A stretch of 64,000 nt of DNA from Nodosilinea sp. LEGE 06152 (GTDB lineage Bacteria; Cyanobacteriota; Cyanobacteriia; Phormidesmidales; Phormidesmidaceae), in assembly GCF_015207525.1 (NCBI RefSeq), contig NZ_JADEWR010000003.1:186255-250254 (forward strand). The letters are read 5' to 3'. The position numbers were made by a program, and so were the translations under genes. Positions 1 through 64,000 of the stretch are shown here, one piece after another. Position 1 is the first letter of the stretch. Each line of letters opens with the position of its first letter. Below the pieces are notes generated by a model that did no database searches, was not told the DNA's origin, and saw nothing but the letters and a program-made list of their open reading frames with translations.

Positions 1-86
1 CAGTCAAACCGGGCGGGGTCGGGGCCACCCGCGGGGAGAGGGGCGGCAGAGCCCGCAGACTGAGGAGCGATCGCAACGGTAGTCAT
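1..86 (-). CDS. N-terminal fragment, possibly Rieske-type oxygenase (partial, runs off window)
   Basis: An open frame starts at an ATG (86-84) and runs off the left edge after 28 codons. It begins MTTVAIAP and ends in the window with PAGGPDPARFD. A proline/glycine-rich leader followed by GG-x-DP-x-RFD resembles the start of cyanobacterial pheophorbide-a-oxygenase-like Rieske proteins, where RFDW leads into the first domain. Only the leader is visible and no Fe-S ligand can be checked, so the family call is a guess. The codon use (GCC, CCC, GCGATCGC) matches the genome. Confidence 0.3.
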   Translation of the reverse strand, partial: MTTVAIAPQSAGSAAPLPAGGPDPARFD

Positions 87-690
87 GGCTAATACCTGAC
101 GGTCATTCCTTTACATTCTGCAATATTTTCCCGCCGGGCAGCAGGTCAGCCAGGTGGTTTTAGATACAGGAAAACCTCACCTATCGTGGGAGGGTAGCCC
201 CTGGCGGTGGTGAGCACAGCTGTAGTGAGGGCAACCAGAGTACACTCAGCAAAAGCGTAGCTGTGTAAAAGCACGAGGCCAGCTGAGAAGCCATTGCGGT
301 TACCCAGCGCCAGGTTAATCTTGTCCGGCATCAGTTACGACTCCGTTTAAGAACTCAGTAGCCCTACTCAAGCTTTTTGGGGTGAAAAGCGCTAGTTTAG
401 AGCCAAATATTCTGATTAGTGGCAGATTAGCTCCAGGTTGCCTCGGTTTTTGGGGTAGTGTAAAGCAGACTAAAGGGGTACTCATGGTCGGTCTTGTGAG
501 CTAGCGTGAACAAACCTCGGCAGGGCTTAGAGCCGAGGCGTTAGGCGCGGCAGCTCTATACTAAGGTTCCGTCAGAATCTAGAGCCATAGGTCTGCTACG
601 CAGCTGGCTGGCCTCTGGTTTCACCCTCAATTGCAGCAGGTCCGTCAGGTATCTGGGTGTTGATCATTTACCTCTCGCTGTGTCCGAAGA
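87..690. other. Intergenic region between divergent genes
   Basis: No convincing gene is seen in these 600 bases. They separate the left-edge minus-strand start from the plus-strand photoreceptor gene, so promoters for both are expected here. A short 7-bp stem (CCTCGGC/GCCGAGG at 515-521 and 532-538) is the only notable fold. A 61-codon minus frame at 146-331 lacks family features and was not accepted. Confidence 0.5.
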
Positions 691-2745
691 ATGACGCGCA
701 ACCTTCCACCCCAACCGGCCATTAGTGAAGCAACAATTTTGTCGGCGGTAGCGGCTGTCTGTGATGCAGCCGCTTTAGCCTACGACCTAGACCTTTTTTT
801 ACAGCAGGTAGTAGACACCCTGCGGCAGCTGCTCGACACCGACCGGGTCGTGGTCTATCAGTTTTTGCCCAACCGCGATGGCATCATTGCCGCCGAATCG
901 GTTGGGGCGGCCTGGCTGCCCCTGCGAGGAGAGCTGATCTACGATCCCTGCTTCGAAAACGGCTGGGGCGAACGCTACCGCCAGGGCCACATTGGCATCG
1001 TTACCGATGTGCAGCACAACAATCTCGAACCCTGCTATGTCGATTTGCTCACCAGTCTGCAGGTGCAGGCCAAACTGGCGGTGCCGATCTTTGCTGGCCC
1101 CCAGCTGTGGGCGCTGCTGATTGTTCACTGCTGCGGTGGTCCCTGCAACTGGCATCAGTCGAGCCATGATTTGCTCAGGCACGTGGCGCGCCAGGTTGGC
1201 CAAACCGTTTATCAGAATGAGTTAGAGCAGCAGCTGGCCCAGCAGCGGCAAACTCGCCCAGACCGAGAGCAAACCGAGCAGTTGTTTCAGCTCTTTACCG
1301 ACCACGTCGATCAGCTCCTGTTTATTCGCGATGCGGTGTCGAAGCAGTTTTTGTACGTCAACGCCGCCTTTGAGCAGATCTGGGAGCAGCCCTCAGCCGC
1401 CCTTTACGACGATCCCAATCTCTGGCTGCGCCAGATTCACCCCGACGACTTGCCCCAGGTGCAGGCCTCGGTCGGACGGCAGTTTGAAGGCAACTCGGTG
1501 CGGCGGGAGTATCGGATCGTGCGCCCCAGCGGCGAGGTGCGCTGGATTAAGGCCCACGTGCGGGTGGTCGAAGATGATCAGGCCCAGCCTCGCTACATGG
1601 TGGGCTGGGCCGAAGACTGCACCGAACACCGAGAGCTACAGGCTCATCTGAGGGCTACCGAGGCCACCCTGAGCCGCCGGGTAGGGCAAGAGCAGCTGCT
1701 GCGTATGCTGACCGCCCGCATGCGCGAAACCCTAGACTTTAAGACCATTCTCAGCGCTGCGGTAGCCGGTATTAAGGCTGTGTTTAATGCCGACCGCGCG
1801 GTGATTTTTGAAATTTTGGCCGACGGTAACCGGCGCATTGCCCAGCAAGCCACCCACCCCAACTACGTCACTATTACCGACGCCATGATTCCGGCCGGGC
1901 CGCTGTCGCCCGACTACCTGAAACGACTGCGCACCGGCCAGCCCTACATTGTCAACGATGTGGATACGGCGCTGTGGTCGTCCGAAATTCTGGCCTTTCT
2001 CAACAGCATTATGGTCAGGTCGGCCATGATTGCCCCCATTGCCCATCCCTTTGGGGGCGATCGCCAGCCGGTGTGGGGCATTTTGGTGGTGCACGCCTGC
2101 GGCGAAAATCGGCAGTGGCAGCCCTTTGAGGCCAACATGCTGCAGCATTTTGCTGACCAGCTCACCACCGCGCTGCACCAGGCCGAGCTATACCGGCAGC
2201 TGCAGGCCGCCAACCGGGAGCTCGATCGCATTGCCAAGGTCGACAGCCTGACCCAGCTGGCCAACCGTCGCTGGCTCGACGAGTACCTGAGCCAGGAGTG
2301 GCAGCGGCTGGCTCGGGAGCGCAAACCCCTCAGCGTGGTGCTGGCCGATGTCGATTTTTTCAAACCCTACAACGACACCTACGGCCACGCCGCTGGCGAC
2401 CAGTGCCTGATTGACATTGCCAGCGCCATTGACCACGGCGTTCGTCGCCCGGCCGATTTAGCAGCGCGCTACGGCGGTGAAGAGTTTGCCCTGGTGCTGC
2501 CCGACACCGACACCGCTGGCGCGATTCGAGTGGTGCAGATGGTGCGTCACCACCTGCAAATTCTGAGCCTGCCCCACGGTGCCAGCCCCAGCAGCACGAC
2601 GATTACGCTCAGCTTTGGCATTGCCACGCTGGTGCCGACCCCCGGCAGCCCGGCGGAGAGCATTTTGGCCGCCGCAGACCAGGCTCTCTACGCGGCCAAA
2701 GATGCTGGCCGCAACCAGTACCAGGTGTTTCAGGGACAGGGCTGA
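691..2745 (+). CDS. Cyanobacteriochrome GAF-PAS-GAF-GGDEF diguanylate cyclase
   Basis: Likely makes cyclic di-GMP from two GTP under light control. GAF1 (about residues 20-180) has DPCF at 85-88 and a second cysteine, Cys115 followed by Tyr, 28 residues after Cys87. This is the two-cysteine layout of DXCF cyanobacteriochromes, which bind phycocyanobilin or phycoviolobilin and sense blue/green light. A PAS domain follows (about 195-320), then a second GAF (about 335-505) without these cysteines, then GGDEF (about 515-680). The active site is GGEEF at 595-599, and an intact inhibitory I-site RPAD lies at 586-589, five residues before it. No membrane segment or signal peptide is seen, so it should be cytoplasmic. 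Domain order and motifs are seen directly; light sensing is inferred. Confidence 0.85.
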   Translation: MTRNLPPQPAISEATILSAVAAVCDAAALAYDLDLFLQQVVDTLRQLLDTDRVVVYQFLPNRDGIIAAESVGAAWLPLRGELIYDPCFENGWGERYRQGHIGIVTDVQHNNLEPCYVDLLTSLQVQAKLAVPIFAGPQLWALLIVHCCGGPCNWHQSSHDLLRHVARQVGQTVYQNELEQQLAQQRQTRPDREQTEQLFQLFTDHVDQLLFIRDAVSKQFLYVNAAFEQIWEQPSAALYDDPNLWLRQIHPDDLPQVQASVGRQFEGNSVRREYRIVRPSGEVRWIKAHVRVVEDDQAQPRYMVGWAEDCTEHRELQAHLRATEATLSRRVGQEQLLRMLTARMRETLDFKTILSAAVAGIKAVFNADRAVIFEILADGNRRIAQQATHPNYVTITDAMIPAGPLSPDYLKRLRTGQPYIVNDVDTALWSSEILAFLNSIMVRSAMIAPIAHPFGGDRQPVWGILVVHACGENRQWQPFEANMLQHFADQLTTALHQAELYRQLQAANRELDRIAKVDSLTQLANRRWLDEYLSQEWQRLARERKPLSVVLADVDFFKPYNDTYGHAAGDQCLIDIASAIDHGVRRPADLAARYGGEEFALVLPDTDTAGAIRVVQMVRHHLQILSLPHGASPSSTTITLSFGIATLVPTPGSPAESILAAADQALYAAKDAGRNQYQVFQGQG

Positions 2746-2791
2746 TGCTGCGCGAGAAAAGGCGATCGCCGCCGATCGCAAGGGCAGACCA

Positions 2792-3361
2792 CTAACCCTG
2801 GGGCCTGACCAACAGCAGGTAGGCCCCAGTCAGCAGCACCGCCGCTGCGGCCAGCAGGGCCTGACTGAACCGGGTGCTGAGGCGGGGCAGCAGGTAGACG
2901 GTGGCTACCAGCACCAGCACCAGCTCCAGGGTCGCGCCCAGTCGCCCCAAGTGGTCCACATCCCAGTAGGAGACGGGGCTGATAAAACGCACGGAGCTGA
3001 GGGGCCAAAAGTGCCGATGGGCGTCGTCGTGGTGCAGGGGCAGATCGGCCAGGTGGTGCAGCACCATGCTGGCTCCCACAAACCCCAGCCAGTACCGCTT
3101 AAGGTAGTAGCCCAGGGCGATCGCCAGCAGCCCCAGCGGCATCGAGTTGCCGACAGCAAAAATATCTTGCCAGGGCTGGCTGTAGTAGGCAGTGCTCCAA
3201 ATCGTTGACTCGGGCAGGCCCTGCCACCGAGCCCAGGCGTAGAATACAAACATGGCCGCGTCAGGAATCAACGCGCCGATCAGAATGGGCCAGGTCATCA
3301 CCGGAGCAACCGGGCGACGCAGCAGGGCCAGATTGAGAATCAGGTGACTGGGAGTATTCAT
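2792..3361 (-). CDS. Membrane-bound metal-dependent hydrolase-like protein (DUF457/YdjM type)
   Basis: This 189-residue protein begins MNTPSHLILNLALL and has several hydrophobic segments. The early SH-x-x-x-N motif, a GALIPD motif near residue 35, and a cluster of histidines and acids (HH-x-x-D, HHDDAH) resemble the DUF457/YdjM family of integral membrane proteins with a putative metal site. Its substrate is unknown. I chose the ATG at 3361 because the conserved block starts there; a GTG five codons upstream is possible. It is divergent from the cysteine desulfurase, with start codons only 6 bp apart. Confidence 0.6.
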   Translation of the reverse strand: MNTPSHLILNLALLRRPVAPVMTWPILIGALIPDAAMFVFYAWARWQGLPESTIWSTAYYSQPWQDIFAVGNSMPLGLLAIALGYYLKRYWLGFVGASMVLHHLADLPLHHDDAHRHFWPLSSVRFISPVSYWDVDHLGRLGATLELVLVLVATVYLLPRLSTRFSQALLAAAAVLLTGAYLLLVRPQG

Positions 3362-3367
3362 GGGGCT

Positions 3368-4525
3368 ATGGTACACCGCCCAATTTATCTAGACTGCCAC
3401 GCCACTACGCCGGTCGACCCTCGGGTGCTGGAGGCGATGCTGCCGTTTTTTACCGAGCAGTTTGGCAACCCGGCCAGCCTTACCCACGCCTACGGCTGGG
3501 AGGCAGAAGCGGCGGTGGCGCGATCGCGCCAAACCCTGGCCGCTGCCCTCAACGCCACGCCCGAGGAAATCGTCTTTACCAGCGGGGCCACCGAGGCCAA
3601 CAATCTGGCGATCAAGGGCATCGCCGAGGCCTGCTTTAGCCGAGGCCGCCACATGATTACGGTGCAGACTGAGCACAGCGCCGTGCTCGACCCCTGCCGG
3701 TACTTAGAATCACTGGGCTTTGAGGTCACCTACCTACCCGTGCAGCCCAACGGTCTGATCGATCTCGACGCTCTGGATAAAGCCTTTCGCGACGACACGG
3801 TGCTGGTGTCGGTGATGGCGGCCAACAACGAGATTGGGGTGCTACAGCCCCTGGCCGAGATTGGGGCGCGCTGTCGCGATCGCAGGGTTTTCTTCCATAG
3901 CGATGCGGCCCAGGCAATCGGCAAAGTTCCCCTCGACGTGCAGGCCATGCAGCTGGATCTGGTATCGCTGACGGCCCACAAAATCTACGGCCCCAAGGGC
4001 ATTGGGGCGCTCTACGTGCGGCGGCGACCCCGCGTTCCCCTGGCGGCCCAGCTCCACGGCGGCGGCCACGAGCGGGGGCTGCGCTCAGGCACGCTGTATC
4101 CGCCGCAAATTGTCGGCTTTGCCAAGGCGGTGGAGCTGGGGTTGGAGGAGCTGGAGGCCGAGCGCGATCGCCTGATCGCGCTGCGGCAGCACCTCTGGCA
4201 GGGGCTGCAACCCTTGGGGGGTCTGCACCTCAACGGCCACCCTACCCAGCGGTTGCCCAACAACCTCAACGTCAGTTTTGAGGGGGTGGATGGGCAGGCG
4301 CTGCTGCTGGGGCTGCGGGGTACCGTGGCGCTGTCGTCGGGTGCTGCCTGTAGCACCGCCAGCACCGCCCCTTCCCCCGTGCTCAAGGCCCTGGGCCGAG
4401 CAGATGCCCTGGCCTACGCCTCACTGCGCTTTGGTTTGGGCCGCTTCACCACCGTCGATGAGATCGACCAGGTAGTTGCTGCGGTGATTGCGACAGTGCA
4501 GGCCCTACGTCAGTCAGCCGTTTAG
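3368..4525 (+). CDS. Cysteine desulfurase (IscS/NifS class)
   Basis: This PLP enzyme takes sulfur from cysteine for iron-sulfur clusters and thiolated tRNA. The protein is 385 residues with YLDCHATTPVDPRV at the start. The PLP lysine is Lys205 in TAHKIYGPKG. The persulfide cysteine is Cys328 in SSGAACSTAS, in a group-I (IscS/NifS-like) loop. Both positions match E. coli IscS numbering almost exactly. The substrate-binding GGGHERGLRSGT motif is present. Start ATG 3368 was chosen because the conserved N-terminus begins there. No isc/suf neighbours are visible, so it is a stand-alone copy. Confidence 0.9.
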   Translation: MVHRPIYLDCHATTPVDPRVLEAMLPFFTEQFGNPASLTHAYGWEAEAAVARSRQTLAAALNATPEEIVFTSGATEANNLAIKGIAEACFSRGRHMITVQTEHSAVLDPCRYLESLGFEVTYLPVQPNGLIDLDALDKAFRDDTVLVSVMAANNEIGVLQPLAEIGARCRDRRVFFHSDAAQAIGKVPLDVQAMQLDLVSLTAHKIYGPKGIGALYVRRRPRVPLAAQLHGGGHERGLRSGTLYPPQIVGFAKAVELGLEELEAERDRLIALRQHLWQGLQPLGGLHLNGHPTQRLPNNLNVSFEGVDGQALLLGLRGTVALSSGAACSTASTAPSPVLKALGRADALAYASLRFGLGRFTTVDEIDQVVAAVIATVQALRQSAV

Positions 4526-4688
4526 CCATACGAAGGCGAGCGCGATAAGGCATAATGAAAATTAGCTTTGGGGTCAGGGGCATCTACAGCAGCTAAGCAG
4601 TGCCCGAGTTTAATTCACACACCGTTTCACACGCCTTAGGGCGTGACGCCAAAGGGCGCAACAGAGTGTCTAGTTCCCCGACAGGCTT

Positions 4689-5996
4689 ATGACAACCCCA
4701 AACCGTCAGCTCGGCGATCTTCTCAAAGCCGGCATTGAGCAGGCCCGGCTGGGCTACTTTGAGGCGGCGATCGCCCACTTTTCTGCAGCCATAGCGCTCG
4801 ATGCCACTTGCGCCAAAGCCTTCTACAACCGGGGCTGCGCCCACCGCGATCGCGGCAGTCATGCCGCCGCCATTGACGATTTTTCGACCGCCCTGTGCCT
4901 AGAGCCCACCTTTGCCAATGCCTACATCAATCGGGGCAGCGTCTACCGCCTGGTGGGGCAGCTGAGCGAGGCCCTGGGCGACTTAGACCGAGCTATCGCG
5001 CTGCGGCCCGGCTCAATCAAAGGCTACGGCAACCGAGGCCGAATCAAGCTCGATCTAGAAGACTACGGCGGGGCGATCGCCGACTTTGCCGTCGTGCTGG
5101 CCGAGCAGCCCAAATTTGCCAAAATTTTACTGTGGCGGGGGCTGGCCTACCTCAAGCAGGGGGCCATCGCGGCCCTGGCCGAACCCCGGCGAGAGGCTTA
5201 CCAGTTTGCGATCGCCGACTTTACCCGGCTGCTGCACAGCCAGCCCCACCACGCCGAGGCCTACAACTACCGGGCGGTGGCCTACTTTCAGCTGCGCAAC
5301 TATTACCAGGCCACCCTCGACATCAACCGCGCCCTGGAGTGCCAGGTCGACTACGTGGAGGCCTACGTCAACCGGGGCATGCTGCGCCACGAGCTGGGCG
5401 ACTTTCAGGGGGCGATCGATGACTACACCACGGTGCTTGAGCTGAACCCCGACCTGCAAGACCGCTCCTACAACCAAACCCTGGTGGGCCTGGCCCTCGA
5501 CAGCCCCGATGCCACCCTGAGCGAAGACACGCCCCTAAACCTGCGCTTTCGGCTGGCCGACCTGTACGACAGCCGGGGATTACTGCGCGCCCAGGTGGGC
5601 GACATGGAGGGGGCGATCGCCGACTACACCCTGGCGCTGCGCTTTAACCCCCACAGCGGCCGCATCTGGGCCAATCGAGGCCGCGTGTATAGCCGTCAGG
5701 AAGACTACCCGGCTGCGATCGCCGACTTTGACCACGCCCTGGAACTCAACCCCGGCGATGCTCTGGCCCACTGCGATCGCGGCTATGCCCTCTACTTTCT
5801 CGACGAGTGGGACATTGCCCTCGAAGACTTTAACCGCGCCATTGAACTCAGCCCCACCCTGGCCGAGGCCTACATTGGTCGCGGCCACACCAGCATCCGC
5901 CTAGGTCACGGGGCCAATGCCGCGATGGATGACTTTCGCAAAGCCCTTAACCTGTCGTGGGACAGCCGCAAATCAGAGCGATCGCGCCCGCTCTAG
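4689..5996 (+). CDS. Tetratricopeptide repeat protein
   Basis: This 435-residue protein is almost entirely TPR units of 34 residues, about ten of them, with the recurring pattern A-x-x-NRG and AIADF/ALELNP. It probably acts as a protein-protein scaffold. No signal peptide or membrane segment is seen. Two linkers break the array (about 165-175 and 255-285). The repeated AIADF segments are encoded by GCGATCGCCGAC, so HIP1 sites recur in phase with the TPR motif. The partner is unknown. Confidence 0.8.
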   Translation: MTTPNRQLGDLLKAGIEQARLGYFEAAIAHFSAAIALDATCAKAFYNRGCAHRDRGSHAAAIDDFSTALCLEPTFANAYINRGSVYRLVGQLSEALGDLDRAIALRPGSIKGYGNRGRIKLDLEDYGGAIADFAVVLAEQPKFAKILLWRGLAYLKQGAIAALAEPRREAYQFAIADFTRLLHSQPHHAEAYNYRAVAYFQLRNYYQATLDINRALECQVDYVEAYVNRGMLRHELGDFQGAIDDYTTVLELNPDLQDRSYNQTLVGLALDSPDATLSEDTPLNLRFRLADLYDSRGLLRAQVGDMEGAIADYTLALRFNPHSGRIWANRGRVYSRQEDYPAAIADFDHALELNPGDALAHCDRGYALYFLDEWDIALEDFNRAIELSPTLAEAYIGRGHTSIRLGHGANAAMDDFRKALNLSWDSRKSERSRPL

Positions 5997-6016
5997 ATAG
6001 CCATGCCGCAAACACT

Positions 6017-6514
6017 ATGAGCAAACAGGGTTCAGCAGGCAGCAAACGCCCCTGGTTGGGCAGCGTGGTTGGGGCCTTAGTGGGTGGCACAGGCCAATAT
6101 TTAATTACGGTGCTCTTTTTCTACTACGTGTTCAACTGGGGCGGGCCGTTTTTTCGGAATCACGCGGGCGTTAGTTTGCCTACCCTATTGACGTCTGATC
6201 CAGCCTGGCGATTTTTTGGCCTATCCGCCGGGCTGGGGGGGCTCGGCGGTGCCCTGGGCGGCACAACACGACGATTGGCTAGGGGCGCGGCCCTGGGCGG
6301 CGGCACGATTGGTCTGCTCTATCTGGCGCTGTTTGTGGTGCCGCTCAACGGCATGATTAGACTGAGCGGCGGTGGCGTTACCGACTACTCAACTGACAAG
6401 CAAGCCATTGCCCTCAGCCTGGTAGCAACTGTGGTCTGGGGCGCGATCGCAGGCACCTGTGCCGCTGCCGTCAAAAAAAGACTCCCTTCCACGACCTTAA
6501 CTCCTCCCCGTTGA
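6017..6514 (+). CDS. Small polytopic membrane protein, unrecognised
   Basis: About 165 residues starting MSKQGSAGSKRPW, with four likely membrane segments: WLGSVVGALVGGTGQYL to YYVF, a glycine-rich GLGGLGGALGG stretch, GTIGLLYLALFVVP, and ALSLVATVVWGAIAGTC. The tail is short and basic. I do not recognise a family. It follows the TPR gene by 20 bp and may be co-transcribed with it. The ATG at 6017 was preferred over an upstream frame that overlaps the TPR gene. Confidence 0.6.
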   Translation: MSKQGSAGSKRPWLGSVVGALVGGTGQYLITVLFFYYVFNWGGPFFRNHAGVSLPTLLTSDPAWRFFGLSAGLGGLGGALGGTTRRLARGAALGGGTIGLLYLALFVVPLNGMIRLSGGGVTDYSTDKQAIALSLVATVVWGAIAGTCAAAVKKRLPSTTLTPPR

Positions 6515-6655
6515 GAACGGCCTGGCCGAATGAAAAAGAGAATTAATCCTAAGTCCTGGTTACTTAACCCAATTAGGTAAGGGCAAACAGCCGTTTGCTC
6601 CTACGGGACACCTGTTTTGAGCCGGGTCTTTGAAACTCGGACTTAATAGAAAATA

Positions 6656-7507
6656 TTACCGCCGTCTGCGGCCAGAGCTACGACGTGGGGCCGAGCGGCG
6701 TGAACTGCCAAAACTACCCCCTGAAGGCCGAGCCCGCTCATTCCGTCGATTGTTGCGTCGCAGATTGCTATTGCCAACGCCGTTGCCTGAAGGTCTATTG
6801 GTGTTAACACGCGAGGCAGTGCCGCCGGTCGAGCGGAGCCTGCCGCTCGCTCGAAACTGACGGTTCCGATATTCAGCCGGAGGCGCTTGGTAGCGTGACT
6901 GATAGCGCGAAACGGCTTCGCCATAGCTGCGTCCATAGCCGCCGTGGCCAACTAGGGCTACACCCGGCCGATACAACGGCGGCATGTAGTAATGCGGACG
7001 GAAAAGTAAGCTGCCGACCGCCTGACCCGCTAGCGCTCCCGCAAACGGTGTCCAGAAGCTGGGTTCTTGACGAATAATGACAACTTCTTCCTGCCCAGTC
7101 TGTGGATCGACTTGCGTTGCAGTTACGTTGTGAACATATTCAATTCGAAAATCGGGTGTTAGATACAGCGCTGGTTGTCCGTTTTCAACGCGCAGTTCAC
7201 TCGATTTGCCCGCAGAGATTTCTTCGTCTGTTAGACGAGCCAACGGCAAATTGGCGCTGCGAAACATCGACTGCCCAGGCTCAGTGTTGAGCAACATTAA
7301 GCTGTATTCACCCGAACTGTCGTCGTAGGTAGCCTGCTGCACAGAATAAGCTCCGTCTGCAATGGAGCTAGCAGCAGCAGGGGCAGTTGTTTCTTGCGGC
7401 AGTTGCGGTGCTGGTTGCGAAGTGGAGTAATCTTCTAGGCTAGTGCAGGCAACCGACGACCACACCAGAGCCAATGCCATTAAAGAAGCAGAAAGTTTGC
7501 GTATCAT
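6656..7507 (-). CDS. Putative lipoprotein with basic Ser/Arg/Gly-rich tail
   Basis: The N-terminus MIRKLSASLMALALVWSSVAC is a lipoprotein signal with the lipid-modified cysteine in SVAC. The middle (about 50-170) is a conserved-looking globular part with a VHNVTATQVDPQTGQ segment, followed by a glycine/alanine hydrophobic stretch (GALAGQAVGSLL). From about residue 200 the protein is low-complexity and very rich in Arg, Ser and Asn. Function unknown. It lies 34 bp after the DUF1517 gene on the same strand and is probably in one operon with it. An alternative start lies three codons upstream. Confidence 0.65.
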   Translation of the reverse strand: MIRKLSASLMALALVWSSVACTSLEDYSTSQPAPQLPQETTAPAAASSIADGAYSVQQATYDDSSGEYSLMLLNTEPGQSMFRSANLPLARLTDEEISAGKSSELRVENGQPALYLTPDFRIEYVHNVTATQVDPQTGQEEVVIIRQEPSFWTPFAGALAGQAVGSLLFRPHYYMPPLYRPGVALVGHGGYGRSYGEAVSRYQSRYQAPPAEYRNRQFRASGRLRSTGGTASRVNTNRPSGNGVGNSNLRRNNRRNERARPSGGSFGSSRRSAPRRSSGRRRR

Positions 7508-7541
7508 TGTAGTCAAAGGTTAAGCGTGATGAATTTAAAGA

Positions 7542-8135
7542 CTAGAGCGGAATAAGTTCAGGAAAATTTTCAATTAGCTGATCCGATGTGAGTTCGTCTC
7601 CCAATTGAGCAGGAGAAAAATGTATCTGAATCGCCCTTAAAGTTCCCCTGTAGTTCAGATCAATTAGCGCTTTCAAGCCAGCTCTTAATGCAGTGATGTC
7701 GGCCAAATTGGTTTCCAATTCAGATACTTCGCCTTCACAGGCAACTGCGATCATGACAACCACATTTTGTGTCATGGGAATAGCAAAATTTTCACTGTTA
7801 TTTGAGTCAACGTCTACCGCACTACCGTAACGCCCAGCTGAGTCAGTAAATAGTTCGCTGACGTAATCCCCGGCTTCGCCCTCATCCCAAACAACATCTC
7901 CTTCGTTAGCTGCCGACTGCCAAAAAGTTTCATACTCCAGCAAGCTTTCACAAACCCGCACGAGTTGCTCGCCCAACACCTGCATGTCACCTTCTGAATC
8001 GATCGCTTTACGTGCCGCTTGATTGAGCACACCCAGGAGTGGTGCTACTTCTCGGCCAGAAAGATGCACAAAAATGCGACATACAACAAAGCGGGTCTGT
8101 CCACTAAGCTGGTTGAAGCGATCGCGCAAACCCAT
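7542..8135 (-). CDS. DUF1517 family protein
   Basis: A 197-residue soluble protein with the conserved opening MGLRDRFNQ and HLSGREVAPLLG, a central NEGDVVWDEGEAGDYV segment, and a C-terminal half with VVVMIAVACEGE leading to the NFPELIPL end. These match the cyanobacterial and chloroplast DUF1517 family as I know it. No signal or membrane segment is seen. The biochemical role of the family is not known to me. It is the first gene of a two-gene unit with the lipoprotein downstream. Confidence 0.75.
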   Translation of the reverse strand: MGLRDRFNQLSGQTRFVVCRIFVHLSGREVAPLLGVLNQAARKAIDSEGDMQVLGEQLVRVCESLLEYETFWQSAANEGDVVWDEGEAGDYVSELFTDSAGRYGSAVDVDSNNSENFAIPMTQNVVVMIAVACEGEVSELETNLADITALRAGLKALIDLNYRGTLRAIQIHFSPAQLGDELTSDQLIENFPELIPL

Positions 8136-8518
8136 AGCAATTTACTTTGATCAAGAGAAGCGTACAAGCTTCATTGTAGAGAGCCAAGTTCACGGCTGTC
8201 TTGACCTAAAGGCTGATTGATGGGGCGATTGCTATCGTGGGCAGACCGATAACTCAAGGGGAGTAGCGATGGCCATCGCGCTTAGGACATCGGCCTCTTC
8301 CAGTGGCAAAAACTAGGACAACGCCATGGCGTATAGCCATCGCTTCAGGGGACAGTCATGTCCTAACCGCTCGGACGATAGCTATGCTAATAAGGGTTAC
8401 AGCTTTTTTAGAGGAGTTTTCTTGATAACAGGCAGCATCAGGGCAAACTAACCCTTTTTGACAAATACCCTCAGGGAGGCGAGTAGGACGTGAATTCGCC
8501 TCCCAACACCCCTTCAGT
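8136..8518. other. Intergenic region with palindromes
   Basis: No gene is seen. It contains a perfect 14-base palindrome GCGATGGCCATCGC (8266-8279), a HIP1-like site interrupted in the middle, and near its right end the hairpin annotated separately. It should also hold the promoter of the DUF1517 gene. Confidence 0.5.
8474..8504 (-). terminator. Hairpin after the cassette's last gene
   Basis: Arms GGGAGGCGA and TCGCCTCCC form a perfect 9-bp stem 14 bp past the stop of the 711-residue gene. There is no strong U-run right after it on the minus strand; a short T-rich stretch follows about 15 bases on. Terminator function is therefore only likely. Confidence 0.45.
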
Positions 8519-10654
8519 TCATTTAGTTGGGCAGGCTGGAACCCGTTTACAGATAAAGCCCAAAAGCTGAACTTCTGGGTTGCTGATTTGCGGAGCAGGA
8601 TAAAGGGTGAACTCTACCCTAGTTTCACTGGAGTTAGCCTGGGACGCAATCTCCACCGTTTGAGTAGCCGGGATAATTTTCTCAGCAGTTTCGCTCGATA
8701 GCATGATCTGATACCGACCAGGACTGAGAGACACAATCGTTTCTGAGCGATTGTTCAAAACCTCAACCTGCTGAGAATGTTTCCCTTCGATCATCACCTT
8801 AGCTGCCCCTGTAAAGGGATAAGTTTTGCCAGCAACCTGTTCCAGTAGGCAAATCTTTAGTTGCCCGGTGGCTTCAGGGACCATAGTAATGACGGGCGGG
8901 TTTGTAGTCTGAGGAACGGTAACAAATCCGCTGGCCGTGATGAAACCTGGTTTATCAACCTTGACGGCGTAGCGTCCCTGGGGGAGCCGAGCCGTGAAAT
9001 CGCCATTCTGACCTGTATGCACAAACCGTGTACCGTGTGGTGTCTGTATCGTCACCATAGCCTGGTATAACCCTCGACCTTGAGGATCAACTACCTGCCC
9101 TCGAGCTGGCATCATCAGAGCTTCGCGCTGAAGTAAATCAATCCGATGCCTGAACTGCTGAGGAAACAACTTACTATTTAGTTGACCTGTTGGCTGGATG
9201 TCTACAGGCCTCAACTTCGCTGCATCGGCTACTTGCAGCTGAGCGTTTTTTGAAAGATCCATTTGGGAAGGCGAAGACTGGATGGCTTTGGCCACTTTGA
9301 ATTGAGATGCTTGGGCAAGGGCTGGCTGAATAGAATGGCTGCTAATCAGTGGAGCGACCTGCCCCGATGCGACTGCCGATTTGACCCGCAAATTGTAGGC
9401 GGAAGTTGTTTTGTGTTCTAACAAAGCCGAGTTCACCTGTAGGGAATTGACCTGCATAACTTGAGCTGCCAAGATTTCGTTGGGGGTAATGGCATAGGTG
9501 AGCAAATCGGAGCTATCCACCGTTGCAGCCTGAACCGTTGCGACTTTGGCAGTTGCGGCCTGGGCCTGGGCAAAGTGCTTTTGCGAAGTTGGCACTCCTT
9601 TAACAACCACGTTGCGGGCAAGCACCAGACCAAAAACGTAGCCAGGAATCAACTTTTCGGTATTACCGTTTAAGACACCGTCCGAAACGGGCCGTGAGGG
9701 GTTACGCCATTTCCAGTTTTGGTGCTCAAACAGGGCAGGCCACAGCCAGGGACGGGAGCAGGTGACGGTTTGCACTTCTAGGGTGATGGACTCAATTTCA
9801 CTGTCGTCAAGCCCCGCTGCTCCGCCGGGGGAGGAGGTGCCATTGCTCTGCCACTGGGCGATGTCTTCACGGGTCAGTTTGAGGGGAATCCAGTTGTCTT
9901 CCGACAGATGAGATGGCGAAAAGTGGCAACCAACATGGGTAGCATGGGAAATTGGGTCGGCAATTCGCATCAAGGGGATAGCAGCCACCATGTCGCGCAC
10001 AGCCAGGGGAATGCTGTCAATGTCTCGCTCCGCTGCGTCAATAATGCCTTCCGCCGATCGGAAGTTGTGAACTCGATCAATCGCCTCTAGGGCCTCGCGC
10101 TGCTCTTTAACCAGGCTCTCCAGGGCGCTGAGTTCCCCTGCCAAAACCGTTTGCTCTTGAATGCTTTGGGCCCTTTGATGGTTCAGGCGCATAGCCATCA
10201 AGGCGACTTCTTTTTTTTCAAGATCAGCCCGTAGTAGGCAAAATTCCTGGTAGTCGGGTCGCTTAATGATTTGCGGCTCCTCATAAAGCAACGCCTGGGC
10301 CTGATCGTAACGGCGTTGTTCGGCCTCGCCTAGAGGGGGTCTAACAAATTGAACGTTGGCCAAAATTTGTGGGAAACGCTCCGATAAAAAACCTGGGGAA
10401 TCATCTGGGGAAACTACCGTTTCTGAGTTGATCTGAATGCAGTCGACCAGACGAGAGATTTCGACTAAACGGGCTACCGACTCAGGCTGATCTAGGCGAT
10501 CGGCAGCAAGCTTTTGCAAAACCTGGAAATGTTCTTTCCCTAGAACGACCCCTAAGGGCACTTGGGCCACATAGAGATCGTCTCGACGGAACTCTTTAAT
10601 AACGGTCTCTGCCAGCTTAGAGAGCAGTGCTTTGCTGGCCTTTTGAGTAGACAT
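8519..10654 (-). CDS. Large protein with coiled coil and carboxypeptidase-regulatory-like domain; cassette gene 3
   Basis: 711 residues, no signal peptide or membrane segment. A helical N-terminal half includes a likely coiled coil (about 140-195). Residues 290-352 carry an unrecognised block: C-S-RP at 299-302, SDG at 324-326, LIPG at 335-338, VVVKG at 349-353. A linker rich in Ala/Gln/Val (about 360-500) leads to a beta-sandwich of carboxypeptidase-regulatory type (518-580, GQVVDPQGRGL...GRYAVKVDKPGF), a second beta-rich segment, and a final LLGFIC (697-702). The same block and LLGF-x-C ending occur in the next gene upstream. A strong Shine-Dalgarno AAGGAGG precedes the ATG. Function unknown. 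Confidence 0.6.
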   Translation of the reverse strand: MSTQKASKALLSKLAETVIKEFRRDDLYVAQVPLGVVLGKEHFQVLQKLAADRLDQPESVARLVEISRLVDCIQINSETVVSPDDSPGFLSERFPQILANVQFVRPPLGEAEQRRYDQAQALLYEEPQIIKRPDYQEFCLLRADLEKKEVALMAMRLNHQRAQSIQEQTVLAGELSALESLVKEQREALEAIDRVHNFRSAEGIIDAAERDIDSIPLAVRDMVAAIPLMRIADPISHATHVGCHFSPSHLSEDNWIPLKLTREDIAQWQSNGTSSPGGAAGLDDSEIESITLEVQTVTCSRPWLWPALFEHQNWKWRNPSRPVSDGVLNGNTEKLIPGYVFGLVLARNVVVKGVPTSQKHFAQAQAATAKVATVQAATVDSSDLLTYAITPNEILAAQVMQVNSLQVNSALLEHKTTSAYNLRVKSAVASGQVAPLISSHSIQPALAQASQFKVAKAIQSSPSQMDLSKNAQLQVADAAKLRPVDIQPTGQLNSKLFPQQFRHRIDLLQREALMMPARGQVVDPQGRGLYQAMVTIQTPHGTRFVHTGQNGDFTARLPQGRYAVKVDKPGFITASGFVTVPQTTNPPVITMVPEATGQLKICLLEQVAGKTYPFTGAAKVMIEGKHSQQVEVLNNRSETIVSLSPGRYQIMLSSETAEKIIPATQTVEIASQANSSETRVEFTLYPAPQISNPEVQLLGFICKRVPACPTK

Positions 10655-10750
10655 AGGAGCCTCCTTGTAGTGCCTCCATGGGTGAGGTCGGCAGGCCCAG
10701 GACCATTGGGGTTCCCCTGTCCTTGACCCGCCGACATTTGCTTTGTGGGA

Positions 10751-12295
10751 TTAGATCCAATCCTTGACCTTAGGATTGGGATCTGGGCTCTTATCCAAGG
10801 TGTGGCACAGGAAGCCGAGGAGCTGTAGGCCCTCAACTTTCATGCCTTCGCGGGTGAAGCTGTAGTTGTAGTTGCTTTCACCTTCGCGGTTACTATGGCT
10901 ACCGCCCAGGAAGAATGGCCCGTAGGACAATCCGCCTCGACCGCTGACTTCCTGTGCTCTGCGCTCGTATTGGCTGTTATATTCGCCAAAGTTGATACAC
11001 AGATCTTTGATGAAGACGCAGTCGGTGGTAATGGCCGGCATTAACCCGTTGGGAGGGGTTCTGCCATCGGAGAGCAGGGTGTTTTTGTACTCTTCGTTTT
11101 GCTGGTCAAAGCGCCAGAAGCCACTCTTGACAAAGGCCAGGTTGATGGCAGGGCGGTAGATGGTGGCGCGGCACATCTTGAAGCTGAGGCTGAAGGTTTC
11201 GGCGTTCACCTGGCCTTCCCACTTTTTCTTGTCAACGCTGCCGCCACCGCCGATGGTAAAGGGGCCGATGCTCAGGCCGCCACCGCCGCTAGTGCGGCTA
11301 GCGGAGAACTTGTGGTTGCTGTTAAAAGACCCGCTGTTGAAGTAGAACTCAGTCCACCCGGAGTCGGAACGGGCAAATTCAGCGGGGGCTGGGGCCGTAT
11401 AGAGGAAGTTCGCCCCGGAGGAGGGGTTGGTTAACAGGCTGCGGAAGAAGTCTTCCTTGTAACGCTGTTTCAACAGGGCAAAGCTGCGGCCTTCTACGGC
11501 TGCGATCGCAGCATTAATCCGGTCGTAGGTGTCCCGGTAGCCGTTGCTGATCCAGTCATTTTCAGCCGCTCGCACCTTCATTTGCATGAGGGGGGCATTG
11601 ATTGCAAACTGGTGCACGGCCTGCTGGTCTTGACCGGCCAGCGCAGAAATGCGCAGGTTGTTATAAGCTAGGGCTTCGCCATAGTAGGCCAGCATTTTTT
11701 CGCGATACTTCTGCACCAGCGCTGTTTCGCGCGTAACCTCTACGGGTTCGTCGGTCACTAGGTCAACTTCGGTCTTGGTTTCCTGCAACAGCGATCGCCA
11801 GCGCTCAATTTTCTGCTTGGTTGCTTCGTCGGGTTCAACGTTGTAAACCTGTGAAAACTGAAGCGCCATAGCATAGGCATGGGAGATCCGAGTTTCCGGG
11901 TTCCAGACATTGATGCGCCCAGAGTTAACGATGCCGCTGGTGTCGGGCACCAGATCGCAAAGGGCAGAAAAGGTTTCTGCGGCCATATATTTACGGCGGG
12001 CATCGGCAGCCAGGGCAGACGGATCAACCTGGGCTTCTTCATCTTCGGCGTTAGCTTTATCAGGGCCAACAGCTTGATCAAGCTGGTTAGGATCAGCCCC
12101 ACGCCGAACAACTCCCCCAAACCCCTCCAGGGCATAGTTAAAAAAGTCTTGGGTCAGGGGATAACCTGGGCTACAAAATGCCAAGTAGTGATCATCACTT
12201 TTAGGAATGGCTTTACCATCACCGTTTAACAGCACATCACTGATTTTTCCCAGCACTGAATTCATCACTACTTCAGGTTCAACATTCTTAGGCAT
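10751..12295 (-). CDS. Large protein with duplicated glycine-rich motif; cassette gene 2
   Basis: 514 residues, no signal peptide. A mainly helical first part (about 95-290) is followed by a beta-rich part with two related glycine-rich stretches: GGLSIGPFTIGG (339-350) and GGLSYGPFFLGG (454-465). Residues 368-431 hold a block seen also in the 711-residue protein (CRA...YRP, SDG at 409-411, LMP, VFIKD), and LLGFLC lies at 492-497 near the C-terminus. I recognise no family. An AAGGA ribosome site precedes the start. It sits 96 bp upstream of the 711-residue gene and 68 bp downstream of the CHAP gene, all on the minus strand. Confidence 0.6.
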   Translation of the reverse strand: MPKNVEPEVVMNSVLGKISDVLLNGDGKAIPKSDDHYLAFCSPGYPLTQDFFNYALEGFGGVVRRGADPNQLDQAVGPDKANAEDEEAQVDPSALAADARRKYMAAETFSALCDLVPDTSGIVNSGRINVWNPETRISHAYAMALQFSQVYNVEPDEATKQKIERWRSLLQETKTEVDLVTDEPVEVTRETALVQKYREKMLAYYGEALAYNNLRISALAGQDQQAVHQFAINAPLMQMKVRAAENDWISNGYRDTYDRINAAIAAVEGRSFALLKQRYKEDFFRSLLTNPSSGANFLYTAPAPAEFARSDSGWTEFYFNSGSFNSNHKFSASRTSGGGGLSIGPFTIGGGGSVDKKKWEGQVNAETFSLSFKMCRATIYRPAINLAFVKSGFWRFDQQNEEYKNTLLSDGRTPPNGLMPAITTDCVFIKDLCINFGEYNSQYERRAQEVSGRGGLSYGPFFLGGSHSNREGESNYNYSFTREGMKVEGLQLLGFLCHTLDKSPDPNPKVKDWI

Positions 12296-12363
12296 GACAA
12301 AAGTCCTTAGTAATTACAAAAATTTCAGGCAAAAACATGAACAAAACGCCTGTGGCTTAGCCT

Positions 12364-13149
12364 CTAGCGAGATAGCAAAATGAAATCCTTGTTGGTATAT
12401 CCACGGGATTGGGAACACACCTCATAGCCTTCCCGTGACCCTTCATCGTTGGTGTTACCTTCAATGGTGTCGAAGAACAATTCATGAGTTTCTTCGACAA
12501 TACCAACGTGAGTCCAATCGGTGCTGGTACGCCGCACCAAAAACAAACTGCCAGGAGGGATCTCCCGATGTCGGGCCTCTGCCTCTGACACAAAGAGCCC
12601 TGCGGCCTTGGCCTGAGCGGCTAGAGAATCACAGGAAAACGAACCCTTAATGGGCATATCCACTTGCAAAGATTCTGTAGCCTGCTGCAATACAAAGGTG
12701 ACAAACCCGGCACACCAGGCCCAGGAGGTACCGTCGTTGCCCTTCATATAGGTTCGCACCCATGGGCCGCGATTTTGGCCGCCAATTTCGCGGGGGTGTT
12801 GGGCTAAATGAGCTCTAGCGTAATCTAGTACCGCTGAGTTTAACGACGTTGATATGGTTAACCGCTGACGCAGGGTTTCCCTTAGGGGTTCAACCAGATG
12901 ATCGAAGGTTTTTTGATTGACTCGACCATTGGCAGGCAAGAACATATCCTCTTGAAAACGACCTACAAGTTCTGCTGTAATTGGGCCGTAATTACCATCA
13001 ATGGCAACGGAATATCCGCGAAGGGTTAACCATTCCTGCACACGACGGGCTAGCAAGCCCCTTGCCCCGACAGAAATATCGCTATCAAGATCGATTTCGT
13101 CCTGAATCCAAGGTGCCAAACCCAAAGTTTGGCCTTCAAAAGTATACAT
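12364..13149 (-). CDS. Peptidoglycan-binding and CHAP-like amidase/endopeptidase; cassette gene 1
   Basis: 261 residues with no signal peptide. A PG-binding-1 domain lies at about 30-90 (VQEWLTLRGYSVAIDGNYG...FQ...). A CHAP/NlpC-like cysteine hydrolase domain follows (about 105-260) with likely catalytic Cys146 in WAWCAGFV, His214 in WTHVGIV, and an acid or amide in IEGNTN (230-234). Such enzymes cut peptidoglycan stem peptides or amide bonds. The missing export signal is odd for a cell-wall enzyme and suggests release by lysis, another secretion route, or action inside a complex. First gene of a three-gene minus-strand unit. Confidence 0.75.
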   Translation of the reverse strand: MYTFEGQTLGLAPWIQDEIDLDSDISVGARGLLARRVQEWLTLRGYSVAIDGNYGPITAELVGRFQEDMFLPANGRVNQKTFDHLVEPLRETLRQRLTISTSLNSAVLDYARAHLAQHPREIGGQNRGPWVRTYMKGNDGTSWAWCAGFVTFVLQQATESLQVDMPIKGSFSCDSLAAQAKAAGLFVSEAEARHREIPPGSLFLVRRTSTDWTHVGIVEETHELFFDTIEGNTNDEGSREGYEVCSQSRGYTNKDFILLSR

Positions 13150-14010
13150 TTTTCGCCATTCCTTAAACGCAAAGTAAGTTATTCAAAACCGTCAAACAAT
13201 GAAGGGCTGACAACGGCTTAGATGAAGAAAATGACGGTCTACCTACGGCAAAAAATAGCCGATTCGACAGCATTTGTTTCAAATAACTTTTATTTTGACC
13301 GAACTGAGACAGCTCCAAAGCCAAAATCAAATCCTGAATAAATCAGCTCAACAGAGCTTTTTCAGGAAAAGTTTCTTGGAGGTAACCCTCGTCTTGCTTG
13401 AGTTGAATTCATCATAGGCGACGAAAATAGTCGCGCCTATTACCCAAACGGGTAATAAGCAATATTGGTGCCGAGACAAGCCGCACCTTTGGTAAATCTC
13501 ATGCGTCAATTTTGCGGTGGGAAGAGCGTCTCGCGCATCAGGTTGACAAGCGATCACTCCCGTGAGTGTGGAACGAGAGGTGACATTAGAATAGGATGAA
13601 GCTTACATCCGTGTCAGCGAGAGCTTTCTCCCCCCTAGTTCCGCTCGTGAAGCGTTATCACAGGCATGAGGTTAGACCATCAACTTCATCAAACGCACCG
13701 ATCGCTACTGGTCTCTCCCCCAGGGCAAGTCACAAAGACAAACTGCTGTTTCCATGGGGACTCAGCAGGCTTGGCAGTGAGCGCAAGCTTGTCGGTACAT
13801 TCGGTGGTTCACCGACGGTGAGCAGCGCTACGCCAAGGCTTTGTGAATTTGGGTTTAAGGCATCTCGGAACGATAATGGGGAAGGGCTACATAGAGTCTT
13901 TGGAGCGCAGTCGGTTTCATTAAAATTCAGAAATAAGGTTTTCCTAGAGGCACGGATCGCGGTATTCTGCTGAGTTCGCCATTAATTCAAGCCCTATTGT
14001 GTTTTAGGCC
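13150..14010. other. Intergenic region with a degenerate transposase-like stretch
   Basis: No intact gene is accepted. It holds the upstream region of the CHAP gene. Around 13740-13870 on the plus strand, a frame with stops reads TQQAWQ and RWFTDGEQRYAKAL, which recalls a cyanobacterial transposase; it is broken by several stops within 45 codons. A 125-codon open frame over 13596-13973 in another phase has no family features. Confidence 0.35.
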
Positions 14011-14289
14011 ATGCCTGCAAAAGGTGAAATCAACATCACGGTTAAATTTAGCGGTATCCCAATAGCCACTGCTGCTCCTGGTGGAAATACCAGAATCGAA
14101 GTGTATTGTGATGGCTACACTGTCCTGGCCAATATCAAGACCAAAACATTCAAACGCTTTATTGAGATGGCTATGGAGTATGACTACTGGGAAGGCGTCG
14201 TGAGCGGCAAACTTCACCACATTCAAGGCCATCAGCTAATCCTTAGCCACGCTGGTCTCCATTGCCGTGAAAGGAAACCAGGCGGCTAG
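14011..14289 (+). CDS. Small protein, FinO-like cyanobacterial family (tentative)
   Basis: A 92-residue protein starting MPAKGEINITVKFSGIP, with IEVYCDGYTVLANIKTKTFKRF in the middle and ending in RERKPGG. The plan of a beta-rich start, a CDG turn, a T-K-x-F/W-K-x-F helix and a closing ERKP resembles short cyanobacterial proteins annotated as FinO-like. Whether they bind RNA is not established by the sequence. It stands alone, convergent with the ketolase gene. Low GC compared with neighbours. Confidence 0.5.
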   Translation: MPAKGEINITVKFSGIPIATAAPGGNTRIEVYCDGYTVLANIKTKTFKRFIEMAMEYDYWEGVVSGKLHHIQGHQLILSHAGLHCRERKPGG

Positions 14290-14358
14290 GGGAATCGCAA
14301 GCGACGGGCTAAATAGTCCCATGCACTAGTCAATGAGGTTGCTATATCCGGCGGAACG

Positions 14359-15111
14359 TCATGCTTTGCCGTCTTTATAAGCTTGAGGCAACTGGTACCA
14401 GGGTAAATGAGGATTTAGATGATGCTCTCGGTGATACCCAAAATGGTAGCAAGCAATAAGCGACCAGAAAACTGGTAGATGAATGCTTTTAATATCTTGA
14501 CCATATTCAGGTGCGTTGTCGCGTTGCCGATGGGGAAGGAAGATGCCGAAGGTGAACAACTGTAATGAACTGAGCACCATGGGAATAATCCAAAAAAGAA
14601 TCAGATTAGTCGCTGGAATGCCGCAAACCATCAAGGCACCGAAAATCAAACTAATGCCAATTAGCGACACCCAAATCTGCCCACCCGTCTGGTAAGTTTT
14701 CATAAACTGGATGTACCAGAGCCAGAATTCCCCCATACCTACATCATGATGGTCAGGATCTTGTTCGGTCGCGGGAAAGCGATGGTGGAGTCGGTGGTTC
14801 TTAGCCAGTAGCTGATAGGGTAATAGTGCGTATAGCCACGAGGTCACATAACCGAATGCGTCGTTCAGCCTATGAAAACCAGAAATATTTCTGTGAATGG
14901 CTTCGTGGGTAACGATGAATAAACCAGTGTGTAAAAATGTTCTGACCAGAATTGCCCAGAGCCAACAAAACAAGGGAGTTTGAGCATCGAATAGGGTAAA
15001 GGTACCCGCTAAACTGACAAGCCACATCAATCCGATTAAGCCAGCCCAGTACAGACTCAACTGAGATTGGCTAAAGCTTTTGAAGGGGTGTGATGGTGAT
15101 TGACTGACCAT
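14359..15111 (-). CDS. crtW: Beta-carotene ketolase, CrtW type
   Basis: A 250-residue membrane di-iron enzyme of the fatty-acid-hydroxylase/desaturase superfamily, expected to add 4-keto groups to beta-ionone rings (echinenone, canthaxanthin). Histidine boxes: HEAIH (69-73), HRLHH (106-110) followed by DPDHHD, and HFGYHREHH (223-231), each in the CrtW spacing. FGIFLPHR (188-195) and the PWYQLP end are also CrtW-like. Four hydrophobic segments flank the boxes. It appears intact although its neighbours are decayed. A related desaturase is the alternative. Confidence 0.75.
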   Translation of the reverse strand: MVSQSPSHPFKSFSQSQLSLYWAGLIGLMWLVSLAGTFTLFDAQTPLFCWLWAILVRTFLHTGLFIVTHEAIHRNISGFHRLNDAFGYVTSWLYALLPYQLLAKNHRLHHRFPATEQDPDHHDVGMGEFWLWYIQFMKTYQTGGQIWVSLIGISLIFGALMVCGIPATNLILFWIIPMVLSSLQLFTFGIFLPHRQRDNAPEYGQDIKSIHLPVFWSLIACYHFGYHREHHLNPHLPWYQLPQAYKDGKA

Positions 15112-15600
15112 ATCTAATCATGTTTCCAATCTGAACAAGCTAGTCTTCTGTAAGTACTGCCGAAGCGATATCAACATCTCTGCTAAAACCCCAGGCCTCT
15201 TTCAGAAGTTCACGGGAAGTGGTGACTGGTTCAGCATGATCTCTCACAGTTAAATAAGGAGAGGCTAATCATCTGCTTAAGAGAGGTGTTGAACCCAAGT
15301 TTCAAAAGCTTGAAACTCAAACTTCTGCTCTAAAGACAGTTGATCACGAATACCCACGGGTGACATTCCCTTAGCTATTGCTAGTAACGCTACGTTAGTT
15401 AATGTAACGTTTCGTTGAAGGCATTACATTAATCTCCTTCTTCCGTGGTACTCATCCTGAAAACACACCGTTCTAGATTGGTGTGCTCTGCCACAACAGC
15501 GAATCATCCGCCTAGCCGTAACGCTTGTAATCTAATGAATCTGGCTACTACGGATAAGGCAACGGAGGGTAGGTGAGGAAAGAATGCGTGTTTGGCCTGC
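15112..15600. other. Intergenic, remnant DNA
   Basis: Apart from the NblA-like remnant, nothing is supported. It contains the upstream region of the ketolase gene and the missing front part of the TonB-receptor pseudogene, which cannot be traced left of about 15600. Confidence 0.4.
15277..15366 (-). pseudogene. NblA-like N-terminal remnant
   Basis: A 29-codon frame ends with LSLEQKFEFQAFETWVQHLS and then a stop. NblA proteins, small adaptors for phycobilisome degradation, carry LSLEQQF-x-x-x-x-FETQVQ-x-x-S at the same place and then a helical continuation. Here the continuation is missing: stops follow in this frame, although another frame further on reads ELLKEAWGF, which could be the tail. 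Seen: the 20-residue match and the stop. Inferred: a decayed nblA copy. Confidence 0.45.
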
Positions 15601-16731
15601 AAGAAGGTGCTGCGGGCCGATGTGTCGTTAGATAACTACCGGGAAGGGGTGTCGCTACAGACCAATGTGGTGGGCGAGTTTGAGACTGGCCCACACTCTG
15701 CTAGCGGGAGTCGATCTGAGCCAGTTTAGTGCCAGCTTGTTTACCGGCGGCAACCCGTTTGCGCCGCTGCCGCTGAACATTTTCAACCCGGTCTACAACG
15801 CCTTCCCACGTAACCCAGCGCCGCAGATTCCCCTGGTGAATGAGTTTTATTCGCACCCGCACCCTGGGGCTCTATCTGCAAGATCAGGTGCAGTTTGGCG
15901 AGGCGCTGACCCTTGGTGGCAGGTCAGCGCTACGACCTAATTGACCAGGCGATCGCAGCCACCGCCTCGCGCCCCTCAGACCCAGCAGGCAATTCTGCCC
16001 AAAACCTCAGCGCCCTCAGCCCACGGCTGGGGCTGGTCTATCAACTGATCCCGGAACTGGCTCTCTACGGCAGCTATGCCCAGTCCTTTGTACCCAGCCT
16101 GTCTGTGGGCGTCGATGGCGACTTTCTAGAACCCGAAACATCGGGCGGGTTTGAGGTGGGGGCCAAGGCCGAATTTTTGGACGGCAATTTGTTTGCCACC
16201 CTGGCCTTTTTCGACATCACCAAACGCAACGTGGCCACGGTGGCCGACCCACTCACCGGAGCCTCAATTGCCACTGGAGCCCAGCGCAGCCAGGGCGTTG
16301 AACTAGACGTGCAGGGTGAAATTTTTCCAGGCTGGAACGTGATTGGCTTCTACGCCTACACCAACGCCCGCATCACCGAAGACAACGTGATTCCGGTGGG
16401 AAATCGCCTGTCTAATGCCCCTCAGCACAGCGCTGGACTGTGGACAACCTACCAAATTCAGGACGGAAGTTTGCAGGGGCTAGGGTTTGGGCTGGGGGTT
16501 AACTACGTCAGCAACCGCTTTGGCAACCTCGATAACGACTTCGAGATTGGCAACTATTTCATTACCAATACCGCCCTGTTCTATCGCCGTCCCAACTGGC
16601 AACTGGCTCTCAATATCAACAACTTATTTGATGCCAACTACATCAGCAGCACCAGCGGCTCTGACCGCAATACCGGCATTCGACCAGGGGAACCGCGATC
16701 GATTGTGGGGTCTGTTTCGGTGAACTTCTAA
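15601..16731 (+). pseudogene. TonB-dependent siderophore receptor, C-terminal half, multiple frameshifts
   Basis: The right part is a clear outer-membrane siderophore receptor beta-barrel: YDLIDQ, LSPRLGLVYQL, LYGSYAQSF, GFEVGAKAEF, FFDITKRNV, QGVELDVQGE, NLFDANY, and a final GSVSVNF ending in aromatic Phe. To the left the same protein continues in other frames: DVSLDNYREGVSLQTNVVGEF (15619 on), then HTLLAGVDLSQF after a shift near 15690, then TRTLGLYLQDQVQFGEALTL after a shift near 15845, then GQRYDLID after a shift near 15920. The plug and N-terminal signal are absent. Non-functional unless repaired. Confidence 0.8.
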
Positions 16732-16830
16732 GCCGTAGGGTGGGCAATGCCCACCACAGCCCACCATCGGGGAGTGTGTTTCCTAGCTGTGCCTTGACCT
16801 CTTTGAATTTTGAACCAGCAGACTAATGGG

Positions 16831-17861
16831 ATGGCGCGTATGGGTTTACTAAACCGGCGATGGCTGGCGGTGGCGTTGATGCTCTGGGGTGTAGCCGCCT
16901 GTCAAAGCCCTGGGGGCAATGGCGCGAGCGATTCTGAGATACCCTCTACCGCCTGCCGCCCCGTGCCCCACGCTGCTGGGGAAACCGAGATCTGCGGCAC
17001 CCCCCAGCTGGTGGCCGTGCTGGGGCCTAACCTGCTGGAGCTGCTGCTGGTGCTGGGGGGCCAGCCTGTGGCCTTTGGCGACCACATTCTGTTCCACGCC
17101 CAAGACTACACCGACCCGGCAACGCAAATTCCCTACCAGGGCGATCGCATTACGACCCAGCCCATCAACCTGGGGTCAGACTTCACGCCCAACCTGGAGG
17201 CCCTGCTCAGAAGCCAGCCCGATTTGATCTTGGCACCCCCTACTTGCCCCCCGAACAGCAGGTCGCCCTGGCTAAGATAGCGCCCACCCTGCTGCTCGAC
17301 TGGTTCGAGACCGAGACTAACCTGAGCGCGATCGCCGCCGCCCTAGACAAACCCGCTGCCGCCGAGGCGGCCCTGGCCGATCTAAACCAGACTGTGGCAG
17401 CCGCCCGCCAGACCTTTGCCCCGCTGGTGGCCCAATCACCCCAGGTGTTGATGCTCTCTTCCACCGATCTCAAAGAAATTCGCCTGTTCACCAGCCAGGA
17501 AAACTACTGCGCTGAACTGATAGAAACCCTGGGTTTTGAGTCTATGGCCCGTCCGGGGCAGGAAGCTGCTCCCCTATCGGTGGAGGCGCTGCCCCAGTTT
17601 CAGGACGCTGATCTGGCCCTGCTGTTTGGGGTCAACTGGGCGGTGCTGGGCCAGCCCACCGACGGCGAGCGGTTTGAGCAGCACCAGCTGGGGCCGTTGC
17701 AGCGGGCCTGGCAGGGTAGTGCGATCGCCCAATCTTTGCCGGTGAGCCAGGCCGAGCAGGTCTACTTTTTGCCCGCCTACCTGTGTCTGGGGCTGCCCGG
17801 CCCCATCGGCACCGAGCTGTACCTGAACGAACTGAAGCGGCAGCTGTTGCCCCCCGAGTGA
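16831..17861 (+). pseudogene. Iron-siderophore ABC substrate-binding lipoprotein (FecB-like), frameshifted
   Basis: The first part (16831-17230) has a lipoprotein signal (MLWGVAAC) and the start of a FecB/BtuF-type fold with LGPNLLELLLVLGGQPVA and NLEALLRSQPDLIL. The second part (from about 17232 in another frame) continues PYLPPEQQVALAKIAPTLLLDW to the end KRQLLPPE. Joining them needs one extra base near 17234 (TTGGCACC where TTGGGCACC would restore DLILGTPYLPP). It is therefore a one-base frameshift of an otherwise full-length gene. A sequencing error cannot be excluded. Confidence 0.75.
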
Positions 17862-17873
17862 GCCTTACCGCTA

Positions 17874-18000
17874 TGCATACTTTTATCATTCTCTGGCTGG
17901 GGCAGCTGGCCTCGTCTGTCGGCAGCGCCATGACCTACTTTGCCCTCACCCTATGGGTGTGGGAGCGCACCCAGTCGGCCACGGCGATCGCCCTCATCCT
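17874..18000 (+). pseudogene. MFS transporter, N-terminal stub
   Basis: The ATG at 17874, 12 bp after the binding-protein gene, starts MHTFIILWLGQLASSVGSA, then MTYFALTLWVWERTQSATA, the standard first and second helices of an MFS exporter. After about 42 codons the sequence changes to integrase-like DNA and the transporter is lost. In siderophore loci an MFS protein often exports the siderophore; that role is inferred here from context. Confidence 0.6.
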
Positions 18001-18009
18001 GGCCCTACT

Positions 18010-18507
18010 ACGCCCCCTTGGGTACGCTTCCTCTTGGACTGGCTGCCGCGCCGAGGAAGCCGCCCTCAATTGGGGACACGTGGCCCCAGACTGCCGAGAG
18101 GTGTTAATCGCTGAGGCCCTGTCCCAGGCCCAGAAAGAGGCCCAGCACACCAAAACGTAAAAACTACCCAGTTCCCCTGTGGTGACCGCCTCGCCCGCCT
18201 GCTGCGCCAGCAGCGGCCCCACGAAGGCTGTCGAGAAGGGTGGGTGTTCCCCGGCAAAGAGGGGGGCAGTATGAACTACACCAATTTCCAGACCCGTTTT
18301 TGGCGGCCCATCGTGAAGGAGCTGGCCGAGCAGGGCCACGTCGCCTTCTACCTGACCCAGTACCACACCCGCCACACCTGGATCACCGGAGCACTCGAAG
18401 CTGGCGTTTCAGTGCAGGATGTGAGCTACTTAGTCAGGGTCTCGACCGCGATAATTTATAAGCACTACGCGGCCAGGGCCAGGCGTCCGATCATCCCTGA
18501 ATTTTGA
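18010..18507 (+). pseudogene. Tyrosine recombinase/integrase, C-terminal remnant
   Basis: Reads WTGCRAEEA-x-LNWGHV (18030 on), then after a frame change near 18160 QFPCGDRLARLL and WVFPGKEGGSMNYTNFQTRFW, then YHTRHTWITGALEAGVSVQDVSYLV and a final KHYA. This is the catalytic half of a phage-type integrase: TGCR holds the first Arg, HTRH the His-x-x-Arg-His type box, and Tyr of KHY is a candidate nucleophile. The N-terminal half is missing, and at least two frameshifts are present. It is fused to the MFS stub. Confidence 0.65.
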
Positions 18508-18612
18508 CCTGGACTAAGCCCGGCCTAAAACACCCAACTGGCACAGGGGCAAAACCCTTGAAACCTCGTTGGCCCAGAGTGAGCAGAGGACATCGCCACC
18601 AAAACGGCAAAA

Positions 18613-18631
18613 GCCCCTTTAGAGAAGGGGC
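18613..18631. terminator. Hairpin GCCCCTT/AAGGGGC
   Basis: A 7-bp perfect stem with a 5-base loop between the integrase remnant and the pentapeptide gene, in a 205-base gap without genes. No U-run follows on either strand, so terminator function is uncertain. Confidence 0.3.
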
Positions 18632-18712
18632 CTAGACCGCATAGCGCACCGTTGAATAGTTGCCGTCCCACGCAACTAGGCTCGCTGGACTATGAGACAA
18701 ACAGCGGCGCAA

Positions 18713-19756
18713 TCAAGGGTGGTTAGGCCCAGCAGGCGGTTTAACCTCGATGCCTAGCTGTGTTTTGAGAGCAGTTGGGATATTTATTGCTTGGGCGACT
18801 TCGGTTATGTCTGGCCAAATTGTTTTCTCCCCAATGATGTTTTCGAGGTTGGCCGCGTAGAGGTGAGCTCCGTGGAGGTTCGCCTCGGTGAGGTAAGCCC
18901 CATGGAGGTTCGCCCCGGTGAGGACGGCACCGCTGAAGTTGGCACGGAGCAGCTTGGCACCGACTAGGTTGGCACCGAGCAGGCTGGCATTACTGAGGTC
19001 GGCGCTGAAGAGTTTTGCACCGCTGAGATTGGCACCGCCGAGATTGGCACCGCTGAGATTGGTACTGAAGAGGTCGGCATCACTGAGGTTGGTACTGAAG
19101 AAGTTAGCTTCGCAGAGGTTAGCACCGAAAAGGTTAGCACTGAGGAGGTTAGCACTGAGGAGGTTAGCACCGCTGAGATTAGCCTTACTGAGATTGGCAC
19201 CGCTGAGGTTGGCACCGCTGAGGTTGGCACCGCTGAGGTCTATTGTTTGTTCGTTTTCTATAGGTGTACGCCGTCCAATGACAGTTAGAGTACTTTGAAT
19301 GTCTTGGGATAAGGGCTTCTCCCCTTCTTCTTTAGGTGCCCCTCTAGTCCTAACGAAAGCTGTTAGGACTTCCATGACAACAGAGTGATCTGCTTTAGAG
19401 TCCCTTGCGATTCGTTCAAGGGAGTAGATACCGCCAAGCCTGACTTCTAGCTTTTCATCAGCTAACATCTCAACAGCTTTGCTGAAACGGTCTGTGACGT
19501 TTTTATCCTTTGTAAGCTGTAAGTTTTTCCAAGCCAGAACGGCTGTGACGATAAAGCCTAGCCCTGCTATGGTCTGAATGACTTTTAGGGCATTGTCTCG
19601 ATTAGCATTTAGTAGTTCGGCTTTTGCTTTCTCATCAGTAATAGATGGGGGAACACCCATCTGAGGAACTCTCCAGATGAAAAATACTAGAAATGAAAGA
19701 CCAGCTATTGAACCCAGCACCCACAATCTTATGTTGCCTGTTGGAAGCTTAAGCAT
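18713..19756 (-). CDS. Membrane-anchored pentapeptide-repeat protein
   Basis: 347 residues. Two hydrophobic segments lie near the start (about 10-28 and 62-78). A conserved linker follows (DRFSKAVEMLADEKLEVRLGGIYSLERIARDS), typical of cyanobacterial pentapeptide proteins. From about 172 to 320 there are some 30 A(N/D)LSG units, forming a right-handed quadrilateral beta-helix. Function is unknown; a membrane-tethered scaffold is plausible. The repeat DNA is nearly periodic at 15 bases, which creates long artificial open frames on the opposite strand. Confidence 0.85.
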   Translation of the reverse strand: MLKLPTGNIRLWVLGSIAGLSFLVFFIWRVPQMGVPPSITDEKAKAELLNANRDNALKVIQTIAGLGFIVTAVLAWKNLQLTKDKNVTDRFSKAVEMLADEKLEVRLGGIYSLERIARDSKADHSVVMEVLTAFVRTRGAPKEEGEKPLSQDIQSTLTVIGRRTPIENEQTIDLSGANLSGANLSGANLSKANLSGANLLSANLLSANLFGANLCEANFFSTNLSDADLFSTNLSGANLGGANLSGAKLFSADLSNASLLGANLVGAKLLRANFSGAVLTGANLHGAYLTEANLHGAHLYAANLENIIGEKTIWPDITEVAQAINIPTALKTQLGIEVKPPAGPNHP

Positions 19757-20081
19757 GCTGGCTTGTGGCTAATGATATTTGGGCAAATCACATTGGCTAA
19801 GTGTACTGCCCCGGTAGGGTGGCTCTGGCCACCCTACCGGGCGGCATAGCAACTTTAACCCAAGTGCCCAGCTCAGCTAGATCGCTGACTGCACTCTGCC
19901 CCGGCGATCGCGCCCCACCGACAAGGGCACCATAAGCGAGCAGCGAGTTCCTGAAAGTAAGTTCCACCGTAGATGATATCAACAGCCCCCCTAGCCAACG
20001 CTGCAGCTAAGGGGGGTCGTTCTTTTGGGGAACCGTTGGGGGAAATTAACATTCCCTGCATTAGCCAACGTCTAGAATGTA
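19757..20081. other. Intergenic region with a 14-bp perfect hairpin
   Basis: No gene seen. It contains the stem CCCGGTAGGGTGGC/GCCACCCTACCGGG (19810-19823 and 19828-19841, 4-base loop). A related GTAGGGTGGGCA...TGCCCACC stem lies after the TonB pseudogene near 16736-16756. Such palindromes are common extragenic elements in cyanobacteria. Confidence 0.45.
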
Positions 20082-20154
<73 letters not shown>

Positions 20155-20240
20155 GAGGGAGCGCAAACTTCAGCGCTCACTTAAGATAGCAAGCCGGTGT
20201 CACACCTGACAAGACTGCAGGGAAAAAATGCTGATATTTT

Positions 20241-20690
20241 CTACTGCACCTCTCGCAGGCGAGCTACCTTGAGGTAGAAGTTGCCTGCCCCTTGCCCGGC
20301 GTAAGCGCTCACCCGCACGGTGTAGGAACCAGACTCTTCGATACGGGCGAAAAGCAAAGAATTGGTGGTGCCATCGGGGCCGTCGTCGTTTTCGCCCATG
20401 GTGACGCCGTCCTTGTTCATCAAAACCACCAGGGTGTCGAATTCGTCAGAGACGACATCGATCGCAACCTGGTCACCGGCCTCAAGATTTACCGTATAGT
20501 CGCGGGCAAACCCCCCTGTACCCGTGGGAATATCGCGATCGCTCAAAGCGTCATTAACTTCACGCGAGGCCGGTAGCACGATGGGGGTATAGACGGCGGT
20601 CTGTGCCCTGGCTGGCAGCGACGTTAGGGCCAGGGTCGTCAACGCGAAGGGCAGCAGCAGGCGGCGATAGAGGCGAGGGTGAAAGAGCAT
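20241..20690 (-). CDS. Secreted protein with pre-peptidase C-terminal (PPC) domain
   Basis: 149 residues. A signal peptide (about 1-29, LLLPFALTTLALTSLPARAQ, cleavage after ARA) is followed by one PPC beta-sandwich. YTVNLEAGDQVAIDVVSDEFDTLVVLM, ENDDGPDG and SGSYTVRVSAYAGQGAGNFYLKV are the family's typical strands and calcium-like acidic loop. PPC domains usually ride on secreted enzymes; here the domain stands alone. Located in the periplasm or exported. Upstream of tRNA-Phe on the same strand. Confidence 0.75.
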   Translation of the reverse strand: MLFHPRLYRRLLLPFALTTLALTSLPARAQTAVYTPIVLPASREVNDALSDRDIPTGTGGFARDYTVNLEAGDQVAIDVVSDEFDTLVVLMNKDGVTMGENDDGPDGTTNSLLFARIEESGSYTVRVSAYAGQGAGNFYLKVARLREVQ

Positions 20691-20869
20691 AGATTCTGGG
20701 AGAATGGGAGGTAAACATTGCCCAAAGGCACGAGGTCGTGCTCATTATGGCCTAGATCTCCAAATTGCTCCGGGAACTAAAAAAGTCTACACATACCCAA
20801 CCGCTCTACCCTGCGCGGTGGCTAGCGTTGACCCAGTCTGACTACGGACGCTGAAAACTGGGCTTTTGG

Positions 20870-22939
20870 TTGCGTCGTTTCGCTATTTCGTTGCTACACT
20901 CACAGACGACCAACGCCGTAGGTATGCCGCCTTTGTCCATGCTGGAGCGCCGCCGCCATCGTTCACTACCCTCAATGCCCAGAACCAGGCGCAGGCGACG
21001 ACAAGCTCCGCGTCGGCGGGCGTTGATGACCATGGCCCTAATTAGCAGTACCCTCCTGCTGGTGGCCTTTCGCGGGGCCAGCGAGTACTGGCGACAGCCC
21101 CTAGAGTTCACCCAGCGCCCGGTGGGTCAAATTGTCAATCGGGCTGAGGTGGCCACCGGCATTCGCCAGATTCAAACCGCCAACGGTCGCCCAACCCTCA
21201 CCCCCCTGCCCCTGGCCGAAGAGGTATGGACCTGCGAAGTGGTGGTAATTGGCGGCACCCTGGGAGGGGTTGCCGCTGCGGCCCAGGCCATGAAGACGGG
21301 TGTCACGACCTGCTTAATTGAGCTCACCCCCTGGATGGGGGGGCAGATTAGTTCTCAGGGCGTGTCGGCAATCGATGAGTCGCGGGCAATGCGGTGGCGA
21401 CGCAATTTTTCCCCCAGTTGGGAAGCGTTTAAGGCGTTGATCAGGCGTCAGCCTGTGTACCTGCCGCCGTGGACGGGGCTGCCTGCCCAGATGCCGGTAG
21501 ACCAAACCAACAGCTGCTGGGTGGGGGAGCTGTGCTTTACACCCCGTGCCGGAGCTACCGCCGCCGAGATGTGGCTACGGGAGGCTGCCAAGAGCGCGCC
21601 TGAGAGCCGCTGGGCCACCTCTACAGCCTTTAAAGGGGCCGCCTTTGACGCCTCAGGCCGCTATGTGACGGCGGTTTATGGGGTGCGCCGCATTCCCTTG
21701 AATCCAGACTATGTGCCTACCGGGCGGCTCTCCCAAGAGCTAGAGCGCTGGTATGCCTGGTCTGACGATGAGGCCTACAACAAAATTCCGATTCGGCTGC
21801 AGTCGCCCCCCGATCGCCGCATGATTGTGATTGACGCCACCGATACTGGCGAACTTGTGGGCTGGGCTAACTTTCCCCATCGCCTAGGGTCTGACGGCCA
21901 GGCCTTTACCGGCGAAGTCAACGCCCCAGCTCAAGACAATCCCGACTGCACCCAGGCCTACACCTACCCCTTTGTGCTGGCCACCCTCAACGACAAAAAC
22001 GAGAGCCTGAGGGAACTGCAAAAAATAGACCCCGTCCTGAGCAAAGCTGAGCACCGCAACGAATTTAACCTGGAGGGGTTTCCATTCTTCAACTTTGGCA
22101 GCGTGTTTAACTACCGCCGCATTGTCAGCCAGGTGGCGGGCAACTCCAATGTCAACCTGACCCGTCTGGGTGAAATGACCCTGATCAACTGGAACAAGGG
22201 GAACGACTGGCACTTTATGGACCCACCCCTGGTGTTTACCGAAGAGGACATTCGCCTCTCGGGGCAGCGCCAGGACTGGCTGGGAGGATTGTCGACAGAA
22301 TCGCTCAACTACGGCGAAGTTCATGCTCTAAAGTTTGCCGAGTGGCTGATCGAAACTGAAGCCACCAACAAACTGCCGCTCACCTATCTAAGCGGCAGTG
22401 CCTCTCCCCTGGGCACCCAGTCGGGCCTCAGCATTGCGCCCTATATTCGCGAAGGGCGGCGCATTTTAGGTCGCCCGGCCTACGGGCAGGACAGCTTTAT
22501 GGCGGTGGAAGCCGACCTGCGCGAAGACATGACGGGCGGGCGTGACTTTAGGGCTACCGCCGTTGCCCTGGCCCACTATGACATCGACATTCACGGCTGC
22601 CGCTACCGGTCTTGGCGGCCCTCCTACGAGGCGGCGGGGGCCAGCATTAAAGAGTTTGTGGTGCGGCCCCTGCAAATTCCCCTGGAGGCGCTGGTGCCCC
22701 AGGGGGTCGACAATGTGCTGATTGGGGGCAAAAGCATTGCCGTTAGCCACATTGTCAATGGGGTAACGCGGGTGCACTACGGCGAGTGGAGCGTTGGCAG
22801 CGCGGCGGGGGGCACAGCGGGATGGCTCCTGCGCTACGGCAGGCCGTACGATCTAACTCCGGCTCAGATTGTGGTGACGGGGCAAATGCCAGCGCTCCAG
22901 ACGTTTTTGATTGAGCAGGGCCTGCGGTTTACCTGGTAG
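20870..22939 (+). CDS. FAD-dependent oxidoreductase, membrane-anchored or exported
   Basis: Up to 689 residues. After a very basic leader and a hydrophobic segment (about 51-68, ALMTMALISSTLLLVAF), a Rossmann FAD motif VVVIGGTLGGVAAAAQA begins near residue 124, followed by LIELTPWMGGQISSQGVS. This is the FAD_oxidored (PF12831-like) pattern. The C-terminal part has NVLIGGKSIAVSH and a second dinucleotide-like end. The substrate is unknown. The start is uncertain: ATGs at 20924 and 20939 are equally possible and give the same membrane anchor. Confidence 0.75.
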   Translation: MRRFAISLLHSQTTNAVGMPPLSMLERRRHRSLPSMPRTRRRRRQAPRRRALMTMALISSTLLLVAFRGASEYWRQPLEFTQRPVGQIVNRAEVATGIRQIQTANGRPTLTPLPLAEEVWTCEVVVIGGTLGGVAAAAQAMKTGVTTCLIELTPWMGGQISSQGVSAIDESRAMRWRRNFSPSWEAFKALIRRQPVYLPPWTGLPAQMPVDQTNSCWVGELCFTPRAGATAAEMWLREAAKSAPESRWATSTAFKGAAFDASGRYVTAVYGVRRIPLNPDYVPTGRLSQELERWYAWSDDEAYNKIPIRLQSPPDRRMIVIDATDTGELVGWANFPHRLGSDGQAFTGEVNAPAQDNPDCTQAYTYPFVLATLNDKNESLRELQKIDPVLSKAEHRNEFNLEGFPFFNFGSVFNYRRIVSQVAGNSNVNLTRLGEMTLINWNKGNDWHFMDPPLVFTEEDIRLSGQRQDWLGGLSTESLNYGEVHALKFAEWLIETEATNKLPLTYLSGSASPLGTQSGLSIAPYIREGRRILGRPAYGQDSFMAVEADLREDMTGGRDFRATAVALAHYDIDIHGCRYRSWRPSYEAAGASIKEFVVRPLQIPLEALVPQGVDNVLIGGKSIAVSHIVNGVTRVHYGEWSVGSAAGGTAGWLLRYGRPYDLTPAQIVVTGQMPALQTFLIEQGLRFTW

Positions 22940-23042
22940 CGATCGCGGGCCAGGGCTGGGACACGCAACCTTGGCCTATCCTAGAGGGTGCTGGCCCAGA
23001 GAAAGAACCAGAGCCAGAAAGGTATACGAAAAGGGTGTGAAG

Positions 23043-24224
23043 ATGGCAAAGGGGATGCGCCGTAGGCTGTGGCAAGTGGTGTGGCGGCGATCGCAGGCCC
23101 TGGCGCTAGCCCTGGGCTTACTGCTGCTGGTCACCAGCTGCGCCATCCCGCAGATCAAGGCGGAGGACCGGCTGTTTATCCCTGTCACCGTTGAGCTGCT
23201 GGATGTCTACAATCTGCCGCCCCAGTCGTTTGAGGGCACTACCGTGGGGGGAATATCGGCGCTGGTCTACGATCGCCCCCGCGATCGGATCTACGCCCTC
23301 TCCGACGATCGCGGCCGCTTTGGCCCTGCCCGCTTTTACACCCTGGCCGTTACCCTGGGGGGCAGTGCCAGCCAGCCCCAGTTCGGCACCGTTCGCTTTG
23401 AGGCCGTCACCCCCCTACTCGATGCCGCCGGTAACCCCTACCCCAGGGGCAGCATCGACCCCGAGGGTATGGCCCTATCGCCCCGCGACTCGCTCTTTAT
23501 CGGCAGTGAGGGCGATGTGGAGCAAAATGCACCGCCCTTCATTGGCGAATTTGACCGGCAGACCGGACGGGTGATCGCCACGCTGCCCCTGCCCGAGCGC
23601 TACCTGCCCGACGACCCCGACCAGGCCACCCGAGGTGTACAAAACAACCTCAGCCTGGAAGCCCTGACGGTGGCTGGAACCTCTGGCGGAGCGGGCATGA
23701 TCGAGCCCTTTCGCCTGTTTGCCGCCACCGAGTCGGCCCTGGTGCAAGACTACAACAACGACCCCAGCCAGCCCCTCAACAGCCGCTTCTTGCACTACTT
23801 AATCGGCGACGACCAGTCAACGCTGATTGCCGAGCACCGCTATCCCCTCGACTTAGAACCCTCCGGGGCAGTGGTGAACGGTCTGACTGCCCTGCTGGCG
23901 ATCGACCCCGGCGGGCACTTTCTGGCCTTAGAGCGCGCCTTTGGCCTGCGGGGCATGCAGGTCAAGCTCTACCAGCTGGCCACTGGCGGTGCCACCGATA
24001 CCTCCACCATTCCCAGCCTGGCCGGGGATGTGGCGGGGATCTCGCCCATTCGCAAGCAGCTGGTGCTCGACTTTGCTGAGACGCCCCTGGCAGTAGATAA
24101 CCTGGAGGGCATGACCCTGGGACCACGCCTGCCCGACGGCAGCCAGAGTTTGCTCATAGTCAGCGACAACAACTTTGAGAGCGATCGCGCCACCCAGCTG
24201 CTTCTTTTGCGGTTGCAGATGTAA
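23043..24224 (+). CDS. Esterase-like phytase-family lipoprotein
   Basis: 393 residues. Signal LALALGLLLLVTSC carries a lipobox. The mature part matches the esterase-like phytase (PF13449) beta-propeller: GGISALVYDRPRDRIYALSDDRG, GSIDPEGMALSP, SEGDVEQNAPPFIGEFD, NLSLEALTV and DNLEGMTLGPRLPDGSQSLLIVSDNNF. It probably acts on phosphate esters at the cell surface; the activity is inferred. ATG 23043 was chosen because the signal starts just after it. It follows the FAD enzyme by 100 bp on the same strand. Confidence 0.75.
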   Translation: MAKGMRRRLWQVVWRRSQALALALGLLLLVTSCAIPQIKAEDRLFIPVTVELLDVYNLPPQSFEGTTVGGISALVYDRPRDRIYALSDDRGRFGPARFYTLAVTLGGSASQPQFGTVRFEAVTPLLDAAGNPYPRGSIDPEGMALSPRDSLFIGSEGDVEQNAPPFIGEFDRQTGRVIATLPLPERYLPDDPDQATRGVQNNLSLEALTVAGTSGGAGMIEPFRLFAATESALVQDYNNDPSQPLNSRFLHYLIGDDQSTLIAEHRYPLDLEPSGAVVNGLTALLAIDPGGHFLALERAFGLRGMQVKLYQLATGGATDTSTIPSLAGDVAGISPIRKQLVLDFAETPLAVDNLEGMTLGPRLPDGSQSLLIVSDNNFESDRATQLLLLRLQM

Positions 24225-24269
24225 TGCTTCTATTGCAAATGTCTACTGGATTAGGACAGGTTCGGCGCA

Positions 24270-24292
24270 GGGGCATTGCAGTGCAATGCCCC
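24270..24292. repeat. Perfect extragenic palindrome
   Basis: GGGGCATTGCA and TGCAATGCCCC flank a single G, an 11-bp perfect stem downstream of the phytase-like gene. It may act as a terminator for both convergent genes, but no U-run is adjacent. The form is like interspersed palindromes common in cyanobacteria. Confidence 0.5.
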
Positions 24293-24421
24293 TACCAGAG
24301 GATTTCGCCCATTTTAAAGTGTCCTACTCAATCGACCGCTGCTATATCACGCCAAAATAAGGGGTAGGCCCTCGCCCACCCCCTACTCAGAGAAGATTGC
24401 CAACGGTCGTAGAGACGCCAA

Positions 24422-24976
24422 TTAGCTAGCGGCGCTGCCGATCGCCCCTTTGAGAGCCGCAATACCCTGCTCGACGCTGGCCCACAGACCCATATCAGGC
24501 TCTTGACCAGCTATTTCACGGGTGCCAACAAAGTACAGAACGCCTTTGAGCACCTCCTGGTGAGCCCGATTCTCAAAGTTGACTTTGTTGAGCGGCTCCA
24601 TAGCGTTTTGAAGGTCATCGCTCAGGGTTTGACCCACCTTGTGCAGCACCAAACCATTCATTGTCTGCTGGTGCTTCAGCAATTCAAGCTGAAAGAACTT
24701 GTCGTATAGAGACAATTCTGAACCGTTCATCATTTGGGTGACGGCTTCAGCATGCTTTTGGGTAATATCGCGCGGCTCTGCTGCAGAACCCAGCTTAGTC
24801 GCGGCCTCTTCAATGTTGCTGAGGTTGGCGCGATCGCTCTTCAGCATCCCTTCCAGGCGCTCACGAATGGTGTGATCGTCGGTGGCCGTCATGAGCTTTT
24901 GCTCGCTGTCAATCAAGACATTTTGGAAAAGCTTCAGGTCAGCAAGTTTGGTGGTCAAGGTTGTCATATCAGTCAT
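24422..24976 (-). CDS. Helical protein, hemerythrin/ferritin-like family (tentative)
   Basis: 184 residues, all-helical in character. NVLIDSEQKLM, LELLKHQQTMNGLVLHKVGQ, and VNFENRAHQEVLKGVLYFVGTRE-x-x-GQEPDMGLWA match cyanobacterial proteins labelled HHE/hemerythrin-like. His and Glu residues in helices (His107, His118, His144 region) could bind metal, but no complete HHE ligand set can be assigned by eye. Stand-alone gene. Confidence 0.5.
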   Translation of the reverse strand: MTDMTTLTTKLADLKLFQNVLIDSEQKLMTATDDHTIRERLEGMLKSDRANLSNIEEAATKLGSAAEPRDITQKHAEAVTQMMNGSELSLYDKFFQLELLKHQQTMNGLVLHKVGQTLSDDLQNAMEPLNKVNFENRAHQEVLKGVLYFVGTREIAGQEPDMGLWASVEQGIAALKGAIGSAAS

Positions 24977-25178
24977 TAGATGTATTTCCTAACTAAAAGT
25001 TTGATAGTGTTTCATTACTCACAATTTTTATGATTCCGTAGGAATTTAGGGGCATCCTCTCTCTTTGGAGAGGTTCGAGTCGAAAGCCGTCTGCGCCACC
25101 CAGCTCCTTTCGCGGCTGACCCTATAGCGACCCCTTAGGCAAGACCCGCCCAGCTACCCAATGCTCCCAAAAACCCTC

Positions 25179-25766
25179 CTAAAAGGGTTTGCCCTTTTCG
25201 TCTCGCTGCCGCTTGAGGGCTTCCTCGTACCACTCCAGCTCGTCTAAAAAGGAGCCGAGTCGTTCGATCAGTGACTCATCCTGAGGTTCTCCATCAGCAT
25301 TGAGGGCTTCGGTAATTTTTGGGATGGCAAACATCGACGAAATGGTTGGCATGCCCATCTCGCCCAGAAACACTCGCAGGTGGACGGCGGCCCGCACACC
25401 CCCAAAACCACCCACGGAGTAAGAGACTATTCCCGCCGGGCGAAAGTAGTACTCTTCAAGGAAGTGATCCATCAAGTTACTCAACCCCGGCAGGATGGAG
25501 TGGTTGTATTCGCCCGTCACTACCACAAACCCATCGGCGGTGCGAATGTGCTCGGCCAGCTCCTCCATTTTGGCCGGGGCTTGGCCAGGTTCATGCTCTT
25601 TATACATGCGATCGAGCAGGCCAAAATCGTACTCCATGGCATCAGCAAAGACAGTGGTGTGGCCGCGCTGAGTTAGGTGCTCTAGCAGAAATTTGGCGGC
25701 CCGAATACCGTTGCGATCGCGTCTGTACGAACCGTAGAAAACCACTGTTTTGAATGCCATGGCCAA
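25179..25766 (-). CDS. NAD(P)H-dependent FMN reductase
   Basis: 195 residues of flavodoxin-like fold: FYGSYRRDRNGIRAAKFL forms the FMN phosphate loop, VTGEYNHSILPGLSNLMDHF is the family signature around the flavin, and GGFGGVRAA the third loop. Expected to reduce FMN or quinones with NAD(P)H in the cytoplasm. An ATG two codons downstream is also possible. Single gene. Confidence 0.8.
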   Translation of the reverse strand: MAMAFKTVVFYGSYRRDRNGIRAAKFLLEHLTQRGHTTVFADAMEYDFGLLDRMYKEHEPGQAPAKMEELAEHIRTADGFVVVTGEYNHSILPGLSNLMDHFLEEYYFRPAGIVSYSVGGFGGVRAAVHLRVFLGEMGMPTISSMFAIPKITEALNADGEPQDESLIERLGSFLDELEWYEEALKRQRDEKGKPF

Positions 25767-25881
25767 GCAACCTCAATTAGGACGTGGGCTCTACTAGAAC
25801 CACCGCCCCATCTTAGGGCGCAAACCTTAAATTTCAGTGAGGCAACTGCCCCAGCATATAGTCCCTATCCAGGCGCTGCCC

Positions 25882-26718
25882 CTACCGCACCAGCCGTGGA
25901 TACAGCCGCCCACAAAAGGCAATCAGCACAGCAGCCACGCCCACCAAAATCGACAGGCTCAGCCCCAGGCTGTAGCTGCCCGCCGGCTCTACCAGCATCA
26001 GCTGGCGCAGGGCATCGACCATGTAGGTCAGCGGGTTGAGCCGCGACACTACCTGCAGCCAGACGGGCATAATCGCGATCGGGTAGATCGCGTTGCTGGC
26101 AAAGAACAGCGGCATCATCATCAGCTGCCCGACGCCCATCACCCGCTCGTGGGTCTGCGCCCAGCAGGCCACAATCAGCGAGAAGGTCGAAAACAGCGCC
26201 GCCCCCAGCATCACCACCAGAGCCACACCGAGAATCGCCAGGGGGTTCCAGTTAATTCCCACCCCCATCAGGGCCGCCACAATATAGATGACTAGCAGCT
26301 GCGATAGACACCGCACCCCAGCCCCGATCGCCTTACCCAGCACCAGGGCCGACTTGGGCGCAGGGCTGACCATCAGCTTGTGCAAAATCCCCAAATCCTT
26401 CTCCCAGATCACCAGCAGCCCGGTGAAGATCGACATAAACAGCACGCTCTGGGCGAGAATGCCCGGCGTCATAAAGTCGATGTAGCTGAGGTCGCCCGTG
26501 GGAATGCCCCGTACTTGAGTAAAGACCTGGCCAAAAATGGTTAGCCACAGCACCGGCTGCACCGCGCGGGTAAACAGCTGAATGGGGTCGTGGCGCAGCT
26601 TGCGCACTTCCAGTTCGGCGGCGACTAGGGCCTGGGCAATAAAGTCTTCGACGGGGGCGGTCACTCGGCCTCGATTAACCCAGTCGTTTAGCGGTACGGC
26701 GTGTGGTTGACGTGTCAC
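25882..26718 (-). CDS. ABC-2 type export permease
   Basis: 278 residues from a GTG at 26718. Six hydrophobic segments, with the ABC-2 signature region VMGVGQLMMMPLFFASNAIYPIAIMPVWLQVVSRLNPLTYMVDALR. It is the membrane part of an exporter with the ATPase encoded just upstream (44-bp overlap if GTG is right). Substrate unknown; such pairs often give drug or antibiotic resistance. An upstream start inside the ATPase gene cannot be ruled out. Confidence 0.8.
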   Translation of the reverse strand: MTRQPHAVPLNDWVNRGRVTAPVEDFIAQALVAAELEVRKLRHDPIQLFTRAVQPVLWLTIFGQVFTQVRGIPTGDLSYIDFMTPGILAQSVLFMSIFTGLLVIWEKDLGILHKLMVSPAPKSALVLGKAIGAGVRCLSQLLVIYIVAALMGVGINWNPLAILGVALVVMLGAALFSTFSLIVACWAQTHERVMGVGQLMMMPLFFASNAIYPIAIMPVWLQVVSRLNPLTYMVDALRQLMLVEPAGSYSLGLSLSILVGVAAVLIAFCGRLYPRLVR

Positions 26719-27472
26719 GATAGCTTCCTTCGGTTTCAGTACTGAGTGAGTTGCGGGTGTAGTGAATAAATACGTCGTCCATGGTGGCTTCAGGATGAGG
26801 CACGGTGGCCTTGAGGGCGGCGGGGGTACCGATCGCCACCTGCTGACCCTGGTAGAGCATGGCAATGCGATCGCACAGCACGTCGGCCTCTTCCATAAAG
26901 TGGGTGGTGAGAAACACCGTGGTGCCGTAGTCGCGCCGCAGCTGCAAAATTAAGTCCCACATGGTTTTGCGGGCCACCGGGTCGAGCCCCACTGTCGGCT
27001 CATCTAAGAACAAAACCGGGGGTCGGTGCAGGGTGGCCTGGGCCATCTCCAGCCGCCGAATCATGCCGCCGGAGTAGGTGTTCACCAGGCGGTGGGCCAC
27101 GGCATCGAGCCCCACATAGGTCAGGGCGGCGTGGATGCGATCGAGCCGCTGCCTGCGGGGTACCCCGTAGAGCTTGGCCAAAATCAGCAGGTTTTCGTAG
27201 CCGGTCAGGGTGCCATCCACCGAGAGCGCCTGGGGCACGTAGCCAATGCGCCGCTGCACAGATCGCCGCTGGCGGCCAATGTCAAACCCGGCAATGGTGG
27301 CCCGCCCGCCGCTGGCGGGCAGCAGGGTGGTGAGCATTTTGATCAGCGTGCTCTTGCCCGCCCCGTTTGGCCCCAGCAGGCCAAAGACTTCGCCCGGCTC
27401 TACGGTGAGGGAGAAGCCATCGACCGCTGGCTTAGGGCCGAAGCGTTTAGTGAGTTCCTGAATTTCGATCAT
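26675..27472 (-). CDS. ABC exporter ATPase (DrrA/NodI type)
   Basis: 265 residues from ATG 27472 (MIEIQELTKRFG). Walker A is GPNGAGKST, signature YSGGMIRRLEMAQ (a SGGM variant typical of DrrA-like exporters), Walker B VLFLDEPTVGLD, and the switch His lies in TTHFMEEAD. It powers the ABC-2 permease encoded downstream. Middle gene of a MarR-ATPase-permease unit. The open frame extends 35 codons upstream, but that part is low-complexity Ser/Pro. Confidence 0.85.
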   Translation of the reverse strand: MIEIQELTKRFGPKPAVDGFSLTVEPGEVFGLLGPNGAGKSTLIKMLTTLLPASGGRATIAGFDIGRQRRSVQRRIGYVPQALSVDGTLTGYENLLILAKLYGVPRRQRLDRIHAALTYVGLDAVAHRLVNTYSGGMIRRLEMAQATLHRPPVLFLDEPTVGLDPVARKTMWDLILQLRRDYGTTVFLTTHFMEEADVLCDRIAMLYQGQQVAIGTPAALKATVPHPEATMDDVFIHYTRNSLSTETEGSYRDTSTTRRTAKRLG

Positions 27473-27585
27473 GGGTGGAGGTCGGTGGAGGGATGAGGGA
27501 GATGGGGGTGATGAGGAGACGGGGGAGCTTTTAAGGTTGAGTGTTGAGTTGGGCAGGGGCTTCGATTCAACAGTCAAAACGTCTC

Positions 27586-28059
27586 TTACTCCTGCCCTCC
27601 GGGCTCATCAAACAGGTCAGCCAAGATCGCCAGGCCTGCCTGCACCTGCTGAAGCTGGGTTTCTGACAGCGCTGCCAGGCGATCGGCCACAGTCTGCAAG
27701 GTGGTATCGTAGACCCGCTCCATTTGCGCAGCACCTTCGGCAGTCAGGGTAAGAATGATCCGCCGCCTCTCAACGGGGTCGCTAATTCTGTTGACTAGCC
27801 CCCGCTGCACCAGGCGCTCCACCATAGCCGACATGGTAGGTCTGGTGACATCTAAATAGTCGGCAATCTCTGAGAGGGATGACCGCGATCGCCGCCGCAA
27901 AAAGTACAGCACTCGCAGCTGCGACAGCGACAGGTGGGGCTTGCCGTGGCGACGAATACCCGCCCGCAAAAATCGCGTCACCGCCGGTACCGTCGTCATC
28001 AGGTCTGCCGCACACTGGCTAGGCGTAAGGGGGCCGGGCGTAAGGGCTTGGGTAACCAC
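27586..28059 (-). CDS. MarR-family transcriptional regulator
   Basis: 157 residues with the winged-helix core LSLSQLRVLYFLRRRSRSSLSEIADYLDVTRPTMSAMVERLVQRGLVNRISDPVERRRIILTLT split over about residues 43-110. The recognition helix lies around VTRPTMSAMVERL and the wing carries D-x-x-x-RR. First gene of the unit with the ABC exporter. MarR proteins usually repress such exporters and release on ligand binding. A double palindrome lies just upstream of its start. Confidence 0.85.
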   Translation of the reverse strand: MVTQALTPGPLTPSQCAADLMTTVPAVTRFLRAGIRRHGKPHLSLSQLRVLYFLRRRSRSSLSEIADYLDVTRPTMSAMVERLVQRGLVNRISDPVERRRIILTLTAEGAAQMERVYDTTLQTVADRLAALSETQLQQVQAGLAILADLFDEPGGQE

Positions 28060-28082
28060 GGGTGAGGTGCTCGCTCGAGCAA

Positions 28083-28117
28083 TAGTTAGCTTAACTAATA
28101 GTTAGTTTAGCTGACTA
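28083..28117. promoter_or_regulatory. Candidate MarR operator, two adjacent palindromes
   Basis: TAGTTA-GCT-TAACTA (28083-28097) is a perfect 6-3-6 palindrome. The next copy (28099-28117) begins TAGTTAG and ends TGACTA, an imperfect palindrome. The two are direct repeats 16 bp apart, about one and a half helical turns. They lie 24-58 bp upstream of the regulator's start. Autoregulation is inferred. Confidence 0.6.
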
Positions 28118-28311
28118 CTTTTAGATTGTGGGCCTGTTGCAGCCCATCCACCTCATCAATTTGAGGCAGCCGCAAAACTCTGGGAACGGCTTAAGTTAAC
28201 GCTCAATTTGGCGGCTGCAGAAAAAATCCTTCCGATTCCTCAATCTTTTATTCAGTGGTTTACAGGTCCGCTAAACCTGGTAGATTGTCTTGGTATCAGC
28301 AAAGAGATTGA

Positions 28312-29475
<1,164 letters not shown>

Positions 29476-29480
29476 TAAGT

Positions 29481-29517
29481 AAATGGGCCAAAATCACGCG
29501 TTGATTTTGGCCCATTT
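29481..29517 (+). terminator. Strong hairpin after sqdB
   Basis: A perfect 16-bp stem (29481-29496 with 29502-29517) with a 5-base CGCGT loop starts 6 bp after the stop codon of sqdB. The stem ends in AAATGGG/CCCATTT, so the transcript ends in a short U-run. It may attenuate rather than end transcription into sqdX. Confidence 0.75.
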
Positions 29518-29569
29518 ACTCGTTTACCCTCTCATTTTCAATCATTTTCTTTAGTACCCCTCGATTGTT

Positions 29570-30703
29570 ATGCGGATTGCTCTCTTCACCGAGACCTTTT
29601 TGCCAAAAGTTGACGGCATTGTTACCCGTCTCAAGCACACCGTTGATCATTTGCAGCGCCAGGGCAACCAGGTTTTAGTGTTTTCTCCCGAGGGCGGTCT
29701 GACCGAGTACCGGGGAGCTAAAATTCACGGCGTGTCTGGGTTTCCGCTACCGCTGTACCCAGAGCTAAAGCTAGCGCTGCCCCGACCTTCCATTGGCGAG
29801 GCGCTAGAAGATTTTCAGCCCGATTTGGTGCACGTGGTAAACCCGGCAGTCTTAGGACTGGCGGGCATTTACTATAGCAAAACCCTAGATTTGCCCCTGG
29901 TGGCCTCGTACCATACCCATTTGCCTAAATACCTGGAGCACTACGGCCTCGGTATGCTCGAAGGGTTGATGTGGGAGCTGATCAAGGCGATGCACAACCA
30001 GGCCCAGATCAACCTGGTCACCTCTACCGCCATGCAGACCGAGCTGTCAGAGCACGGCGTCGAGAATATTGAGGTGTGGCAGCGCGGCGTGGATACCGAG
30101 CTGTTTCGCCCAGAACTCGCCAGTGCCGAGATGCGCGATCGCCTCTCTCAAGGTCACCCCGAAGCCCCGTTACTCCTCTACATCGGTCGCCTCTCCGCCG
30201 AAAAAGAAATTGACCGCATTAAACCCGTGCTAGAGGCTATACCCAACGCGCGGCTAGCGCTGGTGGGCGATGGACCCTACCGCACCGAGCTAGAGGCCCA
30301 CTTTGAGGGTACCTTCACTAACTTTGTTGGCTATTTAGCCGGAGAAGATTTGGCCTCGGCCTACGCCTCCGCCGATGCCTTTGTCTTCCCCTCCCGCACC
30401 GAAACCCTGGGGCTGGTTTTGCTAGAAGCGATGGCGGCAGGCTGTCCGGTGGTGGCGGCAAACTCGGGCGGCATTCCCGATATCGTCACTGACGGGGTCA
30501 ACGGCTTTTTGTTTGACCCGACGAATGAAGAGGGGGCGATTGTCGCTACCCGCCGCCTAATTGAGGCTAAGGCCGAGCGCGAGCTGATGCGCCGCAACGC
30601 TGTCGCCGAGGCCGAACAGTGGGGTTGGGCCGCTGCCACCCGTCAGCTACAGCAGTTTTACCGGCAGGTGCTGGCGCAGCGATCGCTGCCAATGGCGGCT
30701 TAG
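29570..30703 (+). CDS. sqdX: Sulfolipid synthase, GT4 glycosyltransferase
   Basis: Transfers sulfoquinovose from UDP-sulfoquinovose to diacylglycerol. 377 residues. The N-terminal fold starts MRIALFTETFLPKVDGIVTRL. The C-terminal nucleotide-binding half has YIGRLSAEKEID and the E-x7-E motif around SRTETLGLVLLEAMAAGCPVV. The position after sqdB supports the assignment over other GT4 enzymes. Confidence 0.95.
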   Translation: MRIALFTETFLPKVDGIVTRLKHTVDHLQRQGNQVLVFSPEGGLTEYRGAKIHGVSGFPLPLYPELKLALPRPSIGEALEDFQPDLVHVVNPAVLGLAGIYYSKTLDLPLVASYHTHLPKYLEHYGLGMLEGLMWELIKAMHNQAQINLVTSTAMQTELSEHGVENIEVWQRGVDTELFRPELASAEMRDRLSQGHPEAPLLLYIGRLSAEKEIDRIKPVLEAIPNARLALVGDGPYRTELEAHFEGTFTNFVGYLAGEDLASAYASADAFVFPSRTETLGLVLLEAMAAGCPVVAANSGGIPDIVTDGVNGFLFDPTNEEGAIVATRRLIEAKAERELMRRNAVAEAEQWGWAAATRQLQQFYRQVLAQRSLPMAA

Positions 30704-31370
30704 CCCGCCTCAGTGGGTTAGTCATATCGTCATTTCGCGGTGAGTACAAGCTGAAGACAGCGACTTTGGAGGGGTGCTATCGAGTCAGATAGCGCCCCAA
30801 TGTTTAGCTTGCCAGCTTCCGTAGTAGGTTTTTGGGTCAGTGTTACCCATCGAGTTAGCTTGGTAGCTAAGGCCATCAGCTAATAGTTGAAAAGCTGAGT
30901 CCTGGGACGATACCAGGTCCAGATCTTAGCGTTATGGTTGCGTTCTTCAGCCGTATTAGTCCTGCCCAAAATCTGCATATTAAGCCCGACACCTTTATGC
31001 TGCGCCTAAAGCAGGAAGGTACCCTACCCGAAGAGGTTTCTCCAGAAGAAGTGGCAGGCGCAGTGTTTTCAGCCACCAAAAAAATTTTGCCTCCCCAACG
31101 AAATCAAGACATCCGGCCCTGCTGCTCAATGAACTTCGGCAAATTTGAGAGCGGGCTTAACAGTCTTGGTATAGCAACCAGTGCGGGTTGCTAATAGATT
31201 CCGTGCAAGTTAGAGGTGGTTAGCGAGCGCTAGCCACCTTTGATTATTCAAACCCTGCTAACAGTGGTCATCATTTTTCAATCAATGAGATACTGCGCTG
31301 TCCCCACAGTTAAGGGGTTTGCCCTGGCTTAGTTAGCTTAGAACATGGAGTTTACGCATCGCAGTGCCCC
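30704..31370. other. Intergenic region with a weak open frame
   Basis: An 86-codon plus-strand frame (30934-31194) contains IKPDTFMLRLKQEGTLPEEVSPEEVAGAVFSATKKIL, which faintly recalls a DUF2267-type helical end, but the rest is unlike any family; it may be a fragment. A hairpin GGTGGTTAGCG/CGCTAGCCACC (31215-31225, 31228-31238) follows. No other gene is supported. Confidence 0.35.
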
Positions 31371-31631
31371 CTACAGCTTGGCCCGAATCGTAAATGAGTA
31401 GTCGCCGCCGGGTTCGAGCTGGTAGTCGAAGCGTTCTAGAAAGCGGCTGAGCGGTTCGCAGATCAGCGCTCGCCCCAGCGAAGGCTCTACCCTGAGCTGG
31501 CCCTGGCGGAAGCGCCATTGAAACTGCCATTCATAGGTGCTGGCCCGCACTTCCCCTTCGATGCGGCCCTGGCTCCACGACTGGTGGGTAATGCGAACGT
31601 AAGCGGTGGTTTCAGATTGGCGACGGGTCAC
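31371..31631 (-). CDS. DUF3146-like small protein
   Basis: 86 residues: TTAYVRITHQSWSQGRIEGEV, a WQFQWRF strand pair, PSLGRALICEPLSRFLERF, and a final GGDYSFTIRAKL. This agrees with a short cyanobacterial family I associate with DUF3146. Probably a soluble beta-rich protein of unknown role. Divergent from the NAD kinase gene. Confidence 0.6.
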   Translation of the reverse strand: MTRRQSETTAYVRITHQSWSQGRIEGEVRASTYEWQFQWRFRQGQLRVEPSLGRALICEPLSRFLERFDYQLEPGGDYSFTIRAKL

Positions 31632-31924
31632 AGTGGTAAAAGCAAGCAGTGGGCAGTTGGCGGGGCTGAATCAGCCCTCACAGGTACGATAACCGTAGCG
31701 TAGGCCGTGGTCTACCCCAAAAGTGTGGGCAACGATACGACCTTAGGCCTTAAATATGTAGGGTTAACCGAGCAATTCGAGGCAGGCTGTTTAACCGTAG
31801 ACGAAAAAACGGTAGCCTAGGGAAAAGGTAAACTACGATCCCCAGTAGCGTGTTCGGCATCTTAGCGGTGTAGAGCACGTTTTGTTTACCCTAGCCTCAC
31901 CGATTTTAAGGTTGGACCCTGCCT

Positions 31925-32842
31925 GTGCCCAAGGTTGGCATTATTTACAACGACGTTAAGCCTGTAGCCTGCCAGGCTGCTCTCGAATGGGAGGAAAAGC
32001 TGACTGGCCTTGGCTACACCGTTAGGCTGGCCACAGGTATGGGCGGCATTTTGGGATATTCCCAGCCCGAACGCCCCGTTTGCCATACCCCGCTCGACAG
32101 TTTAGTGCCGCCCCACTTCGACGCCGACATGAGCTTTGCGGTGGTGCTAGGGGGCGATGGCACGGTGCTATCGGCCTTTCGTCAGCTGGCCCCGATTGGG
32201 GTACCTCTGCTAACGGTAAACACTGGCCACATGGGCTTTTTGACCGAAGCTTACTTGAACCAACTGCCCCAGGCGATGGATCAGGTGCTGGCGGGCGACT
32301 ACGAAGTCGAAGAGCGGGGCATGCTGGCGGTCAAGCTTTTTCATGGCGCTGACCTGGTCTGGGAGGCGCTGTGCCTGAACGAAATGGTGCTGCACCGCGA
32401 ACCGCTCACCAGCATGTGCCACTTTGAGGTCGCAATTGGCTATCATGCCCCGGTCGATATTGCCGCTGACGGCATTATTGTGTCTACGCCCACGGGGTCA
32501 ACCGCCTACTCGCTCTCGGCCGGGGGGCCAGTCATTGCCCCTGGGGTGTCGGTCACCCAGCTAATCCCCATTTGCCCTCACTCGCTGGCGTCGCGGGGGC
32601 TGGTGTTTCCCGATCGCGAGCAGGTCACCATTCACTCGGCCAACCCCGACCCCCTGGTGCTGATTGTGGACGGCAATGCGGGCTGCTACGTCATGCCCAA
32701 AGACCGGGTAAGCGCCTGTCGCGCCCCCTACCCGGCTCGGTTTATTCGCCTGCAGCCGCCAGAGTTCTTCAAGGTGCTGCGGGAGAAACTGGGCTGGGGG
32801 CTGCCCCACATCGCCAAGCCAACCTCGGTGGAGCTGCCCTAG
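31925..32842 (+). CDS. nadK: NAD kinase
   Basis: Phosphorylates NAD to NADP with ATP. 305 residues from a GTG start ([13 protein letters not shown]). The GGDGT motif is in [23 protein letters not shown] is the second conserved element, and [17 protein letters not shown] the nucleotide-binding one. C-terminal [12 protein letters not shown] and LIVDGN are also typical. Cyanobacteria usually have two NAD kinases and this is one of them; which paralogue is not clear. Confidence 0.92.
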
Positions 32843-32870
32843 CCGTTCCACCGAGGTAAGTAACCTCAGC

Positions 32871-33146
32871 CGTTCCTTGAGCGGCGTCACCCTTCCCTGA
32901 GCGGCGTCGAAGGGAACCAGCAGGAATCACCCTTCCTTGAGCGAAGTCACCGTTCCTTGAGCGGAGTCGAAAGGAACAGCGCCAATAGGAATCACCCTTC
33001 CTTGAGCGGCGTCCCCGTTCCTTGAGCGGAGTCGAAAGGAACCAGCAGGAATCACCCTTCCTTGAGCGGCGTCCCCGTTCCTTGAGCGGAGTCGAAAGGA
33101 ACAGCGCCAATAGGAATCACCCTTCCTTGAGCGAAGTCGAAAGGAA
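32871..33146. repeat. Tandem array of hairpin repeats (nine copies)
   Basis: Nine copies of a unit built on TTCC(T/C)TGAGCG-x-x-GTC. The fuller copies read GTTCCTT, then the 12-base loop GAGCGGAGTCGA, then AAGGAAC, a 7-bp hairpin. Copies at 32952, 33017 and 33077 give periods of 65 and 60 bases. Between them lie half-copies without the right arm and two alternating spacers (CAGCAGGAATCAC or AGCGCCAATAGGAATCAC). One copy has CCCT/AGGG arms, keeping base pairing. The array lies between nadK and the glycosyltransferase gene. Confidence 0.85.
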
Positions 33147-33230
33147 CTACATCAATTCAGCCACACCCATAGGTTGTCCTTAGCTCATCTCAGTGGGAAT
33201 ACTGCTGTCAACCCCTACGCCCCCACCGCT

Positions 33231-34196
33231 ATGACTTGGCCTACCATTGCTGTGATCATCCCCACCTACCAGCGGGAGGCGGTGCTGTGCGACACCCTGT
33301 GCAGCGTTTTGGCCCAGGACTATCCGGCTTATCGGGTGGTGGTGGTAGACCAAACCCAGATCCACGAGAGCGACACCCAGCGCCAGCTAGAGACCTGGGC
33401 CAAGGCAGGGGAAATTACCTGGTACCAAGTACCCTGGGCCAGCCTGCCAGCGGCGCGCAATGTGGGAATTGAGCGATCGCATTCCGATCTCGTCCTCTTT
33501 CTCGATGACGATGTGGTGCTGCCCCCCGGCTACCTCTACGCCCACGCCCGCACCTTTGTGGAACGGCCTGAGGTGGGGGCAGTGGCGGGTCGGGTGTTTG
33601 ACCGCATGAAGCTGGCGGAACAAAAGGAACTCGAAATCGACTACTTGCCGCCAGAGGCGATGGACCCCGGCATTGCCTGGTACCACTTAGATTTGGTGCA
33701 TACCACCCAGCCCCAGCGAGTGCTGACGGCGCGGGGGTGTAATATGTCGTTTCGGCGCGAACTATTTGACCAGCACGGGCTGCGGTTTGACGAGCGCTTC
33801 TACGGCAGTGCGGTGCGCGAAGAATCTGACTTTTGCCTGCACATTCGCTCCACCGGCTACATCATTTGGTACAACCCAGCGGCCCATCTGGTACATCTGG
33901 GCGAGGAGACTGGCGGCTGCCATGACATAACAACGCGATCGCTCAGCTACCAAATGAACTTCTACCACAACCACTTTTTGCTGGCCCTCAAAAACCTCAC
34001 CCTGGGGCAAAACCTGCGCCTCTACGGCCGCCTGTTCGACTGCCACGTGCTGGGGCACCCCCCCTGCAATAAAGACGGGCATCCGCTCAAAGTGCTTAGC
34101 CGGGGGATATTTTTTGTGGTGGGCTGGCTCTATACGGTTTATACCCTGCTCACTACGGCAGGCCAGCACGGGCGCATTTACCCCCATGTAGAGTAG
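33231..34196 (+). CDS. Family 2 glycosyltransferase
   Basis: 321 residues with a GT-A fold: IAVIIPTYQREAVLCDTLCSVLAQ, VVVVDQT, LPAARNVGIERS, the metal-binding LVLFLDDDVVLPPG, and CNMSFRRELFDQHGLRFDERF with REESDFCLHIR after it. Sugar donor and acceptor cannot be told. A hydrophobic segment near the C-terminus (IFFVVGWLYTVYTLL) suggests membrane association. The ATG at 33231 is favoured over an upstream TTG because the fold starts there. Confidence 0.85.
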   Translation: MTWPTIAVIIPTYQREAVLCDTLCSVLAQDYPAYRVVVVDQTQIHESDTQRQLETWAKAGEITWYQVPWASLPAARNVGIERSHSDLVLFLDDDVVLPPGYLYAHARTFVERPEVGAVAGRVFDRMKLAEQKELEIDYLPPEAMDPGIAWYHLDLVHTTQPQRVLTARGCNMSFRRELFDQHGLRFDERFYGSAVREESDFCLHIRSTGYIIWYNPAAHLVHLGEETGGCHDITTRSLSYQMNFYHNHFLLALKNLTLGQNLRLYGRLFDCHVLGHPPCNKDGHPLKVLSRGIFFVVGWLYTVYTLLTTAGQHGRIYPHVE

Positions 34197-34281
34197 AACC
34201 AGAAGTTAAGAATCTCAGGGGGAAGAATCGGCTGGCTCTGTCAGCGATCATAATTCTAAAAACCTTTTCTGTAGGCAGCCC

Positions 34282-37200
34282 ATGGCTGACGATCGCGACC
34301 CCACGATTCGATTACAGCTGGATCTGTTGCCCGATCAGCCAGGGCTGCTTGCCGGGCTAGATACCTGGCTGCAACTGGGGCTAATCTCTGAGTCACAGGT
34401 GCGAGAGATTGCCCAAACGCGGCTCAGTTGTGACCTGCCGCCCGAGCTAGACCCGGTAGCCGCACCAGAACCGACTTTAGCCGATACGGTTAATCCTTTT
34501 GAAGAAACTGCTGGGGCCGTCGCGGGTCGTGCCCCAATCACTGATTTCGTCCCCGCTGCACCAGCGCCGCCCCGCCAGAGGTCGCGTCAATCGCGCCCCA
34601 CTTCGCGCCCCACTTCGCGCCCTGAACAAGGTCAAAAGTCGGCTCCAACTCAGCCCAGATCCCCCTCGCCTACTCAGCAGTGGCTCAACCGCCTGATGAG
34701 CGAGCTGAGCGTGGTGTGGCTGCTGGGGCTGGGAGTATTTCTCGTCGTGCTGTCGTCGGCGGTGCTGGCGGCTACCCAGTGGGAGCGGTTTGGCGCGGTA
34801 GGCCAGTACCTGGTGCTGCTGGCCTACACGCTGGTGTTTTGGGCAGTGGGGCTGTGGTGCCATCGCCGCCCCAATTTGCAGCTCACGGCCAAAACCCTGC
34901 AAATGATTACCCTGCTGCTGGTGCCGCTCAACTTTTGGGCGCTGGATGGGCTGGGGGTATGGCGGGGCGGGGGCCTGGTTGTGGGGGCGATCGCCACCAT
35001 TCTGCTCACCCTGGCGGCGCTGCACGTGCTGCGCCAGCAAGCCAGCACTTCTCTAGAGCAGGCCAACGCTCTGGGGCTGGCCTACCTGCACACCGGTTGG
35101 GCGCTGGGCTCGGTGCCCATTTTGGCGGTCTATGCCGGAACTTTGGGCAGTGCCGCCGCTACGATCTACGACCAGCGACGGCGGGGAGTATCCCCCGGTC
35201 TGCGCTGGCCCACCATTGCCATTACCGCGGCTCTGGGGCTGCTGCTGGCGCGGGGGTTAACCACGCTACCGTCATATCAGTTTGGTCAGTTCGGGCTGGC
35301 CTTTGGGCTTTACGGGGCGACCTGGGTTTGGCTGGGGCAGCGGCGATTGCGGCCAAAACCTCAGCCAGCTGCAAATTTAGACGCGTCTACAAGCCCAGCG
35401 CCAGCACCAGAAACACCGATCGATCGCACCTCTCGCTGGGGTATTGCCATTGGTCGGGGGCTGCTGTGGTGGGGCTGGCTGATTGCGCTCGCAAACTGGT
35501 TTTTGCAGGCTTTCGGCATTGGTCTGCTGGGGCTGGCCCTGCGGATTCAGGCGCTTGGCAAACTGGGTAAGCGGCGCGATTTGCTGGTCGCCTATGCGAT
35601 CGCCGTCCAGCTGGCCTTTGTCGGTTGGGAACTAATTCCCCTGTCCCTACGCCAGTCGATCATGGCTCCTCTGGTCGGTTGGATTGGCCCCGACAGTAGC
35701 CCCGACGCGCTCCTGGGAATTTCGCTGTTTCCCTACGTCGTGAGCATGGTGGCCCTAGGCGATTGGTACTTGCGCCGAGGCAAGCTTAAGCTGAGCCACT
35801 TGAGCGATGGTATTGCCCTGGGTACTAACGCGCTGCTAACAACTATCAGCGTGCTCAGCGGCCCGGTGTTGGTAGTAAACCTGATTGCGTCTACACTCAC
35901 GGCCCTGGTGGTAACGCTGCGTCGCGCCCTAGCCCGCTGGCGCATTGTCGTCGTCTATGGGCTGGCCCTGGTAAGCATTCTGGTTGCGATTGGTAACTAC
36001 TGGCCAACGCTGCCCCTCGATCGCTGGCTGGGGGTAATTGTCGCACTGGCCACGGCTGCCCTGCTGCTGAGCAAAGCGCTGCCTGGGCTCTGGGGCAGCA
36101 GCGCCTGGCTCTACGGCGTGGGGCTCTCAGCGATGACCTACGCCCTGCTGTGGGGCTACTTCATTGACGATGGCTTTGGCTTTGGGCTGAGCTGGCTGGG
36201 GCTGGTGATTCCGGTGGTGCTGGCGTTGATTGGCCGTCATCCGGCTAGCGTGCTGACCACAGGAATTGCGCTGCCGTTCACCCTGGGCTTGCCCTGGACT
36301 CGGCTGGTGGGGCTGAGTACGGCTACGGCTCTGACGGGGGTGAATAGCGCCTTTTATCGGCGGCCTGGGGTGGCGTTTTTGGCCGTGGCCTTTGCCCTGG
36401 GCTGGGTCTACAGCAGTTTGGCCGACTGGGTGCCCAGTTTTCCGCGCCACCTGGCCGATTGGGGCCTGGTGACGGTGGGGCTAATGGCGGTGCTCTGGGG
36501 AATTTGGCGATTCCCGCAGGGAGCGCTGCGCGAATCGCTCCCTCCAGCGCCCCTGGCCCTTGAACGGTCCAGCCCACCAGAACATGCTGACAATTTGCCT
36601 GCGTTGGCGACGCTGTATCGGGTAGCCTGCGATCGCTGGGGTCACATTCTCGCCGTTGGCGTCCTGGCCCTCTCCACTGCGGCAATTTCCCTCTATTACC
36701 TAGAGCTGCGCGACCCTCGCCCGCTGATCGTCGCTGTTCTCGCCAGCTTTCTGGTGGCCCTAGGCTTGCGCTACTGGGGAAATTTGCGCCCCGTGACGAT
36801 CTACCTGGCGGGCTGGGGGGTAGAACTGCTGGTGGCGGGGCTGCTGGTCGATCGCTACCCGGCTCCAGTTTCCCTGGCGGTGCCAACTTTGGGCTTGGGG
36901 GCGATCGCCCTGATTTTTGCCGCTACCACAGGGCGATCGCGGCCTATTCTAGCCGCTCCCCTGCACACGCTTACTATTGCCTATGCTGGACTGGCCCTGG
37001 CGCTGCGATGCTACACGGCTACAGCCTGGACGGGCTGGCTGGTAGTCGCAGCCGCCCTGCTCATCCTGGAAGTAGGGCGGCGTACTCAGACTCCGTTGAC
37101 GCGCTGGCTGGCCCTGGGGCTGCTATCGGTGGGCTGGTACGAGCTGGTGATTTACCAGATGCTGCTGGGTTCTGGGGGAGAAGCAGCGGATGCCCTGCTG

Positions 37201-38268
37201 ATACTGGCTGGAGTAGCAGCGTTAATTATGGCCGTTTACCGTCTGCTCGCCGGACAGCTCGATCGCGCCCTGGGTCTGCCCCAGACAGAGTTAATTTGGG
37301 CGGCGCACCTGCACTGGCTGATCGGCAGTCTGCTCATGCTGGGTGGCGGTATAGGGATGGGTTCTGGTCAAGCGACCTTGGGCTGGCTGGGGTTAGCGAT
37401 CGCGGCTGCACTCCTCCTCTACGCCCTCAGCCAGGGGCGACTGGGTGAGTCTGACCCAGTTCAGCACGCCTGGGTTTACGCCGGACTCCTAGAGCTGGTC
37501 GGCTGGTTTGCCCTGGGGCGATCGCTCTTTCCTGCCCTAAACGTTCTCGACAACTGGTGGGGCGTGGTGGCCTGTGCCGTGGCGGTGCCAGTGTACTGGG
37601 TGCCCTGGGGCACCTGGAGCTGGCCCCAGCGACCCTGGCGCGTAATGGCGGTGGGGGTGCCCCTAGCGATCGCAATCCTGACGGGAGGATTCGACCACAT
37701 TCCTACCCTGTGGGTATTGGTCGGGTTCTACGGCTGGCTAGCTTGGCACAGCTACAAAATTCGGATTTCATACCTGTCGGTATTCTACGCCGCCTGGGCG
37801 ATCTGGGTCTGGCTAGAAACCCAATCTATAGACGACAGCGTGGCCTGGGTACTGCCCCTGGGGCTGGCTTTGCTCTACATCGCCCAGGTAGACCCAGGTT
37901 TAAAGCTGGCCGAACGCAAGGAACAGCGCCACTGGCTGCGCGCGATCGCCCTGGCGCTAATCTTGCTGACCGCCCTGGTCACCGAACGGTGGGCAGGGCT
38001 GCCGGTGGGGGCGCTGGCGCTGGGGGCGATCGCGGCGGGCCTGCTGCTCCGCATGCGCGCTCCGCTCTACGTCGGCACCCTGGTTTTCGCCCTCAACGCC
38101 CTCAACCAGCTGGTGCTGCTCAACGCCGCCTTTCCCTTCATCAAGTGGGTGGTGGGCATTGTCGTGGGCATTGCCCTGATCTGGGCTGCCGCCGATGTCG
38201 AGCGCCGCCGCGGCCAGTGGCTACAGCTCACCCAGAGCTGGGGCCAAGATTTAGATCAGTGGCAGTGA
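34282..38268 (+). CDS. Giant polytopic membrane protein (DUF2157-like, tentative)
   Basis: 1328 residues. The N-terminal 130 are soluble, with a short helical LDTWLQLGLISESQVREIA motif and a Ser/Pro/Arg-rich linker. From about residue 140 to the end there is a nearly continuous series of hydrophobic segments, well over 25. The start SPTQQWLNRLMSELSVVWLLGLGVFLVV is like large cyanobacterial proteins linked to DUF2157. No catalytic motif is seen. Function unknown. Downstream it is convergent with the phosphatase-like gene, 13 bp apart. Confidence 0.7.
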   Translation: MADDRDPTIRLQLDLLPDQPGLLAGLDTWLQLGLISESQVREIAQTRLSCDLPPELDPVAAPEPTLADTVNPFEETAGAVAGRAPITDFVPAAPAPPRQRSRQSRPTSRPTSRPEQGQKSAPTQPRSPSPTQQWLNRLMSELSVVWLLGLGVFLVVLSSAVLAATQWERFGAVGQYLVLLAYTLVFWAVGLWCHRRPNLQLTAKTLQMITLLLVPLNFWALDGLGVWRGGGLVVGAIATILLTLAALHVLRQQASTSLEQANALGLAYLHTGWALGSVPILAVYAGTLGSAAATIYDQRRRGVSPGLRWPTIAITAALGLLLARGLTTLPSYQFGQFGLAFGLYGATWVWLGQRRLRPKPQPAANLDASTSPAPAPETPIDRTSRWGIAIGRGLLWWGWLIALANWFLQAFGIGLLGLALRIQALGKLGKRRDLLVAYAIAVQLAFVGWELIPLSLRQSIMAPLVGWIGPDSSPDALLGISLFPYVVSMVALGDWYLRRGKLKLSHLSDGIALGTNALLTTISVLSGPVLVVNLIASTLTALVVTLRRALARWRIVVVYGLALVSILVAIGNYWPTLPLDRWLGVIVALATAALLLSKALPGLWGSSAWLYGVGLSAMTYALLWGYFIDDGFGFGLSWLGLVIPVVLALIGRHPASVLTTGIALPFTLGLPWTRLVGLSTATALTGVNSAFYRRPGVAFLAVAFALGWVYSSLADWVPSFPRHLADWGLVTVGLMAVLWGIWRFPQGALRESLPPAPLALERSSPPEHADNLPALATLYRVACDRWGHILAVGVLALSTAAISLYYLELRDPRPLIVAVLASFLVALGLRYWGNLRPVTIYLAGWGVELLVAGLLVDRYPAPVSLAVPTLGLGAIALIFAATTGRSRPILAAPLHTLTIAYAGLALALRCYTATAWTGWLVVAAALLILEVGRRTQTPLTRWLALGLLSVGWYELVIYQMLLGSGGEAADALLILAGVAALIMAVYRLLAGQLDRALGLPQTELIWAAHLHWLIGSLLMLGGGIGMGSGQATLGWLGLAIAAALLLYALSQGRLGESDPVQHAWVYAGLLELVGWFALGRSLFPALNVLDNWWGVVACAVAVPVYWVPWGTWSWPQRPWRVMAVGVPLAIAILTGGFDHIPTLWVLVGFYGWLAWHSYKIRISYLSVFYAAWAIWVWLETQSIDDSVAWVLPLGLALLYIAQVDPGLKLAERKEQRHWLRAIALALILLTALVTERWAGLPVGALALGAIAAGLLLRMRAPLYVGTLVFALNALNQLVLLNAAFPFIKWVVGIVVGIALIWAAADVERRRGQWLQLTQSWGQDLDQWQ

Positions 38269-38281
38269 GAAAGCCAAGTCT

Positions 38282-39163
38282 TTAGCATCCCACTACCCTA
38301 GCGGCGGTGACGGCAGCCAATAGATCGGCATGCACAGCCTTAGAACAGCCGATCACCATACCGGGGCGGAGGTAATCGCGGCAGGTGTGCAGCGGCGGGG
38401 GCGGGTCGCCCGCAAAGGTGGTCACAATGTAGCCCATCTCCTGGGCCATAAAGGCCAGCACTGCCCCATCGATAAATTGCCCCTTGGCCAGCACCGCCCC
38501 GGCCAGGTCGCCGCTGAGCAACCCATTAAAGTTGGGAATCTGAGTCTCTTTGGAATAGTCAGTTTTGGTGTGGTAAACCCGGTAGCGATCGCCAATATGC
38601 GGTACCACCGCCCCCATTTGCCAGCCCAGACAGATCGCTGGGGCCGGATCAGCAACCTCGATCCGAGTGCAGTCTTCTAGGGATTGATCCAATCTGCCTT
38701 TAAAGGTGCCCTCGCCCCGCAGGGTGTAGTAGTAGATGCCCTGGCCGGGGGTAATGGCGATCGCCGCCTCGTACTCATCGGCATTGAGAACCGCCAAAAT
38801 AATCTGATAGTTCGAGTGGCCATCCAGGTAAAACTGAGTGCCATCGATGGGGTCAAGGGTGATCAGGTAGTCACCCGCTGGGCCGAGGTCAATGGCGCGA
38901 AAGTACTTGGTGTTGTAGGTTTGCTCATACTCCTCACCGTAGAAGCGCACCTGGGGAAACAGCCCCAGCAGCACCACCTCCATCATGGTTTGAATCGACA
39001 GATCGGCATCACTGAGCGCCGAGGCAAAAAAATTGTCGCCCTTACCGTCTTTGTCGGGCTGGGCCACAATCTGAGCCTGAATCTGCTGGGCATAGGCACC
39101 AGCCGTTTTGAGGTAAGGCAGCAGAGCCGCCAGAATTTCTCGGGGGGTAGTCGGGGGCAGCAT
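38282..39163 (-). CDS. Inositol-monophosphatase-family phosphatase
   Basis: 293 residues. Metal-binding motifs of the family: GEEYE (Glu76-Glu77 region), LDPIDGTQFYLDG (D-P-I-D-G-T) and near the C-terminus FIDGAVLAFMAQEMGY in place of the usual WD-x-AA-x-x-I. That last motif is changed (FIDGAV), so the substrate may differ from inositol phosphate; 3'-phosphoadenosine phosphate or a sugar phosphate are options. Cytoplasmic. A single gene. Confidence 0.75.
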   Translation of the reverse strand: MLPPTTPREILAALLPYLKTAGAYAQQIQAQIVAQPDKDGKGDNFFASALSDADLSIQTMMEVVLLGLFPQVRFYGEEYEQTYNTKYFRAIDLGPAGDYLITLDPIDGTQFYLDGHSNYQIILAVLNADEYEAAIAITPGQGIYYYTLRGEGTFKGRLDQSLEDCTRIEVADPAPAICLGWQMGAVVPHIGDRYRVYHTKTDYSKETQIPNFNGLLSGDLAGAVLAKGQFIDGAVLAFMAQEMGYIVTTFAGDPPPPLHTCRDYLRPGMVIGCSKAVHADLLAAVTAARVVGC

Positions 39164-39274
39164 AGAACATGTTTTGGCGGCAGAGCACCCCTAATGTACG
39201 CCAAGGGCGGCAAATTTGTTTTCCCGCTGTGGATCTTAGCCCCCAATTTGTAGGCTGGCCAAGTAGCGGATCGA

Positions 39275-39296
39275 GCATTGAGCGGAGTCGAAATGC
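39275..39296. repeat. Isolated copy of the hairpin repeat with different arms
   Basis: GCATT, then GAGCGGAGTCGA, then AATGC. The 12-base loop is identical to that of the array at 32.9-33.1 kb, while the arms differ and still pair. It lies between the phosphatase-like gene and the aldolase terminator. Confidence 0.7.
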
Positions 39297-39340
39297 GGCC
39301 TATAGATAATCAGACCCACTTACTTCGCTCCAACATTCAT

Positions 39341-39382
39341 AAAAAACAAAAGCAGGGCCTCCTCAACGAAGAAACCCTGCTT
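39341..39382 (-). terminator. Terminator of the aldolase gene
   Basis: Read on the minus strand: AAGCAGGG (39382-39375), a 17-base loop, CCCTGCTT (39357-39350), then a T-rich tail TTGTTTTTT. It lies about 50 bp after the aldolase stop codon and has the full stem plus U-run form. Confidence 0.8.
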
Positions 39383-39433
39383 CATTTCAAGCTAGACCAG
39401 ATTCCCTAGAGAATCCAAGCGATCGCGCAGTTT

Positions 39434-40513
39434 CTAAACCGCAGCAGCTTTGGCGGTCTTAGCGTCGAGTTCGCCCTTGGCGTACTTAACGGCGTAGACA
39501 TCCACAGGCTCTTGCTTGATCTTGCTGGCCTGACCGGCGGTGCCAAAGGCGTCGTAGCGCTCGGCGCACACTTCGGTCATGTACTTCATCGAAGGCTTCA
39601 TGAAGTGGCGAGGATCGAAGTTAGAAGGATCCTTCGCAGCGGCTTCACGAATGGCAGCGGTGATGGCCAGACGGTTGTCGGTGTCGATGTTGACCTTGCG
39701 CACACCGCTCTTGATGCCCTTTTGAATTTCTTCGATGGGCACACCGTAGGTCTCAGGAATTTGACCACCGTACTGGTTGATCATATCCAGCCACTTCTGG
39801 GGCACCGAAGAAGACCCGTGCATGACCAGGTGGGTGTTGGGCAGGCGGCGGTTGATTTCTTCGATGCGGCTGATGGCCAGAATTTCGCCCGTGGGCTTGC
39901 GGGTAAACTTGTACGCGCCGTGGCTGGTGCCAATGGCAACGGCCAGAGCGTCCACCTGGGTAGCTTCGACAAACTGTACCGCTTCGTCGGGGTCGGTCAG
40001 CAGCTGGTCGTGGCTGAGGGTACCCTCAAAGCCGTGACCGTCTTCCGCTTCACCAGCACCGGTTTCGAGGGAGCCGAGGCAGCCCAGTTCACCCTCAACG
40101 CTACAGCCAATGGAGTGAGCCACTTTCACCACTTCGCGGGTAACGGCCACGTTGTAGTCAAAGCTAGCGGGGGTCTTGGCGTCAGCTTCCAAAGAGCCAT
40201 CCATCATGACGCTGGTGAAGCCGTTGCGCAGAGCCGAGTAGCAGGTGGCAGGAGAGTTGCCGTGGTCTTGGTGCATGACCACGGGAATGTGGGGGTAGGT
40301 TTCAACCGCGGCGAGCACCAGGTGACGCAGGAAGTTTTCGCCAGCGTAGGAGCGGGCACCGCGAGATGCTTGCAGAATCACGGGGCTATCGGTTTCATCC
40401 GCAGCCTTCATGATGGCTAGAATTTGCTCCAGGTTGTTTACGTTGTAAGCCGGGATGCCGTAGCCATTCTCAGCGGCATGATCCAGCAGTAGCCTCAGTG
40501 AGACAAGCGCCAT
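39434..40513 (-). CDS. fba: Class II fructose-bisphosphate aldolase
   Basis: 359 residues. Calvin-cycle/glycolytic aldolase of the zinc-dependent class, forming fructose-1,6- (and sedoheptulose-1,7-) bisphosphate. [30 protein letters not shown] gives the zinc-binding His and Asp, GELG in VEGELGCLG supplies a conserved Glu, and [20 protein letters not shown] and [10 protein letters not shown] complete the CbbA type. Full length. The gene is single, with its own terminator. Confidence 0.95.
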
Positions 40514-40754
40514 AAAATTCCTCCTAGTGTGTTCTCGCCGTTAGGCCTTTGAGTCGTTTAAGTAGGTAGCCTTACTCATCAATCTTAGGATAGATCGGAT
40601 GATGTATGACGAAATGTTTGCAAAAGCTAAAGTCAAGCTTAAAAGACCTCCCCACCTAGTAGGGATGTGTTCACCCCTCCACTCTGCCCCATCATAAAAC
40701 ACTGTGGGACACAGACCACGAGTTCTACCGTTTAGGAAGCAGGCAAGGAAAAAA

Positions 40755-40826
40755 TGGGTCGCCTGGGATTCGAACCCAGGACCAATCGGTTAAAAGCCGA
40801 GTGCTCTACCGCTGAGCTAGCGACCC
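40755..40826 (-). tRNA. tRNA-Lys (UUU)
   Basis: 72 bases. Acceptor GGGTCGC pairs perfectly with GCGACCC, D-arm AGCTCAGCGGTAGAGC, anticodon loop CTTTTAA (anticodon TTT), T-arm CCTGGGTTCGAATCCCAGG. The discriminator is A. CCA is not encoded. Confidence 0.95.
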
Positions 40827-40996
40827 GTGATTTGGTGATGTACTCATCTCTGAGCACGATTAAGAATCCTAGCACATAGTTTTCGCTTAATGACGCTGAC
40901 AGAAAAATAAATGTTGGGTGAAGCCGCGATCGCAGGTTCGCGGGGAGGGAAACCTTAGGCACACCCTTCCCTGTAGATCGGCTCCAACCACCCCCC

Positions 40997-41497
40997 ATGG
41001 ATAAACTACCCGGCGGTTCTGACCAGTCCTCATCCCAAGCTAGCATGGCGTTGGAGCGGCTGCTGGGGCAAATGAGCCCGGCAATTGCCCGCTCCTTCAC
41101 TGAGAGCCAGCGAGAGGCGCTCCAGGCCGCTCTAGTCACTACCTTTTGGCAAAAGCATGCGATTGATCTTCGCCTATCTATTCCCCTGGTGCTCAGGCGG
41201 TACTACCTGGTCGTGGTGGCGGGTCCAGAAAAACGCTCTCAGGAGCGCCGCCAGCAGGACCAAACCACGCGATCGGTTTCGGGGCAGATGGCGGTGGCGG
41301 TAGCGGTTACGAGCCTTAGCCTTGGCCTTTTGGCAGTGCTGATGCACCTCACCCAGCACCAGACTGGCGCGGGCGATCGCCCCCAGGCCAGCCCGGCGGC
41401 TGTTCCTTTTTTAGGCGATCGCACCGCCTGCGAACACAGTGGCCGCACCTGGCAAAACGGCGAATGCCTCGACTTTGAGCACGACCCCACTTTTTAG
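40997..41497 (+). CDS. Single-pass membrane protein, unrecognised
   Basis: 166 residues. A soluble N-terminal part contains SFTESQREALQAAL and LRLSIPLVLRRYYLVVVAGPEKRS, then a membrane segment (about 98-116, MAVAVAVTSLSLGLLAVLM), then a short tail with two cysteines (RTACEHSGRTWQNGECLDF) that could form a disulfide outside the cytoplasm. I recognise the style from other cyanobacteria but not a named family. Confidence 0.65.
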   Translation: MDKLPGGSDQSSSQASMALERLLGQMSPAIARSFTESQREALQAALVTTFWQKHAIDLRLSIPLVLRRYYLVVVAGPEKRSQERRQQDQTTRSVSGQMAVAVAVTSLSLGLLAVLMHLTQHQTGAGDRPQASPAAVPFLGDRTACEHSGRTWQNGECLDFEHDPTF

Positions 41498-41564
41498 GTT
41501 TTCCCGGCTTAGTCTAAAAGTCAGGGCGAAGGGAATGCTGACGGCCTACATCTCTAAAATAGAC

Positions 41565-41631
41565 GTTACGGAACGTAACCAAGCGCTTGTTTTCGTTCCA
41601 AAATGAAGCTTTAGTTTAATGAAGCTTCATT
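41565..41631. promoter_or_regulatory. Palindrome and repeats upstream of hemB
   Basis: GTTACG-GAA-CGTAAC (41565-41579) is a 15-base palindrome. Between about 41600 and 41632 the word ATGAAGCTT occurs twice and its inverted form AAGCTTCAT once, so a second fold is possible. All lie within 90 bp of the hemB start. Regulatory meaning is inferred from position only. Confidence 0.35.
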
Positions 41632-41655
41632 CTTAGAGACCTCTCACCCCAGGCC

Positions 41656-42636
41656 ATGTTCCCCACCCATCGCCCTCGCCGTTTGCGCCAGCACCCGCAA
41701 CTTCGCCGCATGGTGCAAGAAACCCTGGTCACCCAGGCCGATTTGATCTATCCGCTGTTTGCCGTGCCCGGCGAAGGTTTCGCCAAAGAAGTATCGTCGA
41801 TGCCGGGAGTCTACCAGCTCTCGGTCGACAAGATTGTCGAAGAAGCCAAGGAAGTCTACGACCTGGGCATTCCTGCCATCATTTTGTTTGGCATTCCCGC
41901 CGACAAAGACACCGACGCCACCGGAGCCTGGCACGACTGCGGCATTGTGCAGCAGGCCACTACGGCAGTTAAGGAAGCTGTGCCCGACCTGGTGGTAATT
42001 GTTGATACCTGCCTGTGCGAGTACACCAGCCACGGCCACTGCGGCTATTTAGAAGTAGGCGACCTCAGCGGGCGCGTGCTCAACGACCCCACCCTGGAGC
42101 TGCTAAAGAAAACCGCCGTGGCCCAGGCTAAGGCCGGGGCCGATATTATTGCGCCCTCGGGCATGATGGATGGCTTTGTACAGGCGATTCGGGCCGGGCT
42201 AGACGAACACGGCTTCGAAGATACACCAATTCTCTCCTACGCCGCTAAGTACGCCTCGGCCTACTACGGGCCGTTCCGCGATGCGGCGGAGAGTGCGCCG
42301 CAGTTCGGCGATCGCCGCACCTACCAAATGGACCCCGCCAACGGCACCGAAGCGCTCAAAGAAATTGAGCTAGATATTGCCGAAGGGGCCGACATGCTAA
42401 TGGTGAAGCCCGCCCTGGCTTACATGGATATCATCTGGCGGGTAAAGCAGGCGACGAACCTGCCGGTTGCCGCCTACAACGTGTCGGGCGAATACTCGAT
42501 GGTCAAGGCCGCCGCCCTCAACGGCTGGGTGGATGAGCAAAAGGTGGTGATGGAAACCATGACCAGCTTTAAGCGCTCCGGGGCCGACCTGATTTTGACC
42601 TACCACGCCAAAGACGTGGCCCGCTGGATTGGGTAG
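41656..42636 (+). CDS. hemB: Porphobilinogen synthase (delta-aminolevulinate dehydratase)
   Basis: Joins two 5-aminolevulinate molecules into porphobilinogen for heme, chlorophyll and bilins. 326 residues, full length. [18 protein letters not shown] opening, [14 protein letters not shown] metal region, [10 protein letters not shown], the first active-site lysine in [22 protein letters not shown], and the Schiff-base lysine in [15 protein letters not shown] are all present. The metal loop has Asp-Thr-Cys-Leu-Cys, partly Cys-based. Confidence 0.96.
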
Positions 42637-42655
42637 CCGATTGCGCTAGGGAGTT

Positions 42656-42690
42656 AAGGAACCCGGCTTTCTCAAAAAGCCGGGTTCCTT
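42656..42690 (+). terminator. Terminator after hemB
   Basis: Perfect 15-bp stem AAGGAACCCGGCTTT/AAAGCCGGGTTCCTT with loop CTCAA, 20 bp after the hemB stop and followed by TGTTTGT. The convergent Uma2 gene ends just beyond it and may share the hairpin. Confidence 0.8.
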
Positions 42691-42702
42691 TGTTTGTAGA
42701 AG

Positions 42703-43245
42703 TTACTCAAATACCAGGGGCCACAGGTCAGCGACGGCGACCTCCCAGCCCGGTAGCAGGTCAGGGACGGTGAGCATGTCCCTATTGCTTAGGGCGATCG
42801 CCTCTTGCCCCAGCCGGTAAACCTCCACCCGGCGGCTCTCAGGGTTGATCAAAATGCCGACCTGAGTACCCAACACTAGAAAATCTTGAATTTTGGCACG
42901 CAGTTTGGCTACGCTGTCGGTCGGCGATTTGACTTCTACCATCAGGTCTGGGGCCAGTTCGGCAAAGGAGCGCGGGCTACGGCGCAGCCGCTCAGCTTTA
43001 ACGAAGGAGACATCCGGGGCGCGGGTATCGGAATTTGGCAGCACAAACCCCGCACTTGATCCAGTAACTCGGCCCAGTTGCCGGGGGCGAACCCAGTTGC
43101 CCAAAACCCTCGATAGTTCAGTAGAGACTTCATCGGCCTCGTAGCCGGATGGACTCATAACGTTGACCTCTCCATCCACTAACTCCATGCGGTAGTCGGG
43201 ATAGTCGGCTTGCAGCTTGGCTAATTCGTGAACGGTTAAACCCAT
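42703..43245 (-). CDS. Uma2-family (DUF820) PD-(D/E)XK nuclease-like protein
   Basis: 180 residues. The fold is of restriction-endonuclease type: SPSGYEADEVSTEL, the catalytic Asp in TRAPDVSFV, and the E-x-K pair in LAPDLMVEVKSPTDS, followed by QDFLVLGTQVGILINPESRRVEVY. Such genes are present in many copies in cyanobacteria, with unknown biological role. The active-site residues are all there. Divergent from surE. Confidence 0.85.
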   Translation of the reverse strand: MGLTVHELAKLQADYPDYRMELVDGEVNVMSPSGYEADEVSTELSRVLGNWVRPRQLGRVTGSSAGFVLPNSDTRAPDVSFVKAERLRRSPRSFAELAPDLMVEVKSPTDSVAKLRAKIQDFLVLGTQVGILINPESRRVEVYRLGQEAIALSNRDMLTVPDLLPGWEVAVADLWPLVFE

Positions 43246-43354
43246 CGTTGGCCTCCGATCAGAGGTATCTGAGCCTATTGTATGGGCTGATCGCTAGCTC
43301 ACCTAGGGAGCTTACAGCTTATGCTGCAAGCAGAGAAATTCTAGCTGCCCACCC

Positions 43355-44038
43355 ATGACCTTTATTCTCACCAACGACGATGGCATCGATGCCCCAGGCA
43401 TTGCGGCCCTGCGGGAGGCGCTGAGGGGCTATCCTACCTGTGTCGTTGCCCCCGATCGCCATCTTTCGGGCTGTAGCCACCAGATGAACCGGGGCGGCCC
43501 GATCGCCATTACCCAGCGGGAAGAAAACGCCTTTGCCATTGGCGGTACCCCAGCCGACTGCGCCCGCGTTGGGGTTAGCCACCTGTGCCCCAATGCGACC
43601 TGGGTACTCTCCGGCATTAACGCCGGGGGCAATATGGGGGCCGACATTCACGTGTCGGGTACGGTTGCGGCTGTGCGAGAGGCGGCTCTGCTGCGGGTAC
43701 CGGGCATCGCCGTGTCTCACTACATTCAAAACCGCCGCCCCGTTGACTGGGCGATGGCGGCTCGCCTGACCGCTCAGGTGCTTGAGACGCTTATGGCTGA
43801 AGCGCTGCCCCAGGGCTGCTTCTGGAACGTGAATTTGCCTCACTTACAGCCGGGCGACCCCGACCCGGAAATTGTTTTCTGCACCACCTGTACCCAGCCC
43901 CTGCCCATCGAGTTCAAAGTGGAAGAGGGTCAGTTTTATTACGTGGGCGACTATGGCAAGCGCCGCCGCGACCCCGACTCAGACGTGGCGGTCTGCTTTG
44001 GCGGCAACATTGCCGTCACGAAAATTTGCCTATGGTAG
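43355..44038 (+). CDS. surE: 5'/3'-nucleotidase SurE
   Basis: 227 residues. Metal-dependent phosphatase of nucleoside monophosphates. The catalytic pair Asp8-Asp9 is in LTNDDGIDAPG, Ser in DRHLSGCSHQMN, and Asn in LSGINAGGNMG with the GTVAAVREA turn after it. Slightly short of some SurE proteins at the C-terminus but complete. Convergent with the nuclease/phosphatase gene, 15 bp apart. Confidence 0.92.
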   Translation: MTFILTNDDGIDAPGIAALREALRGYPTCVVAPDRHLSGCSHQMNRGGPIAITQREENAFAIGGTPADCARVGVSHLCPNATWVLSGINAGGNMGADIHVSGTVAAVREAALLRVPGIAVSHYIQNRRPVDWAMAARLTAQVLETLMAEALPQGCFWNVNLPHLQPGDPDPEIVFCTTCTQPLPIEFKVEEGQFYYVGDYGKRRRDPDSDVAVCFGGNIAVTKICLW

Positions 44039-44053
44039 GGGATACCTCAACCG

Positions 44054-44824
44054 CTATGGTTCAAACCCAAGTTCGACCCCAATGCCAAAGTGGTCGGACA
44101 ATCCGCGCAGATCGTCGAGCCGCTGGGGCCAAGCAAAGGAATTTTGAAAGTGCTCCTCGACGTTAGAAGCGATACAAATGTGGTCAATGTTGGAGTGCTG
44201 CCCGTCGATGAGTTGGTGAACTGGGTCATGTTCGCCAGCGGTAAGGCAGACTAGCTTCACGCTGTCTAGGGCCTGTCGTAGGGCCTGCTTGTTGCGGCGT
44301 GACCCATAGTAGTGCAGGGCGTTCAGGTCCTGGTTGAAGTCTCCGGCCACTGTCAGAATAGCCTTTGGATAGGTGGTTCGCAGCAGTTGCCAATCGGCCT
44401 GCTGGGCAGCCAGGGCAGCGGCAAAGGCCTGGCCCTGGGAAGCGGGCTGCATTGGCCCATGTTGGCCGGTCTTTGACCATCGCCAACTACTGCCCAACCA
44501 GGGCAGCACTGTGCCATACACCACCCACTGCTGGCCACTGCCCAAGGTGAGCAGGGCGGCGGCGGTGCGGGCTTCATCAATGGTTGTGAGGGGCACCAGT
44601 TCGCCCGCTTTAACCCAGATTTGTACCCAGCGCTCACCCTCTGCCCCAGGGCGCTCAGGCAGGCCGCTGGCTACCGAGTAGTAATTTTTCCCAGGGGCAA
44701 TGTCCAGATGGGTTTCAGTCAAAATCCAAATGTCGGCATCGATGCGGTTGAGCCATTGGCGCTGGCGCTCAGCCTGCACCGACTGAGGTAGCGCGCGCTC
44801 AAGATTCCAGGTAGCGATTTTCAT
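44054..44824 (-). CDS. Endonuclease/exonuclease/phosphatase-family protein
   Basis: 256 residues from ATG 44824. The EEP motifs are in order: MKIATWNLER (Asn), WILTETHLD (metal Glu), VAGDFNQDLN (Asp and Asn), SNIDHICIAS and LSDHFGIGVEL (final Asp-His). It may cut nucleic acid or a phosphodiester lipid; the substrate is not evident and no signal peptide is present. A start 16 codons upstream is less likely. Confidence 0.8.
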   Translation of the reverse strand: MKIATWNLERALPQSVQAERQRQWLNRIDADIWILTETHLDIAPGKNYYSVASGLPERPGAEGERWVQIWVKAGELVPLTTIDEARTAAALLTLGSGQQWVVYGTVLPWLGSSWRWSKTGQHGPMQPASQGQAFAAALAAQQADWQLLRTTYPKAILTVAGDFNQDLNALHYYGSRRNKQALRQALDSVKLVCLTAGEHDPVHQLIDGQHSNIDHICIASNVEEHFQNSFAWPQRLDDLRGLSDHFGIGVELGFEP

Positions 44825-44971
44825 TCTGGGTCGGCAGACGGGTGAAACAGAGAAAATCTCTGTAACAGCCACTACTTAACCCTGGAAACGGACCTCTTGC
44901 ATATGTTCTTTAATACAAATCGGCTGTCTAGCGTATTTGAAGGTTTGTGGGCGAGCTTTTCCAAACCCCAA

Positions 44972-45745
44972 CTAAAGTTGGTAAAGGCTGGCCAGCATAG
45001 CATCGCTGACCTGCTCGGTGGGAGCATCGAAGAGAATTTGCCCCTGGCGTAGGCCAATAATGCGATCGCAGTACTTGACCGCAAACTCGACCTCGTGGAG
45101 GCTGATCACCAGGGTTTTGCCGGTGGTCTCGCTGAGCTGGCGCAGCAGGTCCAGCATTGCCCGCGATCGCTCCGGGTCCACGCTAGAGATGGGTTCGTCG
45201 GCAAGAATAGCGGCGGGGTCTTGCACCAGCACCCGCGCCAGGGCCACCCGCTGCTGCTGCCCGCCGGAGAGGCGATCGGTGCGGGCGTAGAGCTTATCGG
45301 CAATGCCCACCTGAGCCAGGGCCAGGGCGGCAGACTGAGTCTCCAAAGGCCACACTAGCGACCAGAGGGCTTTGGGCAACGACCAGCGCCCCAGGTGCCC
45401 AGCGTTGACGTTGTGAACCACAGCCAGGTTGCCCACCAGGTGGTGCTGCTGGTAGACCGTACCAACCAGCCGCTGAATTCGTCGTCGTTTTCCAGCGGTC
45501 AGATGGCTAATATCCTGTCCCATGATCACCACGCGCCCCGTAGTCGGGACCTGACTGCCGTTCAGCAGGCTCAGCAGCGTGCTCTTGCCTGCTCCGCTAG
45601 GGCCAATCAGGGCTACCCGTTCGCCGGGGGCGATCGCTAGACTGCAGTCGGTGAGAGCTGCCACCGCCCCAAAGCGGCAGCTCACCCCCTCTAGCTGAAA
45701 AATCGCCCCACAGTGACCAAATTTGCCACTACTGAATTTTGCCAA
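44972..45745 (-). CDS. phnC: ABC transporter ATPase, PhnC type
   Basis: About 257 residues from a TTG at 45745 that overlaps the phnD end by 17 bp; the start is uncertain. Walker A GPSGAGKST, the PhnC-like QQHHLVGNLAVVHNVNAGHLGRW segment, signature LSGGQQQRVALAR and Walker B AILADEPISSVDPE. The last has Ile-Ser-Ser in place of the usual Val-Ala-Ser. Expected to power uptake of phosphonate, phosphite or a related anion with PhnD. No permease gene (phnE) follows in the window. Confidence 0.8.
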   Translation of the reverse strand: MAKFSSGKFGHCGAIFQLEGVSCRFGAVAALTDCSLAIAPGERVALIGPSGAGKSTLLSLLNGSQVPTTGRVVIMGQDISHLTAGKRRRIQRLVGTVYQQHHLVGNLAVVHNVNAGHLGRWSLPKALWSLVWPLETQSAALALAQVGIADKLYARTDRLSGGQQQRVALARVLVQDPAAILADEPISSVDPERSRAMLDLLRQLSETTGKTLVISLHEVEFAVKYCDRIIGLRQGQILFDAPTEQVSDAMLASLYQL

Positions 45746-46679
45746 TTTTGCGGCCCACCGCTTCGATCTCGGCGTAGTTGTCGTTGCTGGTAGCGATAAA
45801 CCGCTCAGCCCCAAACAGGTCGAGAATTTCCTTTTGTTCGGGCACCGCAGGGTCGAGGGCCATCAGCGCGGCCTGCACTTTTTCGGCAAAGCCTTCGCCG
45901 TAGCGCTCATCGACCTCGGGGCTAATCACCCAGTGGTAGTCGTAGTAGGGCGGCGTGCGCCAGATGACGGCCACTTTAGAGGTATCGACGGCTCCTTCGC
46001 TGACGCGATCGCGCCACACCTGCTCATTCAGGGCTCCGACCTCGTAGGTGCCTGCTTCGACGAGCTTAATCGTGGTGTCGTGGTTGCCCGAGAAGCCCAC
46101 TTCGCCCTTAAAGTCTTGGGCGATGTCGATACCGGCCTCTTCCATAAAGTACTGGGGCATTAGCCGCCCCGAGGTCGACGACTCGCTGCCAAAGGTGAGG
46201 GTGCGCCCCTTGATCTGGGCCAGATCCTGGGCATCGGTGAATTCTTTTAGCCCCGTGGCGGTATTGGCAATGAACACGCTGTGAAACTGTTCATCAATGT
46301 CGCGCTGGGCGATCGCCTGTGCCCCCGGCACCTGCAGCCGGGCCTGCACCCCGGTCAGCCCGCCAAACCACACCAGATCCAGATCGCCAACTCTAAACGC
46401 AGTGACAGCAGCAGCATAGTCAGTCACGGGCTTGTACTCGACGGGTACCCCCAGCTCAGCCTCCAGGTAGTCGGCTAGCTTAGTGTAAAGTCGCTGCAGC
46501 TCTTCAGGGTCCTGGTCGGGAATCGCCCCCGCCGTGAGGGGAATTACGCTTTGCTCGGTGGTCGCGCCGCTTTCTCCAGCCGCACCCTGCTCTGGCGCAG
46601 AGGGGGCACAGGCTCCCAGGGGCAGCAGCAGTAGCAGGCTGGATGCCCCTGCGATCCACAAACGACGAATGCTCACCAT
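45729..46679 (-). CDS. phnD: Phosphonate/phosphite-type ABC substrate-binding lipoprotein
   Basis: 316 residues. The lipoprotein signal ends in LLPLGAC. The mature part has AGAIPDQDPEELQRLYTKLADYLEAELGVPVEYKPVTDYAAAVTAF as the typical PhnD opening, then LVWFGGLTGVQAR, FGSESSTSGRLMPQYF and YYDYHWVISPEVD. Binds the oxyanion in the periplasm. It is transcribed ahead of phnC. The binding specificity cannot be read from sequence. Confidence 0.88.
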   Translation of the reverse strand: MVSIRRLWIAGASSLLLLLPLGACAPSAPEQGAAGESGATTEQSVIPLTAGAIPDQDPEELQRLYTKLADYLEAELGVPVEYKPVTDYAAAVTAFRVGDLDLVWFGGLTGVQARLQVPGAQAIAQRDIDEQFHSVFIANTATGLKEFTDAQDLAQIKGRTLTFGSESSTSGRLMPQYFMEEAGIDIAQDFKGEVGFSGNHDTTIKLVEAGTYEVGALNEQVWRDRVSEGAVDTSKVAVIWRTPPYYDYHWVISPEVDERYGEGFAEKVQAALMALDPAVPEQKEILDLFGAERFIATSNDNYAEIEAVGRKIGKIQ

Positions 46680-46796
46680 GATCTAGATAGTGTCTTAAAC
46701 AGCAGCCTTAAATCATACGTGTGGATCCTACCCAAAGCAATGCCCTCCCCCAGGGATGGCGCAGGCCACTGTATAACCCAGCCGAGCGTGACGCTT

Positions 46797-47324
46797 TTAG
46801 CTCAGCCAGAGCAGGCCACCTAAAACCAAAGCTACCCCGACCAGGGCCGCCCACAAAAATCCGTTGTCTTTGCTGTTAATTTCGCTGGGGTCAATCGGTG
46901 GTTCTTCGGATTTAGGCCGTGGACGAGAGGTCGCCTTAGTTCCCCCATAGCCAGCCTGACCCAAGCTTTGAGCCCCATCGGCAGACAGCTTGTCTAGATC
47001 AGGAATCTCCGTCATCCAGTTGGTGGGGCGCTGAAGCTGAGGGGCCTGCAAAATGTAGAGCAAATTTTTGCCTTGTTTACGGGTTTCTAGATCCGGGTGA
47101 CGGGCTAAAGCCTGACAGAGGGCGATCGCGTCCTGCTGCCGCCCGACCGCGCTGTAGGCATTCACCAGCCAGGTTTGAATTTGGCCACCTAGAGGGGTTG
47201 TGGCTTTGGCCAAATCCAGGGCAGCCTCGAAGTACTCCACGGCCTCGCGGTAGTTCCCCCGCTCAAAAGCGGTTTGGCCGTAGGCATACTGGGTTTTGGC
47301 AAGCTCGCGCGGGTCTTCAGTCAT
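46797..47324 (-). CDS. TPR protein with C-terminal membrane anchor
   Basis: 175 residues from ATG 47324. TPR-like helices in the first 90 residues (YAYGQTAFERGNYREAVEYFEAALDLA, then VNAYSAVGRQQDAIALCQALA). A Pro/Ser/Lys-rich linker follows, then a terminal membrane helix (FLWAALVGVALVLGGLLWLS). A tail-anchored scaffold of unknown partner. It lies 28 bp after the toxin gene and may be read from the same transcript. Confidence 0.7.
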   Translation of the reverse strand: MTEDPRELAKTQYAYGQTAFERGNYREAVEYFEAALDLAKATTPLGGQIQTWLVNAYSAVGRQQDAIALCQALARHPDLETRKQGKNLLYILQAPQLQRPTNWMTEIPDLDKLSADGAQSLGQAGYGGTKATSRPRPKSEEPPIDPSEINSKDNGFLWAALVGVALVLGGLLWLS

Positions 47325-47352
47325 GGAGCACAAAAAACTGAATGGGCAGAGA

Positions 47353-47709
47353 TTAGTTGTCAAAAAGACGGCACAGTCGCTTGGCTATATCTGCCTGGGC
47401 TGTTTCTGATAGCGCGCCCAGTTCTCGCAAAATGAGCGAAGTACGAGCCGTCATCAAATAATGCAATCGTAAAGCAGATGACTTACGCAGCCCACTGCCA
47501 ACGAATTCAGGATGGGATACATCGAAGACGAGGTCAGTTGCCAGTGGATTTTCGGGTAGGCGGCTGGTGATGAATGCCAGCAGAACCTGCTGATAAGGAC
47601 CGATGGCATGAGTTACGCAAACCGCTGGCCTTACCTTAGTGGCCGACAAGTCGTCAAACGGGAAGGGCACGAGGACAACCTTACCCCTAGGGCTCGAAGG
47701 GCTTACCAT
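47353..47709 (-). CDS. PemK/MazF-family toxin
   Basis: About 118 residues. RGKVVLVPFPFDDLSATKVRPAVCV is the MazF opening with the conserved Arg-Pro-Ala, then FITSRLPENPLATD and GLRKSSALRLHYLMTA, in which Ser/Lys/Arg are typical RNA-binding and catalytic residues. The likely action is sequence-specific mRNA cleavage. The start overlaps the upstream antitoxin-like gene by about 23-26 bp, typical of toxin-antitoxin pairs. Confidence 0.8.
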   Translation of the reverse strand: MVSPSSPRGKVVLVPFPFDDLSATKVRPAVCVTHAIGPYQQVLLAFITSRLPENPLATDLVFDVSHPEFVGSGLRKSSALRLHYLMTARTSLILRELGALSETAQADIAKRLCRLFDN

Positions 47710-47926
47710 CATTCACAGTGTAAATATCTTCTTCGGAATCGTAGAGAAAACTAAAGGCAGGATTTTGAGCAGCGGATTGTAACCACTCATTCTCTTCGTC
47801 AGCGCTCTCTTCGACCAAAACAATTACCCTCACCTGAGCATCCTTGAGCGCAGGATCGAGCTGAAACTCAGGCCAGGTTAAATGACCATTAGCTGCGACC
47901 GTTGCTGGTAGCTCGTAAGCTTTCAT
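47687..47926 (-). CDS. Antitoxin partner of the MazF-like toxin
   Basis: 79 residues from ATG 47926: MKAYELPATVAANGHLTWPEFQLDPALKDAQVRVIVLVEE, then an acidic tail. The beta-rich start and acidic C-terminus fit an antitoxin whose tail wraps the toxin. The family is not named with certainty. The gene lies upstream of and overlaps the toxin gene. Confidence 0.65.
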   Translation of the reverse strand: MKAYELPATVAANGHLTWPEFQLDPALKDAQVRVIVLVEESADEENEWLQSAAQNPAFSFLYDSEEDIYTVNDGKPFEP

Positions 47927-48169
47927 AAAATTTGGTGGGTGGCTTATCAAGGTTAATTTAAGGGTAGCCCAAGGGCTTAGCGATTACCTCGTGTCTAAGA
48001 CCAGGGTTAACCAGTTGGTTCTACGACGAGGCCCCCTGTGGAAGTGCTGGTGTTCCTATCATAGGGCACTGAACGTTTGCCTCTGAGCGGGAAAAGTATC
48101 ATGACGCGGTGACCCTACCGAGCTTTTTTTCGCTCAAGATAGGAGGTAGGGAATAAGGAGACATATACC

Positions 48170-51169
48170 GTGGTAGCCCCAGCCATTCAGCCCCAGACCG
48201 ACTCGCACCCCTACGAAACCAAGACCCTCGCGATCGCCACGGCCCTGCTCGGGGCCACCCGCGAGAAGAAGAACCTCTTCGCCCAAATGCGCGACCAGAT
48301 GCGCTGGGACGACAAAATTATGGACTTTGCTATGGCCAACCCCGGCCTCAAGGTGCAGCTGTTTCGCTTCATTGATGCCCTGCCGTCCCTGCGCAGCAAG
48401 CCCGAGATCGCCCGTCACTTGCAGGAGTACCTGTCTGCCGAGGAGGTTGAGCTGCCGGGTGTGCTGAAGGGATTGCTCAACTTCACCGACCCCGACTCCA
48501 CCCCCGGCAAGCTGGCCGCCACCACCGTTGCCCCCGCCGTTGAAACCCTGGCCTACCGCTACATCTCCGGCGAAAAGATGGATCAGGCGATCAAGGCGAT
48601 CGAGCGCATGCGCAAAGACAAGCTCACCTTCACCATGGATTTGCTCGGTGAAGCGGTGATCACCGAAGCCGAGGCCCAGGCCTACCTGCAGCGCTACCTG
48701 GATCTAATGGAGCAGCTGTCGGCGGCGGCGAAGGGCTGGAAGACTGTAGATGCAATCGATCGAGCTGACGGCAAGGAACTAGCCAAAGTTCAGGTTTCGG
48801 TTAAGCTGACGGCCTTTTACTCCCAGTTTGACCCGCTCAATGCCGAGGGCAGTCGGGCTAAGGTGAGCGATCGCATTCGCACCCTGCTGCGCCGCGCCCA
48901 GGAGCTAGGGGTGGCCGTTCACTTCGATATGGAGCAGTACCGCTACAAAGCCCTTACCCTGGCAATTCTCAAAGACATTTTGATGGAGGCCGAGTTTCGC
49001 CAGCGCGACGATCTGGGCGTCACCCTGCAAGCCTACTTGCGCGACAGCTACAGCGACCTCAAGGATCTGGTGCTGTGGGCCAAAAACAGGGGCACCCCGG
49101 TCACCGTGCGCCTGGTTAAAGGAGCCTACTGGGATCAAGAAACCATTACCGCGCGGCAAAACGATTGGCCCAGCCCGGTCTACAGCGAGAAGGTCTCGAC
49201 TGATGCTAACTTTGAGCGCATGACCCGGCTGCTGCTGGAGAACCACCAGTATCTCTATGCCGCGATTGGTAGCCACAACGTCAGGTCACAGGCCTACGCG
49301 ATGGCGATCGCCGAAGAGCTTAATATTCCCAAGCGCAATATTGAGCTACAGGTGCTCTACGGCATGGCCGACAAGCTGGCCAAAACCCTGGCCGACAAAG
49401 GCTACCGGGTGCGGGTCTACACCCCCTTTGGGGAGCTGATTCCCGGCATGTCCTACCTAATTCGTCGCCTGCTAGAGAACACCGCCAACAGCTCCTTCCT
49501 GCGCCAAAACCAGGAAGACGTGCCCGTCGAAACGCTGCTGGCGGCACCGGAGTTTGCCGCTGCAGACCTGGCAGGGGCCGAGATCAAAGACTACGCCGTG
49601 CCCTTTCCCAACGCACCAGATACCGATTTTGCCGTGGCCACCCAGCGCTCTGAAGCTGCCGAAGCACTCAAGACAGTTCATGCCCAACTCGGTCGGCGCT
49701 ACAACCCAATCATCAACGGCACAGCGGTCGATACCGAGGCCACCGCCGATTCGGTGAACCCTTCAAAGCCAGCGGAACTGGTTGGGAAATTGGGTTTGGC
49801 CAGCCAGGAGCAGGCCAATGCGGCGATCGCCGCCGCCAGAGCCGCCTTCCCCGCCTGGGCCGCTACCCCCGCTAAAGAGCGGGGGGCCATTCTGCGCCGC
49901 GCCGCCGAACTGATGGAAGAGCGCCGCCACGAACTCAATGCCTGGATGGTGTACGAAGTCGGCAAACCTCTGGGTCAGGCCGACCCAGAAGTCTCTGAGG
50001 CAATCGACTTCTGCCGCTACTACGCCGACGAAATGGAGCGGCTGGATACCGGGTACGCCTACGACTACCCCGGTGAAACCAACCGCTATCGCTACTTCCC
50101 CATGGGCATTGCGGTGGTAATCTCGCCGTGGAACTTCCCGCTGGCGATCGCCACCGGCATGACCGTCGCCGCCCTGGCCACAGGCAACTGCACCATTCTC
50201 AAACCCGCCGAAAACTCCGCCGTAATCGCCGCCAAGATCGCCGAAATCTTGATCGAGGCAGGCATACCCCCCGGCGTATTTCAGTACCTGCCCGCGCGCG
50301 GTTCCACCGTGGGTGCGCACCTGGTCAACCACCCTGACGTGCACCTGATTGCCTTCACCGGCTCCCGCGAGGTGGGCTGTCGCATCTACGCCGAGGCGGC
50401 CCAGTGGCGACCGGGCCAGCGCCACCTCAAGCGCGTAATCGCCGAAATGGGCGGCAAAAACGCCATCATTATCGACGAAAGCGCCGATCTGGATCAGGCG
50501 GTGCAGGGGGTGGTCTACTCCGCCTTTGGCTACAGCGGCCAGAAATGCTCGGCCTGTTCTCGCGTCGTCGTCGTGGCCTCGGTGTACGACACCTTTGTGC
50601 ATCGCCTAATCGAAGCTACTCGCTCCCTCAACGTAGGCGAAGCGGTGAAAGCGAGCACCAAAGTCGGCCCCGTGATCGACGCCAACGCCCAGGCCAAAAT
50701 CAAGGAGTACATCGAAAAGGGCAAGGCCGAGTCGACCCTAGCGCTGGAAATGCCCGCCCCCGCCGAAGGCTACTTCGTTGGCCCCACCATCTTTACCGAT
50801 GTCAAACCCGATGCGGTGATTGCCCAGGAGGAAATCTTTGGCCCAGTGCTGGCGGTGCTCAAGGCAAAAGACTTTGACGAAGCCCTGCGCATCGCCAACG
50901 ACACCGACTACGGGCTAACTGGCGGCCTCTACTCCCGCACTCCCTCCCACATCGAGCGGGTGCAGAACGAGTTTGCCGTTGGCAACCTCTACATCAACCG
51001 GGGCATTACGGGTGCGATCGTTTCGCGCCAGCCCTTCGGCGGCTTCAAGATGTCGGGCGTGGGCTCGAAGGCAGGTGGCCCCGACTACCTGCTGCAATTC
51101 CTGGAACCCCGCCACGTTAGCGAAAACGTCCAGCGCCAGGGCTTTGCTCCAATCGAAGGGGTAGATTAG
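48170..51169 (+). CDS. putA: Bifunctional proline dehydrogenase / L-glutamate-semialdehyde dehydrogenase
   Basis: Oxidises proline to glutamate through P5C. 999 residues from a GTG with AAGGAG 9 bp before it. The proline dehydrogenase barrel spans about 95-440 ([82 protein letters not shown]). The aldehyde dehydrogenase domain spans about 520-985, with general base Glu759 (AEMGGKN) and catalytic Cys793 (GQKCSACS). There is no ribbon-helix-helix DNA-binding domain, so it is not the repressor form of PutA. Confidence 0.95.
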
Positions 51170-51179
51170 CCACGGGGTC

Positions 51180-51212
51180 AGAAACCCGGTTTCTTTGAGA
51201 AACCGGGTCTCT
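51180..51212 (+). terminator. Terminator after putA
   Basis: Stem AGAAACCCGGTTTCT/AGAAACCGGGTCTCT with one mismatch and loop TTG, 10 bp after the putA stop. The arms share the AACCCGG core of the hemB terminator. A weak C/T-rich tail follows. Confidence 0.7.
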
Positions 51213-51302
51213 CCTTACCCATCAGGGATGTATTCACCTGGCCTAAACTGTGGGTTAATGGCAGGGGTCAACCCCCTACGTCTTGCACTAAGAGAGCGAT
51301 TT

Positions 51303-51827
51303 ATGACTGAAGCAACTAATCCCAGAGTATTTTTTGACATCACCATCGGCGGTACGCCTGCAGGCCGCATTGTGATGGAGCTGCGGGCCGATGTCGCCCC
51401 CAAAACCGCTGAAAACTTCCGTGCCCTTTGCACTGGTGAGAAAGGCATGGGCACATCTGGTGTGCCGCTGCACTTCAAGGGCTCTAGCTTTCACCGCATC
51501 ATCCCCGAGTTTATGTGTCAGGGGGGCGACTTTACCCGTGGCAACGGCACCGGCGGCGAGTCGATCTACGGCATGAAATTTGCCGACGAAAACTTTACCC
51601 TCAAGCACACTACCCCCGGCCTGCTGAGCATGGCCAACGCTGGCCCCAATACCAACGGGTCGCAGTTCTTTCTCACCACGGTGGCTACCCCCTGGCTCGA
51701 CGGCAAGCACGTTGTTTTTGGCAGCGTAGTCGAAGGTATGGACGTGGTCAGCACCATGGAGCAGGTGGGTAGCCGCAGCGGCCAAACCTCCGAGCAAGTG
51801 GTAATCGCCGACTGCGGCCAGTTATAG
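51303..51827 (+). CDS. Peptidyl-prolyl cis-trans isomerase, cyclophilin type
   Basis: 174 residues from ATG 51303 ([17 protein letters not shown]). Active-site Arg in [17 protein letters not shown], then [44 protein letters not shown] and [10 protein letters not shown]. All cyclophilin catalytic and binding residues are present. No signal peptide, so it acts in the cytoplasm. An upstream extension without homology was left out. Confidence 0.93.
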
Positions 51828-52060
51828 GTTCTGCATCAACTCTAGCCCTTAGCAAGTGACCCTGGGCTATCGTAGGTTCAGGTCATTTGCTGAGGGCATC
51901 ACAGTGGTTGCAAAGGATCAACCCGTCACTGGTTTTCAGTCGGGCTTGATTTGGTATTGCGAGAGACTCCGCTAACCTACGATGAATTGCTCAACACTTG
52001 TAGCTACACGGCTCAGCAAATCTTGTCGGTAAGCTACTTACCCAAGCCGATTGCCCTAGC

Positions 52061-52870
52061 CTAATCGTCGGGGGGAAACTGAATACTGATCTCGCCAGTT
52101 TCGTTGATGAAGACGCTGCCACCCAATGCGTTGATGCGATCGATCGCTTCTTGGCGAGTAGCATCGTCGAAGGCGGTTCCCAAGATGCTAGCCCAGGCGT
52201 TGACCTGGGCCTGCTTGCTCAGCGGGTTACGAGCTAGAAAATCAGCGGTACGCTGAGAGTTTTCGGCAATGTGTGGGGCGTCTGGATGAGACGACTGTCT
52301 AGCCCAATCGGCAGCTATTCGATAGGATTTTTGCGCGGCTTCGGCATCGCCTAGATACAGTAACTCATCTACACCGCGATAGCGCCAGATATAAAATCCA
52401 TCCTCGGGTATGGCGGGACTGAGCCGCTCTAGCCCCTGGGCAATGAGCGCCACGCTTTGTTCGGGCTGAGCCGCAAAGTTGCTGGTACTGCCCGACAGAA
52501 ACAAATAAAACATTCGATAGTACGGGTCGTTGGGGATGATGGCTTTGAAGAACTCTGGGCTCAGGCCGTAGCCCGTTTCAGCCCGCGCTGCATCATCGCC
52601 AAAATATTGTAAAAACCGTAGAAAAAACCAGTCAGCCATCAAGTTGTCGAACCCAAAGGTGGGCATTTTTTGCGCCAGCGCCAGGGTCGCGGCGGTAGCC
52701 TGGTCTTGCTGCTCAAGGCTCTGGCTAGCGGTGGTGCGGTCTTGGAGCGTTGCTAAGCGCTGCCGCTGTAGGGGCACCAAACCCAGCAGCAGCACTACAG
52801 GCACCGCCCAAACTAGCAAGCGCTTAGCTCGGTGCAGGGGACGATAGGAGGTACTCAGACTTGACAGCAT
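52061..52870 (-). CDS. Membrane-anchored helical repeat protein, unrecognised
   Basis: 269 residues. A single N-terminal membrane segment (about 16-34) is followed by FGFDNLMADWFFLRFLQYFGDDAAR, TGYGLSPEFFKAIIPNDPYYRMFYLFLSG, and TPR-like helices. The C-terminal 40 residues end with GGSVFINETGEISIQFPPDD. The NLMADW-x-FL-x-FLQYFGD block occurs in other cyanobacteria to my knowledge, but I know no function. Confidence 0.65.
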   Translation of the reverse strand: MLSSLSTSYRPLHRAKRLLVWAVPVVLLLGLVPLQRQRLATLQDRTTASQSLEQQDQATAATLALAQKMPTFGFDNLMADWFFLRFLQYFGDDAARAETGYGLSPEFFKAIIPNDPYYRMFYLFLSGSTSNFAAQPEQSVALIAQGLERLSPAIPEDGFYIWRYRGVDELLYLGDAEAAQKSYRIAADWARQSSHPDAPHIAENSQRTADFLARNPLSKQAQVNAWASILGTAFDDATRQEAIDRINALGGSVFINETGEISIQFPPDD

Positions 52871-53024
52871 TGGTGTTTCTGGTAAGCGTAAGAAACCTAT
52901 AGTGCAGGCAATTGATTTTGGGGTGGTTCTAGAATAAGTCTACCCACCACAGCCGCGATCGCGTCTACAGACGTCTGTACAGAACCAACGTGGGTAGCAA
53001 TCCAACCCTCTCTCCAGGCCCTCT

Positions 53025-53420
53025 ATGGCTCAAGATTCTTCTCAACCTTCTGCAAGTGGCCCTACCAGTGAGGCCACTAGTAGGGCCTTCAATTGGCACT
53101 GGCTGGATGCTTTGGCTGGGGTCGTGGTGGTGGTGATGACCTGGCTACACCACAGCTACCTGCGCATGGTGGGATGGCCCTGAGTACTGGTTTGGCAGGC
53201 GGAGTTTTTGGCGATCGCGCTCTGGTTGATGGGGCAACTGCGTCAGTTCGATCGGCCCTTTCGCCCCTTGGGGCACGGGCTAGACTGGACAGTGGCGGCA
53301 AGGGGCATCAGCCTGATCATTTGCAGTCTGGCCAGCGACTTCAAAACCGTTGCCTTGTGGAATGTGGTTTTGGCTTCGTCACTTTATTTTGGCACTGCTT
53401 CCTGGCGCTTTAGCGTTTAG
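53025..53420 (+). pseudogene. 131-residue gene split by an in-frame TGA
   Basis: ATG 53025 reads MAQDSSQPSASG...GVVVVVMTWLHHSYLRMVGWP, then TGA at 53181-53183, then continues in the same frame VLVWQAEFLAIALWLMGQ...SWRFSV to a TAG at 53418-53420. The protein would have three hydrophobic segments. A single TGG-to-TGA change would explain the break (GWP-W-VLVW). The final TAG lies exactly at the left edge of the IS5-family element. The family is not recognised. Confidence 0.55.
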
Positions 53421-53929
53421 AGGGCGTTTGAGAAGTTAACTGGGCAGTAAAAAAGCTCACACGGTCTAGGCTGAGGTTACTAAAGCTACAGCCCCGTGAG
53501 AGCGATGAGTAAAGCCTACACTAGCAATTTGACCCGTGACCAGTTTGAGTTGATTGAGCCCTTGTTGCCAGTGGCAAAGCCCGGAGGACGGCCGCGAAGT
53601 GTGTGTCTGTGGGCGGTGCTCAATGCAATTTTCTATCTGGTCGATCAAGGGTGTAGTTGGCGGGATTTGCCGGGCGACTTTCCGGCGTGGCAAACGGTGT
53701 ACACCTACTACCGTAACTGGGTCAAGGATGGTACCTGGGATGCTCTCCATGAGCGGTTACGAGGCTGGACACGTGCGGCCCATGACCGCTCCGAGAGTCC
53801 GTCGGAAGTGATTCTGGACAGTCAAAGCGTTGCCACCGCACCGATGGTGCATCGCTCAGTGGGCTATGACGTGGCCAAAGCGACTAAAGGGCGAAAGCGG
53901 CATCTGGTAGTCGATACGGCGTTGCTAAA

Positions 53930-54301
53930 TCAAGAGATGAATCTTGACGGGACTGAGACATCGCCGAACTTGAGGTAGTGAAGTAACAATCGAACAGAGT
54001 GAGCCAGCATTTCCACGGTCTTAGAGTAGCAAAGCGTTTTGCGATGCAAGCGGGCTAGATAGTGCCGTAATCGCGTGTTCTCTCCCTCGACCCGAGTCAT
54101 GTAGGTCTTGCTGACAATCTGATCGCCCGCTGGAATAAAGCTGGGGTACACCGTCCACCCATCCGTGACATAAAAGTAGCACTGCCAACGAGCCACCAGC
54201 GTCCAGAGCGGTTGAAACGTCTCGGCACTATGGTCACCTAAGACCCAACCCAAAATCCCTTGCTTGAAGTGGTCAACGGCGGTCCACAGCCAAATCTTGT
54301 T
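53930..54301 (-). CDS. IS1-family InsB transposase part
   Basis: From the A-run leftward the second frame reads NKIWLWTAVDHFKQGILGWVLGDHSAETF, YVTDGWTVYPSFIPAGDQIVSKTYMTRVEGENTRLRHYLARLHRKTLCYSKT, and a stop 12 bases inside the left end. The DDE residues lie in TAVDHF (Asp), VTDGW (Asp) and RVEGEN (Glu). It has no own start in a suitable place and must be made as a fusion with InsA. Confidence 0.85.
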   Translation of the reverse strand, partial: NKIWLWTAVDHFKQGILGWVLGDHSAETFQPLWTLVARWQCYFYVTDGWTVYPSFIPAGDQIVSKTYMTRVEGENTRLRHYLARLHRKTLCYSKTVEMLAHSVRLLLHYLKFGDVSVPSRFIS

Positions 54302-54632
54302 TTTTTGAGCCTACAAAGGTTTCTAACTCGTCGAGTTCGCCGACCTCTGGCGTCGTTTCAGGGGCGTAAGCATCGGGGAGGCCTTCGCCCACTTGCTTCA
54401 CCCAAGTAATGACCGTCGTATGGTGCACCCCTTTGACCCGTTCTATGGCTCGAAACCCAGCGCCGCTAACGTACATCTTGAGGCATTCGCGTCTGACCTC
54501 ATCCGAGTACCCTCGGTGAGGCTCATAGGCCTCAATAAACTGACGACCGCAGGCTACACAGATGTGGTTTTGTTTACCTTTCCTCTTGCCATTCTTACGG
54601 ATGTGAGTGGCTCCACAGTCTGGACATTGCAT
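54273..54632 (-). CDS. IS1-family InsA protein
   Basis: 119 residues in its own frame. A zinc ribbon (CPDCG and CVACG) opens the protein, then a helix-turn-helix (SGAGFRAIERVKGVHHTTVITWVKQ). Conserved LDELETFVGSKK leads to a run of seven A bases (54300-54306), past which the InsB frame (+1 or -2 relative) takes over. Without slippage InsA ends with QDLAVDRR. Confidence 0.85.
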   Translation of the reverse strand: MQCPDCGATHIRKNGKRKGKQNHICVACGRQFIEAYEPHRGYSDEVRRECLKMYVSGAGFRAIERVKGVHHTTVITWVKQVGEGLPDAYAPETTPEVGELDELETFVGSKKQDLAVDRR

Positions 54633-55122
54633 CGCAAATTACCCTAACTCATCTCTCAATTATGCAACGCCGTCGATACCCTGGGCCTAATGATGGCGGT
54701 TGTGGTCACTGCGGCTAGCGTTCCTGAGAGAGCGGGAGGCCAGCAGGCACTGCAAAAGCTTCATCGCATGGGGGAACGGGCCGCGCGAGTTTATCTGGTC
54801 TGGGCCGACGGCGGTTATAGCGGCCCCAACTTTCTGCAATGGGCAATAGATACCTTGGGTTGGATCGTCCAGGTCGTCTTGCGTCCTCAGAAATCGAACG
54901 GCTTCGTCTTGCTTAAAAAACGCTGGATGGTCGAGCGCACCTTTGGTTGGTGGCGCTGGTCTCGTCGCCTGGTTCAAGACTATGAGCAGTTGCCTGAAAA
55001 CGCTGAGGCCATGCTCCAGATCGCTATGATTCGCATCATGCTGAGGCGCTTGGCCTAATTCGCTACACCCCTGCCCTTTTCAAACGCCCTCTTAGATGAT
55101 GGCTGCAAGAACTGGTAATGGC

Positions 55123-56309
55123 CTCAGTACAGGGACAAAAGTTGTAACACCTGATTGAACTCAGCGTGGCGCAGTGTCAGATCACAGCAGGTGCGGCGCA
55201 AAAAGTCACAACCCAGACGGAAGAGACTCTTGGCTCTGCGACCATGAGCCTTCAGGGGAATCGGCTGCTTCTGGTGTTGCCAGAGTCCCGTGAGCATGGC
55301 CCAGCAGAACGCTAAGGCGAGCAGCGCGATTAACTTGCTGAGACGTTCGGCATGGCAAAAATGGGTCGATTCAAGGTTGAGGCCTCGGGTTTTTAGCGCC
55401 GCGAATAAGGTTTCAATGCCCCACCGCAAGCGGTAGTCCACCAGTGCCGTCTTTGGGTTATGGTTGGTCGCGAGAATCAGAAGCTCGCCATCCTCAAGGC
55501 GGGTGGCGACGACGTAGACCCGGCGGCCCCACACCCAGCGCTTACCCGAGAGAACTCGCTGCTCGCCGACGGCCAAATTGGCAAAGACTCGCTCGCCCCG
55601 TTGGCGATGCTTGCCCGAGCGAGAGCTGATACGGTCACTGTGTCTGAGCCTCAGCCGAAAGGAGATCGCCTCTGGCAGCAGCAAGAAACTACACCATTCC
55701 TTGCCCACAAACTCCCGGTCCCCCGTCAGACAATGGATCTTGGCATTAGGAAAGACTCGCCCAAAGCGTTCCATTAGCTCTATGCGCTCGTCACTGTTGC
55801 TGTTGCCACGCTTGTCGAGCATTGTCCACAGCACCGGAAAGGCCACGCCCTCGTGAACAATCCCGAGCATCAAGATATTGATGTTGAGCGTCCCGAAGCA
55901 CCAGTTGGTGCGGTCTAGACTCAACGTCCAGGGTTCAGGAATCTGACTCCAACTTGCTACCGCTCGCGCAATCCCATCAAAATCAACCGCAAAGTCACGA
56001 AAGAAGCGGGTTAGGCGCTTGTAGCTGGAGGCACTCTGCGCCTGATTGGCAAAGACACTCGCGAGCTTGTCTAAATTCACCTGCTCGACGCGAAACAGCG
56101 CAACTAGAAAGAGGGCTAGAAACCTCAGTCGGGCACCGTGCCAAGGCAGGTGGGGTCGCAGAGCGGCTTGAATTCGGGTAATCTCGTTCATGAGGCGGGC
56201 GATGCTAGGGGTGTGGTAATTCCTAGCTCACCGCCTCTTCCCTTGCTCTGTCAAATCCCCTTCAGCTCTAGCGTTCTGCTTTCATTCCAAGTTTTGTCCC
56301 TGTACATTG
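55123..56309 (-). mobile_element. IS4-family insertion sequence
   Basis: 1187 bp. Ends contain GTACAGGGACAAAA as an inverted repeat (55127-55140 and 56292-56305), extended outward by imperfect CTCA/CAAT. A 9-bp target repeat GGTAATGGC stands at 55114-55122 and 56310-56318. One transposase gene fills it. Only 22 bp separate it from the IS5-family target repeat, so two elements landed side by side. Confidence 0.85.
55124..56191 (-). CDS. IS4-family transposase
   Basis: 355 residues, intact. Catalytic residues of the DDE fold: SLDRTNW (first Asp), LTGDREFVGKEW (second Asp), and the IS4 YREK signature Y-x-x-R-x3-E-x6-K in YRLRWGIETLFAALK. N-terminal part FLVALFRVEQVNLDKLASVF is typical. The gene ends at the left inverted repeat. 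Confidence 0.9.
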   Translation of the reverse strand: MNEITRIQAALRPHLPWHGARLRFLALFLVALFRVEQVNLDKLASVFANQAQSASSYKRLTRFFRDFAVDFDGIARAVASWSQIPEPWTLSLDRTNWCFGTLNINILMLGIVHEGVAFPVLWTMLDKRGNSNSDERIELMERFGRVFPNAKIHCLTGDREFVGKEWCSFLLLPEAISFRLRLRHSDRISSRSGKHRQRGERVFANLAVGEQRVLSGKRWVWGRRVYVVATRLEDGELLILATNHNPKTALVDYRLRWGIETLFAALKTRGLNLESTHFCHAERLSKLIALLALAFCWAMLTGLWQHQKQPIPLKAHGRRAKSLFRLGCDFLRRTCCDLTLRHAEFNQVLQLLSLY

Positions 56310-56318
56310 GGTAATGGC

Positions 56319-56600
56319 AACCCCTGCTAAACCTCTAACTCAGCAGGGCGGTAAGCTATTGCGGTTTTTGGAGTTGCCGCTGTTATAGCGGCCTTTATAG
56401 CTAGTCCTACGGCAAGCGATAAAACCCAGCGCTTGCTCTTTAATGAGCTTAAACGGAAATCGGTGGCTGGATTACACAGGCACCTTTGCTGCTCAAAAAC
56501 TTTTTTGGACGGGTGTGATCGCTGAACGAGAGCAAATGGGTAAGTTAGACCCAGGCGCAAACAACACCTCTACCGCCTACCCTCAAGGAGACACAAACTT
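56319..56600. other. pilA upstream region
   Basis: No gene seen in this stretch between the IS4-family target repeat and pilA. The ribosome site CAAGGAG lies 14 bases before the pilA ATG. The pilA promoter must be here; the IS4 insertion is about 280 bp upstream. Confidence 0.4.
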
Positions 56601-57143
56601 ATGAAAACCTCTCTCAAAGCCAACCTGCTGAAGCACCTGATCACCAAAAAAGAAGAAGGCGGCTTCACCCTGATTGAACTGCTGGTTGTTATTATCATCA
56701 TCGGTATTCTGGCAGCTATTGCTCTGCCTTCTTTCCTCAACCAGGCTAACAAAGCTCGTCAATCTGAAGCTAAAACCTACATTGGTTCCATGAACCGTGG
56801 TCAGCAAGCCTACCGCCTAGAAAATCCAGTGTTTGCTCCCGATTTTAATAACCTGGCCATTGGCATTCCTACCAGTACTACCTATTACACCTACACCATT
56901 CCTAACACTGGTTCTTTTGGTGCAACTTCTGTAGCTACCGCTAAGGACGCAGGCCTTAAGGGTTATATTGGTGGGGTTCAGCTCAATGCGGGCAGCGCCA
57001 CTGCAGAGGCTACCACCATTGCTATCATTTGTGAAGCGACCGCAGCTGGTACGACAGCGCCTACCAGCGCTGCAATAACCAGTTTTTCTGCAACTGCCAC
57101 CGCCGCCTCTCTTGACTGCGCAAACAATTGGAAAAAGATGTAA
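56601..57143 (+). CDS. pilA: Type IV major pilin-like protein
   Basis: 180 residues. The prepilin leader (KHLITKKEEGG) is cut between Gly21 and Phe22 by PilD; the mature N-terminus FTLIELLVVIIIIGILAAIALPSFLNQA has the required Glu5 (Glu26 of the precursor). The globular part is Thr/Ala-rich and has two C-terminal cysteines (AIICEA and LDCANNW) for the D-region disulfide. It forms the fibre for twitching motility and DNA uptake. Own terminator downstream. Confidence 0.93.
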   Translation: MKTSLKANLLKHLITKKEEGGFTLIELLVVIIIIGILAAIALPSFLNQANKARQSEAKTYIGSMNRGQQAYRLENPVFAPDFNNLAIGIPTSTTYYTYTIPNTGSFGATSVATAKDAGLKGYIGGVQLNAGSATAEATTIAIICEATAAGTTAPTSAAITSFSATATAASLDCANNWKKM

Positions 57144-57190
57144 CTAGATTAAGCGTTGCCTAAGTTACTAGCAGTTTTCTTTTAGTCTAT

Positions 57191-57229
57191 AAGCTCAGTT
57201 ACCGTAAAGGTAACTGAGCTTATTTTTTT
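57191..57229 (+). terminator. Terminator after pilA
   Basis: Perfect 13-bp stem AAGCTCAGTTACC/GGTAACTGAGCTT with loop GTAAA (57191-57221), followed by ATTTTTTT. A textbook intrinsic terminator 48 bp after the stop codon. Confidence 0.92.
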
Positions 57230-57478
57230 CGGAACACCCACGCCTCTATAAGTGATGTCCCATTTTGAGTCATACCATTCAAGTAATGTTTATATAGCAG
57301 TTTTCATAATTTAGAGTCCATCTATCTAACAAGATGTCACGGAAAAATTTGAATTGAATAACCCCGATTCCAAAAAGCCACCGAAGAGTAAACGGTGTTC
57401 ATCCTGCTGAGTCATTTTAGGTTGGATAAAATGCAGTGAAACCTAATAGGGCTTAACTTTGTTGAGTTCCGCTTGCAC

Positions 57479-58295
57479 TTACGATCGCCGCCCCAGAAAC
57501 CGACCGTGCAGGGCGATCGCAATACTATTCATCAGCACCAGCAGCACAATAATGGCGGCGGCTCCATTTTCGTGAAAGGCGGTTTGGGGGCGGCTGATCC
57601 AGTTAGGAATTTGAATTGGCATCACTGTAAATGGTCTTTGCACCACATCAATAGGGCAGCGCACCAGGTCTAAGGGGTTGAAGTAGGGAAACTCTTCGGT
57701 GCAGCCGGGGGTAAAAGGTACAAAGGTCAGCGCCCCGATTGTAATCAGCGGTGCGGTTTTATCGATGGCGCGGGAGAGGGCCAAAATGACCCCGGTGAGA
57801 ATGCCAGAGAGGGCGGCGGGCAGCACATGGTTGCGCGCACCACCTACGAGCGGCCGCCCCCATCGCTAGCCCTGCCAGGCGAATGCCCTCGGGCACGGCG
57901 TGTAGAACCTCGCGGGTGGCAACAATGATAATCGGTAGCACCAGCAGGGCCATAGTAAGTGCCCCCGCCAGCACCGATCGCCCGCCGGTAGTTGGCTCCA
58001 TAATTTGCACGAAGGCGGCTAACCCCAGCAGCCCGTAAACAACCGATGACACCTCGACCAGGTTGCTGATGTTGATCTCGATTAGGCGAGAAAACTAGCC
58101 GTCATCAGAAAATTTTTCCAGGTATAGCCCTGCCCCAACGCCTACTGGAAACGCCACGCTAGGGACGATGATCATCACCCAGAAGGTGCCGACTAGGGCA
58201 CCAATGATGCCCGCGTTTTCGGGTTTGTGGGAGGGAAAACTGGTGGGAAATTGCCAGCTCAAGCGGCCTAAGCTCTGGCTTAAGATATCGCGCCG
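57479..58295 (-). pseudogene. pstA: Phosphate ABC transporter permease PstA, degraded
   Basis: Read leftward from 58295: LGRLSWQFPTSFPS and AGIIGALVGTFWVMIIVPSVAFPVGVGAGLYLE, then a TAG stop after KFSDDG, FSRLIEINISNLVEVSSVVYGLLGLAAF and [28 protein letters not shown], then a frameshift near 57845, and [32 protein letters not shown] to the end. These are PstA membrane segments and the cytoplasmic coupling loop. One stop, one frameshift and a missing N-terminus make it dead. No pstS, pstC or pstB lies nearby. Confidence 0.8.
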
Positions 58296-58384
58296 TCAGG
58301 GTCACAAACTGTGAAACTATAGGGGTAGCAATCCTGCGCGAATCTTGAAAAGTAGTAGGGCAAGCGTCTCGCCTGAACGGGTAA

Positions 58385-59239
<855 letters not shown>

Positions 59240-59243
59240 CCCT

Positions 59244-60254
59244 TTAGAAGAGGCTGCCCATTGCGCGCAGCATGTTCTGCGGCTGCATAGCAGCTTCTGC
59301 CGCCGTAGGCTCGTAGCCACAGTGCACCATGCAGTCGGCGCACTGGGGGTTGCCGCTTTTGTGGCCATACTGATCCCAGTCGGTGTTGTCGAGCAGTTCT
59401 TGAAAGGTTTCGTAGTGACCTTCGTTCAGCAGGTAGCAGGGTTTTTGCCAACCCAGCACGCTGTAGCTGGGGCTGCCCCAGGGGGTGCAGTCGTAGTCTT
59501 TTTGACCAGTTAAGAAATCTAAAAAGAGCGGATTGTGGTTAAACTCCCACTTCTTTTTGCCCGCTGTGAACGGAGCCAAAATTTCTCGAAACAGCGCCTT
59601 GGTCTGCTCGCGCTTGAGAAAGTGCTCCTGGTTGGGAGCCCAGTCATAGCTGTAGCCCGGCGAGACCATCATGCCGTCTACCTTAAGCTCAGTAAGATAG
59701 TCGAATAGCGCCTGAATCTCTTGTGGGTCGGTGCCTTCAAACACGGTGGTGTTGGTGGTGACGCGGAAGCCTCGCGCTTTAGCGGCCCGAATGGCGCTAA
59801 TGGCGATATCGAAAACGCCATTGCGATCGACACAGTGATCGTGAAGATCTTTCATACCGTCTAGGTGAACGCTGAACGAGAGGTAGGGCGACGGCGTAAA
59901 TTTATCGAGACTTTTTTCGAGCAGCAGGCCGTTGGTGCAGAGGTAGACAAATTTTTTGCGATCGACCAGCCCCTGCACAATCTCGTCAATCTGAGGATGC
60001 AGCAGCGGCTCTCCACCAGGAATTGAGACCACCGGAGCGCCACATTCTTCGACCGCTGCAAAGCAGTCCTCGGGCGATAGGTTCTGCTTCAAAATTTCTT
60101 TGGGGTGCTGAATTTTGCCGCAGCCAGAGCAGGCCAGGTTGCAGCGAAACAGCGGTTCGAGCATTAGAACCAGGGGATACTGCTTGCGGCCTTTGAGGCG
60201 CTGAGTGACCAAATATTGCCCCACGCCCAGGGCCTGCTGCAGACTGATTGCCAT
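59244..60254 (-). CDS. hpnH: Adenosyl-hopene transferase (radical SAM)
   Basis: Adds a 5'-deoxyadenosyl group to diploptene, the first step of the extended hopanoid side chain. 336 residues. The radical-SAM cluster cysteines are Cys38, Cys42 and Cys45 (CNLACSGC), then [11 protein letters not shown] and [11 protein letters not shown]. The C-terminal region [21 protein letters not shown] is typical of HpnH, with three further cysteines. Divergent from squalene synthase and hpnO, which supports the role. Confidence 0.93.
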
Positions 60255-60663
60255 TTCTCTTCACTCCTCGGTTGGGGAGGATCCGAAAGCAGAGCCGCTA
60301 ACTCGGACAGGTTCGCGCCTGGCCACAGCGATCGCCGATGATTCGAACCCTGATGATGAATACCCAACTACCGTAATTCATTTTGGCAAAAACGGTTGTC
60401 TCTAACTAAACGTATGCCTTCCGATAACCTATGTCGTCGCGGTTTACGGCCTTTACCCCCGACCTCGAACCAGGTCTGACGTTGTAAGATGCATGTGCCT
60501 CTGCTTCTGCCACTAGCTAGGGGCAGTTCACAGATGCTCCAGATATTGGTAGCCTCAGATACCATCCATCCGATTTTATTCATCGTTAATGCTCTATTAA
60601 TGCTTACTGGATGAAATTCAACCAGTATGGTTGAAAAATCAAGCAACGTGAGGAGTTCGATCA
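60255..60663. other. Divergent promoter region of the hopanoid genes
   Basis: 409 bases between hpnH and the synthase gene with no gene accepted. A 98-codon minus frame at 60368-60664 shows no family features. Both hopanoid transcripts must start here. Confidence 0.45.
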
Positions 60664-61509
60664 ATGCCGTCTATTAAATCTGCGTTGGACTTGCTGAGGG
60701 AGACTAGCCGAACGTTCTTTATCCCGATCAGCTTGCTGCCAACCACGCTTCAGGAAGCGGTTGCGTCTGCATACCTGTGCATGAGGGCGATCGACCAAAT
60801 TGAGGATCATCCGACCCTAGATAGCGGCACAAAGGTCAGGCTGCTGCGCCAAATTAGCCTGAACCTGCAGGCGGGGACTGAATCTTCAGTAGTGGACGAT
60901 TTTGCCGTGGGACTGGACGGCTATGAGAACCAGCTCGATGAGGTGACCCTTCGTATTGGCGAATGGGCCTTGCTGGCCCCTGACACGATCGCCCCCCGAA
61001 TTTGGGATGCCACCGCCACCATGGCCGATCGCATGGCCTACTGGGCTGAGCAAAACTGGCAAATTAAAACCGAGGCCGATCTCGATCGCTACACCTTCAG
61101 CGTGGCCGGGGCCGTGGGGCTGATGCTGTCTGACCTGTGGGCCTGGTACGACGGCACCGAAACTAGCCGGATGGAGGCGATTGGCTTTGGGCGCGGCCTG
61201 CAATCGGTTAACATTTTGCGCAACCACCTGGAGGATAAAGACCGCGGCGTCGACTTTTTTCCGGAGGGGTGGACAGCGGACGACATGCAGCGCTATGCCC
61301 GCCGCAACCTCAAAATGGCCGATTCCTACACCTGCGCCCTGCCCAAAGGCCCCGCTATGCTGTTCTGCCGCATTCCCCTGGCCCTGGCCCATGCCACCGT
61401 TGATGCCCTGGCCCAGGGCCGAGAGAAACTCACTCGGGCCGATGTAATGGCGATTGTGACGCCGCTGCTCGGGGTTGGCAAATCGGTCGAACTTATGACT
61501 AAAGTCTAG
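60664..61509 (+). CDS. Squalene/phytoene synthase family, probably squalene synthase
   Basis: 281 residues. First aspartate motif RAIDQIEDHP (Asp44 and Asp48) and second motif NILRNHLEDKDRGVDFFPEGW near residue 180 chelate magnesium and farnesyl diphosphate. The Leu-Arg-Asn-His-x-Glu-Asp form and the neighbours favour squalene synthase for hopanoids over phytoene synthase. The first motif has Gln where many have Thr. Transcribed with hpnO, 36 bp apart. Confidence 0.82.
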   Translation: MPSIKSALDLLRETSRTFFIPISLLPTTLQEAVASAYLCMRAIDQIEDHPTLDSGTKVRLLRQISLNLQAGTESSVVDDFAVGLDGYENQLDEVTLRIGEWALLAPDTIAPRIWDATATMADRMAYWAEQNWQIKTEADLDRYTFSVAGAVGLMLSDLWAWYDGTETSRMEAIGFGRGLQSVNILRNHLEDKDRGVDFFPEGWTADDMQRYARRNLKMADSYTCALPKGPAMLFCRIPLALAHATVDALAQGREKLTRADVMAIVTPLLGVGKSVELMTKV

Positions 61510-61545
61510 TTAGGTCAGATACTGCCCCCTTTACCCCCCTAGTGC

Positions 61546-62934
61546 ATGAATATTCTGGATCGCATCGCCGAGCGGCAGCGCGACAATTTCTCGCTGCACT
61601 CGCAGTACCTCAACCCGCAGATGGTCAACGTCCTCAAGACGATTGGGTTCGATCGCCACTATGTGCGAGCCGAGGGGCCGTATCTATTTGACGACCAGGG
61701 CGATCGCTATCTTGACCTGCTCAGTGGGTTTGGCGTCTTTGCCCTGGGCCGCAACCACCCCAAAGTCGTGCAGGCTTTGCAGGATGTGTTGAGTGCCGAA
61801 CTGCCCAACCTGGTGCAGATGGATGTCTCGATTTTGTCGGGGCTTTTAGCGGAAAAGCTACAGCAGATCACGCCGCCGGGGCTAGACCGCATCTTTTTTG
61901 CCAACTCCGGCACCGAAAGCGTCGAGGCAGCGATCAAGTTTAGCCGCCACGCCACCGGGCGCAGCAAGATTGTCTACTGCTCAGGCGGCTACCACGGCCT
62001 CACCCTGGGCTCCCTGTCCGCCACGGGCGACCCCCACTTTAGGGCGGGGTTTGGTCCCTTCCTGCCCGACTTTATCGAAGTCCCCTTTGGTGACCTGACC
62101 GCGCTAGAGCGGGCGCTTGCCCGACAGGATGTAGCCGCCTTTATCACTGAACCCGTCCAGGGACACGGCGTTTGGATCCCAGAGGCCAGTTACCTACCGG
62201 GGGCGGCGGCGCTTTGCCGCAAATACGGCAGCCTGTTCATCGCCGACGAGGTGCAGACCGGGCTGGGCCGCACGGGCAAGTGGTGGGCGGTGGAGCACTT
62301 TGGTGTCGAACCCGATTTGCTCTGTATGGCCAAGGCGCTGTCGGGCGGGTTTGTGCCGGTGGGGGCTGTGGCCTGTCGCTCGTGGATTTTTGACAAGGTG
62401 TTTAACCGCATGGATCGCGCCGTGGTCCACGGCAGCACCTTTGGCAAAAACAACCTGGCGATGGCCGCCGGATTGGCCACCCTGGATGTGCTCGAAACCG
62501 AGGGCTGGATTGACCACGCGGCTAAGATGGGACAGCAGATTGTGGCCGACTTGCAGCCTTTGGTTGACCAGTACGACTGCCTGAAAGCGGTGCGGGGCCT
62601 GGGCATGATGATGGCGCTAGAGTTTGGCGAACCCAAGAGCCTGACTCTGAAGCTGTCGTGGAAGATGCTGGAAACTGCCAACCGGGGCCTGTTTTCTCAG
62701 ATCATTACGGTGCCGCTGTTTACTCGCCACCGGATTTTGTCGCAGGTGGCGGGCTACGGCATGAACGTGGTCAAGTTTATTCCGCCCCTGACGCTGCAGG
62801 AGAGCGATCGCCGCTGGATTGTTGAGGCCGTCACCGATGTAGTGGCCGATGCCCACCGCATACCGGGGGCCGCCTGGGACTTTGGCAAAACGCTGGCCAC
62901 CCAGGCGATGAAAACCAAAGCCGGAGCCCGGTAG
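61546..62934 (+). CDS. hpnO: Class III aminotransferase HpnO-like
   Basis: 462 residues. Expected to aminate ribosylhopane aldehyde to aminobacteriohopanetriol. PLP binding: NSGTESVEAAIKF, YCSGGYHGLTLGSLS, FIADEVQTGLGRTG and Lys263 in CMAKALSGGFVPVGA as Schiff-base lysine. The long C-terminal part (LKLSWKMLETANRGLFSQIITVPLF, VVKFIPPLTL) matches HpnO rather than ornithine aminotransferase, and the gene sits in a hopanoid locus. Confidence 0.82.
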   Translation: MNILDRIAERQRDNFSLHSQYLNPQMVNVLKTIGFDRHYVRAEGPYLFDDQGDRYLDLLSGFGVFALGRNHPKVVQALQDVLSAELPNLVQMDVSILSGLLAEKLQQITPPGLDRIFFANSGTESVEAAIKFSRHATGRSKIVYCSGGYHGLTLGSLSATGDPHFRAGFGPFLPDFIEVPFGDLTALERALARQDVAAFITEPVQGHGVWIPEASYLPGAAALCRKYGSLFIADEVQTGLGRTGKWWAVEHFGVEPDLLCMAKALSGGFVPVGAVACRSWIFDKVFNRMDRAVVHGSTFGKNNLAMAAGLATLDVLETEGWIDHAAKMGQQIVADLQPLVDQYDCLKAVRGLGMMMALEFGEPKSLTLKLSWKMLETANRGLFSQIITVPLFTRHRILSQVAGYGMNVVKFIPPLTLQESDRRWIVEAVTDVVADAHRIPGAAWDFGKTLATQAMKTKAGAR

Positions 62935-62940
62935 CCAGCC

Positions 62941-64000
62941 ATGGCGAGCCTGTTTCATCCGCTCTGTGGCAGCAACCCCCCTACCCTGCTAAAGCTGTTT
63001 TTAGAAAACGGACCACCTGCCTTTAACCGCTGCCCCCAGGCAGCTCTGGCCCTGGCGGTGTCGCTGGCGCGCTGGCCTTTTTCGATGGCGGAACAGGCGG
63101 TGTTTGCGCTGTCGCCTAAACGGCCGATGCCTGACCCCGTCTTTATTGTCGGCTACTGGCGATCGGGCACCACCCACCTGCATAATCTGCTGGCCCAGTA
63201 CCCGGCCTTTGGCTACATTACCCCGCTGGCGACGGGGATGCCGTGGGATATTTTGGGGATTGTGCGATCGCTAGAGCCGCTGCTAGAGCAGGCCCTACCC
63301 CAGGACCGCTATGTGGACAATGTGGCGGTGACCCCCACCTCGCCCCAGGAAGACTCGATTCCCCTGGCGACGATGGGGGCGACTTCGTACTACCACGGCA
63401 TGTATTTCCCCAAGCAGTTTGAGGCTCACTTTCGGCGGGAGGTGTTTGGGGAAGGCGGAGAGGCTGACGTGGAGCAGTGGAAACGCCTGCATCGCCATCT
63501 GCTGCAAAAAGTTTCGGTGCACCAGGGGCACCGCCCGCTGCTGATTAAAAATCCGGTGTATACCGGCTACATTCGCCACCTGCGAGAGCTATGGCCGAGG
63601 GCAAAATTCATTCACATCTACCGCAGCCCTTATCGGGTATTTGTCTCGGCGCGGCACTACTTTACGCGGCTGCTGCCTGAGCTAACCCTGCAAGACTACG
63701 GCGATTTGCCGATTGATGAGCTGGTTTTAGAAAGCTACCCATTTCTGTTAGATGCCCTCAAAACCGATACGGCGGATCTGCCTCCTAATCAATTTGCAGA
63801 AGTTCGCTTCGAAGATTTGCAGACCGCCCCGCTGCCGTTGCTAAAGGGGCTGTTTGAGCAGTTAGAACTGCCTAATTTTGAGGCAGCTTCTCCCTATTTT
63901 GAGACCTATTTAGCGGGTCTGGAAGACTACCGCCAAAATCAATACTCCCTTAACCCTGAAACGATTCAAACCATTGAAAAGCACTGGAATTTTTACATTC
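62941..64000 (+). CDS. Sulfotransferase family protein (partial, runs off window)
   Basis: 353 codons are visible before the window ends. The PAPS phosphosulfate loop is VGYWRSGTTHLHNLL (70-84) and the 3'-phosphate loop is KFIHIYRSPYRVFVSARHYF (222-241), both in the order of the sulfotransferase_3-like family. The ATG lies 6 bp after the hpnO stop, so the two are surely co-transcribed. A basic, aromatic start (FNRCPQ, SLARWPFSMAE) may associate with membrane. The acceptor is unknown; a hopanoid is suggested only by position. Confidence 0.8.
   Translation, partial: MASLFHPLCGSNPPTLLKLFLENGPPAFNRCPQAALALAVSLARWPFSMAEQAVFALSPKRPMPDPVFIVGYWRSGTTHLHNLLAQYPAFGYITPLATGMPWDILGIVRSLEPLLEQALPQDRYVDNVAVTPTSPQEDSIPLATMGATSYYHGMYFPKQFEAHFRREVFGEGGEADVEQWKRLHRHLLQKVSVHQGHRPLLIKNPVYTGYIRHLRELWPRAKFIHIYRSPYRVFVSARHYFTRLLPELTLQDYGDLPIDELVLESYPFLLDALKTDTADLPPNQFAEVRFEDLQTAPLPLLKGLFEQLELPNFEAASPYFETYLAGLEDYRQNQYSLNPETIQTIEKHWNFYI

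What the first reader, a model, noticed from the sequence alone, without database searches (positions are those of the whole stretch)
8519..13149. Three-gene cassette: signal-less CHAP hydrolase plus two large unrecognised proteins
Seen: a minus-strand unit of a PG-binding/CHAP protein (no signal peptide) and two proteins of 514 and 711 residues, with gaps of 68 and 96 bp, good ribosome sites and a hairpin at the end. None of the three has an export signal or membrane segment. Known: CHAP and PG-binding-1 domains act on peptidoglycan. Inference: the large proteins may form a particle, toxin or delivery scaffold that carries the hydrolase. The best candidate here for an undescribed system, possibly antagonistic or lytic.
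Basis: partly seen in the sequence, partly recalled or inferred. Interest (0 to 1): 0.72.

Follow-up and report, generated by a model that had tools for sequence, protein, structure and literature searches.

The report
Paired unknown proteins with endolysin-type enzyme
In a filamentous cyanobacterium, two related proteins of an unnamed family sit in one gene unit with a virus-type cell-wall-cutting enzyme; the same pair is found across many bacterial phyla, often beside a different wall-cutting enzyme, which suggests a lytic or toxin-like machine that has not been described.

Summary
The three-gene unit is real, with the stated coordinates and gaps. The two large proteins are not two separate unknowns: they are divergent paralogues of one family, here called A (514 aa) and B (711 aa; B carries an inserted CarboxypepD_reg domain). 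A has no match in Pfam, NCBIfam or the PDB and only chance-level ones in PHROGs and PADLOC. A and B form a conserved pair in Cyanobacteria, Nitrospirota, Bacteroidota, Pseudomonadota, Acidobacteriota, Verrucomicrobiota, Thermodesulfobacteriota, Bacillota and one archaeal MAG. In 60 loci where both are intact, 60 are on the same strand and 59 have A first; their distance matrices mirror each other (r=0.89). The CHAP enzyme is of phage-endolysin type. Its orthologue (54-56% identical) flanks A-B in two Nitrospirales and in a gammaproteobacterium; the latter has the same CHAP-A-B order. All 27 Weeksellaceae loci examined have a signal-less PG-binding muramidase right behind A-B instead. Close cyanobacterial relatives have A-B without a hydrolase, so the enzyme is a frequent partner, not an obligate one. 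Function is not shown: structure models were poor and no fold matched. Best reading (about 0.3): a bicomponent membrane-active assembly partnered with an endolysin-type enzyme.

The parts
12364..13149 (-). Gene 1: signal-less PG_binding_1 + CHAP-like hydrolase, phage-endolysin type, 261 aa
   Evidence: Pfam PG_binding_1 4e-10, CHAP 4.8e-5; PHROG endolysin 6.6e-13; orthologues 54-56% identical beside A-B in L043, L055, L159 with the presumed catalytic C146, H214, N232 invariant
12895..13047 (-). PG_binding_1 domain (residues 35-85)
12454..12732 (-). CHAP domain (residues 140-232)
   Evidence: slightly below Pfam's cut-off; conserved Cys/His
13096..13119 (-). N-terminal segment LAPWIQDE, of a kind shared by all four A-B-linked CHAP enzymes and one unlinked one; possible docking segment (speculative)
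   Evidence: not seen in the ten phage homologues read or in two unlinked Nitrospirota copies
10751..12295 (-). Gene 2: protein A, 514 aa, member of the unnamed A/B family
   Evidence: full-length relatives, most 34-43% identical, in many phyla; no database family
11249..11284 (-). Gly-rich loop 1 of A, GGGLSIGPFTIG (residues 338-349), the most glycine-conserved stretch of the family
   Evidence: position conserved
10904..10936 (-). Gly-rich loop 2 of A, GGLSYGPFFLG (residues 454-464), same motif as loop 1
   Evidence: G459 and P460 invariant
8519..10654 (-). Gene 3: protein B, 711 aa, divergent paralogue of A
   Evidence: hhalign of the A profile against B: prob 97.8, E 1.2e-12 over B 2-356; closest relative is B of gammaproteobacterium G617 (111 bits)
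9587..10651 (-). Family core of B (residues 2-356), largely helical then beta-rich in the model
8903..9103 (-). CarboxypepD_reg domain inserted in B (residues 518-584)
   Evidence: Pfam 2.8e-10; a similar insert in G617 B
8528..8572 (-). C-terminal family strand of B, VQLLGFICKRVPACP
   Evidence: matches the C-terminus of A and aligns with the C-termini of the B relatives
8474..8504 (-). Inverted repeat behind the B stop codon, 9-bp stem
   Evidence: read from the sequence; not called as a terminator

Best explanation
Shown: A and B are paralogues, inherited and co-diversifying as an A-then-B gene pair, and in several lineages they share a unit with a signal-less endolysin-type peptidoglycan hydrolase. 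Inferred: A and B form one heteromeric, cytoplasmically made complex. A's two Gly-rich loops with a GPF-type motif are membrane-inserting or beta-hairpin elements, so the complex perforates a membrane much as a holin or a bicomponent toxin does. The hydrolase is the lytic partner: it crosses that opening and cuts the wall, either in the producing cell (controlled lysis) or in a neighbouring cell reached by released complex. B's variable, sometimes domain-bearing insert (CarboxypepD_reg here) sets the partner or surface contact.
For: Paralogy of A and B. 60/60 same strand, 59/60 A first, median gap 96 bp, mirror r=0.887 with 0 of 2000 permutations reaching it; A and B subgroups match in the tree. 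Hydrolase partners: CHAP orthologue beside A-B in the window, two Nitrospirales and gammaproteobacterium G617, with A 49-51% and B 26% identical in G617; PG_binding_1 + Muramidase (E 1e-63) as next gene on the same strand in 27 of 27 Weeksellaceae loci although the gene after it differs; GH108 in L047, Peptidase_M74 plus CHAP in L043, CHAP-like genes in L125, L128, L130 and an LGFP protein in L046. Endolysin-type enzymes without signals need a way across the membrane (general knowledge); CHAP homologues are in phage Mx4 (43%) and in IMG/VR contigs at up to 49%. Gly-rich loops in A.
Against: Many A-B loci have no hydrolase beside them: the window's own genus and family, and others. Membrane insertion rests only on loop composition; the loops do not rank among the best amphipathic beta segments of A. 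AlphaFold models are poor (pLDDT 52.5 and 59.4) and no solved or viral fold matches. Neighbours are not only wall hydrolases: caspase, patatin, Peptidase_C70, hemopexin. CHAP also occurs without A-B.
Confidence: 0.3

Rival explanations
1. Release cassette, as in type 10 secretion: A-B is a large soluble toxin or particle made in the cytoplasm, and the endolysin-type enzyme exists to lyse the producing cell and set it free. Something else provides the holin step.
For: A and B lack export signals and are large; the hydrolases are endolysin-type. Precedent: the YenTc toxin complex is released by a type 10 system, and such systems are embedded in Tc toxin operons (PMC10847048). Neighbours with binding or toxin-like modules (hemopexin, LGFP, RCC1, patatin).
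Against: No holin- or spanin-like small membrane protein recognised next to the pair in the window; loci without any hydrolase are common.
Confidence: 0.22
2. Carrier with variable cargo: A-B is a delivery complex, and the adjacent enzymes (CHAP, muramidase, GH108, M74, patatin, Peptidase_C70, caspase) are interchangeable signal-less effectors that bind it, perhaps through a short N-terminal segment.
For: Partner enzymes differ in fold but share the position next to A-B and mostly the lack of a signal; a shared N-terminal segment in all A-B-linked CHAP enzymes; inserts in B differ between lineages.
Against: No structural likeness to any known carrier; the N-terminal segment also occurs in one CHAP enzyme without A-B and is not in the muramidases; the type VI sheath gene was found in only 5 of 46 A-B genomes and not in the window's.
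Confidence: 0.2
3. A-B has a self-contained role unrelated to wall lysis (surface, storage or stress protein), and endolysin-type genes landed next to it by chance or as separate defence or toxin genes in gene-exchange hotspots.
For: A-B without a hydrolase in many genomes; CHAP without A-B elsewhere; the unit lies in a stretch of lower G+C (about 0.47-0.56) than its flanks (about 0.57-0.64), as for acquired DNA.
Against: 27 of 27 Weeksellaceae loci keep the muramidase although the gene after it changes; CHAP sits beside A-B in three phyla, upstream in two lineages and downstream in Nitrospirales, always on the same strand and close.
Confidence: 0.23

Closest known systems
Phage endolysins of PG_binding_1 + CHAP type (e.g. 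Myxococcus phage Mx4 p76)
   Same: Domain order, lack of a signal peptide, 43% identity over 93% of the protein, presumed catalytic Cys/His conserved
   Different: Lies in a chromosomal unit with A-B, no phage genes recognised beside it; N-terminal LAxWIxxE-like segment not seen in the phage copies read
Type 10 secretion / holin-endolysin lysis cassettes (Serratia Chi, Yersinia YenLC)
   Same: Signal-less endolysin beside large signal-less proteins; works like a possible release or lysis unit
   Different: No holin or spanin recognised; partners are the paralogous A-B pair; no sequence relation shown
Bicomponent and tripartite pore-forming toxins (ClyA/AhlABC/Xax type, leukocidin type)
   Same: Paralogous soluble proteins encoded in tandem; helical front part and beta-rich rear part in the low-confidence models
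   Different: No sequence or fold match; no hydrophobic helix; no toxicity data
CarboxypepD_reg / prealbumin-like domains
   Same: Window B carries one above Pfam's cut-off
   Different: An insert in B only; 2 of 20 B members scanned match this family, so not a defining part

Membership tests
Phage-type endolysin (PG_binding_1 + CHAP) | PG_binding_1 and CHAP domains | tested here: met
   PG_binding_1 40.1 bits (cut-off 23); CHAP 24.2 bits, slightly under the cut-off of 26; PHROG endolysin match 6.6e-13
Phage-type endolysin (PG_binding_1 + CHAP) | Catalytic Cys-His(-Asn) conserved | tested here: met
   C146, H214, N232 invariant in four orthologues; the roles are taken from general knowledge of CHAP enzymes
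Phage-type endolysin (PG_binding_1 + CHAP) | Cuts peptidoglycan | not testable with these tools
   needs an assay
Type 10 secretion / holin-endolysin lysis cassette | Signal-less endolysin in the unit | tested here: met
Type 10 secretion / holin-endolysin lysis cassette | Small membrane holin (and spanin) in the unit | tested here: not met
   The unit holds only CHAP, A and B; none has a membrane segment by hydropathy
Pore-forming toxin families (ClyA-like, aerolysin-like, MACPF and others) | Family profile or fold match | tested here: inconclusive
   No match in Pfam, NCBIfam, PDB profile or fold search, but the models are low-confidence
Type VI secretion effector module | T6SS sheath gene in the same genome | tested here: not met
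   PF05943 not found in the window's genome nor in 41 of 46 A-B genomes
Known anti-phage defence system | Match to a PADLOC model | tested here: not met
   only a weak hit, E 0.019 for A
Prophage or phage cassette | A/B encoded by phages or viral contigs | tested here: not met
   none in 50,697 phage records; none confirmed in IMG/VR, by a pattern scan that can miss distant ones

The most novel reading that the evidence does not exclude
A-B is a previously undescribed class of paired membrane-perforating proteins, widespread in bacteria and perhaps archaea, that takes the place of a holin or toxin translocator for interchangeable signal-less enzymes, above all endolysin-type wall hydrolases captured from phages.
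Probability: 0.25. Interest if true: 0.85.

Novelty: new variant of a known kind. Interest (0 to 1): 0.6.

Why it matters
A protein pair kept in order and co-diversifying across at least eight bacterial phyla, repeatedly joined by endolysin-type enzymes and absent from the standard family libraries, is a good candidate for an unknown lytic or toxin apparatus. The Weeksellaceae (Chryseobacterium family) version (A, B, muramidase; 27 of 27 loci) offers a laboratory-friendly system in which the idea can be tested directly.

Tried and rejected
Structure route: AlphaFold models of A and B from 20-23 relatives came out at pLDDT 52.5 and 59.4; searches against PDB and BFVD gave nothing below E 0.01. 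Profile against PDB: nothing. Pfam over all A members: only chance-level hits. Type VI cargo as a general explanation: rejected, sheath gene in 5 of 46 genomes. Prophage origin of A-B: not supported. Direct BLAST of A against B finds only the C-terminal strand; the paralogy needed profiles. A Fisher test of hydrolases in operonic versus other neighbours (9 of 57 versus 1 of 307 clusters) is partly circular, because the query profiles came from the operonic genes, so no weight is put on its p-value. The Pfam control on 104 distant neighbours showed no wall-hydrolase family among the 25 listed, but families hit once are mostly not listed. Amphipathicity: the Gly-rich loops do not score among the best beta-moment segments. 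Literature searches found no description of the pair.

Full report
The observation. The window holds three minus-strand genes: CHAP (12364-13149, 261 aa), A (10751-12295, 514 aa) and B (8519-10654, 711 aa), with gaps of 68 and 96 bp. Shine-Dalgarno-like sequences precede them, and a 9-bp inverted repeat follows B, though it has no T-run and is not called as a terminator. None of the three has a signal peptide or a membrane helix by hydropathy. The unit lies in a stretch of lower G+C (about 0.47-0.56) than the DNA on either side (about 0.57-0.64).

The enzyme. CHAP carries PG_binding_1 (40.1 bits) and a CHAP domain just under Pfam's cut-off (24.2 vs 26). It is of phage-endolysin type: a PHROG endolysin matches at 6.6e-13, Myxococcus phage Mx4 has a homologue 43% identical over 93% of its length, and IMG/VR contigs have homologues at up to 49%.

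The two large proteins are one family. Direct BLAST finds only a shared C-terminal strand, but a profile of A relatives matches B 2-356 with probability 97.8 and E 1.2e-12. In B the family's C-terminal strand comes after a long insert that carries a CarboxypepD_reg domain. Nothing in Pfam, NCBIfam or PDB matches A, and the PHROGs and PADLOC hits are at chance level.

Distribution. One scan of genome contigs with an A alignment returned 26 loci, 34-40% identical over the whole length for most, in Nitrospira and relatives, Desulfobulbaceae, Xanthomonas, Sphingobacterium, Chryseobacterium, Acidobacteriaceae, Pseudoalteromonas, Verrucomicrobiota, Nodosilinea/Leptolyngbya/Halomicronema, Paenibacillus (28%) and one Methanosarcina MAG, which could be contamination. 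More distant relatives lie on two alphaproteobacterial plasmids. A-type genes are rare in broad samples: 4 of 386 cyanobacteria, 3 of 274 genomes of the Xanthomonas class, 5 of 198 Nitrospirota, 1 of 181 of an acidobacterial class; they are commoner in the Chryseobacterium family, 28 of 247. Matches to B were found in 12 of 59 genomes of the window's own family. None were found in phage records or confirmed in IMG/VR.

The pair is a unit. In 60 loci with one intact A and one intact B, all 60 are on the same strand and 59 have A first, with a median gap of 96 bp. The A and B distance matrices correlate at r=0.887, above all 2000 permutations, and the maximum-likelihood tree splits largely into A and B sides with matching subgroups. 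This is strong evidence for inheritance as a unit and, by inference, for physical partnership.

The hydrolase link. Orthologues of the window's CHAP, 54-56% identical with C146, H214 and N232 invariant, lie next to A-B on the same strand in Nitrospirales L043 and L055 (downstream) and in gammaproteobacterium G617 (upstream, as in the window). In G617 the contigs break inside A, but both pieces are 49-51% identical to the window's A; its B is the closest relative of the window's B and has a similar insert. That the two contigs are neighbours is inferred from these matching pieces. The whole trio thus appears to be shared between a cyanobacterium and a gammaproteobacterium, while close cyanobacterial relatives carry a different A-B type without CHAP; horizontal acquisition of the trio is the simplest account. 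Independently, all 27 Weeksellaceae loci have, as the next gene on the same strand, a PG_binding_1 + Muramidase protein, mostly about 275 aa, and this holds although the gene after it differs. Other lineages have GH108 (L047), Peptidase_M74 (L043), CHAP-like genes (L125, L128, L130) and an LGFP protein with a CHAP-like rear part (L046; the CHAP likeness was read by eye). Non-wall neighbours also occur: caspase (L047, L010), patatin (L054, L057), Peptidase_C70 (L057), hemopexin (L153).

Limits. Hydrolases are missing from many A-B loci, so they are partners in part of the family only. CHAP also occurs alone in three Nitrospirota genomes. The enrichment test is partly circular, and the control does not list most families hit once.

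Mechanism. The facts fix a paired, signal-less, co-inherited A-B unit that repeatedly acquires signal-less endolysin-type enzymes. Endolysins need a way across the membrane; A and B have no membrane helix, but A has two Gly-rich loops with a GPF-type motif. The reading committed to is a membrane-perforating A-B complex with a lytic partner (0.3). Close rivals are a release cassette for an A-B toxin in the manner of type 10 secretion (PMC10847048), an A-B carrier with variable cargo, and an A-B function unrelated to lysis. Type VI delivery as the general route is unlikely, with the sheath gene in 5 of 46 A-B genomes. The structure models cannot decide.

Noticed in passing
L123-L149 (Weeksellaceae): A-B-muramidase lies at one conserved chromosomal place next to tonB-like and parA/parB-like genes; a ready laboratory model of the family.
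   Followed up: partly
L263 7960-9792 (Paroceanicella profunda plasmid pD4M1C): A 610-aa protein with an extra N-terminal part, a PG-binding domain and a CHAP domain like the window's, beside patatin-like phospholipase and S8 peptidase genes and near AAA-ATPase/parB-like genes; no A-B detected there.
   Followed up: partly
L010 8558-13769: A cyanobacterium (G008) with three tandem family copies, two of them with an extra C-terminal part, next to a caspase-like protein with Tudor/Agenet-like repeats.
   Followed up: partly
L009 6957-10598 (Rhizobium sp. WYJ-E13 plasmid): A tandem pair of family members behind a 242-aa protein without any Pfam match, on a conjugative plasmid.
   Followed up: no
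L057 1626-9716 (Paenibacillus): Reversed order B-A, followed by an AvrRpt2-like Peptidase_C70, a patatin and a possible chitosanase; a GH25-like gene on the other strand upstream.
   Followed up: partly
L030 5521-8564 (Leptolyngbya sp. SIOISBB): A second, broken or split set of family genes in a genome that also has an intact A-B pair.
   Followed up: no
window 14359-15111: Beta-carotene ketolase CrtW-like gene just upstream of the unit, also in the low-G+C stretch (NCBIfam CrtW 234 bits, below the cut-off of 350).
   Followed up: no
L053 (Methanosarcina MAG): A complete A-B pair in a contig binned as archaeal; contamination not excluded.
   Followed up: no
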